Assembly (NCBI GenBank): GCA_017505635.1
Contig: JAFVOU010000034.1
Location: forward strand, 1-64,000
Direction of reading: 5' to 3'
Source of the DNA: Oscillospiraceae bacterium
GTDB taxonomy: Bacteria > Bacillota > Clostridia > Oscillospirales > Ruminococcaceae
Length of the DNA: 64,000 nucleotides
In this document: positions 1 to 64,000 of the stretch, piece after piece
Layout of the letters: each line of letters opens with the position of its first letter
How positions within the stretch are numbered: position 1 is the stretch's first letter
Position numbers and translations under genes: made by a program
The notes under the pieces: generated by a model
The model's database searches: none
What the model was told of the DNA's origin: nothing
What the model saw: only the letters and a program-made list of their open reading frames with translations

Positions 1-28
1 GACAAGAAAACACAAACACAGTGTACAG

Positions 29-114
29 CACAAAAAGGCTGTTACTGCGTTGTCAACACTTGCATTACACAAAGTAGTGCTGCGTATTTCCGCCTTGCAA
101 CAGCACTTTTTGTG
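29..114. repeat. Nested inverted repeat, possible structured RNA
   Basis: Bases 29-43 are complementary to 99-114 with one bulge, and the enclosed stretch carries a second hairpin (62-68 with 74-80, one G-T pair). No ORF of note covers it. It could be a structured RNA, an attenuator of a gene left of the window, or an intergenic repeat. It does not match the repeat families A-D described elsewhere in this window. Confidence 0.4.
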
Positions 115-132
115 CGTAAATGTGCAAAAATG

Positions 133-167
133 TCCCCATCAAAACACCAATTGGTGTCTTGATGGGG
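133..167 (-). terminator. Rho-independent terminator of the YD-repeat lipoprotein gene
   Basis: A nearly perfect palindrome of about 34 bases (arms CCCCATCAA and TTGATGGGG) lies 56 bases past the stop codon of the minus-strand gene. On that strand it is followed by ATTTTTG. Confidence 0.6.
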
Positions 168-222
168 ATTTATGTTTTCTTATCAGGATGCCGCTTTCCC
201 GCCTTTTTGTTTTTGTACAATA

Positions 223-1053
223 TTAATCTGTCACAACGGTACCGTCAGGGTTGTAAACCTCAAACTTTACAAGCTGACCGTCGGCATCATATTCGGAATA
301 GCCGATTTTTACACCGTCATCATTATATTCGGTTTTGCTTGTCAGCTTTTCGTTTTCGCCGTAGGTAGAAAATGTTGTCATAACTCCGTCACGGTTATAC
401 TCTTCCATTGTAAGTGGTTTGCCGCTTTCGTCCTTTACAACAAGGGTTTTAAGTTTGCCGTCTGTATAATATTCGCGGTTTTTTATTTCAATGCCCGCAT
501 CGTTGTATTCCGGTTCTGCAATTGTCTGCAGAGTTCCTGTGCCGCGGTACCAGTTGATGCGAACAAGTGTTCCCTCTGCATCAAATTCGGTTTCGTAGTC
601 CACCATATCATCTTCGGTGAAATTGCGGATAAGGATAACGTTACCCTTTTCGTCATATTCAAACTCGTATTTGTCATCAAGCTGATTGTTGGTGTTGTAG
701 TCAACCTCTCTGATAAGGCTGCCTTTTTCATCGTAGATATATTCTGACCAGGTAATCATACTGTTGTCACCGCCATACATGGTCATAAGTGTGCGGTTGC
801 CCTTTTCGTCATATTCATACACTGTATAGCGGTCAATCTGATTGTCTGCGGTATAACGTGTGCGGCGTATATTGTTGCCCTGTGCATCAAAATCGCTGAT
901 ATAATAGCTGCCGTCTTCGTTTGTTTCTGTTTTGCTTTCTGCGATAAGGCTTTCTATGTTATAAGTTTCGGCTATTGCCACATCGTCTGCACCGCAGGCA
1001 GAAATGGAAAGCGCTATTGCTGCGGATAAAAGAATATAAAACAGTTTTTTCAT
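223..1053 (-). CDS. Lipoprotein with YD-type (RHS/MORN-like) repeats
   Basis: This 276-aa protein is predicted to be a membrane-anchored surface lipoprotein of unknown role. It begins with a short signal sequence ending in the lipobox LSISAC, with the lipidated cysteine at residue 20. The rest is a chain of roughly 20-residue units built on YDEKGN and YNxDG motifs, like RHS/YD repeats or MORN-like toxin-antitoxin accessory proteins. No catalytic domain is visible. The start at 1053 was chosen over an upstream in-frame ATG at 1140 because it is preceded by AGGAGA and gives a proper lipoprotein signal. The gene is flanked by terminators on both sides, so it is probably monocistronic. Confidence 0.9.
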   Translation of the reverse strand: MKKLFYILLSAAIALSISACGADDVAIAETYNIESLIAESKTETNEDGSYYISDFDAQGNNIRRTRYTADNQIDRYTVYEYDEKGNRTLMTMYGGDNSMITWSEYIYDEKGSLIREVDYNTNNQLDDKYEFEYDEKGNVILIRNFTEDDMVDYETEFDAEGTLVRINWYRGTGTLQTIAEPEYNDAGIEIKNREYYTDGKLKTLVVKDESGKPLTMEEYNRDGVMTTFSTYGENEKLTSKTEYNDDGVKIGYSEYDADGQLVKFEVYNPDGTVVTD

Positions 1054-1145
1054 AGGTATCTCCTTTGGGTATTTGCTGATACTATAATACGGCATATCCT
1101 GCCAGAAATAAGTGATAATGTCACAATTGCGACAAAACAAAAATT

Positions 1146-1168
1146 AAAGGCGGGAAAACCCGCCTTTT
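1146..1168 (-). terminator. Terminator of the sugar nucleotidyltransferase gene
   Basis: Stem AAGGCGGG/CCCGCCTT with a four-base loop, followed on the minus strand by TTTAATTTTTG. It sits immediately after the stop codon at 1172 and ends the legB-legC-ptmE-like gene group. Confidence 0.75.
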
Positions 1169-1171
1169 GTT

Positions 1172-2215
1172 TTATCTGTTTTCAAGTTTTCGGCGCATTT
1201 CTTCCAGTTCTTCAAGCTGGCCCATATCCATCCAGCTGTTTTCGCTTACAGGATAAACGCCTACCTTGCAGCCCATGCTGCGGTATTTTTCGATGATGTC
1301 AGGGAAACCGCATTTATGGTTTTCTTCCAGTTCATCCACCACACGTTTGTCCACAAGGTACATACCTGTGTTGGTGAGGAAGTTCATTGTAGGTTTTTCG
1401 GTGATATCCTTGATTTCGCCCTCTTCGTTAAGGGTAAAAACGCCGTAAGGGATTGTAACGTGCTTGAATGCGCACACAACAGTGATTACATTACCCTGTT
1501 TTTTGTGGAACTTGTAGATATCGTTGTAGTCGGCATCGATAAGCACATCGCAGTTGGTGAGGAAAAACGGTGTGTCGATTTTGCCTTTAAGCAGGCTTAA
1601 ACCGCCGCCTGTGCCAAGAAAAACCTCTTCCTCCACAAAGTCAACGTTATAATCCTTGCAAAGTTCGTTGAAATAGGCTTTAATCATATGCTTTTTGTGG
1701 TTTACCACAAGGTCAAACTGACTGCAGCCAAAGGAATGGAAACGGTCGATGATGTGTTCGATGATTGGTTTTTCGCCCACAGGGATAAGTGGTTTTGGCA
1801 GAATTTTTGTGTAAGGATAAAGGCGTGTGCCCAAGCCGCCCGCCATAATTACAACAGGCAGGTCAAGGTTTTTGCTGCCCTTGACTGTATGTTCGTCATA
1901 AAAGGCAATTTCCACTATTCTGCCCTCGTTGTCCAGCAGAGGCAGCGCGGAGATTGATTTTTTAACCATATAATCTGCGGCTTCGCTTTTCTGTGCAATG
2001 CCCAGATATTTTGGATTGTAGTTTACCACCTTGCTGATTTTGTCATCAAGGCTGCCGCCGTGAATGATGTGACGGCGGATATCTGCATCGGTTACCACAC
2101 CTTTAAGGTGCAGATCCGGCGCAACAATAAGTATCTGTCTGCCTGTTTTTTCAAGCTGTGTCATGGCATCCAGAACTGTAATATCTTCGCTGATTAAAAG
2201 CTGGTCAATAAGCAT
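1172..2215 (-). CDS. ptmE: CBS-domain sugar-1-phosphate nucleotidyltransferase (PtmE-like)
   Basis: The 347-aa protein has a tandem CBS pair (about residues 1-115) followed by a nucleotidyltransferase domain with the signature AGGLGTR (125-131) and the downstream KPLIPVG substrate loop. This order matches PtmE, the glucosamine-1-phosphate guanylyltransferase that makes the GDP-sugar for bacterial legionaminic acid. Its neighbours on the same strand are LegC- and LegB-like enzymes that use GDP-GlcNAc, which supports that role. Mannose-1-phosphate guanylyltransferases share the fold, so the substrate is inferred from context. The 307-base gap to legC is filled by a family A repeat, so the gene may be cotranscribed across the repeat. 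Confidence 0.85.
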   Translation of the reverse strand: MLIDQLLISEDITVLDAMTQLEKTGRQILIVAPDLHLKGVVTDADIRRHIIHGGSLDDKISKVVNYNPKYLGIAQKSEAADYMVKKSISALPLLDNEGRIVEIAFYDEHTVKGSKNLDLPVVIMAGGLGTRLYPYTKILPKPLIPVGEKPIIEHIIDRFHSFGCSQFDLVVNHKKHMIKAYFNELCKDYNVDFVEEEVFLGTGGGLSLLKGKIDTPFFLTNCDVLIDADYNDIYKFHKKQGNVITVVCAFKHVTIPYGVFTLNEEGEIKDITEKPTMNFLTNTGMYLVDKRVVDELEENHKCGFPDIIEKYRSMGCKVGVYPVSENSWMDMGQLEELEEMRRKLENR

Positions 2216-2300
2216 AGTGGTTGTCCTTTTTTATTTTTATTGGCTGTCTGCCGACAGTATTGAGACTGACATTTCTGCCAAACTGCACAATAATGCCTTG

Positions 2301-2510
2301 CATGTCACTTTTGACACCAAAAGTGACCAAAAGTGGCGCTGATTGCGACGCAGCGCCCCACGCAGAATATGTACAGCATCGTCGCTTGCACTCTGGCGCT
2401 TTCGCAGACAAATCCGTCTGCACCGCGCCACCTGGTCTGTGCAAAGGTCGCGACAATACATATTTTATACAAGGAGATGCCCGCATCTCCTTTCACCTCT
2501 TGGAAATATC
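2301..2510 (+). repeat. Family A hairpin repeat, copy A1
   Basis: About 210 bases filling the legC-ptmE gap. It starts with CATGTCACTTTTG and contains three hairpins: H1 2335-2341/2351-2357, H2 2394-2399/2425-2430 with inner arms GCAGAC/GTCTGC (2404-2409/2416-2421), and H3 2473-2480/2483-2490. Between H2 and H3 is the conserved block GCGACAATACATATT, and the copy ends in GGAAATATC. It lies antisense to the flanking genes. Full-length relatives are at 3714-3921 and 22951-23159, partial ones at 7896-7950 and 9375-9432. No transposase or clear target duplication is visible. Confidence 0.8.
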
Positions 2511-2522
2511 TTTACTGATAAC

Positions 2523-3689
2523 TTATTTTGTAATTTCCAGCAGTCTGTCTGCAACAATTTTTGCATCGTCCAGTGTCAGATTTGTGGTGCAAGGAATGTT
2601 TACAACGCGTTTGAAGTAGTAGTTTGCCTTTGAAAGGTCGGTGCGCTGACAATCTTTATAAGGTTCAAGGTCGCTGATAAGCGCCCAGATTGGTCTTGTC
2701 TGGATTTTGTCTTCGCTCATGCCTTTAAGGATATCGTCGGTGGAAAGCTGTGTATCTTTAAGCAGAACGGAATAGAACCATTTGTTAGAACGGATATCAC
2801 TGCGGAAAGGCAGAATTTCAAGGCCGTTTTTGCCGTGAATTGCATCAACATAGAAATCGTAGTTGCGTTCTTTTACACCGATGAATTTTTCAAGACATTC
2901 CATCTGTGCAACACCCAGTGCTGCCTGCAGGTTTGTCATACGGTAGTTATAGCCGATTTCATCGTGGTAGAAACGGACTTCGTCGCTTTTTGCCTGTGTG
3001 GACAGATGTTTTGCACGGGCAGCCCAGTCTTCGTGGTTGGACACAAGCATACCGCCGCCGCCTGTTGTGATGATTTTGTTGCCGTTGAAGCTGTAACAGC
3101 CGATGTCACCGATTGTGCCTGCAAATTTGCCTGCATATCTGCCCTCTTTGCAGTATGTGCCAAGGGCTTCGGTTGCATCTTCGATAAGGATAAGGTTGTA
3201 TTCCTTTGCAATATCCATCAGTTCTTCCATCTGACAGAGGTTGCCGAAAACGTGCACCGCCATAATGGCTTTTACGTGGGCACCTGTTGTTTTGTTGATG
3301 GTTTTGCCGTCCACCATTTCGCAGTTTGTGCTGAGGAAAGAACGCACTTTTTCAGGGTCGATGCAGAGATAATCATCACAGTCCACAAAGATTGGCTGTG
3401 CATTTGCGTATTTTACAGGGTTAACTGCCGCGATAAATGTAAGGGTTGGCACAAGAACTTCGTCCCCCATGCCCACACCTGCCACAACAAGTGCAAGGTG
3501 CAAAGCTGCTGTACCGCTTGCTGTTGCAACAGCGCGTGGCATTTTAACATATGCCGCAACGTCTTCTTCAAATTTTGTAACATAACCGCCGCCTGTGGAA
3601 ACCCAGGTGGATTTTACAGCATCGTTAACGTATTTTTCTTCGTTGCCTTCAAAGTTAGGCACTGAAAGTGGAATAAAAGGATGACTCAT
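2523..3689 (-). CDS. legC: LegC-family sugar aminotransferase
   Basis: The 388-aa protein is a PLP-dependent DegT/DnrJ/EryC1 aminotransferase. It carries the cofactor-binding TASGTAALHLAL stretch near residue 57, the conserved acidic DATEALG (Asp171) and the Schiff-base lysine in SFNGNKI (Lys205). In the legionaminic acid route LegC aminates the 4-keto sugar made by LegB on GDP-GlcNAc. The reading frame is open up to 3884, but the upstream part is translated repeat A2. The start at 3689 is preceded by GGAGGCGATAAA and gives the usual family length. Repeat elements separate it from both neighbours, although all are on one strand. Confidence 0.92.
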   Translation of the reverse strand: MSHPFIPLSVPNFEGNEEKYVNDAVKSTWVSTGGGYVTKFEEDVAAYVKMPRAVATASGTAALHLALVVAGVGMGDEVLVPTLTFIAAVNPVKYANAQPIFVDCDDYLCIDPEKVRSFLSTNCEMVDGKTINKTTGAHVKAIMAVHVFGNLCQMEELMDIAKEYNLILIEDATEALGTYCKEGRYAGKFAGTIGDIGCYSFNGNKIITTGGGGMLVSNHEDWAARAKHLSTQAKSDEVRFYHDEIGYNYRMTNLQAALGVAQMECLEKFIGVKERNYDFYVDAIHGKNGLEILPFRSDIRSNKWFYSVLLKDTQLSTDDILKGMSEDKIQTRPIWALISDLEPYKDCQRTDLSKANYYFKRVVNIPCTTNLTLDDAKIVADRLLEITK

Positions 3690-3713
3690 TTTATCGCCTC
3701 CGTAGATATTTTT

Positions 3714-3921
3714 GATATTTGCAGGGTGGTGTAATGGAGGGGTGCAGCCCCTCCTCATATCAAATATGTATTGTCGCCCCGTTTGCATAAACCGGGTGGC
3801 GCGGTGCAGACGGACCTGTCTGCGAAAGCGCCATAGTATAAGCGACAATGTGGTGCATATTCCGCATGGGTCCGCTGCGTGCATCAGCGGCGCTTTTGGT
3901 GACTTTTGGCGTCAAAAGTCA
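3714..3921 (-). repeat. Family A hairpin repeat, copy A2 (inverted)
   Basis: Full-length copy in opposite orientation to A1, in the 272-base gap between the DUF2142 gene and legC and co-oriented with them. On the minus strand the inner stem of H2 is again GCAGAC/GTCTGC. The H3 stem is GGAGGGG/CCCCTCC, different from A1 and A5 but self-complementary. The GCGACAATACATAT block is kept. Confidence 0.8.
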
Positions 3922-3961
3922 CGTCCGAAAGGACAAATGCGGCATCACATGCAATGTGATA

Positions 3962-5599
3962 TTACGATACAAAAACAATTGCTTTAAGCGGGAAGTAGTA
4001 TGCCGCAAACAGCAGGATAACCGCAAGCAGTGCAAAGCCAAAGCCTATCCACACTGTGCTGCATTCGCCTTTTGCAAGGGACTTTTCAGGATCTGCACTG
4101 TTTTCACAGTCAGGACTGCCCTTTGTATAACCTTTTGCCCACCAGCTGAAAAGCATTAAAAAGCCCATAAATGCAGGGATAAAGTATCTCATCTGCAGGC
4201 CGATAATCTGCGGCAGTGTTACAGGTGTCCATGTAAGGTACAGCCCTGTTGCACACACTGCATAGGTGAGCAGTGCTGTGATAAAGAAGATAACAACGCG
4301 GTTAAAATCTGCCTTTTTAAGCAGCGGTGCATTTTTGAATGCTGCAAGCAGCAGCACAATTGGTGTAAATGCACTGATAACCTTGATGTCCACATCAATC
4401 CAGCCAAAGAGGCCTCCTGTGGAGATAAAGAAGGAGTTGTTGCGCATTGTGTCAAGGAACACAACAAAGTAGCGCAAAGGATTTTTGAGCACAAACATAA
4501 GCTGTGCCGCAGGGTTGGAATCGGACATAGGGCGTTCGATAACTCCGTAGTTGGAAAGCAGACCTACAAGCAGGCCCATGCCTTCGTATACAACAAGGAA
4601 CACCGCAAGCACAATTGCCGCAAACTGCCAGCGTTTGATTTTTACATTCCAGCGGCCTTTTGGCAAAAGCAGCAAAAGCAGGATAAACACGATATAGTTC
4701 ATCTTGCTGGTGCACATAACCGCAAATGCCACGGCAAAGGTAATGGCTTTTTTTCTGTCAAAGCTGTCGCTTAAAACCGTGCCGAACACAAGGAACATAA
4801 GCCCGAACAGCATACAGTCGTTGTTGCAGCTGGAAACCACAAACATGGTAAGAGGCATTATCATAATGGCATAAAGCATCATACGGAAACGGCTTGCCCA
4901 GCTTAGTGCAAAGTAGCAGCAGGCAGTGTAGAACACAAGGTTTGCAACCCTTGCAAGCCAGTAGCACCAAAGTGCATCGGCACCAAAGAGTCGGCCTATA
5001 AACACACCCAGTGCCTGTGGCAGATACGGGATTATCTGGAAGATGATAATGCCCATATGTTCGCCCTGTCTGCCGCTTGCCATATCTTCAAAGTAGATAT
5101 CAAAGCGGTCAAGGATGCTGCAGCCCTTTTCGGCAGGATAGCCGTTGCGGTATGCCACAGGAAATGCTTCCATAAGCAGGTAGACATCGTTTGGCCATTC
5201 CTGCTTTTCGTCAAACTGAAAGTCCCCCATACCCATTGCATAGCTGCGCAGGTAATGGCTTTGTTCGTCCGGCACCTGGTTTGGAGGTGTGACAAAACAG
5301 AACAGCACACCCACAATAAAGATGAGGGCTGTCATAAGCAGTGCAGGATTGTTTTTGCAGAATTTTGCCGCCGCAGCCGCACCTGCTGTTATCAGTACAA
5401 AGATGCCGAACAGCACAAGGGTGCCTTTTATCTGTGTTATCCACTGCGGTTCGTAAACCACGCGGACAAAGTATATTGCAAAAAACGCAAGACAGAATAA
5501 AACGAAACAGCCTATACCGCAGAGCAATACAGGCTTATTTCTTAAACTGTCACACAGTTTTTTAAGTTTTTCGGGTAATGTTTTAAATTTATCTGTCAT
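3962..5599 (-). CDS. DUF2142 multispanning membrane protein
   Basis: The 545-aa protein has about a dozen hydrophobic segments. It carries the hallmark loop TPPNQVPDEQSH (residues 104-115) of DUF2142 membrane proteins, a family placed near GT-C glycosyltransferases. The acidic pair D111-E112 with H115 after the third membrane segment resembles the extracytoplasmic catalytic loop of GT-C enzymes, so transfer of a lipid-linked sugar is a reasonable but unproven role. It starts 26 bases after legB and shares its operon, which ties it to the legionaminic-acid-type surface sugar. AAAGGTC precedes the ATG. Confidence 0.88.
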   Translation of the reverse strand: MTDKFKTLPEKLKKLCDSLRNKPVLLCGIGCFVLFCLAFFAIYFVRVVYEPQWITQIKGTLVLFGIFVLITAGAAAAAKFCKNNPALLMTALIFIVGVLFCFVTPPNQVPDEQSHYLRSYAMGMGDFQFDEKQEWPNDVYLLMEAFPVAYRNGYPAEKGCSILDRFDIYFEDMASGRQGEHMGIIIFQIIPYLPQALGVFIGRLFGADALWCYWLARVANLVFYTACCYFALSWASRFRMMLYAIMIMPLTMFVVSSCNNDCMLFGLMFLVFGTVLSDSFDRKKAITFAVAFAVMCTSKMNYIVFILLLLLLPKGRWNVKIKRWQFAAIVLAVFLVVYEGMGLLVGLLSNYGVIERPMSDSNPAAQLMFVLKNPLRYFVVFLDTMRNNSFFISTGGLFGWIDVDIKVISAFTPIVLLLAAFKNAPLLKKADFNRVVIFFITALLTYAVCATGLYLTWTPVTLPQIIGLQMRYFIPAFMGFLMLFSWWAKGYTKGSPDCENSADPEKSLAKGECSTVWIGFGFALLAVILLFAAYYFPLKAIVFVS

Positions 5600-5625
5600 A
5601 GACGTGTGACCTTTACAAAAGTTTT

Positions 5626-6609
5626 TTAAACGTTGTAAATTTCAGGTTTATAGCGGTCAAGGTTCTGACGCATCCAGTCGATAGTTTCGGCAATGCCCTG
5701 TTCGAAGGTGTAGTTTGGTTTCCAGCCTGTTAAGCTGTTAAGCTGTTTTGCTGTGCCGAGAAGACGGTTAACCTCGCTTTTTTCAGGACGCAGGCGCTGT
5801 TCTTCGCAGATGATGCGTGCATTAGGGTTAATCTGACGGATAAGCTCGTTTGCAAGGTCGCCGATGGAGATTTCCTGTTCGGTTGCAATGTTGAGCTCTT
5901 TGCCGATTGTATTGTCGTGGTTTGCAATTGTTACAAAACCGTTTGCTGTGTCTTTAACATAGTTGAAGTCGCGTGTAGGTGTAAGGCTGCCCAGCTTGAT
6001 TTCTTCGGCACCGCTTAAAAGCTGTGTAATAATTGTTGGGATAACTGCGCGTGCGGACTGACGCGGGCCGTATGTGTTGAATGGGCGCACGATTGTAACA
6101 GGTGTTTCGAAACTTCTGTAGAAGCTTTCGGCAATTCTGTCTGCACCGATTTTTGTTGCAGAGTATGGACTCTGACCCTGATATGGGTGTTTTTCGTCAA
6201 TTGGCACATACTGTGCTGTGCCGTAAACCTCGCTTGTGGAAGTTACAAGCACACGGCGTGTGTCAAGGTCGCGTGCTGCCTGCAGAATGTTGAGTGTGCC
6301 TTTTACGTTTGTGTCAACGTAAGTGTCAGGAGAATGATAGCTGAAAGGAATTGCAATAAGTGCTGCAAGGTGGAAAACTGTGTCCTGGCCTTTCATTGCA
6401 ACACGCACGCCGTTAGGGTCACGCACGTCACCCAGCACAACATTCATGGAAGCTTTTTCTTCCTTGCTGAGTGTGTCCAGCCAGCCCCACTGACCAAAAG
6501 AGTTGTAGAGGCAGAATGCTGTAACATCGTAGCCTTCGCGAATTAACTGCTGTGTAAGGTGGCTGCCGATAAAACCGTCTGCACCTGTAACCATAACTTT
6601 TCTTGCCAT
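5626..6609 (-). CDS. legB: NAD-dependent sugar 4,6-dehydratase LegB
   Basis: The 327-aa protein is an extended short-chain dehydrogenase. It has a Rossmann GADGFIG motif (residues 9-15), the TSTSEVYG segment (123-130) and the catalytic Tyr149-x3-Lys153 in YSATK. The TSTSEVYG/YSATK combination is typical of LegB, which converts GDP-GlcNAc to the 4-keto-6-deoxy sugar in legionaminic acid synthesis. UDP-GlcNAc dehydratases are close relatives, so the nucleotide is inferred from the PtmE-like neighbour. It is the first gene of the minus-strand unit and has a candidate sigma-A promoter upstream at 6677-6704. The RBS is GTGAGGAATTAT. Confidence 0.92.
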   Translation of the reverse strand: MARKVMVTGADGFIGSHLTQQLIREGYDVTAFCLYNSFGQWGWLDTLSKEEKASMNVVLGDVRDPNGVRVAMKGQDTVFHLAALIAIPFSYHSPDTYVDTNVKGTLNILQAARDLDTRRVLVTSTSEVYGTAQYVPIDEKHPYQGQSPYSATKIGADRIAESFYRSFETPVTIVRPFNTYGPRQSARAVIPTIITQLLSGAEEIKLGSLTPTRDFNYVKDTANGFVTIANHDNTIGKELNIATEQEISIGDLANELIRQINPNARIICEEQRLRPEKSEVNRLLGTAKQLNSLTGWKPNYTFEQGIAETIDWMRQNLDRYKPEIYNV

Positions 6610-6676
6610 ATATAATTCCTCACTTTTCTGTGTGTGATTTGCCTGATATCATATAAATGCGCATACTGACGCATTA

Positions 6677-6704
6677 TTTATATTATTTTACTATATTATG
6701 CCAA
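6677..6704 (-). promoter_or_regulatory. Candidate sigma-A promoter of the legB unit
   Basis: On the minus strand TTGGCA (699-704) is followed after 16 bases by TATAAA (677-682). It lies about 70 bases upstream of legB in the AT-rich divergent spacer. Confidence 0.5.
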
Positions 6705-6718
6705 AAATTACAATATCA

Positions 6719-6747
6719 TTTACAAACCACATATATTTTGATAAAAT
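6719..6747 (+). promoter_or_regulatory. Candidate sigma-A promoter of the SGNH gene
   Basis: TTTACA (6719-6724), a 17-base spacer and TAAAAT (6742-6747), about 40 bases before the start codon at 6786. Confidence 0.5.
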
Positions 6748-6785
6748 ATAAATTGGTGAATTATGTTTTTTCGAAAGGAAAATCT

Positions 6786-7712
6786 ATGTTTAAATTAGCA
6801 AAAAAACTGGTGATTATTTTATTGCCGATAGCTATATATTTTGCCGCTTTTGTATACTTTGAGCCATACAACTATTTTGGCATAAAACAGAGCGAATACA
6901 ACGGCGACAGTGCCATTGTGCGCGTGCGGAACTACAACGCCGACCCTGCCGATGTGATTATTGTAGGGGACAGCCGCATGGCACACTTTGATATGGAACT
7001 TGTGGAAAGCCTTGTGGGCGAAAAGGTTGGCAATCTTGCCTTTGGCGGCGCCAGCTTCAACGAGGCAATGGACCTGCTTGAATATGCCCTTGACGTTAAC
7101 CCCGATGTGCACACAGTCTACTGCGAGGCAAGTTTTTACACCCTTAACGAAAGCTATTTCAAGGACAGAATGAGCAGCATAAAGACAATTGCGGAAAATC
7201 CGCTTGCATATATGCTCAACTTCAACTACAACATTGAGATGCTGAGCAACGTGCGCTGGGTGCTGCAGGGTGTGGAAAACGTGGCAACACCTCACCACGA
7301 GGAATGGACACACGAGGATTATTACTACGAGGACGGCACAAAGCGCCCATACCGCAGAAACCTTGAGGAATATGCCCTTGAAAAAATATACCCGGTGTGT
7401 GACGGATACAGGCTGGACACAGCAGACGTGGAAAGATACATCGACCTTGCAAAGCTGTGCAGGGCAAGAGGGATTAAACTTTACACCGTTATGCCGCCTG
7501 TGGACCAGTCTCTTATCGACCTTGTGGTTGAACCAATGGGAATTGGCGAACATATCGAAACATTTATAAACGAGGTAAGCCCTTACACAGAGGTGCTTAA
7601 CTTTGAATACAACGAGACAAACTTTTTCAGCGAAGATTTGTACTATGACGGGCTGCACCTTGATGTTTACAGCGGATTGCCAATATATACCGAAATGCTG
7701 TTTGGAAGATAA
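6786..7712 (+). CDS. Membrane-anchored SGNH/GDSL-like hydrolase or acyltransferase
   Basis: The 308-aa protein has one N-terminal membrane segment (about residues 5-24) and an extracytoplasmic SGNH domain. Block I is VIIVGDSRM, with the candidate nucleophile Ser63, and the C-terminal block is DGLHLD (Asp288, His291). Such proteins add or remove acetyl groups on surface glycans, or act as DltD-like partners. The substrate is unknown, but the place next to legB and sugar genes fits glycan modification. The start at 6786 is preceded by AAAGGAAA. An in-frame ATG at 6657 would add 43 AT-rich, signal-destroying residues and overlaps the promoter region, so it was rejected. Confidence 0.85.
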   Translation: MFKLAKKLVIILLPIAIYFAAFVYFEPYNYFGIKQSEYNGDSAIVRVRNYNADPADVIIVGDSRMAHFDMELVESLVGEKVGNLAFGGASFNEAMDLLEYALDVNPDVHTVYCEASFYTLNESYFKDRMSSIKTIAENPLAYMLNFNYNIEMLSNVRWVLQGVENVATPHHEEWTHEDYYYEDGTKRPYRRNLEEYALEKIYPVCDGYRLDTADVERYIDLAKLCRARGIKLYTVMPPVDQSLIDLVVEPMGIGEHIETFINEVSPYTEVLNFEYNETNFFSEDLYYDGLHLDVYSGLPIYTEMLFGR

Positions 7713-7895
7713 TTTTATATCTGATATTCTTCCGAACGGTTTGCAATGAGCACTCTGCTATATAATTGCATAACATCAGCAAGTCTGTTTTTGCCTTGGC
7801 AAAATGAAAAAAGGTGTCTGAGGATGAGCAAAACCGCAGGTTTTGGTGTATCCGAGTTCTTTTTTCAAAGACATTGCGGCTGTGAAAAGGAGGCG

Positions 7896-7950
7896 GGGTC
7901 CGCTGCCTGCCACAGCGGCAGTTTTGGTCACTTTTGCTGCCAAAAGTGAC
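7896..7950 (-). repeat. Family A fragment, copy A3
   Basis: Only the 5' third of the family is recognisable, on the minus strand: the CAAAAGTGACCAAAA block and an H1-type stem GCCGCTG/CAGCGG. The gap 7713-7997 is otherwise AT-rich noncoding sequence in which I see no gene. Confidence 0.55.
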
Positions 7951-7997
7951 GGCAACGCCCTGGCCTGCAGGGCAAATAACCACTACGGAGTAGAACT

Positions 7998-9320
7998 ATG
8001 GCACTTGATTTTTTAATTCTTTACGAACATATCGTACGCGAATACGAAAGCATTACTTTGCTTAAAGCAGAACTGGAACGCCGCGGTTACACTGCGGAAA
8101 TCCGCCAGCTGCTTGCAAAGAAGGAACGCCGTCTTTACAAAGAGGACAAACCAAAGGTTGTTGTTGCCAGTGCAATGTACGACAACAAAACGGTAAACAG
8201 CTTTGTCTACAACAATGTGGGCGTGTGCAACAAGGTGGTTAACCTGCACTGGGAACAGGTGCTGAGCGAAGAACAGGAAAACAGCCCCTTCTTCAACTGT
8301 GGTGAAGCCGCTGCATACGCAATGCACACCTGCTGGGGCGAAAAAAGCCGCGACCGCATTGTAAAATACGGCGTGCCGATTGAAAACACAACCATTACAG
8401 GCGCTGTCACCCTTGACTTTTTACGGCCGGAATTCAAAGGCTATTACAAGGAAAAGGAAGAACTCTGCAAAGAGTTTGGTCTGGACCCAAACAAGCGTCT
8501 TGCCCTTTATGTTTCCAGCTTTTCCGTTGCTTATATGTCCGACAAGGAAATCAGCGAACTCAACGACCTTGCAGGTGTAAGCTTTGACCAGTTCCGCATT
8601 ACTGCCTGCAAAAGCATGAACAAAACCCTTGAATGGGTGGATAAGTTTCTGCAGACAGAGGAAGGACAGCAGACAGAGTTTGTATACCGCCGTCACCCAA
8701 GCGAATGGAACAGCCCTATCCTTGCCGAAATGGCTGCAAAACACAAAAACTTTCACCTTATCACCGACTATTCCGTTAAACAGTGGATTGTTGCGGCAGA
8801 CACTATCTTCAGCTGGATTTCCACATCCATTGCCGAAATTTACTTTGCAGGCAAAAGCTGCTTTGTTATCCGCCCTTACCCTGTTGAATGGGAATATGAC
8901 CCTGTTATCTACAAGGACTGCAGATACATAGACAACTACGAAGACTTTGCGGCAACATTTACTGCGGAGGATGCACCGTTCCCTATCGATGAGGAAATGA
9001 TGCTGAGCCACTACAACCAGACCGACGTGCCAAGCTATGTGCGCATTGCCGATGTTTGCGAAAAAATGCTGCACGAAGACAGCGATGCAACAGGCAGAAA
9101 ACCTTTTGACCACTTTACGCCAAAGTTCAGCTGGCTTAAATATTTTTCTCTTATCGGTCTGCATTTTATGTACAATATAAAACTGGACCCTGCAAAGCTT
9201 AAGATTTTTGGTCCTTTGTCCGAATGGGCAGGCAGAATTTACGGTCATATTGCAAAAAGCCATGTTTCCGCAGAAGAAGATGCGGCTTTCCGTGCAAAAA
9301 TTGACAGATTTATAAAATAA
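7998..9320 (+). CDS. Surface carbohydrate biosynthesis protein (TIGR04396-like)
   Basis: The 440-aa cytoplasmic protein has no signal or membrane segment. The NLHWEQV motif near residue 74, followed by CWGEKSRDRIVKYGV and a C-terminal half with HPSEW, suggests a GT-B-like fold. This matches my memory of the 'surface carbohydrate biosynthesis protein' family, which clusters with sialic-acid-like and capsule genes. Its biochemical activity is not established; glycosyl- or glycerol-phosphate transfer is possible. The start at 7998 has GGAG seven bases upstream. The gene is isolated between repeats but lies in the same neighbourhood as legB and legC. Confidence 0.75.
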   Translation: MALDFLILYEHIVREYESITLLKAELERRGYTAEIRQLLAKKERRLYKEDKPKVVVASAMYDNKTVNSFVYNNVGVCNKVVNLHWEQVLSEEQENSPFFNCGEAAAYAMHTCWGEKSRDRIVKYGVPIENTTITGAVTLDFLRPEFKGYYKEKEELCKEFGLDPNKRLALYVSSFSVAYMSDKEISELNDLAGVSFDQFRITACKSMNKTLEWVDKFLQTEEGQQTEFVYRRHPSEWNSPILAEMAAKHKNFHLITDYSVKQWIVAADTIFSWISTSIAEIYFAGKSCFVIRPYPVEWEYDPVIYKDCRYIDNYEDFAATFTAEDAPFPIDEEMMLSHYNQTDVPSYVRIADVCEKMLHEDSDATGRKPFDHFTPKFSWLKYFSLIGLHFMYNIKLDPAKLKIFGPLSEWAGRIYGHIAKSHVSAEEDAAFRAKIDRFIK

Positions 9321-9344
9321 ATTCACAGGCTGCCGTCTGTGGAC

Positions 9345-9677
9345 TGTAGGGGCGGATATTATCCGCCCGCTTATGTACTTTTGACACCAAAAGTACCAAA
9401 AGTGGCGCTGATTGCGACGCAGCGCCCCACGCAAAGATGTACGCGGCACGCTATCCGCCACATCGTGCCGCCAAGGCTGGCACCGTGGCGAACACGACCG
9501 CCTGCCTTTGGCAGCCGACCTTTGACGCTAGCCGCTTATTATTACAAGGGGCTCCGTATGCTTCGGCTTTGCCTTGCATACTGTCCGGCTTCGCTGTCGC
9601 TACGCTCTTACAGCTAAAAACAGTGTGCTACACTGTTTTCTTTACGCTGTAACCCTCTCGCGTTGATAAATCAACGC
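9345..9677 (+). repeat. Composite intergenic repeat block (family D, partial family A, extra hairpins)
   Basis: The 398-base gap holds no convincing gene. It begins with a family D mini-hairpin (9345-9368), then the first quarter of family A (9375-9432, with H1 GGCGCTG/CAGCGCC). After that the sequence diverges and carries a GCGGCACG/CGTGCCGC hairpin, a two-part stem with outer arms TTACAGC/GCTGTAA (9608-9614/9646-9652) and inner arms AAAACAGTGT/ACACTGTTTT, and GCGTTGA/TCAACGC (9660-9677). Confidence 0.6.
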
Positions 9678-9718
9678 CTAAACAACCCCGAAGTATCACT
9701 TGCTTAAAGGTAATACAA

Positions 9719-10411
9719 ATGAAATACGATTTCCATATCCATTCCTGCCTTTCCCCCTGCGGAAGCGATGATATGACACCTGCAAATATTGCAGGGATGA
9801 GCTTTCTTGCAGGGCTTGGCGCAATTGCAGTATGTGACCACAACAGCTGCCTTAACATTGAGGCCGCTGCGAAAGCCTGTGCCCAGTACGATATAAGATA
9901 CCTTTGCGGCATGGAGCTGTGCACAAGCGAGGATATTCACGTTCTGTGTTTCTTTAAAGATGTGCAGACCGCTGTTGACTTTTCGTATCAGATAGAAGAA
10001 AACACAATTAAGTTTCCAAACGAGCCGCTGCATTACGGCAACCAGAACATTATGGACGATACCGACAATATTCTTGGCACGGTGGACCATCTGCTGATAA
10101 GCGGCTGCAACTATTCGGTTTACGAAATTGCCGATATCGTGCACTGTATGGGCGGTGTATGTTATTATGCCCACATCGACAAGCCCAGCTATTCGGTTAT
10201 AAGCGTGCTTGGCACAATACCTGAAGATGTTTACTTTGACGGGGTGGAGATACACGATTTGTCAAAAAGACAAAGTCTTATTGATGCGGGATACATAACC
10301 GAAGATACCCCTTACATCTCCGACAGTGATGCACATCAGCTGGAACTTATCGGTGACAGGGAGTGCGAAATGGACGAAACCCACCCGCTGTATCAGTTTA
10401 TTATGGACTGA
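9719..10411 (+). CDS. PHP-domain metal-dependent phosphoesterase
   Basis: The 230-aa protein is a PHP-fold phosphoesterase. The metal ligands are visible in order: H6 and H8 in FHIHS, D40-H41 in VCDHN, E66 in GMEL, H74, H152 in YAHID, and D204/H206 in SDSDAH. Family members hydrolyse phosphate esters of nucleotides or histidinol phosphate. This short form resembles COG0613-type proteins rather than the PHP domain of DNA polymerase III. The substrate cannot be told from sequence. AAAGGT precedes the ATG. The neighbours offer no functional hint. Confidence 0.88.
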   Translation: MKYDFHIHSCLSPCGSDDMTPANIAGMSFLAGLGAIAVCDHNSCLNIEAAAKACAQYDIRYLCGMELCTSEDIHVLCFFKDVQTAVDFSYQIEENTIKFPNEPLHYGNQNIMDDTDNILGTVDHLLISGCNYSVYEIADIVHCMGGVCYYAHIDKPSYSVISVLGTIPEDVYFDGVEIHDLSKRQSLIDAGYITEDTPYISDSDAHQLELIGDRECEMDETHPLYQFIMD

Positions 10412-10531
10412 CAGCTTTTGGCATTGCGGCTGCGCTGTTTTTGCCGCACACATATTTGAGGCATAAATTTCGCCGAATTTTCAAAATTAAGTTTTAAAAT
10501 ATACAAAAAAATTAAAAGAAGGTACCTTTAT

Positions 10532-10801
10532 ATGAACTTTACTTTTGCATTGTCCTCCATAGGCTTTGTGGGCAGATTTATAATTGCCTTTATCATCCTT
10601 GCCTATCTCTATACCAATAATAAGGATGACCAGCATATCCGCAAGGGCTTTAAAACCCTGTGCATTGCAGGCGCTGTTGTTTTTGTGCTGCTTGTGGTGC
10701 TGTTTTTCCTTTTCTTTGTTGTGGGCGGCATAGGTCTGCTTGGCAATCTCTTTGACACTGTGCGCTATCACAACAACTTTACATACAACTTTCCTTACTA
10801 A
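10532..10801 (+). CDS. Small two-helix membrane protein
   Basis: The 89-aa protein has two strongly hydrophobic segments, about residues 10-28 and 45-73, separated by a charged NNKDDQHIRKGFK loop. I recognise no family. AGAAGGTACC precedes the ATG at good distance. It ends 22 bases before the next gene, which has its own GGGAG site, so the two are probably cotranscribed. A role as a membrane partner of the following HIRAN-like protein is possible but only inferred from this spacing. Confidence 0.75.
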   Translation: MNFTFALSSIGFVGRFIIAFIILAYLYTNNKDDQHIRKGFKTLCIAGAVVFVLLVVLFFLFFVVGGIGLLGNLFDTVRYHNNFTYNFPY

Positions 10802-10823
10802 ATAATTTTGCGGGAGCTTATAT

Positions 10824-11555
10824 ATGCAGAAAACTACATTTAAATACACAATCAGCCTGCAGGGCAACGATATTGACGTTAAAGCCGCAAAGGCACTTAA
10901 AAGCGGCGACAAACTGGAACTTAAACGCGTATGGGACGAATATGACACATACGAAATTGTGGTTTACACCGAAAAAGGCGAAGGTCTTGATATGTTAAGC
11001 TATGCCGAAAGTGTCGGCATTGCACCATTTCTTGACGACGGCAGTGCCGAAATTGTAAGTGTAACTGTTACAGATGTGGAAACTGTGGAAGGCTCAAGCC
11101 GTGCAAACGATGTGACAAATGTAAGCTTTGATGTTGAGTTTGCCTATGACGACGAATATCTTGCACCGTTTGGCGGCGGCTATGACGAAACAATGGCATT
11201 TATGCCAAAAAGCGATGCTGTTTTCAGCCTTTGTCTGTACCGCCTTTTAGACTACAATATGCCTATCATCACACAGACACACCTTAACCGCTATGAATTT
11301 GAGGTGGATATGGATGATGACACAAAGGTATATTTTGACATTCCTTTTGATGACGAAGACTATTTCTTTACAATAGAAATTCTTTTCAACGAAACCTTTA
11401 CAAAATGCCGTATGTCCAGCCGTGTGTACAGCGAAAGCAAGCAGTACATTATGCCTGTTGACGAACGCACAGCGGATATTATGATGACATTTATCAATCA
11501 TCTGAGAATCTTCAACGAAGAAAAATCCATCACAGAATGTGAAATTGACTGGTAA
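10824..11555 (+). CDS. HIRAN-like domain protein of unknown function
   Basis: The 243-aa acidic, soluble protein has an N-terminal segment (about residues 8-80) with the spacing of a HIRAN domain: a strand ending in QGN, then LKSGDKLELKR, then a YDTYEIVVYTEKGEGL stretch and APFLDDGSAEI. HIRAN domains bind DNA ends or occur in phage- and repair-related proteins. The C-terminal 150 residues are beta-rich and very acidic, with no motif I know. The HIRAN assignment is a pattern match and needs a profile search. Codon use resembles neighbouring genes, so recent transfer is not evident. A family B repeat follows directly. Confidence 0.8.
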   Translation: MQKTTFKYTISLQGNDIDVKAAKALKSGDKLELKRVWDEYDTYEIVVYTEKGEGLDMLSYAESVGIAPFLDDGSAEIVSVTVTDVETVEGSSRANDVTNVSFDVEFAYDDEYLAPFGGGYDETMAFMPKSDAVFSLCLYRLLDYNMPIITQTHLNRYEFEVDMDDDTKVYFDIPFDDEDYFFTIEILFNETFTKCRMSSRVYSESKQYIMPVDERTADIMMTFINHLRIFNEEKSITECEIDW

Positions 11556-11559
11556 TGAC

Positions 11560-11726
11560 TCATAGGGGGCTTACTTGCTCGCCGCAGACGGCAGACCCCT
11601 TGTCACCTTTGGTGACATTCCCCTAGCAGGGGCACCCTGCATGACGCATTTTCTCACGACAAAGCGCGAGAAAATTGCTGCCACCCCCATAGATGAAATC
11701 GCCACATGCCCTTCGGCGTGGCTGAT
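11560..11726 (+). repeat. Family B hairpin repeat, copy B1
   Basis: The element is bounded by TCATAGGGGG (11560-11569) and CCCCCATAGATGA (11684-11696); its outer arms TCAT/ATGA and GGGGG/CCCCC pair. Inside is a stem GCATTTTCTCACG/CGCGAGAAAATTGC around ACAAAG. A second hairpin, GCCAC...GTGGC around a CTTCGG-type loop, follows to 11726. The copy at 18638-18751 has the same plan with compensating base changes. This copy carries an extra 50-base insert after the left arm. Confidence 0.75.
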
Positions 11727-11787
11727 ATACAAAATGTATAAATTCCTGAATACATATTTGCCTGACGGCATAATGAAAGGAAAAACT

Positions 11788-12948
11788 ATGAACTGCGAAA
11801 AACTTTTTTATAACGACAGCTATGCAACAACATTTACTGCAGAGGTTGTGGACTGCTTTGAAAACAAGGACCACTTTGCCATTGTGCTGGACAAAACCCT
11901 GTTTTATCCCGAAGGCGGCGGTCAGCCCTGTGACCACGGGGTTATCCGTTTTGGCGACAATGTGACAGAAATTTTTGACGTGCGCGAAAAAAACGGCATT
12001 ATCTGCCATTACAGCCGCACACCGATAGACATCGGCACCGTTATCGAAGGCGAAATTGACTTTGAACGCCGTTTTGACCTGATGCAGCAGCACACAGGCG
12101 AACATATCTTCTCCGGTATTGTGTACAAGCTTTTCGGCTATGCCAACGTGGGCTTTCATCTTAATGAAAAGGATATGTCCCTTGATTTCAGCGGACCTCT
12201 CACAAAGGAAGATATCGACCGCTGTGTTGAACTTTCCAACGAAATTATCCTTAAAAACCAGCCGGTTACAGCTGATTATCCCGATATTTCCAAAATAGAA
12301 TACCGCAGCAAAAAAGCACTGGAAGGTCCTGTGCGCATTGTTACTGCAGGGGATGCTGATGTTTGCGCCTGCTGCGGCACACATCTTGCAACAACAGGTC
12401 AGGTACAGATGGTTGCTGTTACCGACAGCATGAACTATAAGGGCGGCACAAGGGTGTTTATCGGATGCGGCAAACGCGTTTTTGCCGATTATATGGCAAA
12501 AAATCAGCAGTGTCTTGATATAAGCCACGCACTGAGCGCAAAAACCGACGAAATTCACAGCAAGGTTAATGATAAAATAACCGAGTGCGAAAACCTTAAA
12601 GCAGCACTCAGCGCTGCAAAGGACGAGCTGTTCAGCTTCTGGACAGAAGCCGTGCCTGCAGGTGATGTGGGCTTTATGGCAAAGGACGGTCTTTCCAGTG
12701 TGGAAGTTCAGCGTCTGTGTGCAAAAATCAACGAAAAATGCACTACCGCCTGCGTTGTTTCAAAACAGGCTGACGGCACAAGCAAAATCTGCCTTTTCTC
12801 CTCTGCCTGCGATACAAACAAGGTGGGCAGGGCAATATGCACAGCTCTTGGCGGCAAGGGCGGCGGCAAACCCGGTATTTTCCAGGGCACATTCACAGCA
12901 GACGGCGATGTGGAAAGCCTTTTAAAAGGAGCTTTAAATGATAAGTGA
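11788..12948 (+). CDS. alaX: Alanyl-tRNA editing protein AlaX (long form)
   Basis: The 386-aa protein is a free-standing relative of the alanyl-tRNA synthetase editing region. It hydrolyses Ser-tRNA(Ala) and so prevents mistranslation. After a beta-barrel segment with LFYPEGGGQPC comes the zinc-binding editing site: HTGEH (His102, His106) and CACCGTH (Cys195/196, His199). The last 100 residues look like a DHHA1 domain, including GGKGGGKPG. The start at 11788 follows GAAAGGAAAAACT. The frame is open upstream to 11575, but that part is translated repeat B1. The next small gene overlaps its end by 11 bases. Confidence 0.93.
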   Translation: MNCEKLFYNDSYATTFTAEVVDCFENKDHFAIVLDKTLFYPEGGGQPCDHGVIRFGDNVTEIFDVREKNGIICHYSRTPIDIGTVIEGEIDFERRFDLMQQHTGEHIFSGIVYKLFGYANVGFHLNEKDMSLDFSGPLTKEDIDRCVELSNEIILKNQPVTADYPDISKIEYRSKKALEGPVRIVTAGDADVCACCGTHLATTGQVQMVAVTDSMNYKGGTRVFIGCGKRVFADYMAKNQQCLDISHALSAKTDEIHSKVNDKITECENLKAALSAAKDELFSFWTEAVPAGDVGFMAKDGLSSVEVQRLCAKINEKCTTACVVSKQADGTSKICLFSSACDTNKVGRAICTALGGKGGGKPGIFQGTFTADGDVESLLKGALNDK

Positions 12949-13162
12949 CAGCATTCTGCGCATTATAAAGGTCAACAACCGTCGCACACCTTTTGATGTT
13001 GACCATTTTTCCATACAGCAGGTCGGCAGAAAGTTTTATGTTTACGCCCACCCTTTTGAAAACAGCTTCAATAAAAAGAAAATCGGCAGCTATGCCGATT
13101 ATGAAACTGCAAAAAAGGTTGTGGACAGCATTATCGACCTTAAACTGCCGACAGAAATATAG
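12938..13162 (+). CDS. Small conserved-looking protein, function unknown
   Basis: The 74-aa protein begins inside the end of alaX, overlapping by 11 bases, with AAAGGAGCTTTAA giving a strong ribosome binding site. The overlap suggests translational coupling. The sequence is a single small alpha/beta domain (DHFSIQQVGRKFYVYAHPF, then SYADYETAKKVVDSI) with no membrane segment or cysteines. It reads like a small 'GGSYADYETA' substrate-presenting or DNA-binding domain, but I cannot name a family. A terminator-like hairpin follows. Confidence 0.75.
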   Translation: MISDSILRIIKVNNRRTPFDVDHFSIQQVGRKFYVYAHPFENSFNKKKIGSYADYETAKKVVDSIIDLKLPTEI

Positions 13163-13171
13163 TTTTTCACA

Positions 13172-13199
13172 GAGGCGGATGCCCACATCCGCCCTTTTA
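13172..13199 (+). terminator. Terminator-like family D hairpin after alaX unit
   Basis: Stem GGCGGATG/CATCCGCC with a four-base loop, followed by CTTTTATTAT. The stem resembles other family D mini-hairpins, so a repeat may have been put to use as terminator. Confidence 0.6.
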
Positions 13200-13252
13200 T
13201 TATCCATCTTTACGGGACGGTGTGGGCAGTCCCCCCTACATATACAAACATT

Positions 13253-13978
13253 ATGGCTCACAGATATTTTTTAACCGATATAAACCAAAACACCGCCACT
13301 GTTACCGACAGCGAAGCGGTGCACCTTTGCCGCGTTATGCGTATAAAAAGCGGTGACGAGGTAATACTGTGTGATAACAACGGCTATGATTACCGTGCTG
13401 TTGCAAGGGATATCAGCGAAAAGATTATCACCTTTGATATTATAGAAAAAACAAAAAATCAGGCTGAACCTGCAAAAGACCTTGTGGTATATATGGCTTT
13501 GCCAAAAAGCGACAAGCTGGAATTTATTGTGCAGAAGGCCTGCGAACTTGGCGCAAGAAAGCTTGTGCCTTTTGTAAGCGAGTTCTGCGTTGCGCAGAAA
13601 AGCAAAAAGGAAGACAGCAAAAAGGTGCGCCTTGCAAAGATAAGTGCCGAAGCAGCAAAACAGTGCGGCAGAAGCACACCTATGGAGATAGGCGACACAC
13701 TTACCCTTAAACAGCTGCTGGCTGAAATGAAGAAAAACGACATAAACCTTTTCTTCTACGAGCACGCAGATATGCCACTTAAAGAGGCAAACCTTGCGGA
13801 TAAGCAGTCTGTTGGGGTTATCATAGGCAGTGAGGGCGGTTTCAGCGAAAAGGAATGTGCCCTTTTTGCCGAAAACGGCGCTGTTACAATAAGCCTCGGC
13901 AAACGCATTCTGCGCTGTGAAACTGCCGCGGTAAGCGCAATTACCCTTGCGATGTACAACATGGGAGAAATGGAGTAA
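13253..13978 (+). CDS. rsmE: 16S rRNA m3U1498 methyltransferase RsmE
   Basis: The 241-aa protein is a SPOUT-class methyltransferase that methylates N3 of U1498 in 16S rRNA. It has an N-terminal PUA-like domain (HLCRVMRIKSGDEVILCD) and the C-terminal knot with GSEGGFSEKE (SAM loop) and LGKRILRCETA. The start at 13253 fits family length, but no clear Shine-Dalgarno precedes it: the region just upstream is a repeat-like stretch. The in-frame ATG at 13220 is no better supported. Three bases separate its stop from the start of the VanY-type gene, so the two are an operon. Confidence 0.93.
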   Translation: MAHRYFLTDINQNTATVTDSEAVHLCRVMRIKSGDEVILCDNNGYDYRAVARDISEKIITFDIIEKTKNQAEPAKDLVVYMALPKSDKLEFIVQKACELGARKLVPFVSEFCVAQKSKKEDSKKVRLAKISAEAAKQCGRSTPMEIGDTLTLKQLLAEMKKNDINLFFYEHADMPLKEANLADKQSVGVIIGSEGGFSEKECALFAENGAVTISLGKRILRCETAAVSAITLAMYNMGEME

Positions 13979-13980
13979 AT

Positions 13981-14916
13981 ATGACAAGAGAACAGGCAGA
14001 AAAATTACGACAGCAGAGACGCCGCCAGCGTCTGCGCAAAAAAAGAATAAAGGCTTTCGGTCTGCTGGCATTTTTTATAATCATTGTTTTTTCGGTTGTG
14101 TTTTTTGCAATCAAAGGCATTGGTTATCTTAAATCAGGCAGTGAAGGCCAGGACCTTGAAAACCCTATCGGCAACGCAGGTATTATAACCGAAGAAAACG
14201 GCGAAGGCGAAAACAGTGACAGCACTGCAGAAGAAACCCCTGCACCTGAAGTGACACCCGAACCTGATGTGACACCTGCACCAACCGAAGAACCTGCAAA
14301 CACCACCCCTGTAGGCACAAAACCGGAGCAGAGCTGGAGCACAATGCTGGTTAACAAATGGAGCTATATGCCCGAAGGCTATGTGCCTGACGTACGCGAA
14401 ATATCCTATGACGGTGTAAGCCCCCTCAACAACAAATTTGATGTGCGTGCGGCAGATGCCCTTGAACTTATGCTGGCAGACGCAAGGGCTGCAGGCTATA
14501 ATATGTATCTTGTAAGTGCATACCGCAGCCACGATTATCAGGTAAACCTTTTCAACCGCAAGGTCAACGAATACAAGGCACTTGGATACGATGATGCCAC
14601 AGCCCATGAACAGGCAAGCCAGTGGGTTGCTATTCCGGGCACAAGCGAACACTGCACAGGTCTTGCTGCAGATATTGTTTCTTCCACCTGGTACAACCAC
14701 AACAGTGACCTCACCCACGATTTTGAGGACACCGAACATTTTGACTGGCTGTACGAACACTGCGCAGACTATGGCTTTATCCTGCGATATCCAAAAGGTG
14801 CAGAAGCTGTGACAGGCATAACCTACGAACCGTGGCACTATCGTTTTGTAGGCGTAGAGGCGGCAAAATATATTATGGACAACCACATTACTCTGGAAGA
14901 GTTCTGTGCACAGTAA
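13981..14916 (+). CDS. VanY-type D-Ala-D-Ala carboxypeptidase (M15B)
   Basis: The 311-aa protein is anchored by one membrane segment (about residues 24-46). A Pro/Glu/Thr-rich linker with TPAPEVTPEPDVTPAPTEEP follows, then an extracytoplasmic M15B peptidase domain. Zinc and catalytic motifs are visible: SAYRS, PGTSEHCTGLAADI (His and Asp ligands) and EPWHYRFVG. It should trim the terminal D-Ala from peptidoglycan stem peptides. There is no vanS/vanR or ligase nearby, so it is a housekeeping form rather than glycopeptide resistance. The ATG lies two bases after the rsmE stop with ATGGAG upstream. Confidence 0.92.
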   Translation: MTREQAEKLRQQRRRQRLRKKRIKAFGLLAFFIIIVFSVVFFAIKGIGYLKSGSEGQDLENPIGNAGIITEENGEGENSDSTAEETPAPEVTPEPDVTPAPTEEPANTTPVGTKPEQSWSTMLVNKWSYMPEGYVPDVREISYDGVSPLNNKFDVRAADALELMLADARAAGYNMYLVSAYRSHDYQVNLFNRKVNEYKALGYDDATAHEQASQWVAIPGTSEHCTGLAADIVSSTWYNHNSDLTHDFEDTEHFDWLYEHCADYGFILRYPKGAEAVTGITYEPWHYRFVGVEAAKYIMDNHITLEEFCAQ

Positions 14917-14998
14917 CCGCACAAAAGTCCATTGATTTTTTAATCAGTATGTAGTATCATTATTATCAGCAAATATCCAAGGCAGGTACCCTTTTATT

Positions 14999-15259
14999 AT
15001 GAATATTCAGGAAATCAAAAACGAAATATCTGTTATCAATGACGAAATGCTGAAGCTTTTTATCCGTCATCTGGACCTTACTGTTGAAGCAGGCAAACTG
15101 CGTGAGGCAGACGGCAAACCGCTGTATGACAGAAAGGCAGAAGAAGCAACTCTGGAGTTTGCTGCCTCCAACAGCCCGCAGAATATGCAGAACTATTCCA
15201 TCGAATTTTTCCGCAGTCTGATAAATCTGAGCAAAGAATATTACAAAGATAACAAATAA
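14999..15259 (+). CDS. Chorismate mutase type II-like (AroQ) small protein
   Basis: The 86-aa all-helical protein has the AroQ pattern: an N-terminal IQEIKNEISVINDEMLKLF helix, FIRHLDLTVEAGKLREADG, and PLYDRKAEEATL. In AroQ enzymes these hold the Arg, Lys and Asp/Glu residues that rearrange chorismate to prephenate. The usual first-helix Arg is replaced here, because the segment reads EIKNEIS, so activity is uncertain. No other shikimate gene lies nearby. AGGTACC precedes the ATG and a clean terminator follows 20 bases after the stop. Confidence 0.65.
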   Translation: MNIQEIKNEISVINDEMLKLFIRHLDLTVEAGKLREADGKPLYDRKAEEATLEFAASNSPQNMQNYSIEFFRSLINLSKEYYKDNK

Positions 15260-15278
15260 TATTTCGCAGATGTAAAAA

Positions 15279-15309
15279 ACCGCAGTCGGCTGACTGCGGT
15301 TTTGTTTTT
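15279..15309 (+). terminator. Terminator of the chorismate mutase-like gene
   Basis: Stem ACCGCAGTC/GACTGCGGT with loop GGCT, followed by TTTTGTTTTTG. Confidence 0.85.
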
Positions 15310-15332
15310 GTATAAATTTATACATAACAAAA

Positions 15333-15356
15333 AAAGGACGGCAAAAACCGTCCTTT
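15333..15356 (-). terminator. Terminator of the CD0519/CD1768-type gene
   Basis: Stem AAGGACGG/CCGTCCTT; on the minus strand it is followed by TTTTTTGTT. It lies 13 bases after the stop codon at 15369. Confidence 0.8.
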
Positions 15357-15368
15357 ATAATAATCTGA

Positions 15369-16520
15369 TTAAATCATACCAAAGAGCATGCAGAGGTAGT
15401 GTGCTGCAACACCTGCGCACAGACCGCCGATTGTGTGGCTGAAAAGTGCGTCTTTGATAAACTGTCTTTTGTCAAGAGCGTCCATCATGGAGATGTGTGT
15501 GGAGAGGTAACCGGACCAGCACATACCCATAGCTGTAAATACTGCGATTTCGTTGAGACCTGCTGCGCCTTCTGCAATCATTGTTGGAACAAGGCCCATA
15601 GCTGCGCCTGTTGCACCAAGAGCTGTTATTGGGAATGCGATGTTAGATGGGTCACGGAAACCGAAGAGCACGTTTGTAACAGGCTGGATAAGAGAGCCGA
15701 GTTTTGGAAGGAGACCAACACCTTCGTATGCTGCACCTGTAAAGCCTGCTGCAGGTGGGTTGAATGTGAGCATCATAACAACTGTGCAGATAACAAGAAC
15801 GCCAGGAACAATTGCAAAGCCCATATCTACACCTGTTTTACCGCCTTCGAGAAGAGCGTTGAGAACACGTTCGAGTGTGGAGCCGTTAACTGTTTTGAGT
15901 TCGTCTTCCATTTTTGGTGCGCCTTTGATAGCACGGTCTGCTTTTGCTTCTTCTTTGGAAACATTGTAGTATTTTTTTGTTGCACGGAGCATAAGACGTA
16001 CAGATACTACAGAACCTACGCAAGCACCGAGAACACCAACGAGGGATGCTGTGAGTGCGCCTTCCAGCGGAAGTGCAAGCATGTATGTACAAAGGATAAG
16101 ACCCATACCAAAGGAAGTACCAAGGTTGCACAGTGCAGGAATCTGATATTCTTTGAAGAATTTTGTAAAGCTTTCGTTTTTAGCTGTGGAAAGAATTGCT
16201 GCGTTGTCGGATACGAATGTTGTAACGATACCAAGGGAAGCTGCGCCAGGCATGCCGTAGATTGGTCTCATAAGTGGGCTGATAAGTTTGTTGAGAAGGT
16301 CGATAACGCCAAATTCTGCAAAGATGGAAGCGATAGCACCTGTAACAACAGAGATAGCCATAATAAAGAAACATGTGTTGAGAAGAAGGTCGTGTGCTGT
16401 GTTCATAATTGTGTTGAACATATTGCCGATGCCCATTACATTGCCGAGAAGGCAGAGGCCGCCAATGATTACAACCAGAACAACAAATGTTTCAAGGGAA
16501 ACCGCTTTTTTCTGTTTCAT
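15369..16520 (-). CDS. CD0519/CD1768-family membrane transporter (Gate domains)
   Basis: The 383-aa protein has about ten membrane segments. It belongs to the clostridial CD0519/CD1768 group related to the nucleoside-recognition Gate domain of SpmA/SpmB and FeoB. Two similar halves are visible: one with VVTGAIASIFAEFGVIDLL and TFVSDNAAILSTAK, the other with FGFRDPSNIAFPITALGATG. The DNAAIL and FRDPSNI stretches recall conserved Gate-domain loops. The substrate is unknown. It is a single gene with its own terminator, flanked by a 5' AT-rich spacer. GGAGGAAAAA precedes the ATG. Confidence 0.85.
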   Translation of the reverse strand: MKQKKAVSLETFVVLVVIIGGLCLLGNVMGIGNMFNTIMNTAHDLLLNTCFFIMAISVVTGAIASIFAEFGVIDLLNKLISPLMRPIYGMPGAASLGIVTTFVSDNAAILSTAKNESFTKFFKEYQIPALCNLGTSFGMGLILCTYMLALPLEGALTASLVGVLGACVGSVVSVRLMLRATKKYYNVSKEEAKADRAIKGAPKMEDELKTVNGSTLERVLNALLEGGKTGVDMGFAIVPGVLVICTVVMMLTFNPPAAGFTGAAYEGVGLLPKLGSLIQPVTNVLFGFRDPSNIAFPITALGATGAAMGLVPTMIAEGAAGLNEIAVFTAMGMCWSGYLSTHISMMDALDKRQFIKDALFSHTIGGLCAGVAAHYLCMLFGMI

Positions 16521-16607
16521 TTTTTCCTCCGAAAAATTTTGTGATATACTTTTATTTTTTGATTGTTAATTTATATATAACAGACCTTTTGTCTGCTATT
16601 TACTGTT

Positions 16608-17273
16608 TTATCTGCCGTATGGGCAATGGCTGATGCACAGTCCGCAAACTGCACCGCGGCCGATGTTTTTGTATTCCCTTTTCATAAATTCACTGCATTT
16701 TGCAGGATTGAAAAAACTGTCGCGGTCTGTTGACCAGTTTTTGCCGCTGATAGCGCCGCTTGGGCATTTTTCCCTGCAGATGTTGCAGTGTGTGCAAGGG
16801 TGCGGCGGAAATTCTGTCGGGTTTTCAAACTGACAGTCGGTAAACACTGTGCCAAGGCGCACCTTTGCGCCGTATTCCCTGTGTAAAAACAGACAGTTGT
16901 TGCCCATATTGCCAAGACCTGCAAGGCAGGCAATTTTTTTGTGGCTGTATCTGCCGCGGTAAAACCAGCCTTCGTCATTTATGGACTGACTGGAAGCAAC
17001 GGTGATGTATTTATAGCCGTGTTTATCCAGCAGCAGACCAACCCTTAAAAGGCAGTGGTCGATAAAGGCATTTATACTGCGGTAGTGATTAAAGTATGTA
17101 TGTGTGGGCTTGTCCTGCACTTCGGCAAGGATGGCAGGTGAAAGATGCACCACAATGCTTACTGCGTTGCTGAGCCCGCCGATGCCGTCACCTTCTTCGG
17201 TGTGGCAGAAGCCCACATCGCTTACCCCAAGGGATAAAAGCATCTCTTTAATTTCTGTCTGTATCTGTGTCAT
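16608..17273 (-). CDS. QueG-like double [4Fe-4S] reductase
   Basis: The 221-aa protein resembles the C-terminal part of epoxyqueuosine reductase (QueG). It carries the ferredoxin motifs CTHCNICREKCPSGAI and CGLCISHCPYGR near its C-terminus, and GLGNMGNNCLFLHREYGAKVR before them. True QueG is about 300-380 aa and contains a cobalamin-binding region, so this shorter form is likely a related epoxyqueuosine reductase-like ferredoxin protein of unknown substrate. Clostridia often carry such paralogues. It stands alone: spacers of 87 and 128 bases separate it from its neighbours. Confidence 0.85.
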   Translation of the reverse strand: MTQIQTEIKEMLLSLGVSDVGFCHTEEGDGIGGLSNAVSIVVHLSPAILAEVQDKPTHTYFNHYRSINAFIDHCLLRVGLLLDKHGYKYITVASSQSINDEGWFYRGRYSHKKIACLAGLGNMGNNCLFLHREYGAKVRLGTVFTDCQFENPTEFPPHPCTHCNICREKCPSGAISGKNWSTDRDSFFNPAKCSEFMKREYKNIGRGAVCGLCISHCPYGR

Positions 17274-17401
17274 ATTATAAAGCCCATCCTTTTTATTGTA
17301 CCATAAATTAGACTAAAGTATATTGTGAATTTTTACAAATTAATGGTATTTTATTGCCTGCAAACTGTCGAACTTGTGATTACAAGATAAAAAAATAACA
17401 C

Positions 17402-18616
17402 CTATTTAAACAAATCGCTTTTCATAACCGATGCTGACTGCACTGCATCCCTGCCGTATTTGTCTTTGATTTTATCAAGGGCTTTCTGCAGGTTTTCCTT
17501 TTTTTCATCGGTCTGCCCTTCGGCAGTTTCGAAAAGGTTAAGCTGACGGACGCGTTTTTCCTCACTTGGGTCAAGGGCAGTTACGGTGAGTGCACGGATT
17601 GGCATCTTTACATTCCAGTTTTTAACCAGCAGTTCCAGTGCTGCTTTGTAGATATTTTCGGTAACATTTGTAGACTGAACCTGCTTTTGTCTTGTAAAGG
17701 AGACGAAAGCAGGATTTTTTATTGTTATCTGCACACCGTTGGCATACAAGCCGTGCTTGCGCAGGCGCATGCCCACCTGTTCGCTGAGCACCATAAGGGC
17801 AGGTTTTATATCCTCAAGTCCGCTTATGTCACGGCTGAATGTGTTGCCGCTGCCAACCGATTTGACCTCGCGCTTTGCATCAAAGGGCTGCACGGGGCTC
17901 TTTTCCAGTCCGTTGGCATAGATGTACAGGTCGTGGCCGTGTTTGCCGAATTTGTCCTCCAGCAGTTCTCTGTCGGTTGCGGCAAGCTGACCGATTGTGC
18001 GTATGCCCATTGCGTTAAGGGCATCCTTTGTGCTTTTGCCCACAAAAAGCAGGTCCTCCACTTTAAGGGGAAAGACAATATCTTTATAGTTTTCTCTTGA
18101 AATAACAGTAGTGGCATTTGGCTTTTTGTAGTCGCTGCCAAGCTTTGCAAACACCTTGTTGAAGCTGACCCCCACCGAAATGGTAAGGCCTGTTTCGTAG
18201 TAAACACGTTCCCTTATCATATAGGCAAGTTCTTTGCCGTCCTTTGCAAAAAGATGACAGCTGTTGGTGACATCCAGCCAGCTTTCGTCAATGCCGAAAG
18301 GTTCCACAAGGTCGGTGTAGCTGTTGTAGATTTCGTTGATTATTTTGCTGAAATATTCGTACCGCTGTCGCTGCGGCGGCAGAATAACAAGGTCAGGGCA
18401 CACTTTAAGCGCAGATGCGATTGTCTGCGCTGTTTTTATGCCGTATTTTTTTGCCGCCTCGTTTTTGGCAAGCACAATACCGTGGCGTGTCTGCTGGTTG
18501 CCCCCTACAACAACGGGTTTGTCTTTAAGTTCCGGATAAGGCAGCAGCGAAACGGAGGCGTAAAAGCTGTTGCAGTCGCAGTGGAGAATTATACGGTCTT
18601 TATTCTGTTGTTCCAT
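17402..18616 (-). CDS. dinB: Y-family DNA polymerase IV (DinB)
   Basis: The 404-aa protein is a lesion-bypass polymerase. Catalytic carboxylates are in LHCDCNSFYAS (Asp14) and FGIDESWLDVT (Asp110, Glu111), where most DinB proteins read SIDEAYLD. The DNA-binding GIRTIGQLAA helix-hairpin-helix and the little-finger domain (SVGSGNTFSRDI) follow. Near the C-terminus QLNLFE matches the sliding-clamp binding motif. No LexA-type operator is obvious upstream. Instead a family B repeat starts 21 bases before the gene. AAAGGGGAATTGTT precedes the ATG. Confidence 0.93.
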   Translation of the reverse strand: MEQQNKDRIILHCDCNSFYASVSLLPYPELKDKPVVVGGNQQTRHGIVLAKNEAAKKYGIKTAQTIASALKVCPDLVILPPQRQRYEYFSKIINEIYNSYTDLVEPFGIDESWLDVTNSCHLFAKDGKELAYMIRERVYYETGLTISVGVSFNKVFAKLGSDYKKPNATTVISRENYKDIVFPLKVEDLLFVGKSTKDALNAMGIRTIGQLAATDRELLEDKFGKHGHDLYIYANGLEKSPVQPFDAKREVKSVGSGNTFSRDISGLEDIKPALMVLSEQVGMRLRKHGLYANGVQITIKNPAFVSFTRQKQVQSTNVTENIYKAALELLVKNWNVKMPIRALTVTALDPSEEKRVRQLNLFETAEGQTDEKKENLQKALDKIKDKYGRDAVQSASVMKSDLFK

Positions 18617-18637
18617 AACAATTCCCCTTTCTGAACC

Positions 18638-18751
18638 TCATAGGGGGCTTATCCCCCTGCATGACGCATTTTTTCACGACAAAGCGTGAAAAAATATGCT
18701 GTCACCCCCATAGATGAAAGCAGGCTATGCCATTCGGCAGCCTGGCTGTAA
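18638..18751 (+). repeat. Family B hairpin repeat, copy B2
   Basis: Compact copy between the GNAT gene and dinB. Outer arms TCATAGGGGG (18638-18647) and CCCCCATAGATGA (18704-18716) pair through TCAT/ATGA and GGGGG/CCCCC. The inner stem is TTTTTTCACG/CGTGAAAAAA around ACAAAG. A trailing hairpin CAGGCT...AGCCTG replaces GCCAC...GTGGC of B1 while keeping pairing. Confidence 0.75.
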
Positions 18752-18769
18752 TAAAGATGAATACTTTGC

Positions 18770-19204
18770 TTAAAATGTATACATCATCGGTTTGTGCGGG
18801 ATTCCGTCTTCGTCAAATTCTTCGCCGATAACTTTAAAGCCCGATTTTTCGTAAAAGCCTACCGCGTAGGACTGTGCTTCGAGATAAATCTGTTTTTTGT
18901 CTGTATTTACCTTTACCGCTTCGATGCCTGCTTTAAGCAGCTTTGCACCCATACCTGTGCCGCGGTCCACTGTGATTACCCTGCCCATATAGGCGGTGTC
19001 GGCATCCTTTGCAAAAAAGCGCAGACAGGCTTTTATCTGTCCGTCCTCTGCCCTTGCAAAAACGTGGTATGCATCTTTGTCCCTGCCGTCGGGGTCAAGG
19101 TAAGGGCAGTTCTGTTCCACCACAAAAACTGCACAGCGCAGTTTTAAAAGTTCGTAAAGTTCGTCGGTGGAAAGCTGTGTAAAATGTTTTGTTGTAAATT
19201 CCAT
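18770..19204 (-). CDS. ElaA-type GNAT acetyltransferase
   Basis: The 144-aa protein is a GNAT N-acetyltransferase of the ElaA subgroup. It shows the diagnostic N-terminal LYELLKLRCAVFVVEQNCPY and LDPDGRDKDAYHV, then the acetyl-CoA segment GRVITVDRGTGMGAKLL and the C-terminal YEKSGF. The natural acceptor of ElaA proteins is unknown. The start at 19204 is preceded by AGAAGGTGAAAAT, a strong site; the frame is open to 19279, but that would add residues overlapping the upstream sppA end. It lies 25 bases after sppA on the same strand, so it is likely cotranscribed. Confidence 0.9.
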   Translation of the reverse strand: MEFTTKHFTQLSTDELYELLKLRCAVFVVEQNCPYLDPDGRDKDAYHVFARAEDGQIKACLRFFAKDADTAYMGRVITVDRGTGMGAKLLKAGIEAVKVNTDKKQIYLEAQSYAVGFYEKSGFKVIGEEFDEDGIPHKPMMYTF

Positions 19205-19229
19205 ATTTTCACCTTCTGGTTTGGCAAAA

Positions 19230-20177
19230 TTATTCCGCCACCATATACATAGGCACACCACTGTGGGATTTTGCCGCAATTTCGGCTGCCATCTGCATAT
19301 CGCTTTTTGGCATCACTGCCTCTATATCCGCCATAAGCTTCTCCCATTTTGTAGGGGTGTAAAGCGGCTTGTAGTATTTTTCGCTGCCTGTAACTTCTTC
19401 CATATATGCAACTGCATCCTCATAGGACTGCACTTCGTCGATAAGGTCTATCTCCTTTGCCTGCAAAGCAGAATAAACCCTGCCGTCGGCAATTTCGCGT
19501 GTGCGTTCTTCGGTGAGGTTTCTGCCCTGTGCAACAATGCCCACAAACTGGTCGTAAGCTTCGTCCACCAGGGACTGATAGATTGCTATATGCTCGTCGG
19601 TCATTTCGCTGCCGGCAGAACCCATGCCTTTGTTGCCGCCGCTTACGATAAGCACCTCCTGAATGCCAAGCTTTTCGTAAAGGCCGCTTAAATTTGTTGT
19701 GGATATGATAACGCCGATAGAACCTGTCCAGCCGTTGCGGTTCTGGCTGATGTAGTCTGCCGCACAGGAGATGTAATAAGCTCCGCTGCAGGCTGTGCCG
19801 TTGAAATAAGCGTGTATCGGACGGCCTGTTTTTTCCTTGTATTCCATAAGTTTAAGGTAGGTTTCGTCACTTTCGTACACGGTGCCGCCGCCCGAGTCCA
19901 CATCAAGAAAAATGCCTGTATTTGTTTCGTCCTCTATAAGCTGGTCAATATATTTAATGGTTGCGTTGTGGTCGTATCCAACGCGTGCCGAGCCCTCGTT
20001 GCCCGACTGAATTGTGCCTATAACATTGATAACGGCAAAGCTTTTTTCGGGTTTTTCTGCCGTTTTTACATCTGTATCGTTAAATTTGGCAATGCCAATA
20101 GCAAACAGCAGCACAATACAAACTGTTATTGACGCCGCTGATATGAGAATATTTCTTTTGATATTCCGGCTGTTCAA
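19230..20177 (-). CDS. sppA: Signal peptide peptidase SppA (S49)
   Basis: The 315-aa protein is a membrane-anchored S49 serine peptidase that degrades leftover signal peptides. One membrane segment spans about residues 10-30. The extracytoplasmic domain carries the nucleophile in ACSGAYY (Ser131), the TGSIGV structural motif and the general-base Lys183 in SGGNKGMGS. The length corresponds to the short Gram-positive type, with one peptidase unit rather than the duplicated E. coli form. Two SipW-type signal peptidases with many exported substrates lie 11 kb away, but any link is only circumstantial. Confidence 0.92.
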   Translation of the reverse strand: MNSRNIKRNILISAASITVCIVLLFAIGIAKFNDTDVKTAEKPEKSFAVINVIGTIQSGNEGSARVGYDHNATIKYIDQLIEDETNTGIFLDVDSGGGTVYESDETYLKLMEYKEKTGRPIHAYFNGTACSGAYYISCAADYISQNRNGWTGSIGVIISTTNLSGLYEKLGIQEVLIVSGGNKGMGSAGSEMTDEHIAIYQSLVDEAYDQFVGIVAQGRNLTEERTREIADGRVYSALQAKEIDLIDEVQSYEDAVAYMEEVTGSEKYYKPLYTPTKWEKLMADIEAVMPKSDMQMAAEIAAKSHSGVPMYMVAE

Positions 20178-20228
20178 AATAACACCCCTTTTATTTTGTA
20201 TATTTTATATTCAGATACATTCAAAAAT

Positions 20229-20323
20229 GTCATTCTGAGCAACCGGCGAAGAATCTCTGCACAGGCACATATATCAGAGCCATAGCGGGAGATTCTTCGG
20301 GGCATAAAGCCCCTCAGAATGAC
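20229..20323 (+). repeat. Family C MITE-like element, copy C1
   Basis: Terminal inverted repeats GTCATTCTGAG (20229-20239) and CTCAGAATGAC (20313-20323). Nested arms CGAAGAATCTC and GAGATTCTTCG lie inside. It ends 10 bases from the amidotransferase stop codon. No ORF. Confidence 0.85.
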
Positions 20324-20333
20324 AAAAATGTTA

Positions 20334-21455
20334 TTATTCTTTTTCTTCCCAGATAGGGTTTTTAAGCACCCAACGGCCGCAGTGGTCCTTTTCGAAGATA
20401 TCGCGGTTGTAGAATTTGTCGATAATCTGCCAGAACTCTGTTTCGGTATAGCCTACAAATTCGCAGAAATCCCTCACGGAAAGCGGGTCAAGGTTGTGGT
20501 CGCGTTCCTTGATAATCTGTTTTGCTTCGTCCCTTGTAAGCATGCCGTAGCGGATATATCTTGCTGTGTAGTCGGTTGCTGCCGCGTGACCGAATTTTGG
20601 ATATTTGAGCCAGGAGTGCACAAGGTAAGCACGGCTGTCAATCTGGTCAAAGTTTTCGGCGTGGTGCTGACGGTCCCATTCGTGTGTCAGATCATGGAAG
20701 CCGCGGCTTTTTGCCAGCTGATAGTTTTTATAGCTGTTCCATGGCAGGAAGTAAGAAAGATACATAGGGTCAAGACGGGCAAGGTCTTCCTTGCTTGGTG
20801 CCTTTGTCAGCGCAAGTGCTGCAGGGTCGATGCCCCAGGACAGCAGTTCTTCCTCGTCCATACCGCTTGCAACGCCGTTTTCAATCTGACCGCGTGCAGA
20901 GTATGTTTCTTCGTCGTCACAGCCGCCGTATTCAAAGCTTACGTTTTCGCCGTAAACAAGCAGCATTGTGTTGAATTTAAGTGCCATATGCAGCGGGAAT
21001 GTGTAGATGTGACGGTCAAGGTACCAGGTTGGCTTGCCGTATTTTTCGAACATATTTTTCATCAGAATTTTCTGTGTTCTGATGTCAGGCTTGCAGCTGA
21101 TGATAGGACAGCCGAAAGCTTCGCTGATGTTTTTAAGGTTGTGTCTGCCTGCTTCGGTCATAGGAAAGTTATCCTCTACGGAAAAGAGGATAGGGTTCAT
21201 CTTCATAACTTCCTTCATAATATAAACCTGGAAATGACTGTCCTTGCCGCCGCTTGCTGCGATTGCACAGTCGTACTGACCGGGACCGTTGCAGCCGCGG
21301 TATTTGTCGCAGAGTGCTTCGAATTCTTTCCAGCGTGCTTCCCAGTCGATGTTTTTGCGTGCTTCGTAGTGGTTGCAGGCGGTGCATACTCCGTTTTCGT
21401 CAAAGATTATGCCCGGACGTGTATCAGGCATTGTACATTTTTTGCAGTATCTCAT
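20334..21455 (-). CDS. N-acetyl sugar amidotransferase (PseA/WbpG family)
   Basis: The 373-aa enzyme has an N-terminal zinc-ribbon-like CKKC...CTAC (Cys4, 7, 24, 27) and a PP-loop ATPase motif SGGKDS (68-73), followed by the conserved CGCDDEET-like region near residue 180. This family installs acetamidino groups on nonulosonic acids such as pseudaminic and legionaminic acid, or on related sugars. Together with legB, legC and the PtmE-like gene it suggests that the surface nonulosonate is amidinated. It sits 14 kb from those genes, alone, which is unusual. The start at 21455 has AAAGGAGACAACCTT upstream. Confidence 0.92.
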   Translation of the reverse strand: MRYCKKCTMPDTRPGIIFDENGVCTACNHYEARKNIDWEARWKEFEALCDKYRGCNGPGQYDCAIAASGGKDSHFQVYIMKEVMKMNPILFSVEDNFPMTEAGRHNLKNISEAFGCPIISCKPDIRTQKILMKNMFEKYGKPTWYLDRHIYTFPLHMALKFNTMLLVYGENVSFEYGGCDDEETYSARGQIENGVASGMDEEELLSWGIDPAALALTKAPSKEDLARLDPMYLSYFLPWNSYKNYQLAKSRGFHDLTHEWDRQHHAENFDQIDSRAYLVHSWLKYPKFGHAAATDYTARYIRYGMLTRDEAKQIIKERDHNLDPLSVRDFCEFVGYTETEFWQIIDKFYNRDIFEKDHCGRWVLKNPIWEEKE

Positions 21456-21667
21456 AAGGTTGTCTCCTTTCAGATTAAACCGTTTTAATTATAAAATCAG
21501 CTTTGGGACACATTATCCCACTTTTGTTATAATAACATACTTTTGCCGATAAATAAAGATAATATTGTGAATTTTAACATTTATCCACTATACAAAAACC
21601 GGCGCAGATGTTAAAATTTAGTCATCAGTTATCTTTAAGTTTTTCGAAACGGAGCTTACATTATTTT

Positions 21668-22534
21668 ATGAAACCAAAATACTCTTTTAAGACTTTTGCG
21701 CTTGACCTGCTTTTTGACTTTATCGGCTGTACCCTTTATGCGGCAGGCATAAACTGTTTTATCATTCCGCAGGACTTTGCATCGGGCGGTGTAAGCGGTA
21801 TTGCCCTTATCATAACATATCTTACAGGGCTGCCAAACGGTACCATTACATTTATCCTCAACATTCCGCTGATTATCTTCAGCTTTAAAATTCTGGGACA
21901 TATGTTTCTGCTTAAAAGTGTAAAAACCCTTGCAATCCTTACGCTGTGCATAGACGTTCTGACCCAGCCTCTGCCCCACTATACAGGAGACCCTATCCTT
22001 GCGGCAATCTGTGCCGGTCTTTGCATAGGTGCAGGCCTTGGCATTGTGTATATGCGCGGCACCTCCACCGGCGGCAGCGACTTTATCACCCTTTCTGTGC
22101 GCAAGCTCAAGCCGCATATGTCTGTGGGCACAATAACCTCTACAATAGACTATATCATTCTCGGTGCAAGTATTGTTTTTCTTGGCAATGTGGACGCTGC
22201 GCTTTACGGCTGTGTGGCAATGTTTGTTTCGGCAACTGTGCTGGACAAAATTATGTACGGCGGCAACAAGGGCAAGATGATGCTGATTGTCACCGAAAAA
22301 GGCGAAGAAGTTGCAAACAGCATCTTTGCAACCACCGAACGCGGTGTGACCATTGCAGATGTACGCGGTGCCTACAGCGGCAATCCGAAACAGCTGGTTA
22401 TCAGTGCCATGAGCAAGCACGAGCTGCCAAAGGCAAGAAAGGCAGCACACCTTGCAGACGAAATGGCATTTACAATGATTACAAACACCGACGAAGTGTT
22501 TGGCGAAGGCTTTATCGACCCAAGGGAAGATTAA
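21668..22534 (+). CDS. YitT family membrane protein (DUF161-DUF2179)
   Basis: The 288-aa protein has five or six N-terminal membrane segments (DUF161 with NCFIIPQDFASGGVSGIA and GTSTGGSDF) and a cytoplasmic C-terminal DUF2179 domain of about 80 residues (MLIVTEKGEEVANSI, RGVTIADVRGAYSG). YitT proteins are widespread in Firmicutes; their transported or sensed substrate is not settled. The start at 21668 agrees with the family. The alternative ATG at 21608 adds a poorly hydrophobic leader without a ribosome binding site. The gene is divergent from the amidotransferase across a 150-base AT-rich spacer. Confidence 0.88.
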   Translation: MKPKYSFKTFALDLLFDFIGCTLYAAGINCFIIPQDFASGGVSGIALIITYLTGLPNGTITFILNIPLIIFSFKILGHMFLLKSVKTLAILTLCIDVLTQPLPHYTGDPILAAICAGLCIGAGLGIVYMRGTSTGGSDFITLSVRKLKPHMSVGTITSTIDYIILGASIVFLGNVDAALYGCVAMFVSATVLDKIMYGGNKGKMMLIVTEKGEEVANSIFATTERGVTIADVRGAYSGNPKQLVISAMSKHELPKARKAAHLADEMAFTMITNTDEVFGEGFIDPRED

Positions 22535-22628
22535 CCACACATTTTCTTATATACAAAACAGAGGGCAGGCTATTGCTGTTTCTGCTTTTGCTTTTCTAAA
22601 AAATAAATTTCCGAGAGGAAGTGTAAAT

Positions 22629-22910
22629 ATGGATTTCAGCTTAAAATACGTTATTCTTTGGGGTTTTATCGTAGTTAACCTCATTACCTTTATTATGTTC
22701 GGTGTGGACAAATACAAGGCAAAAAAAGGCAAGATGCGCATACCTGAACGCCGACTGCTTTACTGGTGCATACTTGGCCCTTTCGGCGGATATGTGGGTA
22801 TGTATCAGTTTCGCCACAAATATAAAAAGTTCCGCTTTCAGCTGATTCTTTTTGTGATGTGCCTTGTGCAGTTTGCAGCATTTTTTGCAATTTCGTATTT
22901 TATGAAATAG
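22629..22910 (+). CDS. DUF1294 small membrane protein
   Basis: The 93-aa protein has three hydrophobic segments and the DUF1294 signature NLITFIMFGVDKYKAKKGK followed by RIPERRLLYWCILGPFGG. Members are small inner-membrane proteins of unknown function, sometimes fused to cold-shock domains; that domain is absent here. GAGAGGAAGTG precedes the ATG at 22629. It follows the YitT gene by 94 bases and may share its transcript. A family A repeat begins 40 bases after the stop. Confidence 0.9.
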   Translation: MDFSLKYVILWGFIVVNLITFIMFGVDKYKAKKGKMRIPERRLLYWCILGPFGGYVGMYQFRHKYKKFRFQLILFVMCLVQFAAFFAISYFMK

Positions 22911-22950
22911 CAAAAAACGCCACTTTGCTTTAACAAGCATAATGATGCTT

Positions 22951-23159
22951 CGCATGTCACTTTTGTGACCAAAAGTGACCAAAAGTCGCGCTGATTGCGA
23001 CGCAGCGCCCCACGCGAAATATGTACCGCAAGGTCTTGATTGTGTGGCGCTTTCGTGTGCAGGTCCGCACACACCGCGCCGCTTAATATGTGCAAACATG
23101 GCGACAATACATATTAAATACAAGGGGGCTCCTGCCCCCGTTCCACCCCTGGAAATATC
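22951..23159 (+). repeat. Family A hairpin repeat, copy A5
   Basis: Full-length copy (5' end CATGTCACTTTTG, 3' end GGAAATATC) filling most of the 352-base gap before glpK. H2 inner arms are GTGTGC (23055-23060) and GCACAC (23067-23072), so four of six pairs differ from A1 yet remain complementary. H3 is GGGGGC/GCCCCC. The GCGACAATACATATT block is retained at 23101. The remaining 100 bases before glpK are AT-rich and would hold its promoter. Confidence 0.8.
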
Positions 23160-23244
23160 CTTTACCAAAAACAGACTTGCTTGTTATTGTTCAAAGCATA
23201 CATCCGATTGCTCACTTTCAATATTACTAATTAAAAATCCTTAA

Positions 23245-24747
<1,503 letters not shown>

Positions 24748-24768
24748 AAGAACAGTTATACAAAATAT

Positions 24769-24860
24769 GTCATTGTGAGGCATAATGCCGAAAAATCTCA
24801 CCGTCAGCACAGACAAAGCTATGTGCAGACAAAGAGATACTTCGCTGTGCTCAGTATGAC
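24769..24860 (+). repeat. Family C element, diverged copy C2
   Basis: Imperfect terminal repeats GTCATTGTGAG (24769-24779) and CTCAGTATGAC (24850-24860). The internal CGAAGAATCTC-type arms have decayed to CGAAAAATCTC and GAGATACTTCG, and paired changes partly restore complementarity. Confidence 0.7.
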
Positions 24861-24886
24861 AAAAGGTAATATTAAAATACAAAACA

Positions 24887-24919
24887 AAAAGAAGATGCTC
24901 GTGTGAACATCTTCTTTTT
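24887..24919. terminator. Bidirectional terminator between glpK and the SipW locus
   Basis: Stem AAAAGAAGATG/CATCTTCTTTT with A-run and T-run on the two sides, placed between the convergent glpK and the last gene of the minus-strand fibre locus. Confidence 0.85.
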
Positions 24920-24928
24920 TATTGTATG

Positions 24929-25558
24929 TTATGTTGTTGGTTTTAAAAACTTAACTTTCCATGCTTCGTATGCTGGAAGTGCAACAACCTCGCCGCCACC
25001 AATATCTTCGTATGGCATTGCCTGAACTGCTTCGGCAAGAATATCCACTACCTGATGATAGGTGTAGGTTACATCATCTTCATCAGTTATAGACAAGCTG
25101 TCCAGTGTAATTTCGTCTGCAAACAGTTCTGTGGTACTGCCTCCGGCAGCAACCTCTGTTCCGTAATAGTTTTCGCCTGTTGTTTTTGTTGCGTAATAAA
25201 ATGTACGGCAGGAGTCGCTGGCGGAAGGTGAAGGTATTTCCACCCAGCCGTCAGCAGGTGTGAATGTTATCGCATCCGATTCGCCCTGAGGTGTAAGTGC
25301 AGGGTTGCCTTTACTGTCTTCCCAGTAGGTAACCACTCTTACACGGATAAAAGCAGGGATATCGCTTGTGTTTTTGATGGTAACATCGGATTTTTTGTTA
25401 TCTGCGAAAGTTTCGACAACTTCGCAGTCAACATTTGCAAGTTCAAAAACGTTTGTTACCTGCTGTGTTGCTTTGACCATATAAGCGCTTGCTGTGCCCA
25501 TAACAGACATTGCTGCTGCGGCAAGCAGGAGAAGCGCAACCAATTTTGTGTGTTTCAT
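24929..25558 (-). CDS. SipW-dependent-type secreted protein
   Basis: The 209-aa protein starts with a signal sequence ending MGTASAYMVKATQQVTNVF, similar to the extended signals processed by SipW peptidases. The mature part contains VTIKNTSDIPAFIRVRVVTYW, the beta-strand pattern common to TasA/camelysin relatives, and no anchor motif. Its start codon overlaps the stop of the 1572-aa gene (TGATG), so translation is coupled and the two proteins are probably made in fixed proportion. It is the last gene of the locus. Role inferred: matrix or fibre component, or chaperone for the large protein. Confidence 0.85.
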   Translation of the reverse strand: MKHTKLVALLLLAAAAMSVMGTASAYMVKATQQVTNVFELANVDCEVVETFADNKKSDVTIKNTSDIPAFIRVRVVTYWEDSKGNPALTPQGESDAITFTPADGWVEIPSPSASDSCRTFYYATKTTGENYYGTEVAAGGSTTELFADEITLDSLSITDEDDVTYTYHQVVDILAEAVQAMPYEDIGGGEVVALPAYEAWKVKFLKPTT

Positions 25559-28500
25559 CAGGTTGTACCTCCCTTGCCACCGATATTGTGAGCAATTTCG
25601 CTTAAGCCGCTAAGCCATTTCTCTATAGTCCTTGGTTTGTTAAAGATTACCTTTTTTTCCAGCTCATTAGACGCTGTGCCGATATGCTGCACAGATTGTT
25701 CCTCTTCTGGGTCGTATCTCCAGCTCCAGTCTTTAAGCTGAACAACGTCATATCTGCCTGAAGGCACTTCGTAGATTGTTCTGGAAATTTTGCCTTTGCC
25801 GTCAGTTTTAATATCTTCCGGTTTTACTTCCATAGTAATGTACATGTCTACATTGCTGCCTTCTGAACCTTTGATATAGTAGACAAAAGTCTGACCGATG
25901 TCAGCTGCTGTTACTTCTCTTTCCACTGTAAGGGAACGTGTAACAAACTTGGCGTAGAATGTTACAGATTCTTCGTTGATAACGTGAATGTTAGGCTCGA
26001 AGTCGTACAATTTGTCGCCTGTGCCTACATCTTCCGGTTTTGCAATATATTTACCGTCAGCTGCTGTGATTGGAATTGTACATTCCTTATCTTTGTACCA
26101 GCCTGCAAATGTGGCATTGTCTGCTGCATGAACTGATGCACCTATAGGGTCACCGGAATAGAATTTAACTGTTTCGGTTGGGCTATCCTTGTAGTCAGGT
26201 TCAGCTTTACCTTTCCAGGAAACTTTGCCGTTACCCACTGCTTCGTATGTAACTGTAACCTGTTTTTCTTCGTAGATGTTGGTTATATGAATCTGAGCCG
26301 AGTCTATATTCTGAGATGTTGCAAGATGAACAGGCACTGACATATTACCGCTTACATTCTCGGAATGACTGCCATCCGCATATTTGTACCACGAATACAC
26401 CCTAGGATCCTTTGGATCAGTAACATTATGTATCTCAGCACCTCTACTAAAGTGATATACGGTATATTCTGTCATTGCCAATGTAAGTCCCGGAAGTTCT
26501 GTTGTTGACAATTCTTTGAAAGTATGCTTATCATCCTGTCGATGGTCATCGCCAAGAACAGTGTATGCTTTATAAGCACCTGCAGGGTCAGGACCTTTGA
26601 TATTAAATGTATAGTCTATATTACAGAATTCTGTATCTCCCGGTTTTTTGTCGGTAAGATTTATAGCAGCCTGATAGCCTTCACTCAAATCTTTAATAAT
26701 CCCCAGTTTCTGTTCAACAGTCAACTCTGTAGGGAATTGAATGGTTTTTTCTGCCGAAATCATAGTATCTGTAAAGAAAACCTGCATAACTATGTCATAT
26801 TGCTCATAGTAATTGCTATTACTTGAAGAAGGATGGTCATCTTTGTTTTCCAGGTCAGTTGGCACTTTAGCCTCACCCGGATAGTTATCGATATAAAGAG
26901 CCGGATGACCTAAATATCTGACACTGTAAGGATAGTTCTGACCGTTAATAAGTATTTTGCCCAGATAGTCATGCTGAACTATTTCAAAGTAGTTGTAGTT
27001 CAAAAGTTCCTGAGAAGAATACATCAATCCTTCGCCGCTTTCAGTTATATCCCTGTTTGTACCGGCTACTTTGCCATTTCTGTACATAAGTTCACGTTTA
27101 TATGTACCATCTTGCTCTACATAAGATTCTTCGTAATATTCAATCAGGAATTTACGATAATGGCCTGCCTTTGCACTGTCGATAAGGTTACCTGTATTTT
27201 TGGAATTATCGTTAACGTTGCCGTTGTTTTGACGTGCAGGGTCGGAAACGAAGAAAAGTCTTGTACGATACTGATTTTCAGGGATTTTGTACTTGCCTTC
27301 AATTTCATTCCACCCTTTGTTGGCATTCGGTGTATTGTTGTAATTCTGACGACCTGTATATGTACCTCTGTTGCTGTACCATACACTATATGTACCGGTT
27401 TCGTCTGTAACCTCAACAAAATCGCCGTCTGCCAAGTCTATGTTAGCATCTGCTGCATCTGCCGCTTTTGCAAGATTTATAAGGTTGAGCAGCTTACTTT
27501 GCTGAGTGTCAGGGTTGGCAGTAATTTTCTGTGCATTTTCTGTTGCACCGATAACAACATACATCTGGTTTGAAACACTTCCGTAATCCTGCTCATCCAT
27601 ACCATCCCATGAAGGATAAGAACGCGCAGCATGGTAAAAGCTCCATACCATTTCTTCGCCAGGGGCAGTGATAATATCCTGATACAAAGCACCAAAGTTT
27701 TCGGCATTTACCTCTACAAACTGTCTGCCATCGCTGGCATCGTCTGCCGAAAGTGTAGGACCAAAGTTTTCGCTTGTTCTGTTTGGGTTAACAATTTCAA
27801 TATCTCGTGTTATAAGATGTCCCTGACCAGGCGCTGTTGTTTTCCAGTACAAGCCCGGTGTGCCGTTTACGAAAAAGCGGTAATACGGCTCGCCTGCTCC
27901 TGCCGGTGTGTCACTTTGGTTCATATTAACTTTTGGGATTTCAAATCTGGCGTTAATAATTTCACTTGGATAGTAAACTGTATAGCTTGCCGGATATGTC
28001 GAACCATCTGCCAGTGTAGCAGTAAGATAATAGGTGGTATAACCATAGGTGCCGTCAGCTTTTTTAAGAGCCTCCAGCAAACCACCGTGGTCACGGGCAA
28101 CGTTTATGCTGCGGTTGTTATTTTCGTAAGCCTGCGGCACAATAAACATTGCCTGGTCTTCGTCTTTTCGTGTCCATTCAAATTTTGCACCATCAAGACC
28201 ATCTGTTATTTCTTGGCCTTTGCCGTCTACCAATGTTGCTGTTATGCAACCTGTGGTGTTGATGGTATCTTTAAGATACAACTGTTTTGTTACGCCATCT
28301 GCTGATATCGGCGGGGTTATATTTAAAGTGTAAGTTTCTTCTCTTACAGTAATGCCATCACCATTTGTCCAGCCATTAGGTACGTTTGCATATTTGAAGC
28401 TAAGTTCTATCGGAGATGTTGTTTCTTTAAGAGCAATAACTCTGAGCCATGCCCCATATACACCGTAGATACTTTCTGTTCTGTCGGTAGTGGTATACAC

Positions 28501-30276
28501 TTCGTAATATATTGCACCATCAGGGTCAGTTACACTCCATGTACCAACTCGGCGGCCATTCCCTCCCCAGTTAAGGTTGTCGATATAGTATACCTTTTCC
28601 TGGCCAACCTGCATGGTCATTGAACCATCATTGTTAACTCTGTTTGCCTGGCCAGTAGTGCTTTGAGGTGCGGAAACTGTATAAGCGGAGAATCCGTTTG
28701 TTGCAACACGAATCTTGCCATCAATTACAATGGTCATATCGTATTTGTAGATAGTTTCCCCGTGTTTATGTTCCAGCTGGAAGATTCTGCCGTCTTGGTA
28801 GCCAAGGGCTGTTACACCCATTGAAACTATTACTGTTCTGCCTGCTTTTGGCTGCCATTCGTTGCTGTCGGCATCAAGCAGTTTGATATCCAGCGCAAGG
28901 GCGATATCTTCGGCTTTTTTAACGTTAAAACCGCCGTTGAGCACTGTTTCGTCACTTGCGGCGTGAACAGACAGAGTGAGCCCCTGTGGGATAAGACCTG
29001 TTACTGTTACAGGCACATCAACGCCTTTGTACTTCACTTCTGTTTCGTATGTGAGTGTTTCGGCTTCTACCATTGCATTGTAGTGCTGGTTAATCTGGTC
29101 AAGCTGTTCTGTGGTGAACTGGCGGAATATTTCGATGCCAATTTCAGCGCGCAGTTCTTCAAATTCGTCCACTGTTGTGGTTGCCATAAGTCTTTCGAAT
29201 GCCTGCTGAACTGCAGGGTCTGTTTCCGGCTCGTCATCGGCAAGGATTACATCTTCCACAAGAACATAGCAATACTGCCAGCTTTCGATGCCCTGCCAGC
29301 TTTGTGTGTTTGCAAGCAGATACCAGGATACAGGTGTCTGCAAGCTTGTGTCGGTAACTTTGTATGCAACATCAACGCGCTGTGGCAGGTCTGCTGTTGC
29401 AAGGGTTACTGTATAGGAAGTACCCATAGGGTTTTTGTAGAATGTTACGTTTTCTTTTTCGAAATAACCTTTGCGGTTGATTTCTTCTATCTGATATTGT
29501 GGGTCAAGCTGCGGTGGTGTGATATTGCTGCTGTCACCGTCAGGTGTTGGAGTTGCAGTTGGTGCAACAGTTGGTGTTGCAGTTGGCGCAACAGTTGGTG
29601 TTGCAGTTGGTGCAACAGTTGGAGTTGCACTTGGCGCAGCTGTTGGTGTAGCACTTGGCGCAACTGTAGGAGTTGCAGTTGGCGCAGCTGTTGGAGTTGC
29701 GCTTGGCTCAGCTGTTGGTGTTGCAGTTGGTGCAACAGTTGGAGTTGCAGTTGGTTCAGCAGATGGCGCAACAGTTGGTGTTGCTGTAGGTTCAGCTGTA
29801 GGGGTTGCAGTTGGTGTAGCCGTAGGCTGTGGTTCTTCGATAAGAAGGGAAGGGAAATCATATTCATCAACCATATACATTACCCAAGGGTTCTGCTGCA
29901 ATGTTGCAGGCATTGTACTACCTGCAGCTGCTTCCACCTTAAACCAAAGCATATCATCGTCTGATATATAATAGTCTTTTATAACAACCTTTATGTCCTT
30001 TACTTCGGTTTCATAAACCAACGGAAGAGCTGTTGCCCCACTGCCGTAAAGGTCATCGTATTTTACAGAAGCAGGGTCTGCAACACAGATAAAGCTTTGG
30101 AATGCCATACCCGGTTCTGCTTTATCTTCGGTAGCAAAATCTGCCTTGCACTCTACGTACAGTTCAGGATTTGACCAAGGTGTGATTTCCTGCGCGAAAA
30201 CGGAAGGAACAAACTGAACAAACATAGAAAAAACTATGCAGAAACTTAAAAGATAAGCCGCCGCTCTTTTCAACAT
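25558..30276 (-). CDS. Large secreted adhesin-like protein with Thr-Pro-Ala repeats
   Basis: The 1572-aa protein has a classical signal peptide (cleavage after SVFA, about residue 28), a short N-terminal domain, a 97-residue TPTA/EP repeat linker, then long beta-rich regions. The C-terminus has an InlB B-like repeat (TFAGWYKDKECT) and an Ig-like pilin-type domain (FVYYIKGSEG...GRYDVVQLKDWSWRYD) ending in KVIFNKPRTIEKWLSG. No LPXTG, SLH or membrane anchor follows, so it may attach through partner proteins. Two start codons lie six bases apart: AGGAGG is only 2 bases before the first (30282) but 8 before the second, so 30276 is preferred. Confidence 0.9.
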   Translation of the reverse strand: MLKRAAAYLLSFCIVFSMFVQFVPSVFAQEITPWSNPELYVECKADFATEDKAEPGMAFQSFICVADPASVKYDDLYGSGATALPLVYETEVKDIKVVIKDYYISDDDMLWFKVEAAAGSTMPATLQQNPWVMYMVDEYDFPSLLIEEPQPTATPTATPTAEPTATPTVAPSAEPTATPTVAPTATPTAEPSATPTAAPTATPTVAPSATPTAAPSATPTVAPTATPTVAPTATPTVAPTATPTPDGDSSNITPPQLDPQYQIEEINRKGYFEKENVTFYKNPMGTSYTVTLATADLPQRVDVAYKVTDTSLQTPVSWYLLANTQSWQGIESWQYCYVLVEDVILADDEPETDPAVQQAFERLMATTTVDEFEELRAEIGIEIFRQFTTEQLDQINQHYNAMVEAETLTYETEVKYKGVDVPVTVTGLIPQGLTLSVHAASDETVLNGGFNVKKAEDIALALDIKLLDADSNEWQPKAGRTVIVSMGVTALGYQDGRIFQLEHKHGETIYKYDMTIVIDGKIRVATNGFSAYTVSAPQSTTGQANRVNNDGSMTMQVGQEKVYYIDNLNWGGNGRRVGTWSVTDPDGAIYYEVYTTTDRTESIYGVYGAWLRVIALKETTSPIELSFKYANVPNGWTNGDGITVREETYTLNITPPISADGVTKQLYLKDTINTTGCITATLVDGKGQEITDGLDGAKFEWTRKDEDQAMFIVPQAYENNNRSINVARDHGGLLEALKKADGTYGYTTYYLTATLADGSTYPASYTVYYPSEIINARFEIPKVNMNQSDTPAGAGEPYYRFFVNGTPGLYWKTTAPGQGHLITRDIEIVNPNRTSENFGPTLSADDASDGRQFVEVNAENFGALYQDIITAPGEEMVWSFYHAARSYPSWDGMDEQDYGSVSNQMYVVIGATENAQKITANPDTQQSKLLNLINLAKAADAADANIDLADGDFVEVTDETGTYSVWYSNRGTYTGRQNYNNTPNANKGWNEIEGKYKIPENQYRTRLFFVSDPARQNNGNVNDNSKNTGNLIDSAKAGHYRKFLIEYYEESYVEQDGTYKRELMYRNGKVAGTNRDITESGEGLMYSSQELLNYNYFEIVQHDYLGKILINGQNYPYSVRYLGHPALYIDNYPGEAKVPTDLENKDDHPSSSNSNYYEQYDIVMQVFFTDTMISAEKTIQFPTELTVEQKLGIIKDLSEGYQAAINLTDKKPGDTEFCNIDYTFNIKGPDPAGAYKAYTVLGDDHRQDDKHTFKELSTTELPGLTLAMTEYTVYHFSRGAEIHNVTDPKDPRVYSWYKYADGSHSENVSGNMSVPVHLATSQNIDSAQIHITNIYEEKQVTVTYEAVGNGKVSWKGKAEPDYKDSPTETVKFYSGDPIGASVHAADNATFAGWYKDKECTIPITAADGKYIAKPEDVGTGDKLYDFEPNIHVINEESVTFYAKFVTRSLTVEREVTAADIGQTFVYYIKGSEGSNVDMYITMEVKPEDIKTDGKGKISRTIYEVPSGRYDVVQLKDWSWRYDPEEEQSVQHIGTASNELEKKVIFNKPRTIEKWLSGLSEIAHNIGGKGGTT
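29541..29832 (-). repeat. Coding tandem repeats for a Thr-Pro-Ala/Glu linker
   Basis: DNA repeats of 12-30 bases built on GTTGGTGTTGCA and GTTGGAGTTGCA variants (plus-strand view) encode residues about 151-247 of the large protein. Unit variants differ at the third codon position and by Ala/Glu/Ser exchange. The array is prone to slippage, so its length may vary among strains. Confidence 0.85.
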
Positions 30277-30320
30277 ATTCATTCCCTCCTGTCTGCAGTT
30301 TTATAGTTTTGGTTTAAATT

Positions 30321-30977
30321 TTAGTTTTTAACGGAATTCCACGCCTGTTCCGGGGATGTAAACCCGTTTGCCTGCACTGCAATGGCGCGGAAAGACATTG
30401 GCATATTTTCAAGCTGTGCCGCAATGTTGGCAGGCACTTTTGCTTCCTCGATTTTTGCTATATTTATCACACCGTCTTTGATAAAGTCTTTTTGTTCTTC
30501 GGCAAGTGGTGTGTTTGCTTCGAGTCTTATATAGTACACATCTTCGGCAACTTCTTCTCCACCCATTGACGGCACACCTGCCCAGCTTTCGTCAACACTC
30601 CAGCTGAAAATACCGTCCAGAGTGTAGTCTCTGCCGTTTTTTACCCAGTTTCCCTTTATTACCTCTACAAACACAAATGTGTCGGTTTCGGCGCCTGTAA
30701 AATCGATGCGCACGCGTTTTTCGGCACCAACATAAGGGATAAGTTTAATGGTGTTTTCGGCGTTGGTGTTTTCTTCGCCGTTGACAATTTCGCTTATGGC
30801 AACATTGCCAAATTTTACAACCCTTGCGCCGTCATCTGCCTCGCCGCTGGTGGTGTATTTTGCATAAAGGTCGCTGGCGAAATGTGTACTGAACAGAGTA
30901 AGGCAGAACAGAACACACGCCATAGCCATTGGAACATTTACGGGCATTGCCTTTTTGTTCTTTTTGTTTTTTGGCAT
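30321..30977 (-). CDS. TasA/camelysin-like SipW-dependent protein
   Basis: The 218-aa protein has a basic start, one hydrophobic segment (about residues 16-32) and the motif DLYAKYTTSGEADDGARVVKFG, the typical junction of SipW-type precursors. The mature domain is beta-rich (KRVRIDFTGAETDTFVFVEV) and has no cysteine pair or wall anchor. Such proteins form fibres or occur at the cell surface of Firmicutes. It starts 23 bases after the signal peptidase gene, with AAAGGTGG upstream, and is followed after 44 bases by the large secreted protein. Confidence is high for class, low for exact role. Confidence 0.87.
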   Translation of the reverse strand: MPKNKKNKKAMPVNVPMAMACVLFCLTLFSTHFASDLYAKYTTSGEADDGARVVKFGNVAISEIVNGEENTNAENTIKLIPYVGAEKRVRIDFTGAETDTFVFVEVIKGNWVKNGRDYTLDGIFSWSVDESWAGVPSMGGEEVAEDVYYIRLEANTPLAEEQKDFIKDGVINIAKIEEAKVPANIAAQLENMPMSFRAIAVQANGFTSPEQAWNSVKN

Positions 30978-31000
30978 ATTCTGTTCACCACCTTTCTGTG

Positions 31001-31558
31001 TTATTGTTGGTCTTTAAGACGTTTTATCTCGTCAATAATTTTCTGACGTTCTTCGTCGTCCTTTTCTTTTTCCTTGCGGTAAGGCAGTTCCACAAGGGCA
31101 ACCGCTGCAGCCGCAATGGCAATTGTGCCGATTGGTGTGCGCACAAAGCTGACAAGCAGGCCAACTTTTGGCACCACGGCAACAACTGTGCCTTTTATTG
31201 TATTTTTGCTTATCGGTGCATCGGCAACGTTGTTTGCATCGCCCTGTGTGGTAACCATATCGCCCTCAATGGCGGTTACGCGGTGCACCACAAGCATATT
31301 GCCCTGCTGATAAACCACTGTGTCGCCCACAGTGTAAGGTGTTTTTTCGCTTACGATAATCAAATCGTCCACGCTGATGGCAGGTTCCATGCTGCCGGAC
31401 ATCACCACAGCCCAGCCATAGCCAAATGGCATTGGCAGCTGATTGCCCACAAGTTTGCTTGCATTGGCGGTGTAGAGATTTACACCAAGTATGCCGCCGC
31501 AGATAACCAGTACAATCAGCCTGATAATGCTTTTAAATTTTAATTTTGATTTTTTCAA
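31001..31558 (-). CDS. sipW: SipW-type signal peptidase I (TTG start)
   Basis: The 185-aa membrane protease has an N-terminal membrane segment, the catalytic MSGSMEP (Ser56) and LVVHRV, where His92 replaces the Lys of ordinary bacterial signal peptidases; this marks the ER/SipW type. A second membrane segment near residue 145 and a charged tail follow. It should process the TasA-like proteins encoded around it. The start is TTG, sharing bases with the TGA stop of the preceding gene (TTGA). TTTGGAGGAAACAGCAAC upstream supports it, and no later ATG would keep the catalytic serine region intact. Confidence 0.93.
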   Translation of the reverse strand: MKKSKLKFKSIIRLIVLVICGGILGVNLYTANASKLVGNQLPMPFGYGWAVVMSGSMEPAISVDDLIIVSEKTPYTVGDTVVYQQGNMLVVHRVTAIEGDMVTTQGDANNVADAPISKNTIKGTVVAVVPKVGLLVSFVRTPIGTIAIAAAAVALVELPYRKEKEKDDEERQKIIDEIKRLKDQQ

Positions 31559-32556
31559 GTTGCTGTTTCCTCCAAAGCGGAGTTTTCTTCCTCTTCTTCA
31601 TGGCGTTTAAGCAGAATGATAAAGATGATAATGCCCACACAAGCCACAAGGCTGAGTGCCGCCATTGTACCCCACAGCACAAGGCTGGAAGAATCGCCTG
31701 TATCAGGGATTGTGATGCCTGCTTCTTTATTAGGGTCAGCATCGCCTGTTGCATAGGTTTTGATAACAATGGTTATGGAGATATCTTCGTCAACTGCCTG
31801 GTTGCCAAGATAGGTATCGTATTCATCATCAATTTCAAACGGCCATTCCCAGTCGAGGGTGTAGTAGAAATATTTGCCTGCACCCATTGTGCCGCTGTCG
31901 GCAACATTGTCCAGCTGTGGAACATCGTGCCATTGGTTGTCACCGCCAAGCAGCCATTTGCTGTCATAGCGCTGCATGCGGGCTTTTACAGGAATGTTGT
32001 AGCCTTCCGGTGTGATGTAGGCGTCGATGTCAAGCTCGAAACTGAGAGGAACATCCCCTGTGTTTGCAAGTTTGAAAACAAAGCTGTTGCTTGTGCCCGG
32101 CGCGATGATTTTGTCGCCGTTGTGGCTTTGTGCGGTTATCTGTTCCAGCTTGTTGATATAGCTGGATTTAAAGATATCCACCTTTGTGTTTGTGGACCAG
32201 ATTGCGCCGTCACTGCTTGCCTCGAAAGACGGGTTGCCGCCGCCGTTGGTGGTTGTGGTTGTGGTGGATGGTGTGCCCTGACCTGCGCCTTCGCCGCCGT
32301 TGCCGCCGTTGTTTCCGTTGCCGCCTGATGAGCCATTGCCGCCGTTATTATTCTGTTGTGGGTCTGTGCTTGGTGTGTACTGCTGTGCATTTGGGTTGTT
32401 TTGGCTGATGTCGATAGCACCCGATGCGTCAAAGTAGTATTTGTTCATAAGCATTATGGTAAGAATGCTTGTGGCAATTACACTGACTGTCAGCAGAAAG
32501 ACAAACCAGAACAGCAGACCGCGTTTTTGTTTTTGTTGTTTTTGTCTGTTGCTCAT
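31555..32556 (-). CDS. TasA/camelysin-like protein with sortase-type IPDTG tail
   Basis: The 333-aa protein has an N-terminal membrane segment (about residues 14-38), an Asn/Gly-rich linker, a camelysin-like beta domain (APGTSNSFVFKLANTGDVPLSFELDIDAY split over two strands) and a C-terminal IPDTG followed by a hydrophobic segment and KRHEEEEEN. That order is a sortase sorting signal, although the tail is more acidic than usual. No sortase gene lies in the window. It may be the base that ties the fibre to the wall. The start at 32556 has AAAGGA 8 bases upstream; earlier in-frame ATGs lack this. Its stop overlaps the sipW start. Confidence 0.85.
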   Translation of the reverse strand: MSNRQKQQKQKRGLLFWFVFLLTVSVIATSILTIMLMNKYYFDASGAIDISQNNPNAQQYTPSTDPQQNNNGGNGSSGGNGNNGGNGGEGAGQGTPSTTTTTTNGGGNPSFEASSDGAIWSTNTKVDIFKSSYINKLEQITAQSHNGDKIIAPGTSNSFVFKLANTGDVPLSFELDIDAYITPEGYNIPVKARMQRYDSKWLLGGDNQWHDVPQLDNVADSGTMGAGKYFYYTLDWEWPFEIDDEYDTYLGNQAVDEDISITIVIKTYATGDADPNKEAGITIPDTGDSSSLVLWGTMAALSLVACVGIIIFIILLKRHEEEEENSALEETAT

Positions 32557-32634
32557 AGACTGTGTCCTTTGCATTTGTTGGTAAATAACAAAGTGTATGT
32601 AAATGTTATTGATTTTTGGTTGGGTTGGAATGGT

Positions 32635-32729
32635 ATTCCGCGCTTTTTGAAAGCCAAAAAGGAAAAACGTTTTGAGTTTCAAAAAAAGCGGAATAGCCGC
32701 CCTTGCCTTGCCACGAAAGCCAAGGGCGG
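32635..32729 (-). terminator. Tandem hairpins between the major fibre gene and the IPDTG gene
   Basis: Read on the minus strand, the first hairpin is CCGCCCTTG/CAAGGGCGG (32697-32705/32721-32729). The second is an 18-base arm pair (32635-32652/32677-32694) containing CTTTTT and AAAAAAAG. They follow the stop at 32778 by about 50 bases and could attenuate transcription so that the major protein is made in excess, or stabilise its mRNA 3' end. Confidence 0.5.
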
Positions 32730-32777
32730 TTATTATATGTCCGTTTTTCGATTTAACTAATATGTAGCAGGGAGATA

Positions 32778-33554
32778 TTAGTCAACCTGTGTTACTGTGA
32801 TATTGATTTTCACTTCTGTGTTAAGGCTGTAGTCTGTGCCAGCTGTAAGTGTTGTTGCTGGAGTAAGTGTTGTACCAGCTGCAAGATCACCAAGAAGTGT
32901 ATCCTGTTTGTCATATGTGCCAGCGCCTGCATCGTCAAAATCCCAAGCCCATGTAAGTTTAAGTGTACCTACTTCTGTAGCAAGGTTAGTATTAGCTTCA
33001 TATGTATTGTTGATAGCTGCAAGAGCTGTTTCAACATCTGCCATAGTACCACCATTTACCATAGTGCCCAATACTGTAGATGTAAGAGTGTATTTAACTG
33101 GGTAGTAATCAGCTCCATTGTCGAATGTATCTGTATCTAAACCTGTTGTCATATTTGGAAGACCAGTTTTCTGAGCAAGGAAGATATCTTTAACATTATC
33201 TACTGTTACTGCAACATTTACATCAACTTCAGGTGTACCTGTGATAGCAAATGTAATACCTTCTTCATTTTTTGTACCTGGAGCAACAAGGTTATCACCA
33301 TTGCTGGATTCTACTGTGATAGCAGCACCTGGTTTCTGTGTGCCTGGAACGTTGTCTTCAGCTTCTTCTACATAAGTAGTATCAAACAGTGTACCATTAG
33401 CTGTTACTACTACACCAAATTTTGCAACACGTGCTGTGTCGCCAGCTTCTGCTTCTGTTACATATTTTGCAAAAGTGCCGGAGATTGTGCTTGTTGTAAT
33501 AAGGACTGCTACCAGAAGACCGGAAGCCAGTCTCATCATTTTGTTTTTCTTCAT
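32778..33554 (-). CDS. Major SipW-dependent TasA-like secreted protein
   Basis: The 258-aa precursor has a hydrophobic signal ending in ISGTFAKYVTEAEAGDTARVAKFG, the clearest SipW-type cleavage region in the locus. The mature protein is acidic, rich in Thr, Ala and Asn, free of cysteine, and of TasA/camelysin size. Codons such as ACA, GCT, GGT and CTT dominate, unlike the GC-ending codons of neighbours, which suggests high expression. The start at 33554 has GGAG 11 bases upstream and a hairpin just before the site. I infer that this is the main fibre subunit. The earlier in-frame ATG at 33596 lies in the leader hairpin. Confidence 0.9.
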   Translation of the reverse strand: MKKNKMMRLASGLLVAVLITTSTISGTFAKYVTEAEAGDTARVAKFGVVVTANGTLFDTTYVEEAEDNVPGTQKPGAAITVESSNGDNLVAPGTKNEEGITFAITGTPEVDVNVAVTVDNVKDIFLAQKTGLPNMTTGLDTDTFDNGADYYPVKYTLTSTVLGTMVNGGTMADVETALAAINNTYEANTNLATEVGTLKLTWAWDFDDAGAGTYDKQDTLLGDLAAGTTLTPATTLTAGTDYSLNTEVKINITVTQVD

Positions 33555-33579
33555 AATGTGAAAAACTCCTTTCCTTATT

Positions 33580-33715
33580 TTGGGCTTTGCGCCCAATTAA
33601 TGAGATTTAATTCTTCCTCACATTAACTGTCGGGGAAGATAATTTTTTACCGGACATTCTTTACGAATGACCACCCGCAGAGAATGCCGCGGCATTTTTA
33701 TATCATTCCCCGAAG
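33580..33715 (-). promoter_or_regulatory. Structured leader with three-way junction upstream of the major fibre gene
   Basis: An 8-bp closing stem (TCGGGGAA at 33630-33637 with TTCCCCGA at 33706-33713) encloses two hairpins: GGACATTC/GAATGACC (33652-33672) and the 14-base palindrome 33683-33696. A further hairpin TTGGGC/GCCCAA (33580-33596) lies just before the ribosome binding site. The layout suggests a cis-acting RNA or mRNA-stability element. I do not recognise a known riboswitch class. Confidence 0.45.
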
Positions 33716-33812
33716 TCGTGGCCCCCGAGGGAAGAATAAACATTGTTGTGCCCCACCGCTGTGTGGGTTGTGATGCCCATCTGTGATGAGAGAGGTGATA
33801 TCCGCCAACTTT

Positions 33813-33884
33813 GCAGGGGCGAACTGTGTTCGCCCGTTGGGTTTGCGGACTAATATGGCGGGCGACTGATAGTCGCCCCTACGG
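33813..33884. repeat. Two family D mini-hairpins in the 733-base gap 33555-34288
   Basis: A 23-base hairpin (33813-33835, arms GGGGCGAA/TTCGCCC) recurs exactly, inverted, at 62920-62942. A 27-base one (33858-33884, arms GGGCGAC/GTCGCCC) recurs exactly at 36281-36307. The rest of the gap to 34288 holds a CGCCCTCT/AGAGGGCG hairpin (33977-34009) and no gene I can support; short ORFs there have no ribosome binding sites. Confidence 0.75.
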
Positions 33885-34288
33885 AATTGCATCCAGTGAT
33901 TGGAATTGTATTCCGCGCTTTCAGCTCAACAATCCGTCCGTTTCACGGTTGGAAACGTTTCCACTTAGAAACACTTCGCCCTCTCCCCGATTTTTTGGGA
34001 AAGAGGGCGTTTTGCCTTTGGGTTATGTGCTTTTCGGGGTATTTTGCCTATTGGACTTTGTGGGATGTTGAGTGTGAATGCTTTTGGGGTTGTGTGTCGG
34101 TATTTCTCCCTGTGACGGGAGGTGTCCGGGTTTAACCCGTAGGGGGCGGCGTCCCTGACACCCCCTTTTGGTTTGCACTGTGCAGTTGTCAACCGACAGT
34201 TTTGTCAAACCGTGTGGGTGGCTGTGCGGCAGAAGCAAGCGTCCCTGCCCTGCAACCACTTTGAGATAAACGAAAAGACTGTTATGTA

Positions 34289-34924
34289 TTAATCTTTATT
34301 AGCTTTTTCTGCACGGAGTGCTTCGAGTTCTGCCATAAGTGCTGCTGTGTCGTCATCGCGTTTGCGTTCGTACATTTTGCGGCGGATAAAGTCGTAACCT
34401 ACCAGCATTACGATTGGCATTACTACACAAACGATAAGGCCTGTTGGGCTCTGCATAAACATTGCAATGTTGCCTGCGCCCGGAATGCGGTTTTTGTAAA
34501 CTGCAACAAGTTTGTCGGCAGGTACAAGCAATTTATCTTCGGCGTTGTTGTTGTCACCTTTTGTGCGGAAACTGATTTCGCCGTCTTTTTCGATAACTTC
34601 CATAACACGGTGAGTTACGATGCTTGTACCGTTGCCTGCTGGGTCAAAGAATGCGATAACGTCGTTAACCAGAATGTCTTCAGCTTCGGCTGTGTGACAG
34701 ATGATAAGGTCGCCACCTGCGATAACAGGCTGCATGGAGTCTGTAAGAACGATAAGCGGCAGCCAGCCACCAACGGAAGGAACTTCGTCCTGATTGATGT
34801 AGCTTTTTGCAATGAGTGTAAGGTTGATTAAAAGAATTGGTGTGAGAATAACACACAGGATTGCGCCTATAACTGTAAGCACTTTGTTGCCTGCTGTGTT
34901 TTTTTCTTTTTGTTGTGTACTCAT
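34289..34924 (-). CDS. Second SipW-type signal peptidase I
   Basis: The 211-aa membrane protease has an N-terminal membrane segment (about residues 15-39), the catalytic LTDSMQP (Ser63) and IVTHRV (His105), a second membrane segment near residue 170 and a charged helical tail (YERKRDDDTAALMAELEALRAEK). The Ser-His dyad places it with SipW/ER-type peptidases. It shares little sequence with the other copy 3 kb downstream, so each may serve different precursors. It is the first gene of the locus and follows a leader of about 320 bases. GAGGTA precedes the ATG. Confidence 0.92.
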   Translation of the reverse strand: MSTQQKEKNTAGNKVLTVIGAILCVILTPILLINLTLIAKSYINQDEVPSVGGWLPLIVLTDSMQPVIAGGDLIICHTAEAEDILVNDVIAFFDPAGNGTSIVTHRVMEVIEKDGEISFRTKGDNNNAEDKLLVPADKLVAVYKNRIPGAGNIAMFMQSPTGLIVCVVMPIVMLVGYDFIRRKMYERKRDDDTAALMAELEALRAEKANKD

Positions 34925-35243
34925 AAATACCTCGGCAGTGTTTTATTTTGATAAACTGAAAAAATTTGCAGTTTAAATATTGACTTTTTGATGTTTTTTG
35001 CCCCCCGGATTTTTGACGGGCCTGCAGCCGTTTTTTTGCAAAACCGATTGGATACAATATTATTTTATTAAATTGATGGGATAAAAAAACAGCTTTTTTT
35101 AAAAATCCAAGCAAACCCACCGGGGGCTTTTACCCTGTGAGTTTTGATAACTTAATTTTGTTAAGTTGTTAACAGTTTGGAAACAATATACAATGTTAAT
35201 GTTTTGTCATATCACATTGATGTTACATCATATCGTGCATAGT
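34925..35243 (-). promoter_or_regulatory. Long 5' leader of the SipW/TasA-like locus
   Basis: Between the promoter at 35251-35278 and the first start codon lie about 320 bases without an ORF. They contain, in transcript order, AACTTAA/TTAAGTT, an imperfect stem AAACTCAC...GTGGGTTT enclosing GGG/CCC, and a GC-rich GGCTGCAGGCCCG...CGGGGGGC segment, interspersed with U-rich stretches. A riboswitch, attenuator or RNA-binding-protein target is plausible. None matched a class I know. Confidence 0.45.
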
Positions 35244-35250
35244 TAATTTT

Positions 35251-35278
35251 ATTATAACACTTTATATAATAAAGTCAA
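35251..35278 (-). promoter_or_regulatory. Candidate sigma-A promoter of the SipW/TasA-like locus
   Basis: Minus strand TTGACT (35273-35278), 16-base spacer, TATAAT (35251-35256), in a strongly AT-rich stretch. Confidence 0.65.
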
Positions 35279-35414
35279 CCGCCGTTGGCCCTTTTACATG
35301 GCGTTTTTATTGCTTTTTTGCCAAAATCTGTGTTTTTGTTGTATGTAGATGGGGTTTGAAAGGTGAAAAACGGCAATGGATTGGACTATAATCTGTGCGG
35401 TCGGCAGGTTTGTA

Positions 35415-35500
35415 TGGGGCGGCGTCCCCGATGCCCCGTTTTTATTTTTCTCTCCCTCCGGTTTTGTAAAAACAAAACCACCTCCCTCGTCAGAGGGAGG
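35415..35500. repeat. Hairpin cluster, GC-rich intergenic repeat
   Basis: Three adjacent hairpins: GGGGC/GCCCC (35416-35436), GGTTTTGT/ACAAAACC (35460-35479) and CCTCCCTC/GAGGGAGG (35481-35500). They end about 30 bases from the stop of the ABC ATPase gene and may serve as its terminator. Nothing else is visible in 35280-35533. Confidence 0.55.
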
Positions 35501-35533
35501 CATTGCGGGGATGGTTTTGGTGGCGGGGGTGGG

Positions 35534-36199
35534 TTAAATTTCGGTCAGGCGGCCGTTTTCCAGCCGCAAAACGCGGTCTGCCATTGGCAAAAGGCTGTTG
35601 TCGTGGGTTATCATCACCACAAGGGTGCCCTGTTCTTTAAGGGAAATTATATTTTGCATAACAAGCTGTGCGCTGTCGGGGTCAAGGTTGCCTGTGGGTT
35701 CGTCACAGAAAAGTATGCGTGGGCAAAGCACCGTTGCCCGCGCAATGGCTACGCGCTGCTGCTGACCGCCCGAAAGCTGGTTTGGCAGATATCCGCATCT
35801 GTCGGCAAGGTCTACCTGACAAAGTGCCCTGTGTGCCATAGCCTGCCGCTGTGCCTTTTTTATGCCGCGGTATTTAAGGCCAAGTTCCACATTCTGCTGT
35901 GCGGTAAGGGAGGAGATAAGGTTGTAACCCTGAAAGATAAAGGCGATGTCCTGCCGGCGGATTTTGCATATGCCGCGGTGACCAATGGCGCAGACGTCCC
36001 TGCCGTTAATGTGCAGACTGCCGCTGTCAAAGGTGTCCAGACAGCTGAGCACATTTAAAAGGGTGCTTTTGCCGCAGCCGCTTTTGCCTGTTATCATACA
36101 AAACTGGCCTGCTTTGCCTTCGAAATCCAGCCCGTCCAGGACTTTGTTGTTCCCTTCGGGGCCTGTGTATATTTTTGTGATTGATTTTGCTTTCAGCAT
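35534..36199 (-). CDS. MacB/LolD-type ABC transporter ATP-binding protein
   Basis: The 221-aa ATPase has Walker A GKSGCGKST, the Q-loop IFQGYNL, signature LSGGQQQRV, Walker B ILFCDEPTGNLD and switch histidine THD. The set is typical of MacB/LolD/FtsE-like lipoprotein or peptide exporters. No permease gene is adjacent: the next gene on one side is divergent spoIVB and on the other the fibre locus starts 255 bases away on the same strand. The partner must be encoded elsewhere or be missing. The ATG at 36199 has AAAGGAGTACCCT upstream. Confidence 0.9.
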   Translation of the reverse strand: MLKAKSITKIYTGPEGNNKVLDGLDFEGKAGQFCMITGKSGCGKSTLLNVLSCLDTFDSGSLHINGRDVCAIGHRGICKIRRQDIAFIFQGYNLISSLTAQQNVELGLKYRGIKKAQRQAMAHRALCQVDLADRCGYLPNQLSGGQQQRVAIARATVLCPRILFCDEPTGNLDPDSAQLVMQNIISLKEQGTLVVMITHDNSLLPMADRVLRLENGRLTEI

Positions 36200-36212
36200 A
36201 GGGTACTCCTTT

Positions 36213-36307
36213 GGTGGCAGGGCGGCAGGAGCAAGCCCCTGCCCTACAGGGTTTGTGGGAATATTTTGGGTGGGGGAATTGCGGGCGACTGATAGTCGCC
36301 CCTACGG
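36213..36307. repeat. Family D repeats in the ABC-spoIVB spacer
   Basis: A GGCAGGGC...GCCCTACAGG hairpin (about 36213-36250) is followed by the 27-base mini-hairpin 36281-36307, identical to 33858-33884. Confidence 0.7.
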
Positions 36308-36407
36308 TTGCGGGGACAATTTATGGCTGGCGGTAATCAGCTTTTTTCGCAAGTTTAATAAGCTGCAATTTCCTGCACATAATAGTTTTATCCGCAGGAG
36401 GTAGATT

Positions 36408-37625
36408 ATGCTTAAAAAATATGCAAGAATTTCTGTGCTGCTGGCAGGGCTGTGTGTGCTGTCTGCCGTTTATATACACTCCCTTATTCCCGACACACTG
36501 TATTTTGCAAAAAACGAAAAGGCAGAGATAAAATCCCTGCCAATGATTACCCTTGCACCAAAAGGCAGTCTTGTCAGCCGCAGTGTACAGAACGGCGATA
36601 TGCCACTTAAATATTCGGCAAGGCTGTTTGGAATTATACCTATAAAGGATGTTAATGTTTCTGCCACAAACAGACGGTATGTATCGGTGGCAGGCACCCC
36701 CTTTGGCATAAAGATGTTCAGCGACGGCGTTATGGTGGTGGGGTTCAGCGATATACCCTCCACAACGGGCTACACCTGCCCTGCAAAGCTTTCGGGCCTT
36801 AAAATGGGCGATGTTATCACGGCACTTAACGACACCCCCTCCCGCACAAATGAAGATGTGGAGGATTTTATTGTGAACAACACGGACAAGCCTGTAAAGG
36901 TCAGCTTTCTCCGTGACGGACAGCAGATGAGTGTCACCCTTGTGCCTGTTATGGACAGGGATACGGGGGTTTACCGCACGGGTATGTGGGTGAGGGACAG
37001 CAGTGCGGGGGTTGGCACAATGACCTTTTATGATATAAACAAGGGAATGTTTGCAGGGCTGGGTCACGGCATAAAGGACACCGACACCCAGCAGGATATA
37101 CGCCTTTTAAGCGGCGAAATTGTGCCCGTGAGCATTATGGGGCTTACCAAGAGCAAAAACGGCGAAACCGGCGAGCTCAAGGGCAATTTTCTGACCGATA
37201 TACCAATGGGCAAAGTGCTGGCAAACAGTGCCAACGGTGTGTACGGAACGATATTTATGCCGCCTTCCGAAAATATGATGGAGGTGGCATCGCCACAGGA
37301 GATAACGGTTGGCGAGGCATATATTCTGACCACCATAAACGGCACAAAGGCAAAAAAGTATGATATCGTTATAGAAAAAATTGCCCTGACCGGCAGCAAC
37401 CAGAACAAAAACCTTGTGGTGCGCATAACCGACCCGGAGCTTTTGAGCCTTACGGGGGGAATTGTGCAGGGTATGAGCGGCAGCCCCATAGTGCAGAACG
37501 GCAAGCTTGTGGGGGCGATAACCCACGTTTTTGTAAATCAGGTGGAGCGGGGTTACGGCGTATTTGCACAGAATATGATTTTCAGTATGGACAATGCACA
37601 GAAGGTTCACGGAAAAACAGGCTAG
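36408..37625 (+). CDS. spoIVB: SpoIVB stage IV sporulation peptidase
   Basis: The 405-aa protein is a sporulation-specific serine peptidase secreted from the forespore to activate SpoIVFB and pro-sigma-K. It has an N-terminal membrane anchor, a PDZ domain (YTCPAKLSGLKMGDVITALND) and the S55 peptidase with GLGHGIKD (His220) and QGMSGSP (Ser357). Its presence implies an endospore former. In most Clostridia spo0A follows; here a small ORF and an RmlD-like gene follow instead, so the usual neighbour is missing. AGGAGGTAGATT precedes the ATG. Confidence 0.95.
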   Translation: MLKKYARISVLLAGLCVLSAVYIHSLIPDTLYFAKNEKAEIKSLPMITLAPKGSLVSRSVQNGDMPLKYSARLFGIIPIKDVNVSATNRRYVSVAGTPFGIKMFSDGVMVVGFSDIPSTTGYTCPAKLSGLKMGDVITALNDTPSRTNEDVEDFIVNNTDKPVKVSFLRDGQQMSVTLVPVMDRDTGVYRTGMWVRDSSAGVGTMTFYDINKGMFAGLGHGIKDTDTQQDIRLLSGEIVPVSIMGLTKSKNGETGELKGNFLTDIPMGKVLANSANGVYGTIFMPPSENMMEVASPQEITVGEAYILTTINGTKAKKYDIVIEKIALTGSNQNKNLVVRITDPELLSLTGGIVQGMSGSPIVQNGKLVGAITHVFVNQVERGYGVFAQNMIFSMDNAQKVHGKTG

Positions 37626-37662
37626 CTGATGATTATGTCCACTGGTACTCTGATTTTATATG

Positions 37663-37671
37663 TGCTATAAT
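37663..37671 (+). promoter_or_regulatory. Extended -10 promoter before the small ORF
   Basis: TGTGCTATAAT carries an extended -10 (TGC plus TATAAT at 37666-37671). No good -35 is visible. The predicted transcript would start about 35 bases before the GTG at 37714. Confidence 0.45.
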
Positions 37672-37713
37672 AAAGGCACTGATAAATATTGAAGTATAGC
37701 GGCGGACAGACCT

Positions 37714-37863
37714 GTGAGCAGATACGAAAGAGCACTTGCCGAGTTTAACATTAAAACAATCGGATACAGAAATAACGGTGCTCCCGCTCTGGGAATAGCT
37801 GTGGCAAACACACTGAACTGCCTGCTTGGCACCGGCGAGGAATATTCACCGGACAACGGGTAA
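37714..37863 (+). CDS. Small hypothetical protein (49 aa, GTG start)
   Basis: An ORF of 49 codons starting with GTG and preceded by GGCGGACA reads SRYERALAEFNIK and then a NNGAPALGIAVANTLNCLLG stretch. It follows a possible extended -10 promoter and ends 28 bases before the RmlD-like gene, with an in-frame stop just upstream of its start. I do not recognise a family. It could be a real small protein, or a fragment of a decayed gene. The evidence is position and ribosome binding site only. Confidence 0.45.
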   Translation: MSRYERALAEFNIKTIGYRNNGAPALGIAVANTLNCLLGTGEEYSPDNG

Positions 37864-37891
37864 AATATTGCAAGATACGGAGGCGGTAAAT

Positions 37892-38680
37892 ATGATGCTG
37901 GTAACAGGTGCAGGCGGATTTGTGGGCGGCAAAATTATGCAGATATGCAAGGATGCAGTTGCCTGTCCTTCCCTGCAGGGACTTTGCGAAGAACAGATAA
38001 AAAGAATTGTGGAACAAAGCAATGCCGATGTAATTATCCACACCGCCGCCATATCCGATATAGGTGTTTGCGGTGCAAACCCGGAGGCTTCATACCTTGC
38101 CAATGTGCAGATACCTGTGTGGATTGCAAAGGCGGCAAAGGGCAGAAAGCTTGTGTGTTTCAGTTCCGACCAGGTTTACAGCGGTCTTGAACAGGACGGG
38201 CCATACACCGAAGACACAGTAAAGCCTGCCAACATTTATGCACAGCACAAGATTGAAATGGAACAGCGGGTGCTTGATATCGACCCCGATGCGGTTATGC
38301 TGCGTGCCCAGTGGATGTATGACTGGTACACCAGAAGGGGCAACTATTTTATGAATATACTTAATGCAAAAGACTCTGTGGCTTTCAGCTCGCAGCAGTA
38401 CCGAGGTGTGACCTATGTAAAGGAAGTTGCCGAAAATATGGAAAAGGCTGCTTTGCTTCCGGGCGGAGCCTACAACTTTGGCAGTGAAACCACAAAATCC
38501 ATTTATGAAATCACAAAGGAATTTGTTGCACTTATCGGCAAAAATATTGCTGTGGAAGATGCACCGCCACGGCACAATCTGTGGACCGACTGCACAAAAG
38601 CAAAAAAATGCGGAGTGACATTCAAAAGCGTGGAAGATGGGCTTAAAGACTGTGCAAGGGATTACAAGCTTATTAAATAG
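37892..38680 (+). CDS. RmlD-like NAD(P)-dependent sugar reductase
   Basis: The 262-aa short-chain dehydrogenase has the Rossmann motif VTGAGGFVGG at its start, HTAAISDIG and CFSSDQVYSG, and the catalytic YAQHK. It is most like dTDP-4-dehydrorhamnose reductase (RmlD), the last step to dTDP-rhamnose, and RmlC lies 7 kb away. Family RmlD proteins are usually about 285 aa, so this one is slightly short. Start choice: GGAGGCGGTAAAT before 37892. It is probably cotranscribed with the small ORF, and a strong terminator follows. Confidence 0.85.
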   Translation: MMLVTGAGGFVGGKIMQICKDAVACPSLQGLCEEQIKRIVEQSNADVIIHTAAISDIGVCGANPEASYLANVQIPVWIAKAAKGRKLVCFSSDQVYSGLEQDGPYTEDTVKPANIYAQHKIEMEQRVLDIDPDAVMLRAQWMYDWYTRRGNYFMNILNAKDSVAFSSQQYRGVTYVKEVAENMEKAALLPGGAYNFGSETTKSIYEITKEFVALIGKNIAVEDAPPRHNLWTDCTKAKKCGVTFKSVEDGLKDCARDYKLIK

Positions 38681-38691
38681 TACACAACAAA

Positions 38692-38725
38692 AAAAGACGT
38701 TATCGGCGATAACGTCTTTTAGTTT
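38692..38725 (+). terminator. Terminator of the RmlD-like gene
   Basis: Stem AAAAGACGTTAT/ATAACGTCTTTT followed by TTAGTTTT, 12 bases after the stop codon. Confidence 0.9.
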
Positions 38726-38780
38726 TATTGTGCTTATTCTGCGCCCTTGTTTACAAATCCGGCACTTGTTTTGGAACAGA

Positions 38781-38856
38781 CAAAGAGATTCTTCGCTGAC
38801 GCTCAGAATGACAAAAGGGAACTCTCATAATGACAAAAGAGAACATTCCGAATGAC
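38781..38856 (+). repeat. Family C remnant C3 with triplicated end
   Basis: Only the right half of family C remains (GAGATTCTTCG...CTCAGAATGAC, ending at 38812). The right terminus is then repeated twice more in decayed form as CTCATAATGACAAAAG and TTCCGAATGACC, to 38856. Confidence 0.65.
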
Positions 38857-38939
38857 CTTTTGTTTTATTATATTAAGCTGATATTTTGGATTTCGCTCAA
38901 CTTAATGACTTTGGATGTTTTCCGCCCTCAGTTTTTATA

Positions 38940-40055
38940 TCAGAACAGTGCCTTGTAAATTTCCATCATTTCTTCCACAGAGAATTTTACATAGCTCTGG
39001 TTGAGCAGTCTCTGCTGGGATTTTTCTACGCTGAATGCAAAGCTTTCGATTTCTTCTTCCTTCATGCCGTATTCGTGCAGTGGTTTTTTTGCGATGATTT
39101 TGCCCAGCAGTTTTTCAATTTCAGGGTAAACATCATCAGGGTTGCAGTCCATAAGACCGCCAAGGAATGCGTTGAGTTCAGTGATAAAGCCTGTAGGGTT
39201 TGCTGCCTGGTAGTGCTTGAACACCTCGGTGAGGAACTGATAGTTTGCTTCGCCGTGGGTTACATGGTAGGCACCGCTTAACGGATAGCTCATTGCGTGC
39301 ACAGCACCTGTGCCTGCGTTGGCAAAGCTGATGCCTGCAAGGTCGGAAGCAACAAGAAATTCTTCCAGCAGGTTAAAGCGGTGTTCAGGGCCTTTTTCCA
39401 CAATTTCGCGGAATCCTCTGATAATCATTTCCATAGCCTGTTTTGCAAACATTCTTGTGTAAAGGTTTGCCCTTGGGGAAACATAGCTTTCGATTGCGTG
39501 GATAAGTGCATCGATTGCACTTGTTGCAAAAAAGTCGTACGGAAGTTCTGTAAGCAGGTCAGGAATAATAATTGCATAGTCAGGGAAGATTGTAGGGTCT
39601 GCAAGACCAACCTTTGTGCCCATATCCACAAATTCTGCAATTGAAACACTGCTTACCTCGCTGCCTGCGCCGCAGGTTGTAGGCACTGCGATAATAGGCA
39701 GAACCTTTTCCAGAGGAATTTTGCGCTGATAGTAGTCCGCTGCATCACCGCCGCCGCCGAGAACAAGAATTTTTGCCATATCGATAACAGCACCGCCGCC
39801 GATTGCAACAACTCTTTCGCAGTCGGTTGCACGGAAATCTTTAAGCATTGCATTTACCATTGCGTCGGTAGGTTCGCCCTTGCCGTAGTCGCTTTTAAAG
39901 AAAACCTTTGCACCGCTGATTTTGTCTGCAAAGTATTTGTTGTAGATTGTTTTTGTGGCAAGGATAAAGTCTTTTTCGCCGATATTGAATTCTTTTACAA
40001 ATTCTGCACAGTCTGCGTACTGATGCACCTGTGTTGTGTTCTGAAACATTTTCAT
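38940..40055 (-). CDS. Iron-containing alcohol dehydrogenase, 4-hydroxybutyrate dehydrogenase-like
   Basis: The 371-aa protein is a group III iron-dependent dehydrogenase. The nucleotide-binding AIGGGAVIDMAK, the phosphate loop AVPTTCGAGSEVSS and the metal region DALIHAIESYVSPRAN followed by HAMSYPLSGAYHVTHGEAN are clear. Its overall pattern matches 4-hydroxybutyrate dehydrogenases, which reduce succinate semialdehyde in succinate- or GABA-to-butyrate fermentation. Other substrates are possible, because no 4-hydroxybutyryl-CoA gene is adjacent. It is transcribed alone, divergent from the EcsC gene. AAAAGGAGACAGCAGAA precedes the ATG. Confidence 0.9.
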   Translation of the reverse strand: MKMFQNTTQVHQYADCAEFVKEFNIGEKDFILATKTIYNKYFADKISGAKVFFKSDYGKGEPTDAMVNAMLKDFRATDCERVVAIGGGAVIDMAKILVLGGGGDAADYYQRKIPLEKVLPIIAVPTTCGAGSEVSSVSIAEFVDMGTKVGLADPTIFPDYAIIIPDLLTELPYDFFATSAIDALIHAIESYVSPRANLYTRMFAKQAMEMIIRGFREIVEKGPEHRFNLLEEFLVASDLAGISFANAGTGAVHAMSYPLSGAYHVTHGEANYQFLTEVFKHYQAANPTGFITELNAFLGGLMDCNPDDVYPEIEKLLGKIIAKKPLHEYGMKEEEIESFAFSVEKSQQRLLNQSYVKFSVEEMMEIYKALF

Positions 40056-40180
40056 TTCTGCTGTCTCCTTTTAAGGTTTAGGTACATATAATATAATTTA
40101 ATACTATCACACAATCTTTACATTTTCCAGTTATTTTATGTACAATAGGTATATAACACAATTACAGCAGGGAGGACGAT

Positions 40181-40975
40181 ATGAAGATTTTTGATTTTCG
40201 CACACCATTGCAGAAAGAATGGGATAAGCTTGAAAAACAGGAAACCGCATTTTTAAATAAAAAAAGCACAAAACAGCAGTCAAAACTGAACGCCCTGCTG
40301 GAAGAAAAGGTGCCTGCCAGTCTGCAGTCCACTTTGGACAATGCATTCAACAAGGCATTCCATACTGTGTTTACCAGGGGCACAGGGATAATAGAAAAGA
40401 CCTACAACAAGGAAAAGGCACAGGAAACCGCCTTTATCAACCACACCCTTGCCGCAAAGGCAAAGCCAAAGCGCAAGGCACTTAAACGTGTGTCAAAAAC
40501 CGCAGGCAGGGCGGCAAATGCAAACCTTGCAGTGTCCACAGCTGCCGGTGTAGGTCTTGGGGTGCTTGGCATAGGCATTCCCGATATTGTGCTGTTTGTA
40601 AGCCTTGTGCTTAAAAATATGTATCAGATTGCCACAAGCTACGGCATTGATTACAACAAGGATAAAGAGCGCAAATTTATACTTTTGGTAATACAAGGTG
40701 CGCTGACTTTTGGCGAACAGCAGCAGTGGATTGACCAGGAAATTGACTATTTTATCGATTACGGTCATTTCCGCAGTGAAAAAGGCATTGATGAATATAT
40801 AAATGACTGCGCAAAATGTATGTCGGGCGAGTTGCTTTATATGAAATTTCTGCAGGGCATACCGCTTGTGGGCGCCATTGGCGGCGCATACGACTTTGTG
40901 TATATGAAGCAGATAAACGAATATGCAAGGATAAAATATTACAAGCGTTTTTTAAGCGAAAAGATGTACAGATAG
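40181..40975 (+). CDS. EcsC family protein
   Basis: The 264-aa protein has an N-terminal charged helical part and the EcsC core: STAAGVGLGVLGIGIPDIVLFVSLVLKNMYQIATSYG, written here only in part, followed by GALTFGEQQQ and PLVGAIGGAYDFVYMKQINEYA. EcsC-type proteins are membrane-associated and of poorly known function, and no EcsAB transporter genes are near. GGGAGGACGAT precedes the ATG. The gene is convergent with the hydrogenase and shares a bidirectional terminator with it. Confidence 0.88.
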   Translation: MKIFDFRTPLQKEWDKLEKQETAFLNKKSTKQQSKLNALLEEKVPASLQSTLDNAFNKAFHTVFTRGTGIIEKTYNKEKAQETAFINHTLAAKAKPKRKALKRVSKTAGRAANANLAVSTAAGVGLGVLGIGIPDIVLFVSLVLKNMYQIATSYGIDYNKDKERKFILLVIQGALTFGEQQQWIDQEIDYFIDYGHFRSEKGIDEYINDCAKCMSGELLYMKFLQGIPLVGAIGGAYDFVYMKQINEYARIKYYKRFLSEKMYR

Positions 40976-41088
40976 ATAAATTTATACCTGAAGTGCATCT
41001 TCTCTGCCGCCGCGACTGGCGAATTGATATTATAAAAACATCCGGAATGACCAAACATCATAACAAAAAATATTCATCCATATAAAAA

Positions 41089-41117
41089 AAACACTCCGTT
41101 TTTTACGGAGTGTTTTT
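41089..41117. terminator. Bidirectional terminator between EcsC and hydrogenase genes
   Basis: Stem AAACACTCCGT/ACGGAGTGTTT flanked by A-run and T-run. Confidence 0.9.
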
Positions 41118-41137
41118 TGTTTTATTCGCTTTGTAAA

Positions 41138-42607
41138 TTATTCTTCATCTGGCAGATTTCTTGGGCCTTTTTCTTCTCTTGGGCGGATATCAGCACATTT
41201 TACTGCGCCCTTGATTGTTTTTTCCATTGCGTGTTCGCTGTAGGCATCAATCTGCAGTTTGTTTTTAACGCTGTGTGTCAGGTTGCCTGCGCCGTTGATA
41301 CAGCCGCCCTGACAAGCCATGCCTTCGATAAAGTTGCCGTTGAGCAGATTTTTGGAAAGGCGTACAAGGGCTGCCTTGCATTCGTCAATGCCGCTGCAGA
41401 CAACAGGATTGAAGGCTTTTTCGTCGCCGTCCATTTCGCGGATAGCCTGTTTTACTGCTTCCACAAGACCGCCGCTGCGTGCAAAGATTCGGCCGTATTC
41501 GCTTGCGTCGTAAAGCATAGCGCTGTCAAGGGTTTTAAGGTCGATGTCCTTTGCATCAAAGAGAGCCTGAAGTTCTTCAAATGTGATAACGCAGTCAACA
41601 GCACCGCCAACGTGTTCCTTCTTGTATTCCATTTTCTTTGCTGTGCAAGGGCCGATAAACACAACTCTTGCCAGTGGGTCAACTTCTTTTATGTATTTTG
41701 CAATTTCAACCATAGGGCTGTTGTTGTGGCTTACATATTTTGTAAGTTCAGGATAGTACTTTTTGATGTAGTCCACAAATGCAGGACAGCAGCTGGAGGT
41801 AAGCAGACCTTTTTCGAGAAATTCTTCTGTTTCGCTGAGTGCAACCATATCTGCGCCAAGGGCTGCTTCCACAACGCTGTAGAAGCCAAGCTTTTTGATG
41901 CCTGCCACAACCTGACCAAGTTTTGCCCAGTTGAACTGGCTTGCGATTGCAGGTGCAACAACTGCATAAACACGGCTGCCTGTGCGTTTGGATTCTTTAA
42001 GCAGACCGATTGCATTGAGGATGTAGGATTTCTGTGTAATGGAACCGAACGGGCACATATTTACGCAGGCACCGCAGCTGATGCATTTGTCGTTGTCAAC
42101 TTTGGCTGCCTTGTGTTCATCCATTGTGATTGCGTTGACCTTGCAGGCAGATTCGCAGGGGCGTTTAAAGTTCTGGATTGCGCTGTAAGGGCAAACCTTT
42201 GCACAGAGGCCGCATTCAACACATTTGGATTTGTCAATATGTGCTTTTTTGTTTTCGTCAAATGTAAGTGCACCGCGTTTGCAGATGTCTTCGCAGTGGT
42301 GTGCGATACAGCCGCGGCAGGCATTTGTAACCTCGTAGCCGCCCTGTGGACATTCGTCACAGGCAATGGAGATAACCTCGATAACGTTAGGGTTTGTTTT
42401 GTCGCCGCCCATGGCGATTTTGATACGTTCGCTTACGATTGCCCTTTCCTTGTAAACACAGCAGCGGAAAGTAGGTTCGCCGCGTGGAACAATCATTTTG
42501 GGAATATCTGTTATATTTTCAAGCAGTGTGCCCTCAAAAGCTTCTTTTGCAACAGCTTTAAGCACACGGTATTTGAGATACTGAACCTGAGTGTCAAATT
42601 TTCTCAT
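41138..42607 (-). CDS. Group B-like [FeFe] hydrogenase
   Basis: The 489-aa protein has four cysteine clusters in its first 190 residues (CRGCIAHHCEDIC, CVECGLCAKVCPYSA, CESAC, CISCGACVNMCPFGS) that should hold [4Fe-4S] centres. The H-cluster domain then carries L1 TSSCCPAFV, L2 IGPCTAKKMEY and L3 GMACQGGC. The TSSCCPAFV form and N-terminal layout match group B monomeric hydrogenases, whose physiological direction is unsettled. L3 has Gln where most enzymes have Pro (MACPGGC). No maturation genes (hydE, F, G) are in the window. CAGGAAGGTGCATT precedes the ATG. Confidence 0.92.
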   Translation of the reverse strand: MRKFDTQVQYLKYRVLKAVAKEAFEGTLLENITDIPKMIVPRGEPTFRCCVYKERAIVSERIKIAMGGDKTNPNVIEVISIACDECPQGGYEVTNACRGCIAHHCEDICKRGALTFDENKKAHIDKSKCVECGLCAKVCPYSAIQNFKRPCESACKVNAITMDEHKAAKVDNDKCISCGACVNMCPFGSITQKSYILNAIGLLKESKRTGSRVYAVVAPAIASQFNWAKLGQVVAGIKKLGFYSVVEAALGADMVALSETEEFLEKGLLTSSCCPAFVDYIKKYYPELTKYVSHNNSPMVEIAKYIKEVDPLARVVFIGPCTAKKMEYKKEHVGGAVDCVITFEELQALFDAKDIDLKTLDSAMLYDASEYGRIFARSGGLVEAVKQAIREMDGDEKAFNPVVCSGIDECKAALVRLSKNLLNGNFIEGMACQGGCINGAGNLTHSVKNKLQIDAYSEHAMEKTIKGAVKCADIRPREEKGPRNLPDEE

Positions 42608-42735
42608 AATGCACCTTCCTGTATATATTTTATAAAATCAGTATAAGACCGAATTGTAGAAAAATCAACATTTTGCGGCACTTATTCAGCTGTTAATCAT
42701 ATTTTTGTCGCTTTGAATAAATAAAGCAAAAATAA

Positions 42736-42763
42736 TATCGGCTTTATAGGAATAAAGCCGATA
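42736..42763 (-). terminator. Terminator of ispDF
   Basis: Perfect 12-bp stem TATCGGCTTTAT/ATAAAGCCGATA with loop AGGA, followed on the minus strand by TATTATTTTTG. Confidence 0.85.
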
Positions 42764-42769
42764 AAAGTA

Positions 42770-43891
42770 TTAAACATTTACAAGGCACACACTGTGCACA
42801 GCAATGCCTTCTCCGCTGCCTGTAAAGCCAAGACCTTCTTCGGTTGTGGCTTTTACCGAAACACAGTCCACGCTGAGTTCCAGTGTGCGGGCGATGTTTT
42901 CGCGCATTGTGAGAATATGCGGTGCCAGCTTTGGCTTCTGGCAAAGGATTGTTGCATCCACATTTTCGATTTTTGCACCTTTTTCGTCCAGCAGTTTTTT
43001 AACACAGGCCATAAGATAAAGGCTGTCGGCACCCTTGTAGGCAGGGTCGGTGTCAGGGAAATGCTTGCCGATGTCTCCAAGTGCCATACTGCCAAGCAGC
43101 GCATCGCTTATTGCGTGTGCCAGCACATCGGCATCGCTGTGGCCCAGCAGACCTTTTTCGTATGGGATATCCACGCCGCCAAGGATAAGTTTTCTGCCCT
43201 CAACCAGTTTGTGAACATCATAGCCGTGACCGATTCTCATAGTTTTCTCCTTTTTTATATCATCAGGGGTTGTGATTTTAAAGTTTTCGTATTCACCTTT
43301 GCAGACAGTAACCGCAAAACCTGCCCTTTCGAAAAGCTGTGCATCATCGGTTACTGCAAAATCGGTGTTTTCTGCAAGCAGTTTTTTGTAGGTATCGCAG
43401 CAGAACACCTGCGGTGTCTGTGTGATAAACAGCTTTGAGCGCTGCAGAGACATTTCCACCGTGTTGTTTTCGCACATTTTTATGGTGTCCTTTACGGCAA
43501 CACAGGGGATTGCCGCTTTGGATATATAAGCCGCCGCGATTGTGTCGCAGATAATGCGGTCGCTTACAAAAGGGCGTGCCCCGTCGTGCACCGCCACAAG
43601 ACAGCCTGCTTCGGTTTCTTTTAAACCGTTGGCTACACTTTGGGCACGTTCGGCACCGCCTGCAACCACCGCTTTTACCTTTGGATATTTTGCGGCAATT
43701 TCTGCTATATCCTCAATATTTTCGCCTGCAACTACCACAATGCTGTCACAGAGGGTGTTGTTTACAAAAGCCTGAATGGATTTTTCCACAACGGGAACAC
43801 CGTCGATTTTAAACAGCATTTTGTCAAAGCCCATACGTCTGCCCTTGCCTGCGGCAACGATAACTGCACAAACCTTTTTGTCCAGATACAT
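42770..43891 (-). CDS. ispDF: Bifunctional IspD-IspF isoprenoid enzyme
   Basis: The 373-aa protein joins IspD (residues 1-217: [27 protein letters not shown]) to IspF (from Met218: GYDVH metal ligands, [18 protein letters not shown]). It would perform the cytidylylation and the cyclisation of the MEP pathway. The junction is unusual: codons for KKEKT before Met218 are themselves AAAAAGGAGAAAACT, a perfect ribosome binding site 6 bases before an ATG. The fusion therefore looks like loss of the ispD stop codon, and a separate IspF could still be made. CGGAGGTACACT precedes the first ATG. Confidence 0.95.
43238..43252 (-). promoter_or_regulatory. Internal ribosome binding site at the ispD-ispF junction
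   Basis: On the minus strand AAGGAG (43247-43252) lies six bases before the in-frame ATG at 43240-43238, the natural start of an IspF domain. Confidence 0.7.
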
Positions 43892-44010
43892 AGTGTACCT
43901 CCGTATTTATATTGTTGACAATATTGTACAATAAAAAATTTCAAATGACAATGCGGCAAGAAGATTTATATATAACACAGCACCTTTGTATTCTGTGCAT
44001 AAAATGCAAA

Positions 44011-44036
44011 AAGGGCGGGATAACCCGCCCTTAAAA
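44011..44036 (-). terminator. Terminator of the polysaccharide exporter unit
   Basis: Stem AAGGGCGGG/CCCGCCCTT with loop ATAA and TTTTTTGC beyond on the minus strand, 9 bases after the stop at 44041. Confidence 0.85.
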
Positions 44037-44040
44037 ATCA

Positions 44041-44778
44041 TTAATATTTCTGGCTGTATGCGTCGCATACTGTCTGTGCGTCACCGCTCATAATAACTTT
44101 GCCTTTTTCAATCCATGTTGCCTTGTTGCACATACGTTTAACCTGCTCGATGGAGTGGCTTACAAAGATAACTGTTGTGCCGGCGTCCAGAAGTTCCTGC
44201 ATTCGTTTTTCGCATTTTTCCTGGAAGGCATAGTCGCCAACTGCAAGGATTTCGTCGGCGATAAGGATATCCGGTTTTGTTGCTGTTGCAATTGCAAATG
44301 CAATACGGGCAACCATACCGGAGGAATAGTTTTTAAGCGGAACATCAAGAAAATCGTGAAGTTCGCTGAAATCAACAATATCGTCAAATTTTTCAAGCAT
44401 ATGTTCTTTGGAGAAACCAAGCACCGCGCCGTTGAGGAAGATGTTTTCCCTTGCGGTAAGGTCCATATCAAAGCCTGCACCAAGCTCGATAAGGGGAGCA
44501 ATTGTGCCGTTTACTGTGATTTTGCCCCGTGTAGGTTTGAAAACCCCTGCAACAGATTTGAGCAAAGTGGATTTGCCCGAACCGTTGATGCCCACAAGAC
44601 CGTAGAAATCGCCTTTTTCAATTTCAAGGCTTACACCGTCCAGCGCCCAGAATTCTTCAAAATGCAGTGTGCCTTTGGAGAATTTGAGAAAGTATTCTTT
44701 AAGAGAGTCAACACGTTCTTTGGCAAGGTTAAAACGGATGCCGACATTGTCAACTTTGACCATAATTTCTTTGTCCAT
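44041..44778 (-). CDS. Polysaccharide/teichoic acid ABC exporter, ATP-binding subunit (Wzt/TagH type)
   Basis: The 245-aa ATPase has Walker A GINGSGKST, the signature region LKNYSSGMVARIAFAIATATKPDILIADE (partly cited: NYSSGM is the signature and ILIADE Walker B) and a switch His in VSHS. The FNLAKERVDSLKEYFLKF N-terminus and LIELGAGFDMDLTARENI are hallmarks of Wzt/TagH/RfbE proteins that drive export of lipid-linked polymers. It lacks the C-terminal carbohydrate-binding domain of some Wzt proteins. The permease gene lies 9 bases upstream; together they would export an O-polysaccharide or teichoic-acid-like glycan. Confidence 0.93.
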   Translation of the reverse strand: MDKEIMVKVDNVGIRFNLAKERVDSLKEYFLKFSKGTLHFEEFWALDGVSLEIEKGDFYGLVGINGSGKSTLLKSVAGVFKPTRGKITVNGTIAPLIELGAGFDMDLTARENIFLNGAVLGFSKEHMLEKFDDIVDFSELHDFLDVPLKNYSSGMVARIAFAIATATKPDILIADEILAVGDYAFQEKCEKRMQELLDAGTTVIFVSHSIEQVKRMCNKATWIEKGKVIMSGDAQTVCDAYSQKY

Positions 44779-44787
44779 AATAACCTC

Positions 44788-45579
44788 CTAGATGTAAAGA
44801 ATAAAGTTGTCCTGACCTTTTTTGAACACCTTTGCACCCACGATGATTGCGATAACCGCACAGCCTGCGCATACAACAAGATGTGTGAGGGTAAGCATTT
44901 CACCGCGGAGAATGCACTGACGGAATGCATCGATGTACCAGTAAAGCGGATTGATTTTGATAAGGTACTGCATGATTGTGCCGTTGAGGATGCTTGTTGG
45001 GTAGAAGATTGCAGATGCATACATAAGCACTGTTGTGAAAACGCTCCACAGGTGGATGATATCACGGAAGAAGATTGCGCTGGATGCAAGGAACAAGCCT
45101 ACGCCAAGGCTGAAGAAGAACAGCATTACCATTGGATAAAGTGCAAAGATGATTGTTGCATAGAACTTTGCGCCTGTAAACAGCATTACCATGAGAAGTG
45201 CCACAAGGGAGAAACACATATTGATAAAGCCGAAACAGCTTTTTTCCAGAGGGAAGATGTATTTTGGCACATAAACCTTTTTGATAAGCGGTGCATAGCC
45301 GATAACCGATTCCATAGCCATGGATGTACTTTCGGTAAAGTATGTAAAGAGAAGCTGACCGCTTAAAAGATAAACAGGGTAGTTTTCGATATCAAAGCGG
45401 AAAAAGTGGCTGAAAACAAGTGTCATAACCAGCATCATCAGCAGAGGATTAAGAACACTCCAGAGAATGCCCAGTGTGCTGCGGCGGTATTTTACCTTGA
45501 TGTCGCGCTGTATAAGGTTCTGCAGCAGAAAACGGTATTTGTAAAACATCGCAAATCTGCCTTTAAGACTGTTAAACAT
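44788..45579 (-). CDS. Polysaccharide ABC exporter, permease subunit (Wzm/TagG type)
   Basis: The 263-aa ABC-2 permease has six membrane segments and the conserved amphipathic entry RDIKVKYRRSTLGILWSVLNPL, plus NPLYWYIDAFRQCIL near the C-terminus. These identify Wzm/TagG-type subunits. It would form the channel for the ATPase encoded next to it. It starts 14 bases after the rmlC stop, so rmlC, permease and ATPase form one operon that connects rhamnose precursor supply to polymer export. AGGAATTTTT precedes the ATG. Confidence 0.93.
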   Translation of the reverse strand: MFNSLKGRFAMFYKYRFLLQNLIQRDIKVKYRRSTLGILWSVLNPLLMMLVMTLVFSHFFRFDIENYPVYLLSGQLLFTYFTESTSMAMESVIGYAPLIKKVYVPKYIFPLEKSCFGFINMCFSLVALLMVMLFTGAKFYATIIFALYPMVMLFFFSLGVGLFLASSAIFFRDIIHLWSVFTTVLMYASAIFYPTSILNGTIMQYLIKINPLYWYIDAFRQCILRGEMLTLTHLVVCAGCAVIAIIVGAKVFKKGQDNFILYI

Positions 45580-45593
45580 AAAAATTCCTCGGA

Positions 45594-46160
45594 TTAGTAT
45601 TTTTCAAAATAATCAAATGTCTGTTCTGCAAAAGGTGTGTGGAGCTTGTCCTTGTCGCTGAGCTTGATTTCGCAGTCCACTGCAGGCCAGCTGATGTTTA
45701 CTGCTGCATCGTTGTATGGAATGCCGCCTTCTGCTTTTGGGTTGTATATGTCTGTGCATTTGTAAACAAATTCTGCTTCGTCGCTGAGAACAAGGAAGCC
45801 GTGTGCAAAACCTTCCGGCACATAGAACTGCATTTTGTTTTCTTCGCTGAGTGTTACGCCGTACCACTGACCGAATGTTTTGCTGTTTGGACGGCAGTCA
45901 ACTGCAACGTCAAAAACTTCGCCTTTGATTACGCGCACAAGTTTGCCCTGTGTGTTTTCTTTCTGAAAATGGAGACCGCGGAGAACACCTTTGCTGCTTT
46001 TGGAGTGGTTGTCCTGCACAAACTCCTTATCGATGCCTGCTGCCGCAAATTCGTCCCTGTGATATGTTTCCATAAAGAAACCGCGGCTGTCGCCGAAAAC
46101 GGTGGGTTTTACAACAACAAGGCCTTCGATTTCGTTTTTGATAAATTCAAATTTAGCCAT
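45594..46160 (-). CDS. rmlC: dTDP-4-dehydrorhamnose 3,5-epimerase RmlC
   Basis: The 188-aa cupin enzyme epimerises dTDP-4-keto-6-deoxyglucose on the way to dTDP-L-rhamnose. Diagnostic stretches are GDSRGFFMETYHRDEF, FVQDNHSKSSKGVLRGLHFQ (the catalytic His is in LRGLHFQ) and FYVPEGFAHGFLVLS. The start at 46160 has GGGAGATAAAT upstream; the frame is open to 46223 but with no site. rmlA and rmlB are not in the window. An RmlD-like gene is at 37.9 kb. Confidence 0.95.
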   Translation of the reverse strand: MAKFEFIKNEIEGLVVVKPTVFGDSRGFFMETYHRDEFAAAGIDKEFVQDNHSKSSKGVLRGLHFQKENTQGKLVRVIKGEVFDVAVDCRPNSKTFGQWYGVTLSEENKMQFYVPEGFAHGFLVLSDEAEFVYKCTDIYNPKAEGGIPYNDAAVNISWPAVDCEIKLSDKDKLHTPFAEQTFDYFEKY

Positions 46161-46281
46161 ATTTATCTCCCAATAATATATATTAAAAATACTGAACATA
46201 TTTATACAGATTAAATATAACATAACAAAAATGGTTTTTCAACAATAAAATCTTTTTGTTTTTATTTGTTTTTAAATGTAA

Positions 46282-46318
46282 AATCGGAACAGTCAGCTGC
46301 GTTATGACTGCTCCGATT
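46282..46318 (-). terminator. Terminator of the M23 peptidase gene
   Basis: Arms AATCGGAACAGTCA and TGACTGCTCCGATT pair with one mismatch; on the minus strand TTTTACATTT follows. It lies 42 bases after the stop at 46360. Confidence 0.65.
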
Positions 46319-46359
46319 GTCAGAATGAGGGTTTATGCGGTTATCAACCCTGTTTTATG

Positions 46360-47118
46360 CTATTTTTTAAGATATTCGTCGGGGTTCTGATAATTTCCGT
46401 TTTTTACGATTTCAAGGTGAAGGTGACTGTCGGTGGCGGATTCCAGCGGAATTTCGTCCACAAGGCCAATGCTGTCCCCCTGTTTTATAATATCACCCTG
46501 TTTTACAAACACTTTCTGTGCAAGGCCGCAGTAACGGGTTGTAAAATCCCCTGTTTCAATCTCTACAACCCAGCCCAGCATACCGTCATTGTAAACTTTT
46601 TTAACTGTGCCGTCACAGCAGGCTTTTACCGCTGTGTCCTTTGAGGCTTTTATATCAATGCCGTTGTGGGTGCGCCAGTCCCCCATTGTAAGGTTGTACA
46701 CCAGTTCGTCACCAGAAAATGCTGTGATGATTTTGCCGTCAACGGGAAGTACAAATTTATCGGTTTCTTCGCTGTTTTCCACCGCAATGCCTTCGGCAGA
46801 GTTTGCGGTTTCTTCCTCTGAATCGGTTTGTGCTTTGGGAGCAGCGGTTGCTTTTGGTTTTGCTGTAGCCTTTGGTTTTAAAGGCACGTTTTCTGCCTGA
46901 TTCTGCACATCCTGCGCAGGCTGGGGTTCGGCGCTGTCTGCAGGCGGCTGTTCGATTTCTGCTGACGGCGGCAGCTGCTGATTATCAAGACGGTGGTTGA
47001 TATCCTTTATTGTTCTGAAGGACAAAGCCCCTGCCGCAACCGTTGCCAGGGCAAGAATTATTATAACGGCATTGCCTCTGACAAGCTGTCCAAGGGTGCC
47101 AAAAAGGTTCTTTTTCAT
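46360..47118 (-). CDS. M23 peptidase, SpoIIQ-like
   Basis: The 252-aa protein has one membrane segment (about residues 18-34), a Pro/Ala/Lys-rich linker with KPKATAKPKATAAPKAQ, and a LytM/M23 domain. VLPVDGKIITAFSGDELVYN and MGDWRTHNGIDIKA resemble SpoIIQ, the forespore half of the engulfment channel. The metal motifs HxxxD (THNGID) and HLHLE are intact, as in clostridial SpoIIQ but unlike B. subtilis. A vegetative endopeptidase is the alternative. With spoIVB in the same window, a sporulation role is likely but not proven. Confidence 0.88.
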   Translation of the reverse strand: MKKNLFGTLGQLVRGNAVIIILALATVAAGALSFRTIKDINHRLDNQQLPPSAEIEQPPADSAEPQPAQDVQNQAENVPLKPKATAKPKATAAPKAQTDSEEETANSAEGIAVENSEETDKFVLPVDGKIITAFSGDELVYNLTMGDWRTHNGIDIKASKDTAVKACCDGTVKKVYNDGMLGWVVEIETGDFTTRYCGLAQKVFVKQGDIIKQGDSIGLVDEIPLESATDSHLHLEIVKNGNYQNPDEYLKK

Positions 47119-47248
47119 ATTTTCTCCCTTTCAAAATTTCGTTTTGCCTATATTGTTGGCAAAAGCAGTGCGGTTATGCATGAGCTTTTACTTTATTTAT
47201 CCTCTGCTTTGTGATAAAATAAAAAGAATATCACTTTTGGGAGAAATT

Positions 47249-50245
47249 ATGTTAACTACAGTTTTGATATCACTTATATACTGCGCCGTATGTGTGCTTG
47301 TATATTTTTATACCGACAAAAAGGACTGCGGCAGACCGCTGAACAGGTGGGCTGTGGCTGCGGTTCTGCTGTGTGCTGCAGCTGTGAGGGTGTTTTTTGC
47401 CCTGCAGGACTATTATTTTACCTACGATATAAACTGCTTTAAGGCCTGGGGCGGCTATGCAAACAGGCTTGGGTTTAAAAATCTTTACGGCGGAGATTTT
47501 TTCCTTGACTATCCGCCGGGGTATATGTACATACTTGCCCTTGTAAACGGCATAACCAATCTGCTTGGGCTTGATATAAACGGCGTGGGCGCAACCTTTG
47601 CGGTTAAACTGCCTGCCATAATTGCCGATTTTGGCATAGCCTGGCTGATTTACCGCTTTGCACAGAAAAACGGCTTTGAAAAAAACAGGACATTTTTTGC
47701 CGCCGGTATGTTTCTGTTTATGCCTGCAGTTGTTTTCAACAGCAGTGTGTGGGGACAGATTGAAAGCTGGTATATCTTCTTTATACTTCTTGCCCTGTGC
47801 CTTGCCCGTGAAAACAAAACTGTTTTTGCGGCGGTAAGCTACGGTGTGGCATTTATCACCAAACCGCAGGCGATAATGTTTGGGCCGCTGTTTCTGTTCT
47901 ATGTTATCCGCCGAAGCAGTGTTAAAGAGTTTTTTAAAGCTGTTGGCGCAGGCCTTGCAACCGTTTATGTTATTGCACTGCCCTTCTGCAAAACACCATT
48001 GAGTGTAAAGTGGCTTGTCGAACTTTATACAAACACCGTAAGCGGATACAAATACTTTACCGTAAACGCATTTAACCTGCATTATCTGCTGGACCTCAAC
48101 TGGACACAGCTGCCTGCAGGGTTCCCCGTAAACCTTATCACACCTTTTGTTATACTTGCCGCCCTTGCTGCTGCGGCATACATACTGTTCTGTCACAGAA
48201 CCTTTGACGGCTTTTTTGCGGCAGGCTGTGTGATTATCAGCCTTATATTTGCCTTTGCCACAATGATGCACGAAAGATATCTGTGGCCCGCTGCTGTGCT
48301 GTGCATATTTGCATACATAACAAGGCGCAAAAAACAGTATCTGTGTTTCGGTGCACTGTTCAGCTGTCTGTGCTATATCAACTCCAGCTGGGTAATGGCA
48401 ATGTATTATCAGACCTTTGACCTTTCCACCGCTGCAGAACGGGCTGTAAGCCTTGTGTGTGTTGCAGTAACCGCCGCATTTGTGGTTTTTGCCGTGGCTG
48501 ACGCAGCAAAGGAGAAAACCGTGACCTTTGAAAAGATAAAAAAACTGTTTAAACCCAATATTCTTGTTGCCGCTGTGACGGTGGTGTACAGCTTTGCTGC
48601 CCTTTGGCAGCTGGGCAGCACAAAGGCACCGCAGACATTCTTTACCGCAACGGGCGATGACTATATTTTTGATGTGGTTTTCAGCGAAAATGTAAACCTT
48701 GGCAGCATATACACCTACAGCGGGCTGGGCGACCAGTTCGGCGAACCTGCGGGGCAGAAGCTGCTGGGACAGTTTGAGATAAGCCTTTCTGCAGACGGTG
48801 AATATTTTGATACCGTGTGCAGCATTGAGGATATGTCGGTGTACACCTGGAAAGAAACCTCCCTTGATGCCAACAGCACCAGAGCGGTGCGTGTGCGTGC
48901 AGAATTTGTGAACAACATCCTGCACGAAATTGCTTTTTTTGACACCGAAGGCAATCAGCTTGAGGGCGAAGTGGTCAGCTATGCAGAAAATTCCACCGCC
49001 GCCCTTGCCTTTGATGAACAGGACACTGTGCCTGCCGATACAACCTACTTTGGCAGTATGTACTTTGACGAAATCTACCACGGCAGAACAGCCTTTGAAC
49101 AGCTTAAAGGCTATGATATATACGAAACCACCCATCCGCCGCTTGGCAAAATTATTATCAGCATAGGTATTGCCCTGTTTGGCATGACACCTTTTGGCTG
49201 GAGAATTGTGGGGGCTCTGTGCGGTATTGCAATGATACCGCTGATGTATCTGCTGATAAATGCCCTTTGCAAAAACAAGTGGGCAGGTCTTGCAGGTGCC
49301 GCCCTTATGGCACTTGATTTTATGCACCTGACACAGACAAGAATTTCCACCGTTGACACCTATGTGGTGCTGTTTGTGCTGCTGACATTTCTGTTTATGG
49401 CACACTGGCACAACACCCCGTGGGGGGACAGAAAAGGCTGGCTGTACCTTGCTTTAAGCGGCGCCTTTATGGGCTGTGCCGTGGCAAGCAAATGGAACGG
49501 CGCCTACCCTATGATTGCCCTTGCGGTGCTGTTCTTTATCAGCTTTATTGCAAAATACAGAAACAGCGGCAGAACAAAGGCGGACAATGCCCTTGCCGTT
49601 AAAACTTTGCTTTTGTGCTGTGTATTCTTTGTTCTTGTGCCGCTGGTTATCTATTCTGCAAGCTTTATCCCTGTTATCCATGCAGAGGGCTTTGGCGATT
49701 ATATCCGTCAGCTTGTAAACTATCAGAAGCATATGTATGACTATCACGCAAACCTTGTGGCAGAACATTACTTCTCGTCAATGTGGTACAGCTGGCCGCT
49801 GTGCCTTAAACCGATATGGTATGCAATAACTGATATAGGCAGCTATGCAAGCAGCATATCCGCCTTTGGCAACCCTGCAATATGGGTGCTTACTCCTTTT
49901 GCGGCAGTTTACTGCATTGTAAAAGGCATAAAAAGCAAAGAAACATCCTATCTCTTTGCAGGTTTCGGCTGGCTGAGTGCCTATGCACCATGGGTGGCTG
50001 TTACAAGGCTGTGCTTTATCTACCACTATTTCCCCTGTGCGGTGTTTGGCATTGTGGCAATGGCATTTGCGGCAAAGGACATCTGCACCGCAAAACCACA
50101 GGCAAAAAAAGCAATCGGTATCTATCTTGTGCTTTGCCTTGTGCTGTTTGTGATGTTTCTGCCTGTGACAACGGGTGTGCCTGCCTCCAGAGAATATCTT
50201 GATTTTCTGGAATTTCTGCCCGAATGGCATTTTGTAAATCTGTAA
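47249..50245 (+). CDS. Double GT-C glycosyltransferase (GT-C domain fused to GT39/PMT domain)
   Basis: The 998-aa membrane protein appears to contain two GT-C enzymes. The first half (about residues 1-455) has multiple helices and an extracytoplasmic loop with FTYDINCFKAWGGYANRLG and DYPPGYMYIL. A soluble beta domain of about 120 residues follows (LGSIYTYSGLGDQFG). The second half carries the protein-mannosyltransferase loop YFDEIYHGRTAFE (about residue 606) and THPPLGK, typical of GT39. It probably transfers sugars from polyprenyl phosphate to a protein or glycan outside the membrane. The start at 47249 has TGGGAGAAATT upstream; the frame is open to 46997 through the divergent M23 gene. Confidence 0.9.
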   Translation: MLTTVLISLIYCAVCVLVYFYTDKKDCGRPLNRWAVAAVLLCAAAVRVFFALQDYYFTYDINCFKAWGGYANRLGFKNLYGGDFFLDYPPGYMYILALVNGITNLLGLDINGVGATFAVKLPAIIADFGIAWLIYRFAQKNGFEKNRTFFAAGMFLFMPAVVFNSSVWGQIESWYIFFILLALCLARENKTVFAAVSYGVAFITKPQAIMFGPLFLFYVIRRSSVKEFFKAVGAGLATVYVIALPFCKTPLSVKWLVELYTNTVSGYKYFTVNAFNLHYLLDLNWTQLPAGFPVNLITPFVILAALAAAAYILFCHRTFDGFFAAGCVIISLIFAFATMMHERYLWPAAVLCIFAYITRRKKQYLCFGALFSCLCYINSSWVMAMYYQTFDLSTAAERAVSLVCVAVTAAFVVFAVADAAKEKTVTFEKIKKLFKPNILVAAVTVVYSFAALWQLGSTKAPQTFFTATGDDYIFDVVFSENVNLGSIYTYSGLGDQFGEPAGQKLLGQFEISLSADGEYFDTVCSIEDMSVYTWKETSLDANSTRAVRVRAEFVNNILHEIAFFDTEGNQLEGEVVSYAENSTAALAFDEQDTVPADTTYFGSMYFDEIYHGRTAFEQLKGYDIYETTHPPLGKIIISIGIALFGMTPFGWRIVGALCGIAMIPLMYLLINALCKNKWAGLAGAALMALDFMHLTQTRISTVDTYVVLFVLLTFLFMAHWHNTPWGDRKGWLYLALSGAFMGCAVASKWNGAYPMIALAVLFFISFIAKYRNSGRTKADNALAVKTLLLCCVFFVLVPLVIYSASFIPVIHAEGFGDYIRQLVNYQKHMYDYHANLVAEHYFSSMWYSWPLCLKPIWYAITDIGSYASSISAFGNPAIWVLTPFAAVYCIVKGIKSKETSYLFAGFGWLSAYAPWVAVTRLCFIYHYFPCAVFGIVAMAFAAKDICTAKPQAKKAIGIYLVLCLVLFVMFLPVTTGVPASREYLDFLEFLPEWHFVNL

Positions 50246-50390
50246 TATAACCATCAGTCCGCGGCTTTGCTTTACTTGGCAAGGCCGCTTTTTCGTGCTG
50301 TTTTTACACAATTGCAAAATGCACCGCTGTATGATAAAATAAATTGATATGACAAAATATTTATTTTTACTGTAAATAAAGGAGAATGGT

Positions 50391-51446
50391 ATGCGCATTT
50401 ATTCCATAGACCTTTTGAAATTTATATTCGCCTTTCTTGTGGTGTTTGCCCATATGGACATAAACTACCCGGGGGCAAGCGTTGCGGTTGACTTTTTCTT
50501 TGTATTTTCGGGGTTTTTCCTTGCAAAGAAATTCTACAGCAGATCGGTGGAAAATCCTGCGGAGTACAACCAGTTCCGCTATACTGCTGACCACATAAAG
50601 CGCCTTTACCCACAGTATGTTTTTTCCCTTGTTGTTATGCTGTGCTATATGTGCGGCAGAGACATTGTGCGCATTGTTACAGGCAGCCAGCTTGCAGGCA
50701 ACGTGGGCGAAACTGTTTTCCGCGTGTTTGAAGTTATCCCTGATATGTTTATGATTCAGGATATGGGCTATTTTGTAGGCGGCGGCATAAACCCTGCAGC
50801 ATGGTATGTAAGCGCAATGGTGATTGTTGGATATTTCATCTATGCCCTGCTGTGCTATGACCACAAAAAGGCAAGTGAATTTATCCTGCCAATCCTGTTT
50901 ATCCTCACCTGTGCATATATGAAATTCGGCAGAGAAAACTTTGCGGTATACGAATGGTTTTACATTCCTCTTGTGCGCTGTGTGCAGTATATGTCCGAGG
51001 GTATTATCCTCTACCGTGTATTCACAAGCAAAGCTTTTGCCGCAGTGAGAAACGGCAGTGTTTTCTTTAACCTTGTGGGCATTATGGGCATTGTTTCCAT
51101 CTTTGCAATGGAACGATACAAAAACATCCACATTGTGCTGTTTGCATTTATCGTGCTGTACACATCCTGCAGTGAAAGCTGGATTAACAAGGTGATTAAA
51201 GGCAGAATTTTCCGCCGTATCGGCGATGTGTCCTATGCGGTTTATCTTAACCACGCCGTTGTTATTATGGCAATGGAAGACATCTTCCGTTTTGCAGGCA
51301 TAACAATGGAACACACACAGTTTGCCTGGCTTGCGGCAGGTGTAAGCCTTGTATATTCTGTATTTACAATGCTGCTGCTTGACAGACTTTCACCGTGGTT
51401 CAGCAAAAAATTTATCCCTTCTTTAAGGGCAAAAAAGATAGTTTAA
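50391..51446 (+). CDS. Acyltransferase family 3 (OafA-type) membrane protein
   Basis: The 351-aa protein has about ten membrane segments. It shows the acyltransferase-3 features: YSIDLLKFIFAFLVVFAHM at the start (catalytic His in FAHM), VDFFFVFSGFFLAKKFYSR, and DHIKRLYPQYVFSL. It would O-acetylate, or otherwise acylate, an exported surface glycan. It follows the double GT-C gene by 145 bases and has its own ribosome binding site AAAGGAGAATGGT and a terminator, so it may be separately transcribed. The acyl donor and substrate are unknown. Confidence 0.9.
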   Translation: MRIYSIDLLKFIFAFLVVFAHMDINYPGASVAVDFFFVFSGFFLAKKFYSRSVENPAEYNQFRYTADHIKRLYPQYVFSLVVMLCYMCGRDIVRIVTGSQLAGNVGETVFRVFEVIPDMFMIQDMGYFVGGGINPAAWYVSAMVIVGYFIYALLCYDHKKASEFILPILFILTCAYMKFGRENFAVYEWFYIPLVRCVQYMSEGIILYRVFTSKAFAAVRNGSVFFNLVGIMGIVSIFAMERYKNIHIVLFAFIVLYTSCSESWINKVIKGRIFRRIGDVSYAVYLNHAVVIMAMEDIFRFAGITMEHTQFAWLAAGVSLVYSVFTMLLLDRLSPWFSKKFIPSLRAKKIV

Positions 51447-51467
51447 AATCAAAGAATATATAAATTT

Positions 51468-51498
51468 ATCCGCCGTACAGCCGTATGGCGGATTTTTT
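51468..51498 (+). terminator. Terminator of the acyltransferase gene
   Basis: Arms ATCCGCC-TAC and GTA-GGCGGAT with single-base bulges, then TTTTTTTG. Confidence 0.8.
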
Positions 51499-51508
51499 TG
51501 CATATAAA

Positions 51509-51536
51509 AAGGAGCACATCCGGTGATGTGCTCCTT
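51509..51536 (-). terminator. Terminator of the trigger factor-like lipoprotein gene
   Basis: Perfect 12-bp stem AAGGAGCACATC/GATGTGCTCCTT with loop CGGT, followed by TTTTATATG on the minus strand. Confidence 0.85.
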
Positions 51537-51555
51537 ATTGTTCTGTTAATCTGAA

Positions 51556-52608
51556 TTAACCTTTTGCGATATTTGCTGTAAGGTGGTCCAGTGTTTTGCT
51601 CTGGAGAACGATGAATTTTACAAAGTTTTCGCCGTAAACCTTTTCCACGTTGGAGTAGTCCTGACCGCCGAAGTATTCCTTGATGTCAGCTTTTTCCACT
51701 GTGATGCCTTCTTTTTCAGCAATAGCCTGTGTGATGCAAAGTTCTTTTGCTGCGCTTTCGATAACTTCTGCGTTGGATTTTGTAAATTCTTCAACTGTAC
51801 CCATACCGTACATTTCCAGAAGTTCTTCAAGTGTGATGCCGTAAGCTTCTGCCTGTGCTGTTGTTGTCATAACGATGTAGTCTGTCTGGAAATCAACAGC
51901 TGTCTGTGCAACAGGTTCCACTGTGGATTTTTCAAAGATTTCTGCATAAACAAAGTTGCCTGTCATCTGTGCGGACAGTGTTGCGATTGCCTGTTCTCTG
52001 AAAGCTTCCACTGTTTCGATGCCCTGGTCGCCAAGTGCATCTTTTACAACTTCGTCTGTAAGGTCTCTTGCAGCGATTGGTTCAACAAGATAGTTGATGA
52101 TAATCATAAATGTTGCATCTTTGCCTGCAAGTTCTGTGTTGTGGTAATCTTCAGGGAAGGTTACTTCGATGTCAAAGTCTTCGCCAACCTGGTGACCTAC
52201 AAGCTGCTGGAGGAAGTCGTCGATGTACTGTGTAACACCGATTGTTACTTCTGTGCCCATGCCGTTTGTGTCACCGCCAGGGAATGCAATGCCGTCGATG
52301 TAGCCAACATAGTCGATGTTGAGTGTTGCGCCGTCGTATACTTCGCCTTCGTAAACCTTCTGGCTTGGAAGCTGATAGTTCATCCATGCGGAAATTGCTG
52401 TTTCGTCAGGTGTGTGCTGGTCTGCAGGGATAACAAGGCTGTTGTAGTCAACAAGGTTAACTGCTGCTGTGTCAACGTCTTTGATGTAGCCTTTTTCGTC
52501 GATGTATCTGCTGAGTGTTGTGTCTTCCTTTGGCTGTGCGGAACAACCGAAAAGAGAGAGGGACAGAACAGCAGCCATGGAAAATGCTGTAAGTTTTTTA
52601 AGGTTCAT
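51556..52608 (-). CDS. Trigger factor-like FKBP lipoprotein (exported foldase)
   Basis: The 350-aa protein has a lipoprotein signal (LSLSLFGC, Cys22). An FKBP-type prolyl isomerase domain follows (DGATLNIDYVGYIDGIAFPGG and VTIGVTQYIDDFLQQLVGHQVGEDFDIEVTFPEDY, cited in part by its VGHQVGE and FPEDY motifs). The C-terminal region resembles trigger factor (ALGDQGIETVEAFRE, IAEKEGITVEKADIKEY). The ribosome-binding domain of trigger factor is missing, so it acts outside the membrane, probably as a foldase for secreted proteins, like PrsA in bacilli. It is strongly expressed by promoter quality (TTGCAA-17-TATAAT). GGAGAATAAAA precedes the ATG. Confidence 0.9.
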   Translation of the reverse strand: MNLKKLTAFSMAAVLSLSLFGCSAQPKEDTTLSRYIDEKGYIKDVDTAAVNLVDYNSLVIPADQHTPDETAISAWMNYQLPSQKVYEGEVYDGATLNIDYVGYIDGIAFPGGDTNGMGTEVTIGVTQYIDDFLQQLVGHQVGEDFDIEVTFPEDYHNTELAGKDATFMIIINYLVEPIAARDLTDEVVKDALGDQGIETVEAFREQAIATLSAQMTGNFVYAEIFEKSTVEPVAQTAVDFQTDYIVMTTTAQAEAYGITLEELLEMYGMGTVEEFTKSNAEVIESAAKELCITQAIAEKEGITVEKADIKEYFGGQDYSNVEKVYGENFVKFIVLQSKTLDHLTANIAKG

Positions 52609-52636
52609 TTTTATTCTCCTCTATTTTCAAATATAA

Positions 52637-52699
52637 ATTATATTCGCATTATATTCGCAATATGAAATACATTATATATTCGCAAAGGGCAAATTGCAA
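52637..52699 (-). promoter_or_regulatory. Promoter and tandem 11-base repeats before the foldase gene
   Basis: On the minus strand TTGCAA (52694-52699), 17 bases, TATAAT (52671-52676). Two exact tandem copies of the 11-mer GCGAATATAAT (52648-52658 and 52637-52647) follow, and a 13-base variant covers the -10 (52671-52683). The copies could be repeated -10-like elements or an operator array. Confidence 0.65.
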
Positions 52700-52753
52700 C
52701 TGATTTCACACAATTGCCACAGTAAAAAGCTGGTTTATGCTGATAAATCTGTG

Positions 52754-52783
52754 TTGAAACACGGTATATTGTTGTGTTATACT
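52754..52783 (+). promoter_or_regulatory. Candidate promoter of the first GT2 gene
   Basis: TTGAAA (52754-52759), 18 bases, TATACT (52778-52783), 45 bases before the start codon. Confidence 0.5.
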
Positions 52784-52827
52784 TTATTTTAGGTAAATAT
52801 GTAAATTTTTATATAAAGGAGCTATCT

Positions 52828-54651
52828 ATGGATATTCAGGACAGCCCATTGAGGTTTTTAAAACGCAATCTCAACCCGGGCCGCGTGGCACATCTTGCAA
52901 AACGCGGTTTCAACTCCATTAAAAACGAAGGCCTTGAGGCAACCGGCCGCAAGGTGCAGTTCCGCGTTAACCTTATGCTTAAAAGGGACGTGTGGCAGTT
53001 CCGCAGTGATATTCCTCTTAAAAGGGAACTTAAGGAACAGCGCATTACAAAGTTTGAGTATATGCCAAAAATAAGCATTGTGGTGCCGCTGTACAACACA
53101 CCGAAAAAATTTCTTAAAGAAATGGTGGAAAGTGTTGAAAACCAGAGCTATACCAACTGGCAGCTTGTGCTGGTGAATGCAAGCGGCAGCTATCCCGAAA
53201 TTGAGGAAAAGGCCGCAAAGGATGACCGCATAACCTATGTTGTTATGGAAAAAAACCTTGGCATTGCCGAAAACACAAACTTTGGCTTTAAACACTGCAC
53301 AGGGGACTATATTGCACTGCTTGACCACGATGATGTTATATTGCCAAATGCACTTTATGAAAATGTAAAGGCAATCAACGACCATGGGGCAGATGTGCTT
53401 TACAGCGACGAAATCACCCTTGACGGCAACCTTGAACATCTTATACAGTTCCATTTCAAAATCAACTATGCACCTGATTTTCTGCGCGGTGTAAACTATA
53501 TCACACATTTCCTTGTATTTAAGAGAGAACTTGCCGAAAAGGTTGGTTTTTACGAAGACAAGGCCTTTGACGGTGCACAGGACTTTGACCTGACCTTGCG
53601 CCTTTGCGAACAGGCACAGTGTGTTTATCACATTCCAAAGGTTCTCTACTACTGGCGCGGTCACGCAGGCAGCACCGCAAATGATATGAGTGCAAAGATG
53701 TATGCCTTTGAAGCAGGCAGGGCAGCAATTGCCGCACATCTTGAAAGGGTGGGGCTTAAAGGCGAGGTTTCAATCCAGAAATGGCCGGGCAGCTACCGCG
53801 TTAAATACGAAATCAGCGGCAACCCGAAAATCAGCGTGATTATCCCTAACAAGGACAATATCGAAGACCTTGACCGCTGTCTTGCTTCCATAAAGGAAAA
53901 AGGCGGCTGGGACAATGTGGAAGTTATCGTTGTGGAAAACAACAGCACCGAACAGTCCACCTTTGAATATTACGAAAAGGCACTTAAAGAGTACGACAAC
54001 CTGCAGGTTGTATATTACGAAGGCGGTTTCAACTTCAGCGCTATCTGCAACTTTGGTGCACAGTATGCAACCGGCGACCATATTCTGCTGCTTAACAACG
54101 ACGTTGAGTTTACAAGCGAAGATTTTCTTGTTGAAATGCTTATGTTCAGCCAGAGAGCAGACGTCGGCGCAGTTGGTGCAAAACTGTACTATCCTGACGG
54201 CACTCTGCAGCACGCAGGTGTTATCATAGGCATAAACGGCAGCGCAGGCCACAGCCACAAAGGTTTGCACAATGCAAAGGACAACACGGGGGATATGTAC
54301 CGCCTTGTTACCGCACAGAACTATATGGCGGTTACAGGTGCCTGCCTTATGGTAAAGACAGAACTTTACAACAGGTACAAGCTGGACGAAGAAAACTTTG
54401 CCGTTGCATACAATGACATTGATTTCTGCTTAAGAATGTATGATGACGGATTGCTGAATGTGTTTACACCTTATGCAGAGGGCTTCCACTACGAAAGCAA
54501 GTCCCGCGGCAGTGACACAGACAAACCAAACCCGCGCTATGAGGGCGAAAAGGCACGTTTTGCCGCCAAATGGCAGAAATATTTCAACTGGGGCGACCAT
54601 TATTACAATCCGCATTTCACACTGTTGTACGAAAATTACGGATATAAATAA
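52828..54651 (+). CDS. Two-domain GT2 glycosyltransferase (first paralogue)
   Basis: The 607-aa cytoplasmic enzyme has two GT-A domains. The first begins at PKISIVVPLYNT with the metal motif LLDHDD; the second begins at PKISVIIPNKDN with LLNNDV, and ends in DIDFCLRMYDDG. The pattern matches RgpF-like and O-antigen rhamnosyl- or glucosyltransferases that assemble alternating residues of a glycan. The start at 52828 follows AAAGGAGCTATCT; the upstream ATG at 52774 lies in the promoter. Its paralogue follows after 126 bases, separated by a hairpin repeat. Together they may build the backbone exported by the ABC pair at 44-45.6 kb. Confidence 0.92.
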   Translation: MDIQDSPLRFLKRNLNPGRVAHLAKRGFNSIKNEGLEATGRKVQFRVNLMLKRDVWQFRSDIPLKRELKEQRITKFEYMPKISIVVPLYNTPKKFLKEMVESVENQSYTNWQLVLVNASGSYPEIEEKAAKDDRITYVVMEKNLGIAENTNFGFKHCTGDYIALLDHDDVILPNALYENVKAINDHGADVLYSDEITLDGNLEHLIQFHFKINYAPDFLRGVNYITHFLVFKRELAEKVGFYEDKAFDGAQDFDLTLRLCEQAQCVYHIPKVLYYWRGHAGSTANDMSAKMYAFEAGRAAIAAHLERVGLKGEVSIQKWPGSYRVKYEISGNPKISVIIPNKDNIEDLDRCLASIKEKGGWDNVEVIVVENNSTEQSTFEYYEKALKEYDNLQVVYYEGGFNFSAICNFGAQYATGDHILLLNNDVEFTSEDFLVEMLMFSQRADVGAVGAKLYYPDGTLQHAGVIIGINGSAGHSHKGLHNAKDNTGDMYRLVTAQNYMAVTGACLMVKTELYNRYKLDEENFAVAYNDIDFCLRMYDDGLLNVFTPYAEGFHYESKSRGSDTDKPNPRYEGEKARFAAKWQKYFNWGDHYYNPHFTLLYENYGYK

Positions 54652-54671
54652 AAGTCTGTACAACTTTTATC

Positions 54672-54743
54672 TGTAGGGGACGGCCTCCCGGACGTCCCGC
54701 ACAGTTTTCACCACACGGGCTGTCGGGGACGCCAGCCCCTACA
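54672..54743. repeat. Palindromic element with TGTAGGGG/CCCCTACA ends (family D, long form)
   Basis: A 72-base element between the two GT2 genes with terminal inverted repeats TGTAGGGG (54672-54679) and CCCCTACA (54736-54743). A GGACGTCC-rich interior has further hairpin potential (CGGACGTCCCG). Confidence 0.75.
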
Positions 54744-54777
54744 ATATATTGACGATAAATATCAAAAGGATTTATCT

Positions 54778-56589
54778 ATGATACTTAAAATTAGACGAAT
54801 TAAAGAACTTATCGCTCTGTTTTTTGAATATGTAAAGACAGAGGGCCTTGGCGGCACAACAAAAAGGGCAATAGGATTTTTCCAGCGCAGAATGAAGGCA
54901 AAAAAAGGCCGTTTTCTGCCGCCGAAAGATGCCCTTGAAAGACAGAAAAGCTATAAATGCCAGTCGGTAAAGGACGGCACAATCAGCATTGTTACTCCGC
55001 TGTTCAACACCGACAAAAAACACCTTGCGGAATATGTGCAGAGTTTTTTTAACCAAAGCTATCAGTACGGTCAGCTTTGCCTTGCCGATGCAAGTGACGA
55101 TGCACACAGCTATGTGGGCGAATATATCCGCTCTCTTGGCAGCGAAAAAATAAAATATGTAAAGCTGGATAAAAACTACGGCATTGCAGGCAACCAGCAG
55201 AAGGCAATTGACCTTGCAGAGGGCGAATACATCTGCCTTTGTGACCACGATGATATCATAAGCCCTGATGCTCTGTATCAGATGGCAAAGGCCATTGACG
55301 AAACCGGGGCAGATTTTATCTACAGCGATGAGGCACTGTTTGACACCGACTGGACAAACCCGATTGTTGCCCATTTTAAACCCGACTACAGCTATTACTA
55401 TCTGACCAACTGCAACTACATCTGCCACCTTGCATGTATCCGCAAATCCGTTTACGAAGCTGTGGGCGGATTGAACGATGACTACAACGGCGCACAGGAC
55501 CACGACCTGTTTCTTAAAATAAGCGAAATCGAAGGTGTAAAAATCCACCATATCCCTAAAGTGCTTTACTACTGGCGTGTACACGCACAGAGCACAAGCG
55601 GCGGTGTGGATGCAAAACCTTATGTAACCGCAAATGCAATCCGCGCCCTTGACGACCACCTTGCACGAGTGGGCATTAAAGGCAAGGCAACCACAGGTAT
55701 GTTTGGTTCCACCTACAAAATTGACTACGAACTGACAAGCACACCGCTTGTTTCCATTATTATTCCAAACAAGGACCATATCGACGACCTTGACAAATGC
55801 CTTGAAAGCCTTTACGGAAAGACAACCTATAAAAACTTTGAGGTTATTGTGTGCGAAAACAACTCCACTGAAGAAAGCACCTTTGAGTACTATAAAAAGG
55901 CAGAGGCTGAACACGACAACCTTAAAGTGGTTTATTACAAAGGCGGTTTCAACTTCAGCGCCATAAACAACTTTGCAATAAAACAGGCAAAGGGCGATAT
56001 GTACCTTATGCTTAATAACGATATCGAAATTATCAACGGCGAATGGCTGAGTGAAATGGTGAGCCTTGCAATTCAGCCAAATGTTGGCATTGTCGGCGCA
56101 ATGCTGTACTACCCTGATGACACTGTGCAGCACGCAGGTGTTATCACAGGTCTGGGCGGCTTTGCAGGCCACAGCCACAAGTACCACCGCAGAGGCAAAA
56201 GCGGTTATATGTTCCGCCTTAGCTGCGTGCAGAACCTGAGCTGTGTAACCGCTGCAAACCTGCTTGTTACAAAAGAAGCCTTTGATGCAGCCGAAGGCCT
56301 TGACGAAGAATTTACCGTTGCATTCAACGATGTGGACTTTTGCCTGCGCATACGCGATATGGGCTGGCAGGTGCTGTTTACACCTTATGCAATGGCTTAT
56401 CACCACGAAAGCAAAAGCCGCGGCAGCGACAAGAAAGGCGAAAAGAAGGAACGCTTTGAAGGCGAACGCAACCGCCTGCAGAACCGCCACGGAAAAGGCC
56501 TGCTGCGAGACCCGTTCTACAATCCTAACCTTACTCTTGATATGGAAGATTTCAGCGAATCAAGGGTTCTGCCAAAATACGAAGAATAA
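54778..56589 (+). CDS. Two-domain GT2 glycosyltransferase (second paralogue)
   Basis: The 603-aa protein has the same two-domain plan as the gene before it: GTISIVTPLFNT with LCDHDD, then PLVSIIIPNKDH with LNNDIEI, and DVDFCLRIRDMG. Conserved stretches such as YYKGGFNFSAINNFA and QHAGVITGLGGFAGHSHK show that the pair arose by duplication, but the first 80 residues differ (charged RRMKAKKGRFLPP), so acceptor or linkage specificity may differ. AAAGGATTTATCT precedes the ATG. A terminator follows at 56604. The short spacer suggests joint transcription with the first paralogue. Confidence 0.92.
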   Translation: MILKIRRIKELIALFFEYVKTEGLGGTTKRAIGFFQRRMKAKKGRFLPPKDALERQKSYKCQSVKDGTISIVTPLFNTDKKHLAEYVQSFFNQSYQYGQLCLADASDDAHSYVGEYIRSLGSEKIKYVKLDKNYGIAGNQQKAIDLAEGEYICLCDHDDIISPDALYQMAKAIDETGADFIYSDEALFDTDWTNPIVAHFKPDYSYYYLTNCNYICHLACIRKSVYEAVGGLNDDYNGAQDHDLFLKISEIEGVKIHHIPKVLYYWRVHAQSTSGGVDAKPYVTANAIRALDDHLARVGIKGKATTGMFGSTYKIDYELTSTPLVSIIIPNKDHIDDLDKCLESLYGKTTYKNFEVIVCENNSTEESTFEYYKKAEAEHDNLKVVYYKGGFNFSAINNFAIKQAKGDMYLMLNNDIEIINGEWLSEMVSLAIQPNVGIVGAMLYYPDDTVQHAGVITGLGGFAGHSHKYHRRGKSGYMFRLSCVQNLSCVTAANLLVTKEAFDAAEGLDEEFTVAFNDVDFCLRIRDMGWQVLFTPYAMAYHHESKSRGSDKKGEKKERFEGERNRLQNRHGKGLLRDPFYNPNLTLDMEDFSESRVLPKYEE

Positions 56590-56603
56590 AACACAGACCA
56601 TAT

Positions 56604-56640
56604 TTACCGCTGTGCAGTATTGCACGGCGGTAATTTTTTT
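56604..56640 (+). terminator. Terminator of the GT2 pair
   Basis: Arms TTACCGC/GCGGTAA and GTGCA/TGCAC, then TTTTTTT, 14 bases after the stop. Confidence 0.9.
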
Positions 56641-56727
56641 AAAAAATATATTTTTCTGTGTTTTGCCCATAACTGTTCTGTGCAGACATATCCGATTTTG
56701 TGCAATTAGTTCGGTTTGTCCGTTTTA

Positions 56728-56877
56728 TTAGTATATACTAACCATAAAAAACTTAATATTTGTGCGGTTTTTCCCTGTTTTGCCGCCTGTATTTTGCTAA
56801 AAATTTATTGCTGTTTTACGACAATTTATTAGTATCTACTAACACGATTTGACAAATTATCCTTCTGCATATATAAT
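56728..56877 (+). promoter_or_regulatory. Consensus promoter with two palindromic operator-like sites
   Basis: TTGACA (56849-56854), 17-base spacer and TATAAT (56872-56877) form a consensus sigma-A promoter. The palindrome TTAGTATCTACTAA (56829-56842) ends 6 bases before the -35. A perfect 14-base palindrome TTAGTATATACTAA (56728-56741) sits 101 bases upstream of it. The pair suggests a dimeric regulator, possibly looping between sites. The gap 56641-56968 holds nothing else. Confidence 0.7.
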
Positions 56878-56968
56878 GTAAATACATAAATTTACAGAAG
56901 CCGGGTTGCTGCACTGCCGCAGTCCGCATAAACTTTTGGTTTCATCTTTGCAGACCTGCAGTCTTTAA

Positions 56969-57922
56969 ATGCAAAAAAGGATAAGCGAGGAAAGAGTCTT
57001 GTATATAGGAAGTGTCAGATTTTATAAACACCTGATATTGTCCACCGTAGCACTTATGATTGTTGTGCCTACTGTGCTGGCATTTTATTTTGGTGTTCAG
57101 AATCACAGAAACAAGGCCCTTGCCGAGGAGTACAAAAACCACCTTGCCACCTCTACTCTGCCGCAGATGGAGTATCTTACCGGCGTTGACTACACCGAGG
57201 TTATCACCGTGCCAAGCTTCGGCTATCAGGAGGATTATCCGGACCTGTATGTGGAGGAAAAACCACAGTTCAAAACTGTTGAAAGCGAAAAACCTGTGGT
57301 ATATCTGACCTTTGATGACGGCCCTTCCGCCAACACCGAAACCGTGCTGGATATCCTTAAAGCCAACGGCATCAAAGCCACCTTCTTTGTGGTTAACAAC
57401 GATATCGAGGCACACCAGCATCTGTACAAACGAATTGTTGATGAAGGCCACACCCTTGGCATACATACCTATTCCCACCAGTACAACAAAATTTACAGTT
57501 CGGTGGATGAATACCTTGCCGACTTCAATATGATATTTGAAAAGGTTTACAGCATAACGGGTGTTAAGCCGACTATCTTCCGTTTTCCGGGTGGCAGTAT
57601 AAATACCTATAACCAGAACTTTTACCGCCAACTTATCGCCGAGATGCTGCGCCGCGGTTTTGTGTACTACGACTGGAATGTTTCCAGCGGTGACGCAGGT
57701 GTAACCTATACAAGCGCCGCAATACACAGCGCCGTGCTTAACGGCATAGGCAGCAAAAGCAAAAGCATTGTGCTGATGCACGACTCTTCCACCAAGCATG
57801 CAACGGTGGGTGCATTACAGAGCATTATCGATGCACTTAAAGAAACCCACGAATTCCGTCCCCTCGACAACACTGTGGAACCGACGGTTTTCACCTACAA
57901 GGACAACAGCGTAGGAAATTAG
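56969..57922 (+). CDS. Polysaccharide deacetylase (CE4, NodB domain)
   Basis: The protein (317 aa from the ATG) has one membrane segment (about residues 21-43), a short linker, and a CE4 domain with TFDDGPS, the metal ligands HTYSHQY, RFPGGS, DWNVSSGD and VLMHDS. It should deacetylate peptidoglycan or another N-acetylated surface glycan outside the membrane. The ATG at 56969 has no good ribosome binding site. An in-frame TTG at 56999 is preceded at 8 bases by GCGAGG and would give a 307-aa protein starting just before the membrane segment, so either start is possible. A consensus promoter with palindromic sites controls it. Confidence 0.92.
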   Translation: MQKRISEERVLYIGSVRFYKHLILSTVALMIVVPTVLAFYFGVQNHRNKALAEEYKNHLATSTLPQMEYLTGVDYTEVITVPSFGYQEDYPDLYVEEKPQFKTVESEKPVVYLTFDDGPSANTETVLDILKANGIKATFFVVNNDIEAHQHLYKRIVDEGHTLGIHTYSHQYNKIYSSVDEYLADFNMIFEKVYSITGVKPTIFRFPGGSINTYNQNFYRQLIAEMLRRGFVYYDWNVSSGDAGVTYTSAAIHSAVLNGIGSKSKSIVLMHDSSTKHATVGALQSIIDALKETHEFRPLDNTVEPTVFTYKDNSVGN

Positions 57923-57980
57923 TTACAAGCAAAATTCCATTTATATATTCATTAAGATTTTTATGAGGAGGGTGCCCCCT

Positions 57981-58631
57981 ATGGCAAATAAAGAAACAAG
58001 CAATTTCAAACAGGCTCTCAACGAGCTGCTTGCAGGCAAAATCACAACAGACGAACCTGCAAAAACAGAACCTGTAAAAGCTGAACCTGTAAAAGCTGAA
58101 CCTGTAAAAAAAGAAGAACCAAAACCGGCAGTGACTTCCACATTCTTTAAAGAAGAAAGTGCAGAAGATATCGTTAACCAGATTCAGTCTGATATTTTCA
58201 GCGAACCTGCAGCAGCTGCAGACGAAGGCGAAGAAACAGTTATCAGCAAAACTGTTGTTATCGAAGGCAACGTGCGCACAACAAGCAAGCTGACAATCAA
58301 CGGCGAAGTAACAGGCAACGTTATCTCCACAGCAGACCTTGTTATCACAGGCAAGGTTGGCGGCTCTATCCAGGGCAGCAGAATCAAGCTTAACCAGTGC
58401 GAAATCAACGATACCGTTACTGCAACAAGCGAAATTGTTATCTCTCCTAACAGTGTTATCAACGGCGATGTAAAAGCCGGCACAATTGTAAGTGAAGGCA
58501 GCATCAACGGCAACATCAGCGCTGACAGCGTTACACTTTCAAACAGCAGCAAAACCGTTGGGGATATCAGCTGCAAAACAATCCGCATCCATGAAGGCGC
58601 TTCCCTCAAAGGTAAGCTGGAAACAATCTAA
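57981..58631 (+). CDS. Bactofilin (polymer-forming cytoskeletal protein)
   Basis: The 216-aa protein has a flexible N-terminal part with repeated KTEPVKAEPVKAEPVKKEEP, then a bactofilin core of short beta strands (residues about 90-200) with the regular pattern VVIEGNV, LTINGEVTGNV, LVITGKVGGSI, VINGDVKAG, SINGNISAD. Bactofilins polymerise without nucleotide into filaments that position wall enzymes. Its place 58 bases after the deacetylase and the shared direction suggest a link to local wall modification. AGGAGG lies 9 bases before the ATG at 57981. A strong terminator follows. Confidence 0.92.
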   Translation: MANKETSNFKQALNELLAGKITTDEPAKTEPVKAEPVKAEPVKKEEPKPAVTSTFFKEESAEDIVNQIQSDIFSEPAAAADEGEETVISKTVVIEGNVRTTSKLTINGEVTGNVISTADLVITGKVGGSIQGSRIKLNQCEINDTVTATSEIVISPNSVINGDVKAGTIVSEGSINGNISADSVTLSNSSKTVGDISCKTIRIHEGASLKGKLETI

Positions 58632-58666
58632 GCGGAAATTGTACATATAATCCGACAAATTAAACC

Positions 58667-58710
58667 TGCACAGCGGCGTCCATAATAAAGATACTGCTGT
58701 GCATTTTTTT
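58667..58710 (+). terminator. Terminator of the bactofilin gene
   Basis: Perfect 8-bp stem TGCACAGC/GCTGTGCA with a 21-base loop, then TTTTTTT. Confidence 0.8.
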
Positions 58711-58724
58711 AACGAGGTTTATCT

Positions 58725-59882
58725 GTGAAAAACAAAGTATTTTTAAACATTCTGACTGTGGCGCTGTGCACCGTTATGCTGGTGCTGGGCAACCGTATTG
58801 CCACTTTGGGCACACCGCTGCAGAATGTGGGTGCAACCACCGTTTCGGAGGAAATGAAGGTTGTAAACATTATTGATGATGCATACGAAAACACCCTTTA
58901 CGCCGATTATCCCGACGCCCGCGGCGAAAGCATTGTGCTGTTTGAAGGGGAATTTACCAAAGGTTACAAAAAAGGCACTGTGGAAAAGGCTGTGCAGCGT
59001 GTGGACAACCTTTATGCCATAGAGATGCGGCAGGTGGAGGTTGGTGACAAGGTTGTGGTTTACCGCAACCCCGACCCTATGATTGAGGTGGACTATATGT
59101 TTGCCGAATTCAACCGCGTGCCTGTGCTGTTTTTCTTTGCGGGGCTGTTCTGCCTTGTGCTGCTTGTCTTTGGCAGGTGGCAGGGCTTTAAAACACTTAT
59201 CTCCCTTGTGCTTACCATAGCAAGTATTTTTGTGGTGTTTATCCCCGCTGTGCTGCGCTATGGCAATGTATATGTGTGGAGCATTATTACCTGCTGTTAT
59301 ATTATCCTTATGACATTACTTATAGTTATCGGCTGGACACGCAAAAGTGCCGCCGCAATTATAGGCTGTGTATCGGGTGTTGTTACCTGCGGTATCATTG
59401 TGCTTATCTGCGATATCTTTCTCAACCTTACAGGCCTTGTGGACGAAAACGCCCTCTATCTGCTTATGCTTGATGCAGAACACCCAATCAGCATCAAAGC
59501 GGTGGTTTTTGCCGCTATCATCATCGGTGCTGTTGGTGCGGTTATGGACGTGGCAATGGATATTGCATCTGCCCTTAACGAAATCAGGGAACAGGTGCCT
59601 GACATAACAAAAATGCAGATGGTTAAAAGCGGTTTTACAATCGGCCGCGACATTATCGGCACAATGGCAAACACACTTATACTTGCATATATCGGTTCCT
59701 CACTTTCCGTTACACTGCTTATGGCAGCAGGCAACCCGTCGCTGCTGTATCTGTTCAACACCGAGATGATTGTTGTGGAACTGCTGCAGGCAATTGCAGG
59801 CAGCTTTGGCATGCTGATGACCATTCCGCTGACAAGCTTTGTCTGCGGTGTGCTGTATACCGGCAAAAAAGAAGATGCATAG
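58725..59882 (+). CDS. YibE/F family membrane protein (GTG start)
   Basis: The 385-aa protein has a signal-like N-terminal segment, an extracytoplasmic region to about residue 130, then seven or eight membrane segments with the YibE/F stretches FGRWQGFKTLISLVLT, GAVGAVMDVAMDIASAL and SGFTIGRDIIGTMANTLILAY. YibE/F proteins of Firmicutes often occur as pairs; here there is only one. Their function is unknown, with transport suggested. The start is GTG at 58725 with ACGAGGTTT upstream; no ATG fits better. Confidence 0.9.
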   Translation: MKNKVFLNILTVALCTVMLVLGNRIATLGTPLQNVGATTVSEEMKVVNIIDDAYENTLYADYPDARGESIVLFEGEFTKGYKKGTVEKAVQRVDNLYAIEMRQVEVGDKVVVYRNPDPMIEVDYMFAEFNRVPVLFFFAGLFCLVLLVFGRWQGFKTLISLVLTIASIFVVFIPAVLRYGNVYVWSIITCCYIILMTLLIVIGWTRKSAAAIIGCVSGVVTCGIIVLICDIFLNLTGLVDENALYLLMLDAEHPISIKAVVFAAIIIGAVGAVMDVAMDIASALNEIREQVPDITKMQMVKSGFTIGRDIIGTMANTLILAYIGSSLSVTLLMAAGNPSLLYLFNTEMIVVELLQAIAGSFGMLMTIPLTSFVCGVLYTGKKEDA

Positions 59883-59937
59883 TATATAACCCAGGCAGTT
59901 ATATACCATGCATCAATATCATCAGAGAAAAGCAACT

Positions 59938-60056
59938 GTTGTTCCGGACATATATCAGTTTATTCCGGACACATATCGGTTGTTCTGAACATATATCGAT
60001 TATTCCGAATATATCAATTTATTCCGGACATATATCGGTTTATTCCGAAATCACAT
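59938..60056 (+). repeat. Tandem repeats of about 21 bases
   Basis: Six consecutive units of 18-21 bases based on GTTTATTCCGGACATATAT plus CG or CA. Units start at 59938, 59958, 59979, 59999, 60017 and 60038; the last is incomplete. The spacing equals two helical turns. No protein is encoded. The unit has a TTCCGGA palindromic core that could bind a regulator. Confidence 0.8.
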
Positions 60057-60084
60057 ATTTTCTGTCATTCTGACATTATTTTCT

Positions 60085-60190
60085 GTCATTCTGAGCAAAG
60101 CGAAGAACCCCTCTGTCAGCGCAGTACAGCGGCTGGCACAATCCTGTACAGGGCACAGGATTCTTCGGGGTTTACACTCCTCAGAATGAC
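60085..60190 (+). repeat. Family C MITE-like element, copy C4
   Basis: Exact terminal inverted repeats GTCATTCTGAG (60085-60095) and CTCAGAATGAC (60180-60190) with a partial extra left end at 60063-60073. The interior keeps CGAAGAA...TTCTTCG arms. It is immediately next to the tandem repeats and ends 16 bases from the MFS stop codon. Confidence 0.85.
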
Positions 60191-60206
60191 ATATTTTTTT
60201 GCGCCT

Positions 60207-61409
60207 TTACAGCGCTGTTTTTTCAGCACCGTTTTTCCGTCTGTTAAGCAGCACCAGGCAGATAACCAGTATCACCGGAAATATAACTGCGGCAAGCAGA
60301 CCTGTTTTAAGATTTCCGCCTGCTGTTTCAGAAATGCTGCCCACTATTGCAGGCCCTGCTGTTGCGCCAAGGTCCCCTGCCAGTGCCAGAAATGCAAACA
60401 TAGCGGTTCCGCCGCCCGGGCAGTTCTGCGAGGAAATGCTGATTGAACCCGGCCACATAATGCCTACCGCCAGCCCGCAGAGGCCACAGCCTGCAAGCCC
60501 CAGCACCGGCAAACCTGCCAGCGATGCCAGCAGATAGCAGCCCACGCACATTATGCCGCAGAAAAGCATAACTTTTGTCAGGTCAAGCCTGTGGCTGAAC
60601 CTGCCGTAAAACACACGGGATATGCCCATAAATACGGCAAACATACAGGGACCTGCCAGGTCGCCGACTGTTTTTGAAACACCGATTGCAGACTCGGTAA
60701 ATGCAGATGCCCACTGTGCCATAGCTGCTTCTGATGCACCGGAACACACCATAAGTATTATCATCAGCCAGAACACCGGGGTTTTCAGCAGCCTGCCTGT
60801 TCCCATACGGCTGTCCTCCTCCACAAGCCGCTCAATGGGACAGTTTATAAAGTTGAAGGTGTTGTACAGCGGCACCATTGCCCAGATAACTGCAAGTATC
60901 TGCCAGTTGTCTGTGCCGAACAGGGCAAAAAAGATGGTGGAACCCAGAATGACCGCCACAGAACCCCAGCAGTAGAAGGAGTGCAGAAGGCTCATTACAC
61001 CGTCCTTGTTGTCAAACGGGCAGGCTTCCACAACGGGGCTTACCAGAACTTCAATAAGCCCGCTGCCCACTGCATAAATCACCACCGAAATCAGAATGCC
61101 GGCAAATGGCACCGAAAGCATCTGCGGCAAAACCGCCAGCATAACAAGCCCTGCCGATGACAGCATCTGTGATGCAACGATGCAGGTGCGGTATCCCGCT
61201 TTATCTGCAAACCAGGTTGCCGCAAGGTCGACAAACAGCTGTGTGAGATAGAATACCAGCGGAATCATTGCAATTTTATCAAGTGTGATTGCGTATGTGT
61301 CTCTGAATGTAATAAACAGCAGCGGCACAAAATTTGCAGATATAGACTGCGTGACAAAGCCCAGATAACAGGCTGTGAGTGTTTTCCTATAATTTTTCTG
61401 TATTGTCAT
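60207..61409 (-). CDS. MFS transporter
   Basis: The 400-aa protein has twelve predicted membrane segments. The loop between helices 2 and 3 (ADKAGYRTC) is a version of the MFS signature. Residues such as CYLGFVTQSISANFVPLLFI and HSFYCWGS recall fucose/GlcNAc-type or FGGY-sugar permeases, but the substrate cannot be fixed. The start at 61409 has AAGGAAACAGAT upstream; an in-frame ATG at 61469 lacks a site. A decayed AraC-type regulator lies directly upstream on the same strand, so local regulation of this transporter may have been lost. Confidence 0.88.
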   Translation of the reverse strand: MTIQKNYRKTLTACYLGFVTQSISANFVPLLFITFRDTYAITLDKIAMIPLVFYLTQLFVDLAATWFADKAGYRTCIVASQMLSSAGLVMLAVLPQMLSVPFAGILISVVIYAVGSGLIEVLVSPVVEACPFDNKDGVMSLLHSFYCWGSVAVILGSTIFFALFGTDNWQILAVIWAMVPLYNTFNFINCPIERLVEEDSRMGTGRLLKTPVFWLMIILMVCSGASEAAMAQWASAFTESAIGVSKTVGDLAGPCMFAVFMGISRVFYGRFSHRLDLTKVMLFCGIMCVGCYLLASLAGLPVLGLAGCGLCGLAVGIMWPGSISISSQNCPGGGTAMFAFLALAGDLGATAGPAIVGSISETAGGNLKTGLLAAVIFPVILVICLVLLNRRKNGAEKTAL

Positions 61410-61503
61410 ATCTGTTTCCTTAATGCGTACATCAAATCTTATGACCTGTATTATATCACTGCAACACATATCTTCAAAGGCACAAAAGTGCCATAATTAA
61501 GCA

Positions 61504-61596
61504 CTATTTACCCATACCCCTGTGCTGACTTGGGGCATATCCGTATTTTTTTCTGAACTGGCGGCTGAAATTTGCATTGCCGCAGGCCGCATCAGA
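61504..61596 (-). pseudogene. Remnant of an AraC-family regulator (C-terminal 30 codons)
   Basis: On the minus strand the last codons of an AraC helix-turn-helix domain are readable: SDAACGNANFSRQFRKKYG followed by YAPSQHRGMGK and a stop at 61504-61506. A TAA (61597-61599) interrupts the frame immediately upstream, and I find no trace of the rest in the next 180 bases. It was probably the regulator of the adjacent MFS gene. The gap 61600-61794 otherwise contains the AT-rich promoter region of ychF. Confidence 0.75.
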
Positions 61597-61794
61597 TTAT
61601 AATTCATCTGTCTGTATACCGTTTAATTATATCAAAATCATATCCGCCGCTCAATACTGCCCAGGGAGAAATAAAACATCCCACTTTTGGTTCACAAAAT
61701 ATAGACTTTTCAATAAAAATAATGTATCATATTATGATAGATAAGTATGTAAATCACCTTAAACAAAGGATTATTTCAAAGGAGATATATAAAT

Positions 61795-62892
61795 ATGAAA
61801 TTAGGTATCGTAGGCCTGCCAAATGTTGGCAAAAGTACACTTTTCAATGCTATTACAAACGCGGGGGCAGCCAGCGCAAACTTTCCGTTCTGCACAATCG
61901 AGCCAAACGTAGGCGTGGTTGCTGTGCCTGACGAAAGACTGGACAAGCTTGCAGCTATGTATAATCCTAAAAAATATACACCTGCTATCATCGAATTTGT
62001 TGACATTGCAGGTCTTGTAAAAGGCGCAAGCCATGGCGAAGGTCTTGGCAACAAGTTCCTCAGCCACATCCGCGAAGTTGACGCTATCATCCATATGGTG
62101 CGCTGCTTTGACAGTACAGATATCATTCACGTTGAAGGCAGCGTTGACCCAATCCGCGATATCGAAACAATTGACCTTGAGCTTGTGCTCTCTGACCTTG
62201 AAATTGTTGAAAGACGTATCGACAGAACAAAAAAGGCAATGAAAGGCGACAAAAAACTTGGCGACTGCCTTGAAATGCTTGAAAGACTTGCACAGTGGCT
62301 TGGTGACGGCAAAAATGCACGCGGCTTTGAACTTTTAAATGACAACGAAAAAGAATGGTTTTACGAAATGCCACTTCTTAGCGCTAAACCTGTTATCTAC
62401 GCCTGCAACCTCAGCGAAGAAGACGTAATGGACGGCATTGAAAACAACACTTACTATCCTCTGGTTGTTGAAAAGGCAAAGGCAGACAAAAGCGGCTGTA
62501 TGCCAATCTGTGCAAAAATCGAAGAAGATGTTGCAGATATGGACAAGGAAGAAAAGAGAGAATTCCTTGCTGAATTTGGTCTTACAACCAGCGGTCTTGA
62601 CAACCTTATCAAAGAAAGCTACACACTGCTTGGTCTTATCAGTTATCTGACAGCAGGTCCTGAAGAAGTTCGTGCATGGACAATTACACGCGGCACAAAA
62701 GCACCACAGGCAGCAGGCAAAATTCACTCTGACTTTGAACGCGGCTTTATCCGTGCAGAAATCATCGCATTTGACGACCTTATGGCTTGCGGCACAATGG
62801 TTGCAGCAAAGGAAAAAGGCCTTGTACGCAGCGAAGGCAAGGAATATGTGATGAAGGACGGCGACGTAACACTGTTCCGTTTCAACGTTTAA
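61795..62892 (+). CDS. ychF: YchF/OLA1-type ribosome-associated GTPase/ATPase
   Basis: The 365-aa Obg-class protein has the P-loop GLPNVGKST at residues 7-15, the NFPFCTIEPNVG switch region, DIAGLVKGAS, and a C-terminal TGS domain (RAWTITRGTKAPQAAGKIHSDFERGFIRAE, cited only by its APQAAGKIHSDFERGFI core). YchF binds ribosomes and prefers ATP. The ATG follows AAAGGAGATATATAA. A/T-ending codons for Ala and Gly are more frequent than in its neighbours, in line with high expression. A family D hairpin follows the stop. Confidence 0.97.
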   Translation: MKLGIVGLPNVGKSTLFNAITNAGAASANFPFCTIEPNVGVVAVPDERLDKLAAMYNPKKYTPAIIEFVDIAGLVKGASHGEGLGNKFLSHIREVDAIIHMVRCFDSTDIIHVEGSVDPIRDIETIDLELVLSDLEIVERRIDRTKKAMKGDKKLGDCLEMLERLAQWLGDGKNARGFELLNDNEKEWFYEMPLLSAKPVIYACNLSEEDVMDGIENNTYYPLVVEKAKADKSGCMPICAKIEEDVADMDKEEKREFLAEFGLTTSGLDNLIKESYTLLGLISYLTAGPEEVRAWTITRGTKAPQAAGKIHSDFERGFIRAEIIAFDDLMACGTMVAAKEKGLVRSEGKEYVMKDGDVTLFRFNV

Positions 62893-62910
62893 TCTTTAAA
62901 ATAACAGCAC

Positions 62911-62956
62911 CATCTGCCGGGGCGAACACAGTTCGCCCCTGCTTTTTAAGCAGATG
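62911..62956 (+). repeat. Family D hairpin after ychF
   Basis: An outer stem CATCTGC/GCAGATG (62911-62917/62950-62956) encloses the 23-base mini-hairpin 62920-62942, an exact inverted match to 33813-33835, and CTTTTTAA. It could end ychF transcription. Confidence 0.7.
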
Positions 62957-62971
62957 TAAACGGAGTTCTAT

Positions 62972-63814
62972 ATGATTTATCTTTTAATCGGCATTCTTTT
63001 CAGCAGTATGCTTTCCATACTGCTTCGCATAAGCGAAAAATATGTAAAAGGCGACACAGCTACCCTTGCCATGAACTATGTCTGCTGTACCCTTGTGGCA
63101 TTTTTTGATGCAGGTGCATTAAAGGTGTTTAATCCGCACCCAAGCCTTGGTATTGCTGTTATTCTTGGCATTATCGGCGGTTTTGCATACCTTGGCAGTT
63201 TTCTGCTGTTGCAGTACAACATCAAGAAAAACGGTGTTGTGCTGCCTGCCACCTTTATGAAGCTTGGTCTGCTGGTGCCGACAATTTCTTCTGTTATTAT
63301 CTTCCGTGAAAGACCGGAAATTCTGCAGATTATCGGCTTCTGCCTTGCCATATTTGCAATTATTCTTATCAACAGCGGCAAAAAGGACGACGGCAAATCA
63401 CAGCTTAAAATAGGTTTGCTGATTGCTTTGCTTATCCTTGCAGGCATCGGTGATGTAATGAGCAAATGTCACGAAGAATGGGGCAGCACCGACCTTACCG
63501 AAGGATTTTTATTCTTCATCTTCCTCACCGCCTGCATTCTCTGCCTTGGCGTTACAGCCTATAAAAAGCAGAAAATCGGCCCCTGGGAAATTTTCTTTGG
63601 TCTGATTATCGGCATACCAAACTACTATTCCAGCAAATTTATACTTGTGGCACTCAACACAATTCCTGCTGTTGTTGTGTTCCCTACCTTCAGTGTCGGC
63701 TGCATTGTGGTGGTTACACTTGCAGGTCTGCTGCTGTTTAAAGAAAAACTGACAAAACGTCAGGGCACTGCACTTGCAATGATTATGGTTGCCCTTGCAA
63801 TGCTGAATATGTAA
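62972..63814 (+). CDS. EamA/DMT-superfamily transporter
   Basis: The 280-aa protein has ten membrane segments arranged as two five-helix halves (first half up to about INSGKKDDGKSQ, second after it), as in drug/metabolite transporters. Typical end-of-half motifs occur: FRERPEILQIIGFCLAIFAIILI (partly), and LLLFKEKLTKRQGTALAMIMVALAML. The substrate is unknown. It follows ychF by 79 bases, with ACGGAGTTCTAT before the ATG. It has no obvious terminator before the next gene. Confidence 0.88.
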   Translation: MIYLLIGILFSSMLSILLRISEKYVKGDTATLAMNYVCCTLVAFFDAGALKVFNPHPSLGIAVILGIIGGFAYLGSFLLLQYNIKKNGVVLPATFMKLGLLVPTISSVIIFRERPEILQIIGFCLAIFAIILINSGKKDDGKSQLKIGLLIALLILAGIGDVMSKCHEEWGSTDLTEGFLFFIFLTACILCLGVTAYKKQKIGPWEIFFGLIIGIPNYYSSKFILVALNTIPAVVVFPTFSVGCIVVVTLAGLLLFKEKLTKRQGTALAMIMVALAMLNM

Positions 63815-63887
63815 AATTCAAATTATCCACAGAGCAAAAATTTTCTGACCGGAATGCAGAAAATCACAAACCGCAAGGAGAAACACT

Positions 63888-64000
63888 ATGAAAAGAACAC
63901 TTATATCTTTTACAGTTTTTTGTCTGGCATTGATATGCTTTGTCGGCTGTACCGGTGACAGCAAAACCATATCCGATGCCACTCTGTACACCTTCAATGC
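63888..64000 (+). CDS. Lipoprotein, cut by the window end
   Basis: The first 37 codons of a gene that runs past the window. They encode a lipoprotein signal, MKRTLISFTVFCLALICF then VGC, with the predicted lipidated cysteine at residue 21, followed by a polar stretch. CAAGGAGAAACACT is a strong ribosome binding site. No function can be given from the fragment. Confidence 0.8.
   Translation, partial: MKRTLISFTVFCLALICFVGCTGDSKTISDATLYTFN

Follow-up and report, generated by a model that had tools for sequence, protein, structure and literature searches.

In REP/RAYT systems and in MITEs derived from IS200/IS605, the unit is an imperfect, bulged hairpin with strand-specific placement. Group IIC introns insert behind terminator hairpins, in the orientation of transcription, and the bcr repeats of the Bacillus cereus group are mobile and have a structured transcript. 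The short interspersed repeats BOX, RUP and SPRITE of Streptococcus pneumoniae are folded and considered parasitic; BOX has a modular build, and the pneumococcal copies cluster and insert into one another (PMC3049150).

The repeat described here was found in a 64,000-nt stretch of an Oscillospiraceae genome (contig JAFVOU010000034.1, positions 1 to 64,000; below, the window). Like BOX, RUP and SPRITE, with which it is compared by description only, it appears to behave as a small parasitic folded repeat, but its last hairpin lies outside the inverted arms, it is sited at a terminator hairpin's edge, and that whole hairpin can be repeated. It shares a bulged hairpin and strand-specific placement with REP/RAYT and IS200/IS605 MITEs, but its two ends are dissimilar and Y1 transposase genes do not track it. 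Placement at terminators is as in group IIC introns, whereas neither an Rfam intron match nor a reverse transcriptase accompanies it; the bcr repeats, mobile and structured as well, are a possible parallel but belong to a different host lineage. The best explanation, with a probability of roughly 0.8, is a small non-autonomous mobile DNA element, dependent on its fold and moved in trans, which can be grouped loosely with MITE-, BOX- and REP-like repeats; with no Rfam match, no cognate transposase among the Y1 genes and no short fixed target duplication, it is placed beside the known families rather than within one.

Two copies in the window and a family beyond it

A sequence-only reading of the window had singled out two copies with common boundary arms, an inner stem around an ACAAAG loop and a trailing hairpin, and all of these parts are present in both, on the forward strand. 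Copy 2 (18638–18747 within narrower limits, to 18751 in full; cmsearch 115.5 bits, fold z = -4.33) is a short form of the repeat. Its hairpin 1 (AGGGGG-CTTAT-CCCCCT) is at 18642–18658, hairpin 2 (TGACGCATTTTTTCACG-ACAAAG-CGTGAAAAAATATGCTGTCA) at 18662–18704, the distal arm CCCCCATAGATGA at 18705–18717, and hairpin 3 (AGC-AGGCT-[AT]-GCC-ATTC-GGC-AGCCT-[G]-GCT) at 18719–18747. The 5' G-run pairs locally with 18653–18657 and is also complementary to the C-run of the distal arm, with which it co-varies across copies. Copy 1 (11560–11726, to 11729 in full; cmsearch 76.1 bits in R1 and 83.1 in R2) aligns with other long forms. Its 5' arm TCATAGGGGG (11560–11569) is conserved in the alignment of copies, and set into the loop of its hairpin 1 is an additional module of 61 nt (11574–11634), absent from copy 2 and made up of a GCCG..CGGC hairpin, a TGTCACC-GGTGACA hairpin and a CCCCT-AGGGG pairing. 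Hairpin 2 (TGAC...GCCA, 11642–11683), the distal arm CCCCCATAGATGA (11684–11696) and hairpin 3 (ATC-GCCAC-[AT]-GCC-CTTC-GGC-GTGGC-[T]-GAT, 11698–11726) follow.

Stem sequences had been said to differ between the copies with pairing retained. This is so for TTTTCTC/GAGAAAA in one against TTTTTTC/GAAAAAA in the other, and for GCCAC/GTGGC against AGGCT/AGCCT, but copy 1 has two A-C mispairs in hairpin 2. The description as a compact double hairpin was right as to a compact structured element; the number of hairpins is three, usually with a terminator-like hairpin in addition at the 5' edge. Both named neighbors have Pfam support: a gene downstream of copy 1, on its strand, encodes an AlaX-type protein, and copy 2 lies between a GNAT gene and a dinB-type (IMS) gene on the opposite strand. 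The association with these genes is incidental, however: elsewhere the element neighbors tRNA genes, phage genes and many others.

The left-arm pattern occurs twice in the window at up to one mismatch, against 0.2 expected. The two copies match the covariance model with E values of 3e-24 and 3e-17, scores that are partly circular because both copies are in its training set; the same fold is found in many other genomes. Searching the whole genome with each window copy turned up as many as 14 places, some of them truncated or chance matches, and the genome of the window (G000) holds 13–14 copies. Congeneric genomes gave 93 covariance-model matches (about 90 copies) in 7 of 16, and further copies are found in 15 genera, so the prospect of only two copies anywhere, with no pairing support in distant ones, did not materialize. 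Across the family the distribution is patchy (17 of 298 genomes, 15 of 126 genera, with few candidates scored per genome). An order-wide search, also with few candidates per genome and a weak negative for that reason, found copies in no more than two genomes, which belong to the same family. The cultured strain Hydrogenoanaerobacterium saccharovorans An564 is among the carriers. Most of the genomes surveyed are incomplete metagenome assemblies, and gene calls around the copies are crude.

The Rfam search gave no matches at the gathering score and, up to an E value of 5, nothing credible and no intron; the best weak match on the element was Pistol, at 20.4 bits (gathering score 34.5). Literature searches returned no description of this repeat, which is no proof that none exists. 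It is apparently an undescribed interspersed family of gut and rumen Oscillospiraceae and, as MITEs are, it is short, non-coding, multi-copy and dispersed.

Long forms, with the 61-nt module in the first loop, and short forms without it occur at the same loci: at dinB the form is long in G003 and short in G000 and G004, and at alaX it is long in G000 and G003 and short in G001 and G006. The module also turns up within unrelated repeats of genomes that lack the element and is therefore regarded as an exchangeable part. It recurs in a larger repeat of G009, G011 and G012, which has direct repeats of its target on both sides (tRNA 3' ends or terminators, ~17–53 nt). At several loci the element is joined in a composite to a second repeat, GTACTTTTGACACCAAAAGTACCAAAAGTGGC...GACCTTTGACGCCAGCC. 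The alaX site of G007, where the element is absent, has a relative of that second repeat. At tRNA-Thr in G006, the trailing-hairpin sequences ATGCCATTCGGC / ATGCCATACGGC are present in several tandem repeats 3' of the element, and in a G021 copy hairpin 2 is doubled (two TTGACG...CTGTC[AG]CCCCC units), an instance of modular growth.

Fold and covariation

The repeat is 111–170 nt long, with a core of ~112 nt, and folds into three hairpins. In the better copies of its own genome the common order begins with TCATAGGGGG, a short loop and CCCCCT and continues with TGAC...GTCA, which frames a long A/T-rich stem whose loop resembles ACAAAG. CCCCC[A/T]TAGATGA follows, and the last part is a hairpin with a two-base AT bulge (ATGCCNNNNGGC) and, in most cases, a single bulged base on its far side. 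Taken singly, copies fold better than their dinucleotide shuffles (z -2.9 to -5.3).

The covariation test proposed along with the original two copies supports compensatory pairing both within the genus and in other genera. RNAalifold, run on seven own-genome copies aligned without structural guidance, gave 34 pairs, 14 of them with double changes. In 86 distinct rows from the genus, 92.2% of cells are paired against 72.4% when shuffled and at most 57% in slid controls, percentages that lean upward because the alignment was fitted to the structure; both-sided changes occur in 32 of the 34 pairs. Thirty-seven distinct rows, nearly all from other genera, are 88.6% paired (71.3% shuffled), with double changes in 31 of 34 pairs, although in these rows the apical three pairs of hairpin 2 are retained at only 25%. 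Conservation extends to unpaired motifs, among them the AU bulge.

Where terminal inverted repeats would be sought, the TCATAGGGGG and CCCCC[A/T]TAGATGA arms co-vary, with hairpin 3 beyond the right arm. A 5' GGGG[G/A] goes with a 3' CCCC[C or other] in a three-strand covariation pattern of 54/1/1/6 (p = 8e-7, related loci being not fully independent), and this joint change supports an alternative pairing of the outer arms that would be mutually exclusive with the local pairing of hairpin 1.

Placement, empty sites and phage contigs

The orientation of the element is fixed relative to a neighboring hairpin: its left end usually abuts, on the 3' side, a hairpin that ends in a T-run and in most cases resembles a terminator. 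Such a hairpin is on the left flank of 40 of 69 distinct insertions in the genus, compared with 4.9% of random positions; by a stricter test in other genera, 18 of 26 copies have a terminator-like left flank, compared with 1.5%. At least one third of insertions, including both window copies, have no adjoining terminator. About 27 copies are 3' of a tRNA gene, on the same strand, while relative to protein genes no clear orientation bias was seen with the crude ORF calls. The left end has no fixed 4-nt target, and no short fixed-length target-site duplication of the MITE kind was seen. An attachment-site model, in which the tRNA 3' end is duplicated, was dropped except for the tRNA-Leu loci, since the tRNA end at a copy's own locus came out on top in just 4 of 27 cases, where ~2 were expected.

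Empty orthologous sites, long and short forms at a single locus, a tandem array and copies on phage contigs indicate that the repeat is mobile. Sites without the element, which had been suggested as something to look for in relatives, were found at orthologous loci: at dinB in G001 and G007, at alaX in G002 (with a different repeat in G007), and at a tRNA-Leu locus by an antiporter gene in five genomes, where G007 is occupied. For tRNA-Ser(cga), where the gene that follows is shared between the genomes, G006 is empty and has a single terminator of 34–35 nt; the sequence in G001 and G004 runs terminator, element, short tail, terminator. Behind tRNA-Pro in G003 is a tandem array of four copies and a partial one, with near-identical terminator spacers. 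Phage and plasmid records searched by blastn had no copies, but three phage-type contigs in IMG/VR did, at two unrelated sites. One of these contigs also encodes an integrase and a repressor (PHROGs); the other two are identical over a stretch where the element, directly 3' of a mini-hairpin of 19–21 nt, lies between putative DnaB-like and DnaG-like genes. From reading the proteins, which include a DNA polymerase III alpha-like one, we take this to be a phage-type replication region.

A repeat with these properties could instead be a cis-acting RNA of benefit to its host (a 3'-end stabilizer, secondary terminator or attenuator), selected site by site and only secondarily dispersed. Placement behind terminators and the conserved unpaired motifs would suit such a role, as would the orthologous alaX loci, which keep the fold with different stems (TTCACG/CGTGAA, TTCGCA/TGCGAA, TTCTCG/CGAGAA); structure conserved there could mean selection for a host function. 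We nevertheless consider it unlikely: presence is patchy (15 of 126 genera), the same genes have empty sites and the genes beside copies are unrelated, orientation to protein genes is not clear, with an antisense copy at dinB, and phage contigs carry the element as well.

The flanking hairpin and possible routes of movement

A flanking outer stem spanning 50–56 nt is present at 42 of 100 insertions and at 10 of 800 T-rich controls (p = 7e-35, an exploratory value, since control positions were taken at these very loci and the test came after the span had caught attention). Pairing of its arms is 98% within copies and 40% between arms of different copies; 27 different arm sequences occur. Terminators of element-free tRNA genes, several loci having been sorted by eye, are nearly always 24–37 nt and almost never 50–56 nt, and the rarity of the longer hairpin at empty sites favors its being carried or made during insertion over its being a chosen target. 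At tRNA-Thr, G006 has hairpin plus element, while G004 has a solo, nested hairpin of 53 nt and no element, as would fit loss of the core by recombination between two hairpin copies. The terminator is repeated beyond the element at six sites, with local scores of 16.5–49.5 against a 99% control of 14. These repeated terminators are 43–63 nt long; at five sites the left copy ends within one base of the start of the element, and the sixth is degraded. The far copy is missing at most insertions.

Alternatively, the 50–56-nt hairpins could be ordinary host terminators, with the element spreading by homologous recombination between them. Terminators repeated on both sides are in its favor, and the tandem array could arise in this way. 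Against this are the predominantly short terminators of element-free tRNA genes and the orthologous empty tRNA-Ser site, whose terminator is short as well; this route seems slightly less probable still than a host-selected RNA.

An IS200/IS605- or RAYT-type element, with terminal hairpins recognized by a Y1 (HUH) transposase, is improbable in turn, although the bulged terminal hairpin, strand-specific placement at hairpin targets without a short duplication, and one Y1_Tnp gene in G000 are what such an element might present. Only 2 of the 7 carrier genomes, all judged from incomplete assemblies, have a Y1_Tnp match, as do several non-carriers; the element's ends are not present at the Y1 loci examined; the left and right hairpins are dissimilar; and no fixed 4-nt target accompanies the left end. 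Least probable is a retro-element (a SINE-like RNA or a derivative of a group IIC intron without its ORF, copied by a reverse transcriptase), which would explain terminator-directed, orientation-specific placement, RNA-like covariation and a long terminator duplication, but not the absence of RVT_1 from all 16 genomes of the genus (control positive) or of any intron among the Rfam matches.

With no reverse transcriptase in the genus, a DNA route is likelier. In searches covering Y1 and reverse transcriptase genes and, in part, autonomous relatives, no mobilizing enzyme or autonomous relative was found, and for a non-autonomous mobile element the enzyme would presumably be encoded elsewhere and act on the folded strand. 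That strand, most likely single-stranded or cruciform DNA, would be recognized in trans and joined beside a terminator hairpin; termination of the neighboring gene would thereby be kept, for which reason insertion may be nearly harmless. Much more tentatively, the repeat could represent a shape-directed class of mobile element, in which an enzyme other than a reverse transcriptase joins the three-hairpin strand to a fixed-size, terminator-like hairpin at its 3' edge and repeats that hairpin whole; the core might later be lost by recombination, leaving the solo hairpin, with termination kept throughout.

Strong covariation alone, as this repeat cautions, is not proof of a host regulatory RNA. 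The repeats form a well-supported and, it appears, undescribed family, structured and mobile, which occurs in bacteria of gut and rumen and in their phages and prefers terminator-like hairpins by shape rather than by sequence. We know of no common transposase that repeats a whole hairpin, as is seen here at some sites; that repetition, together with the site preference, makes the enzyme responsible worth finding.
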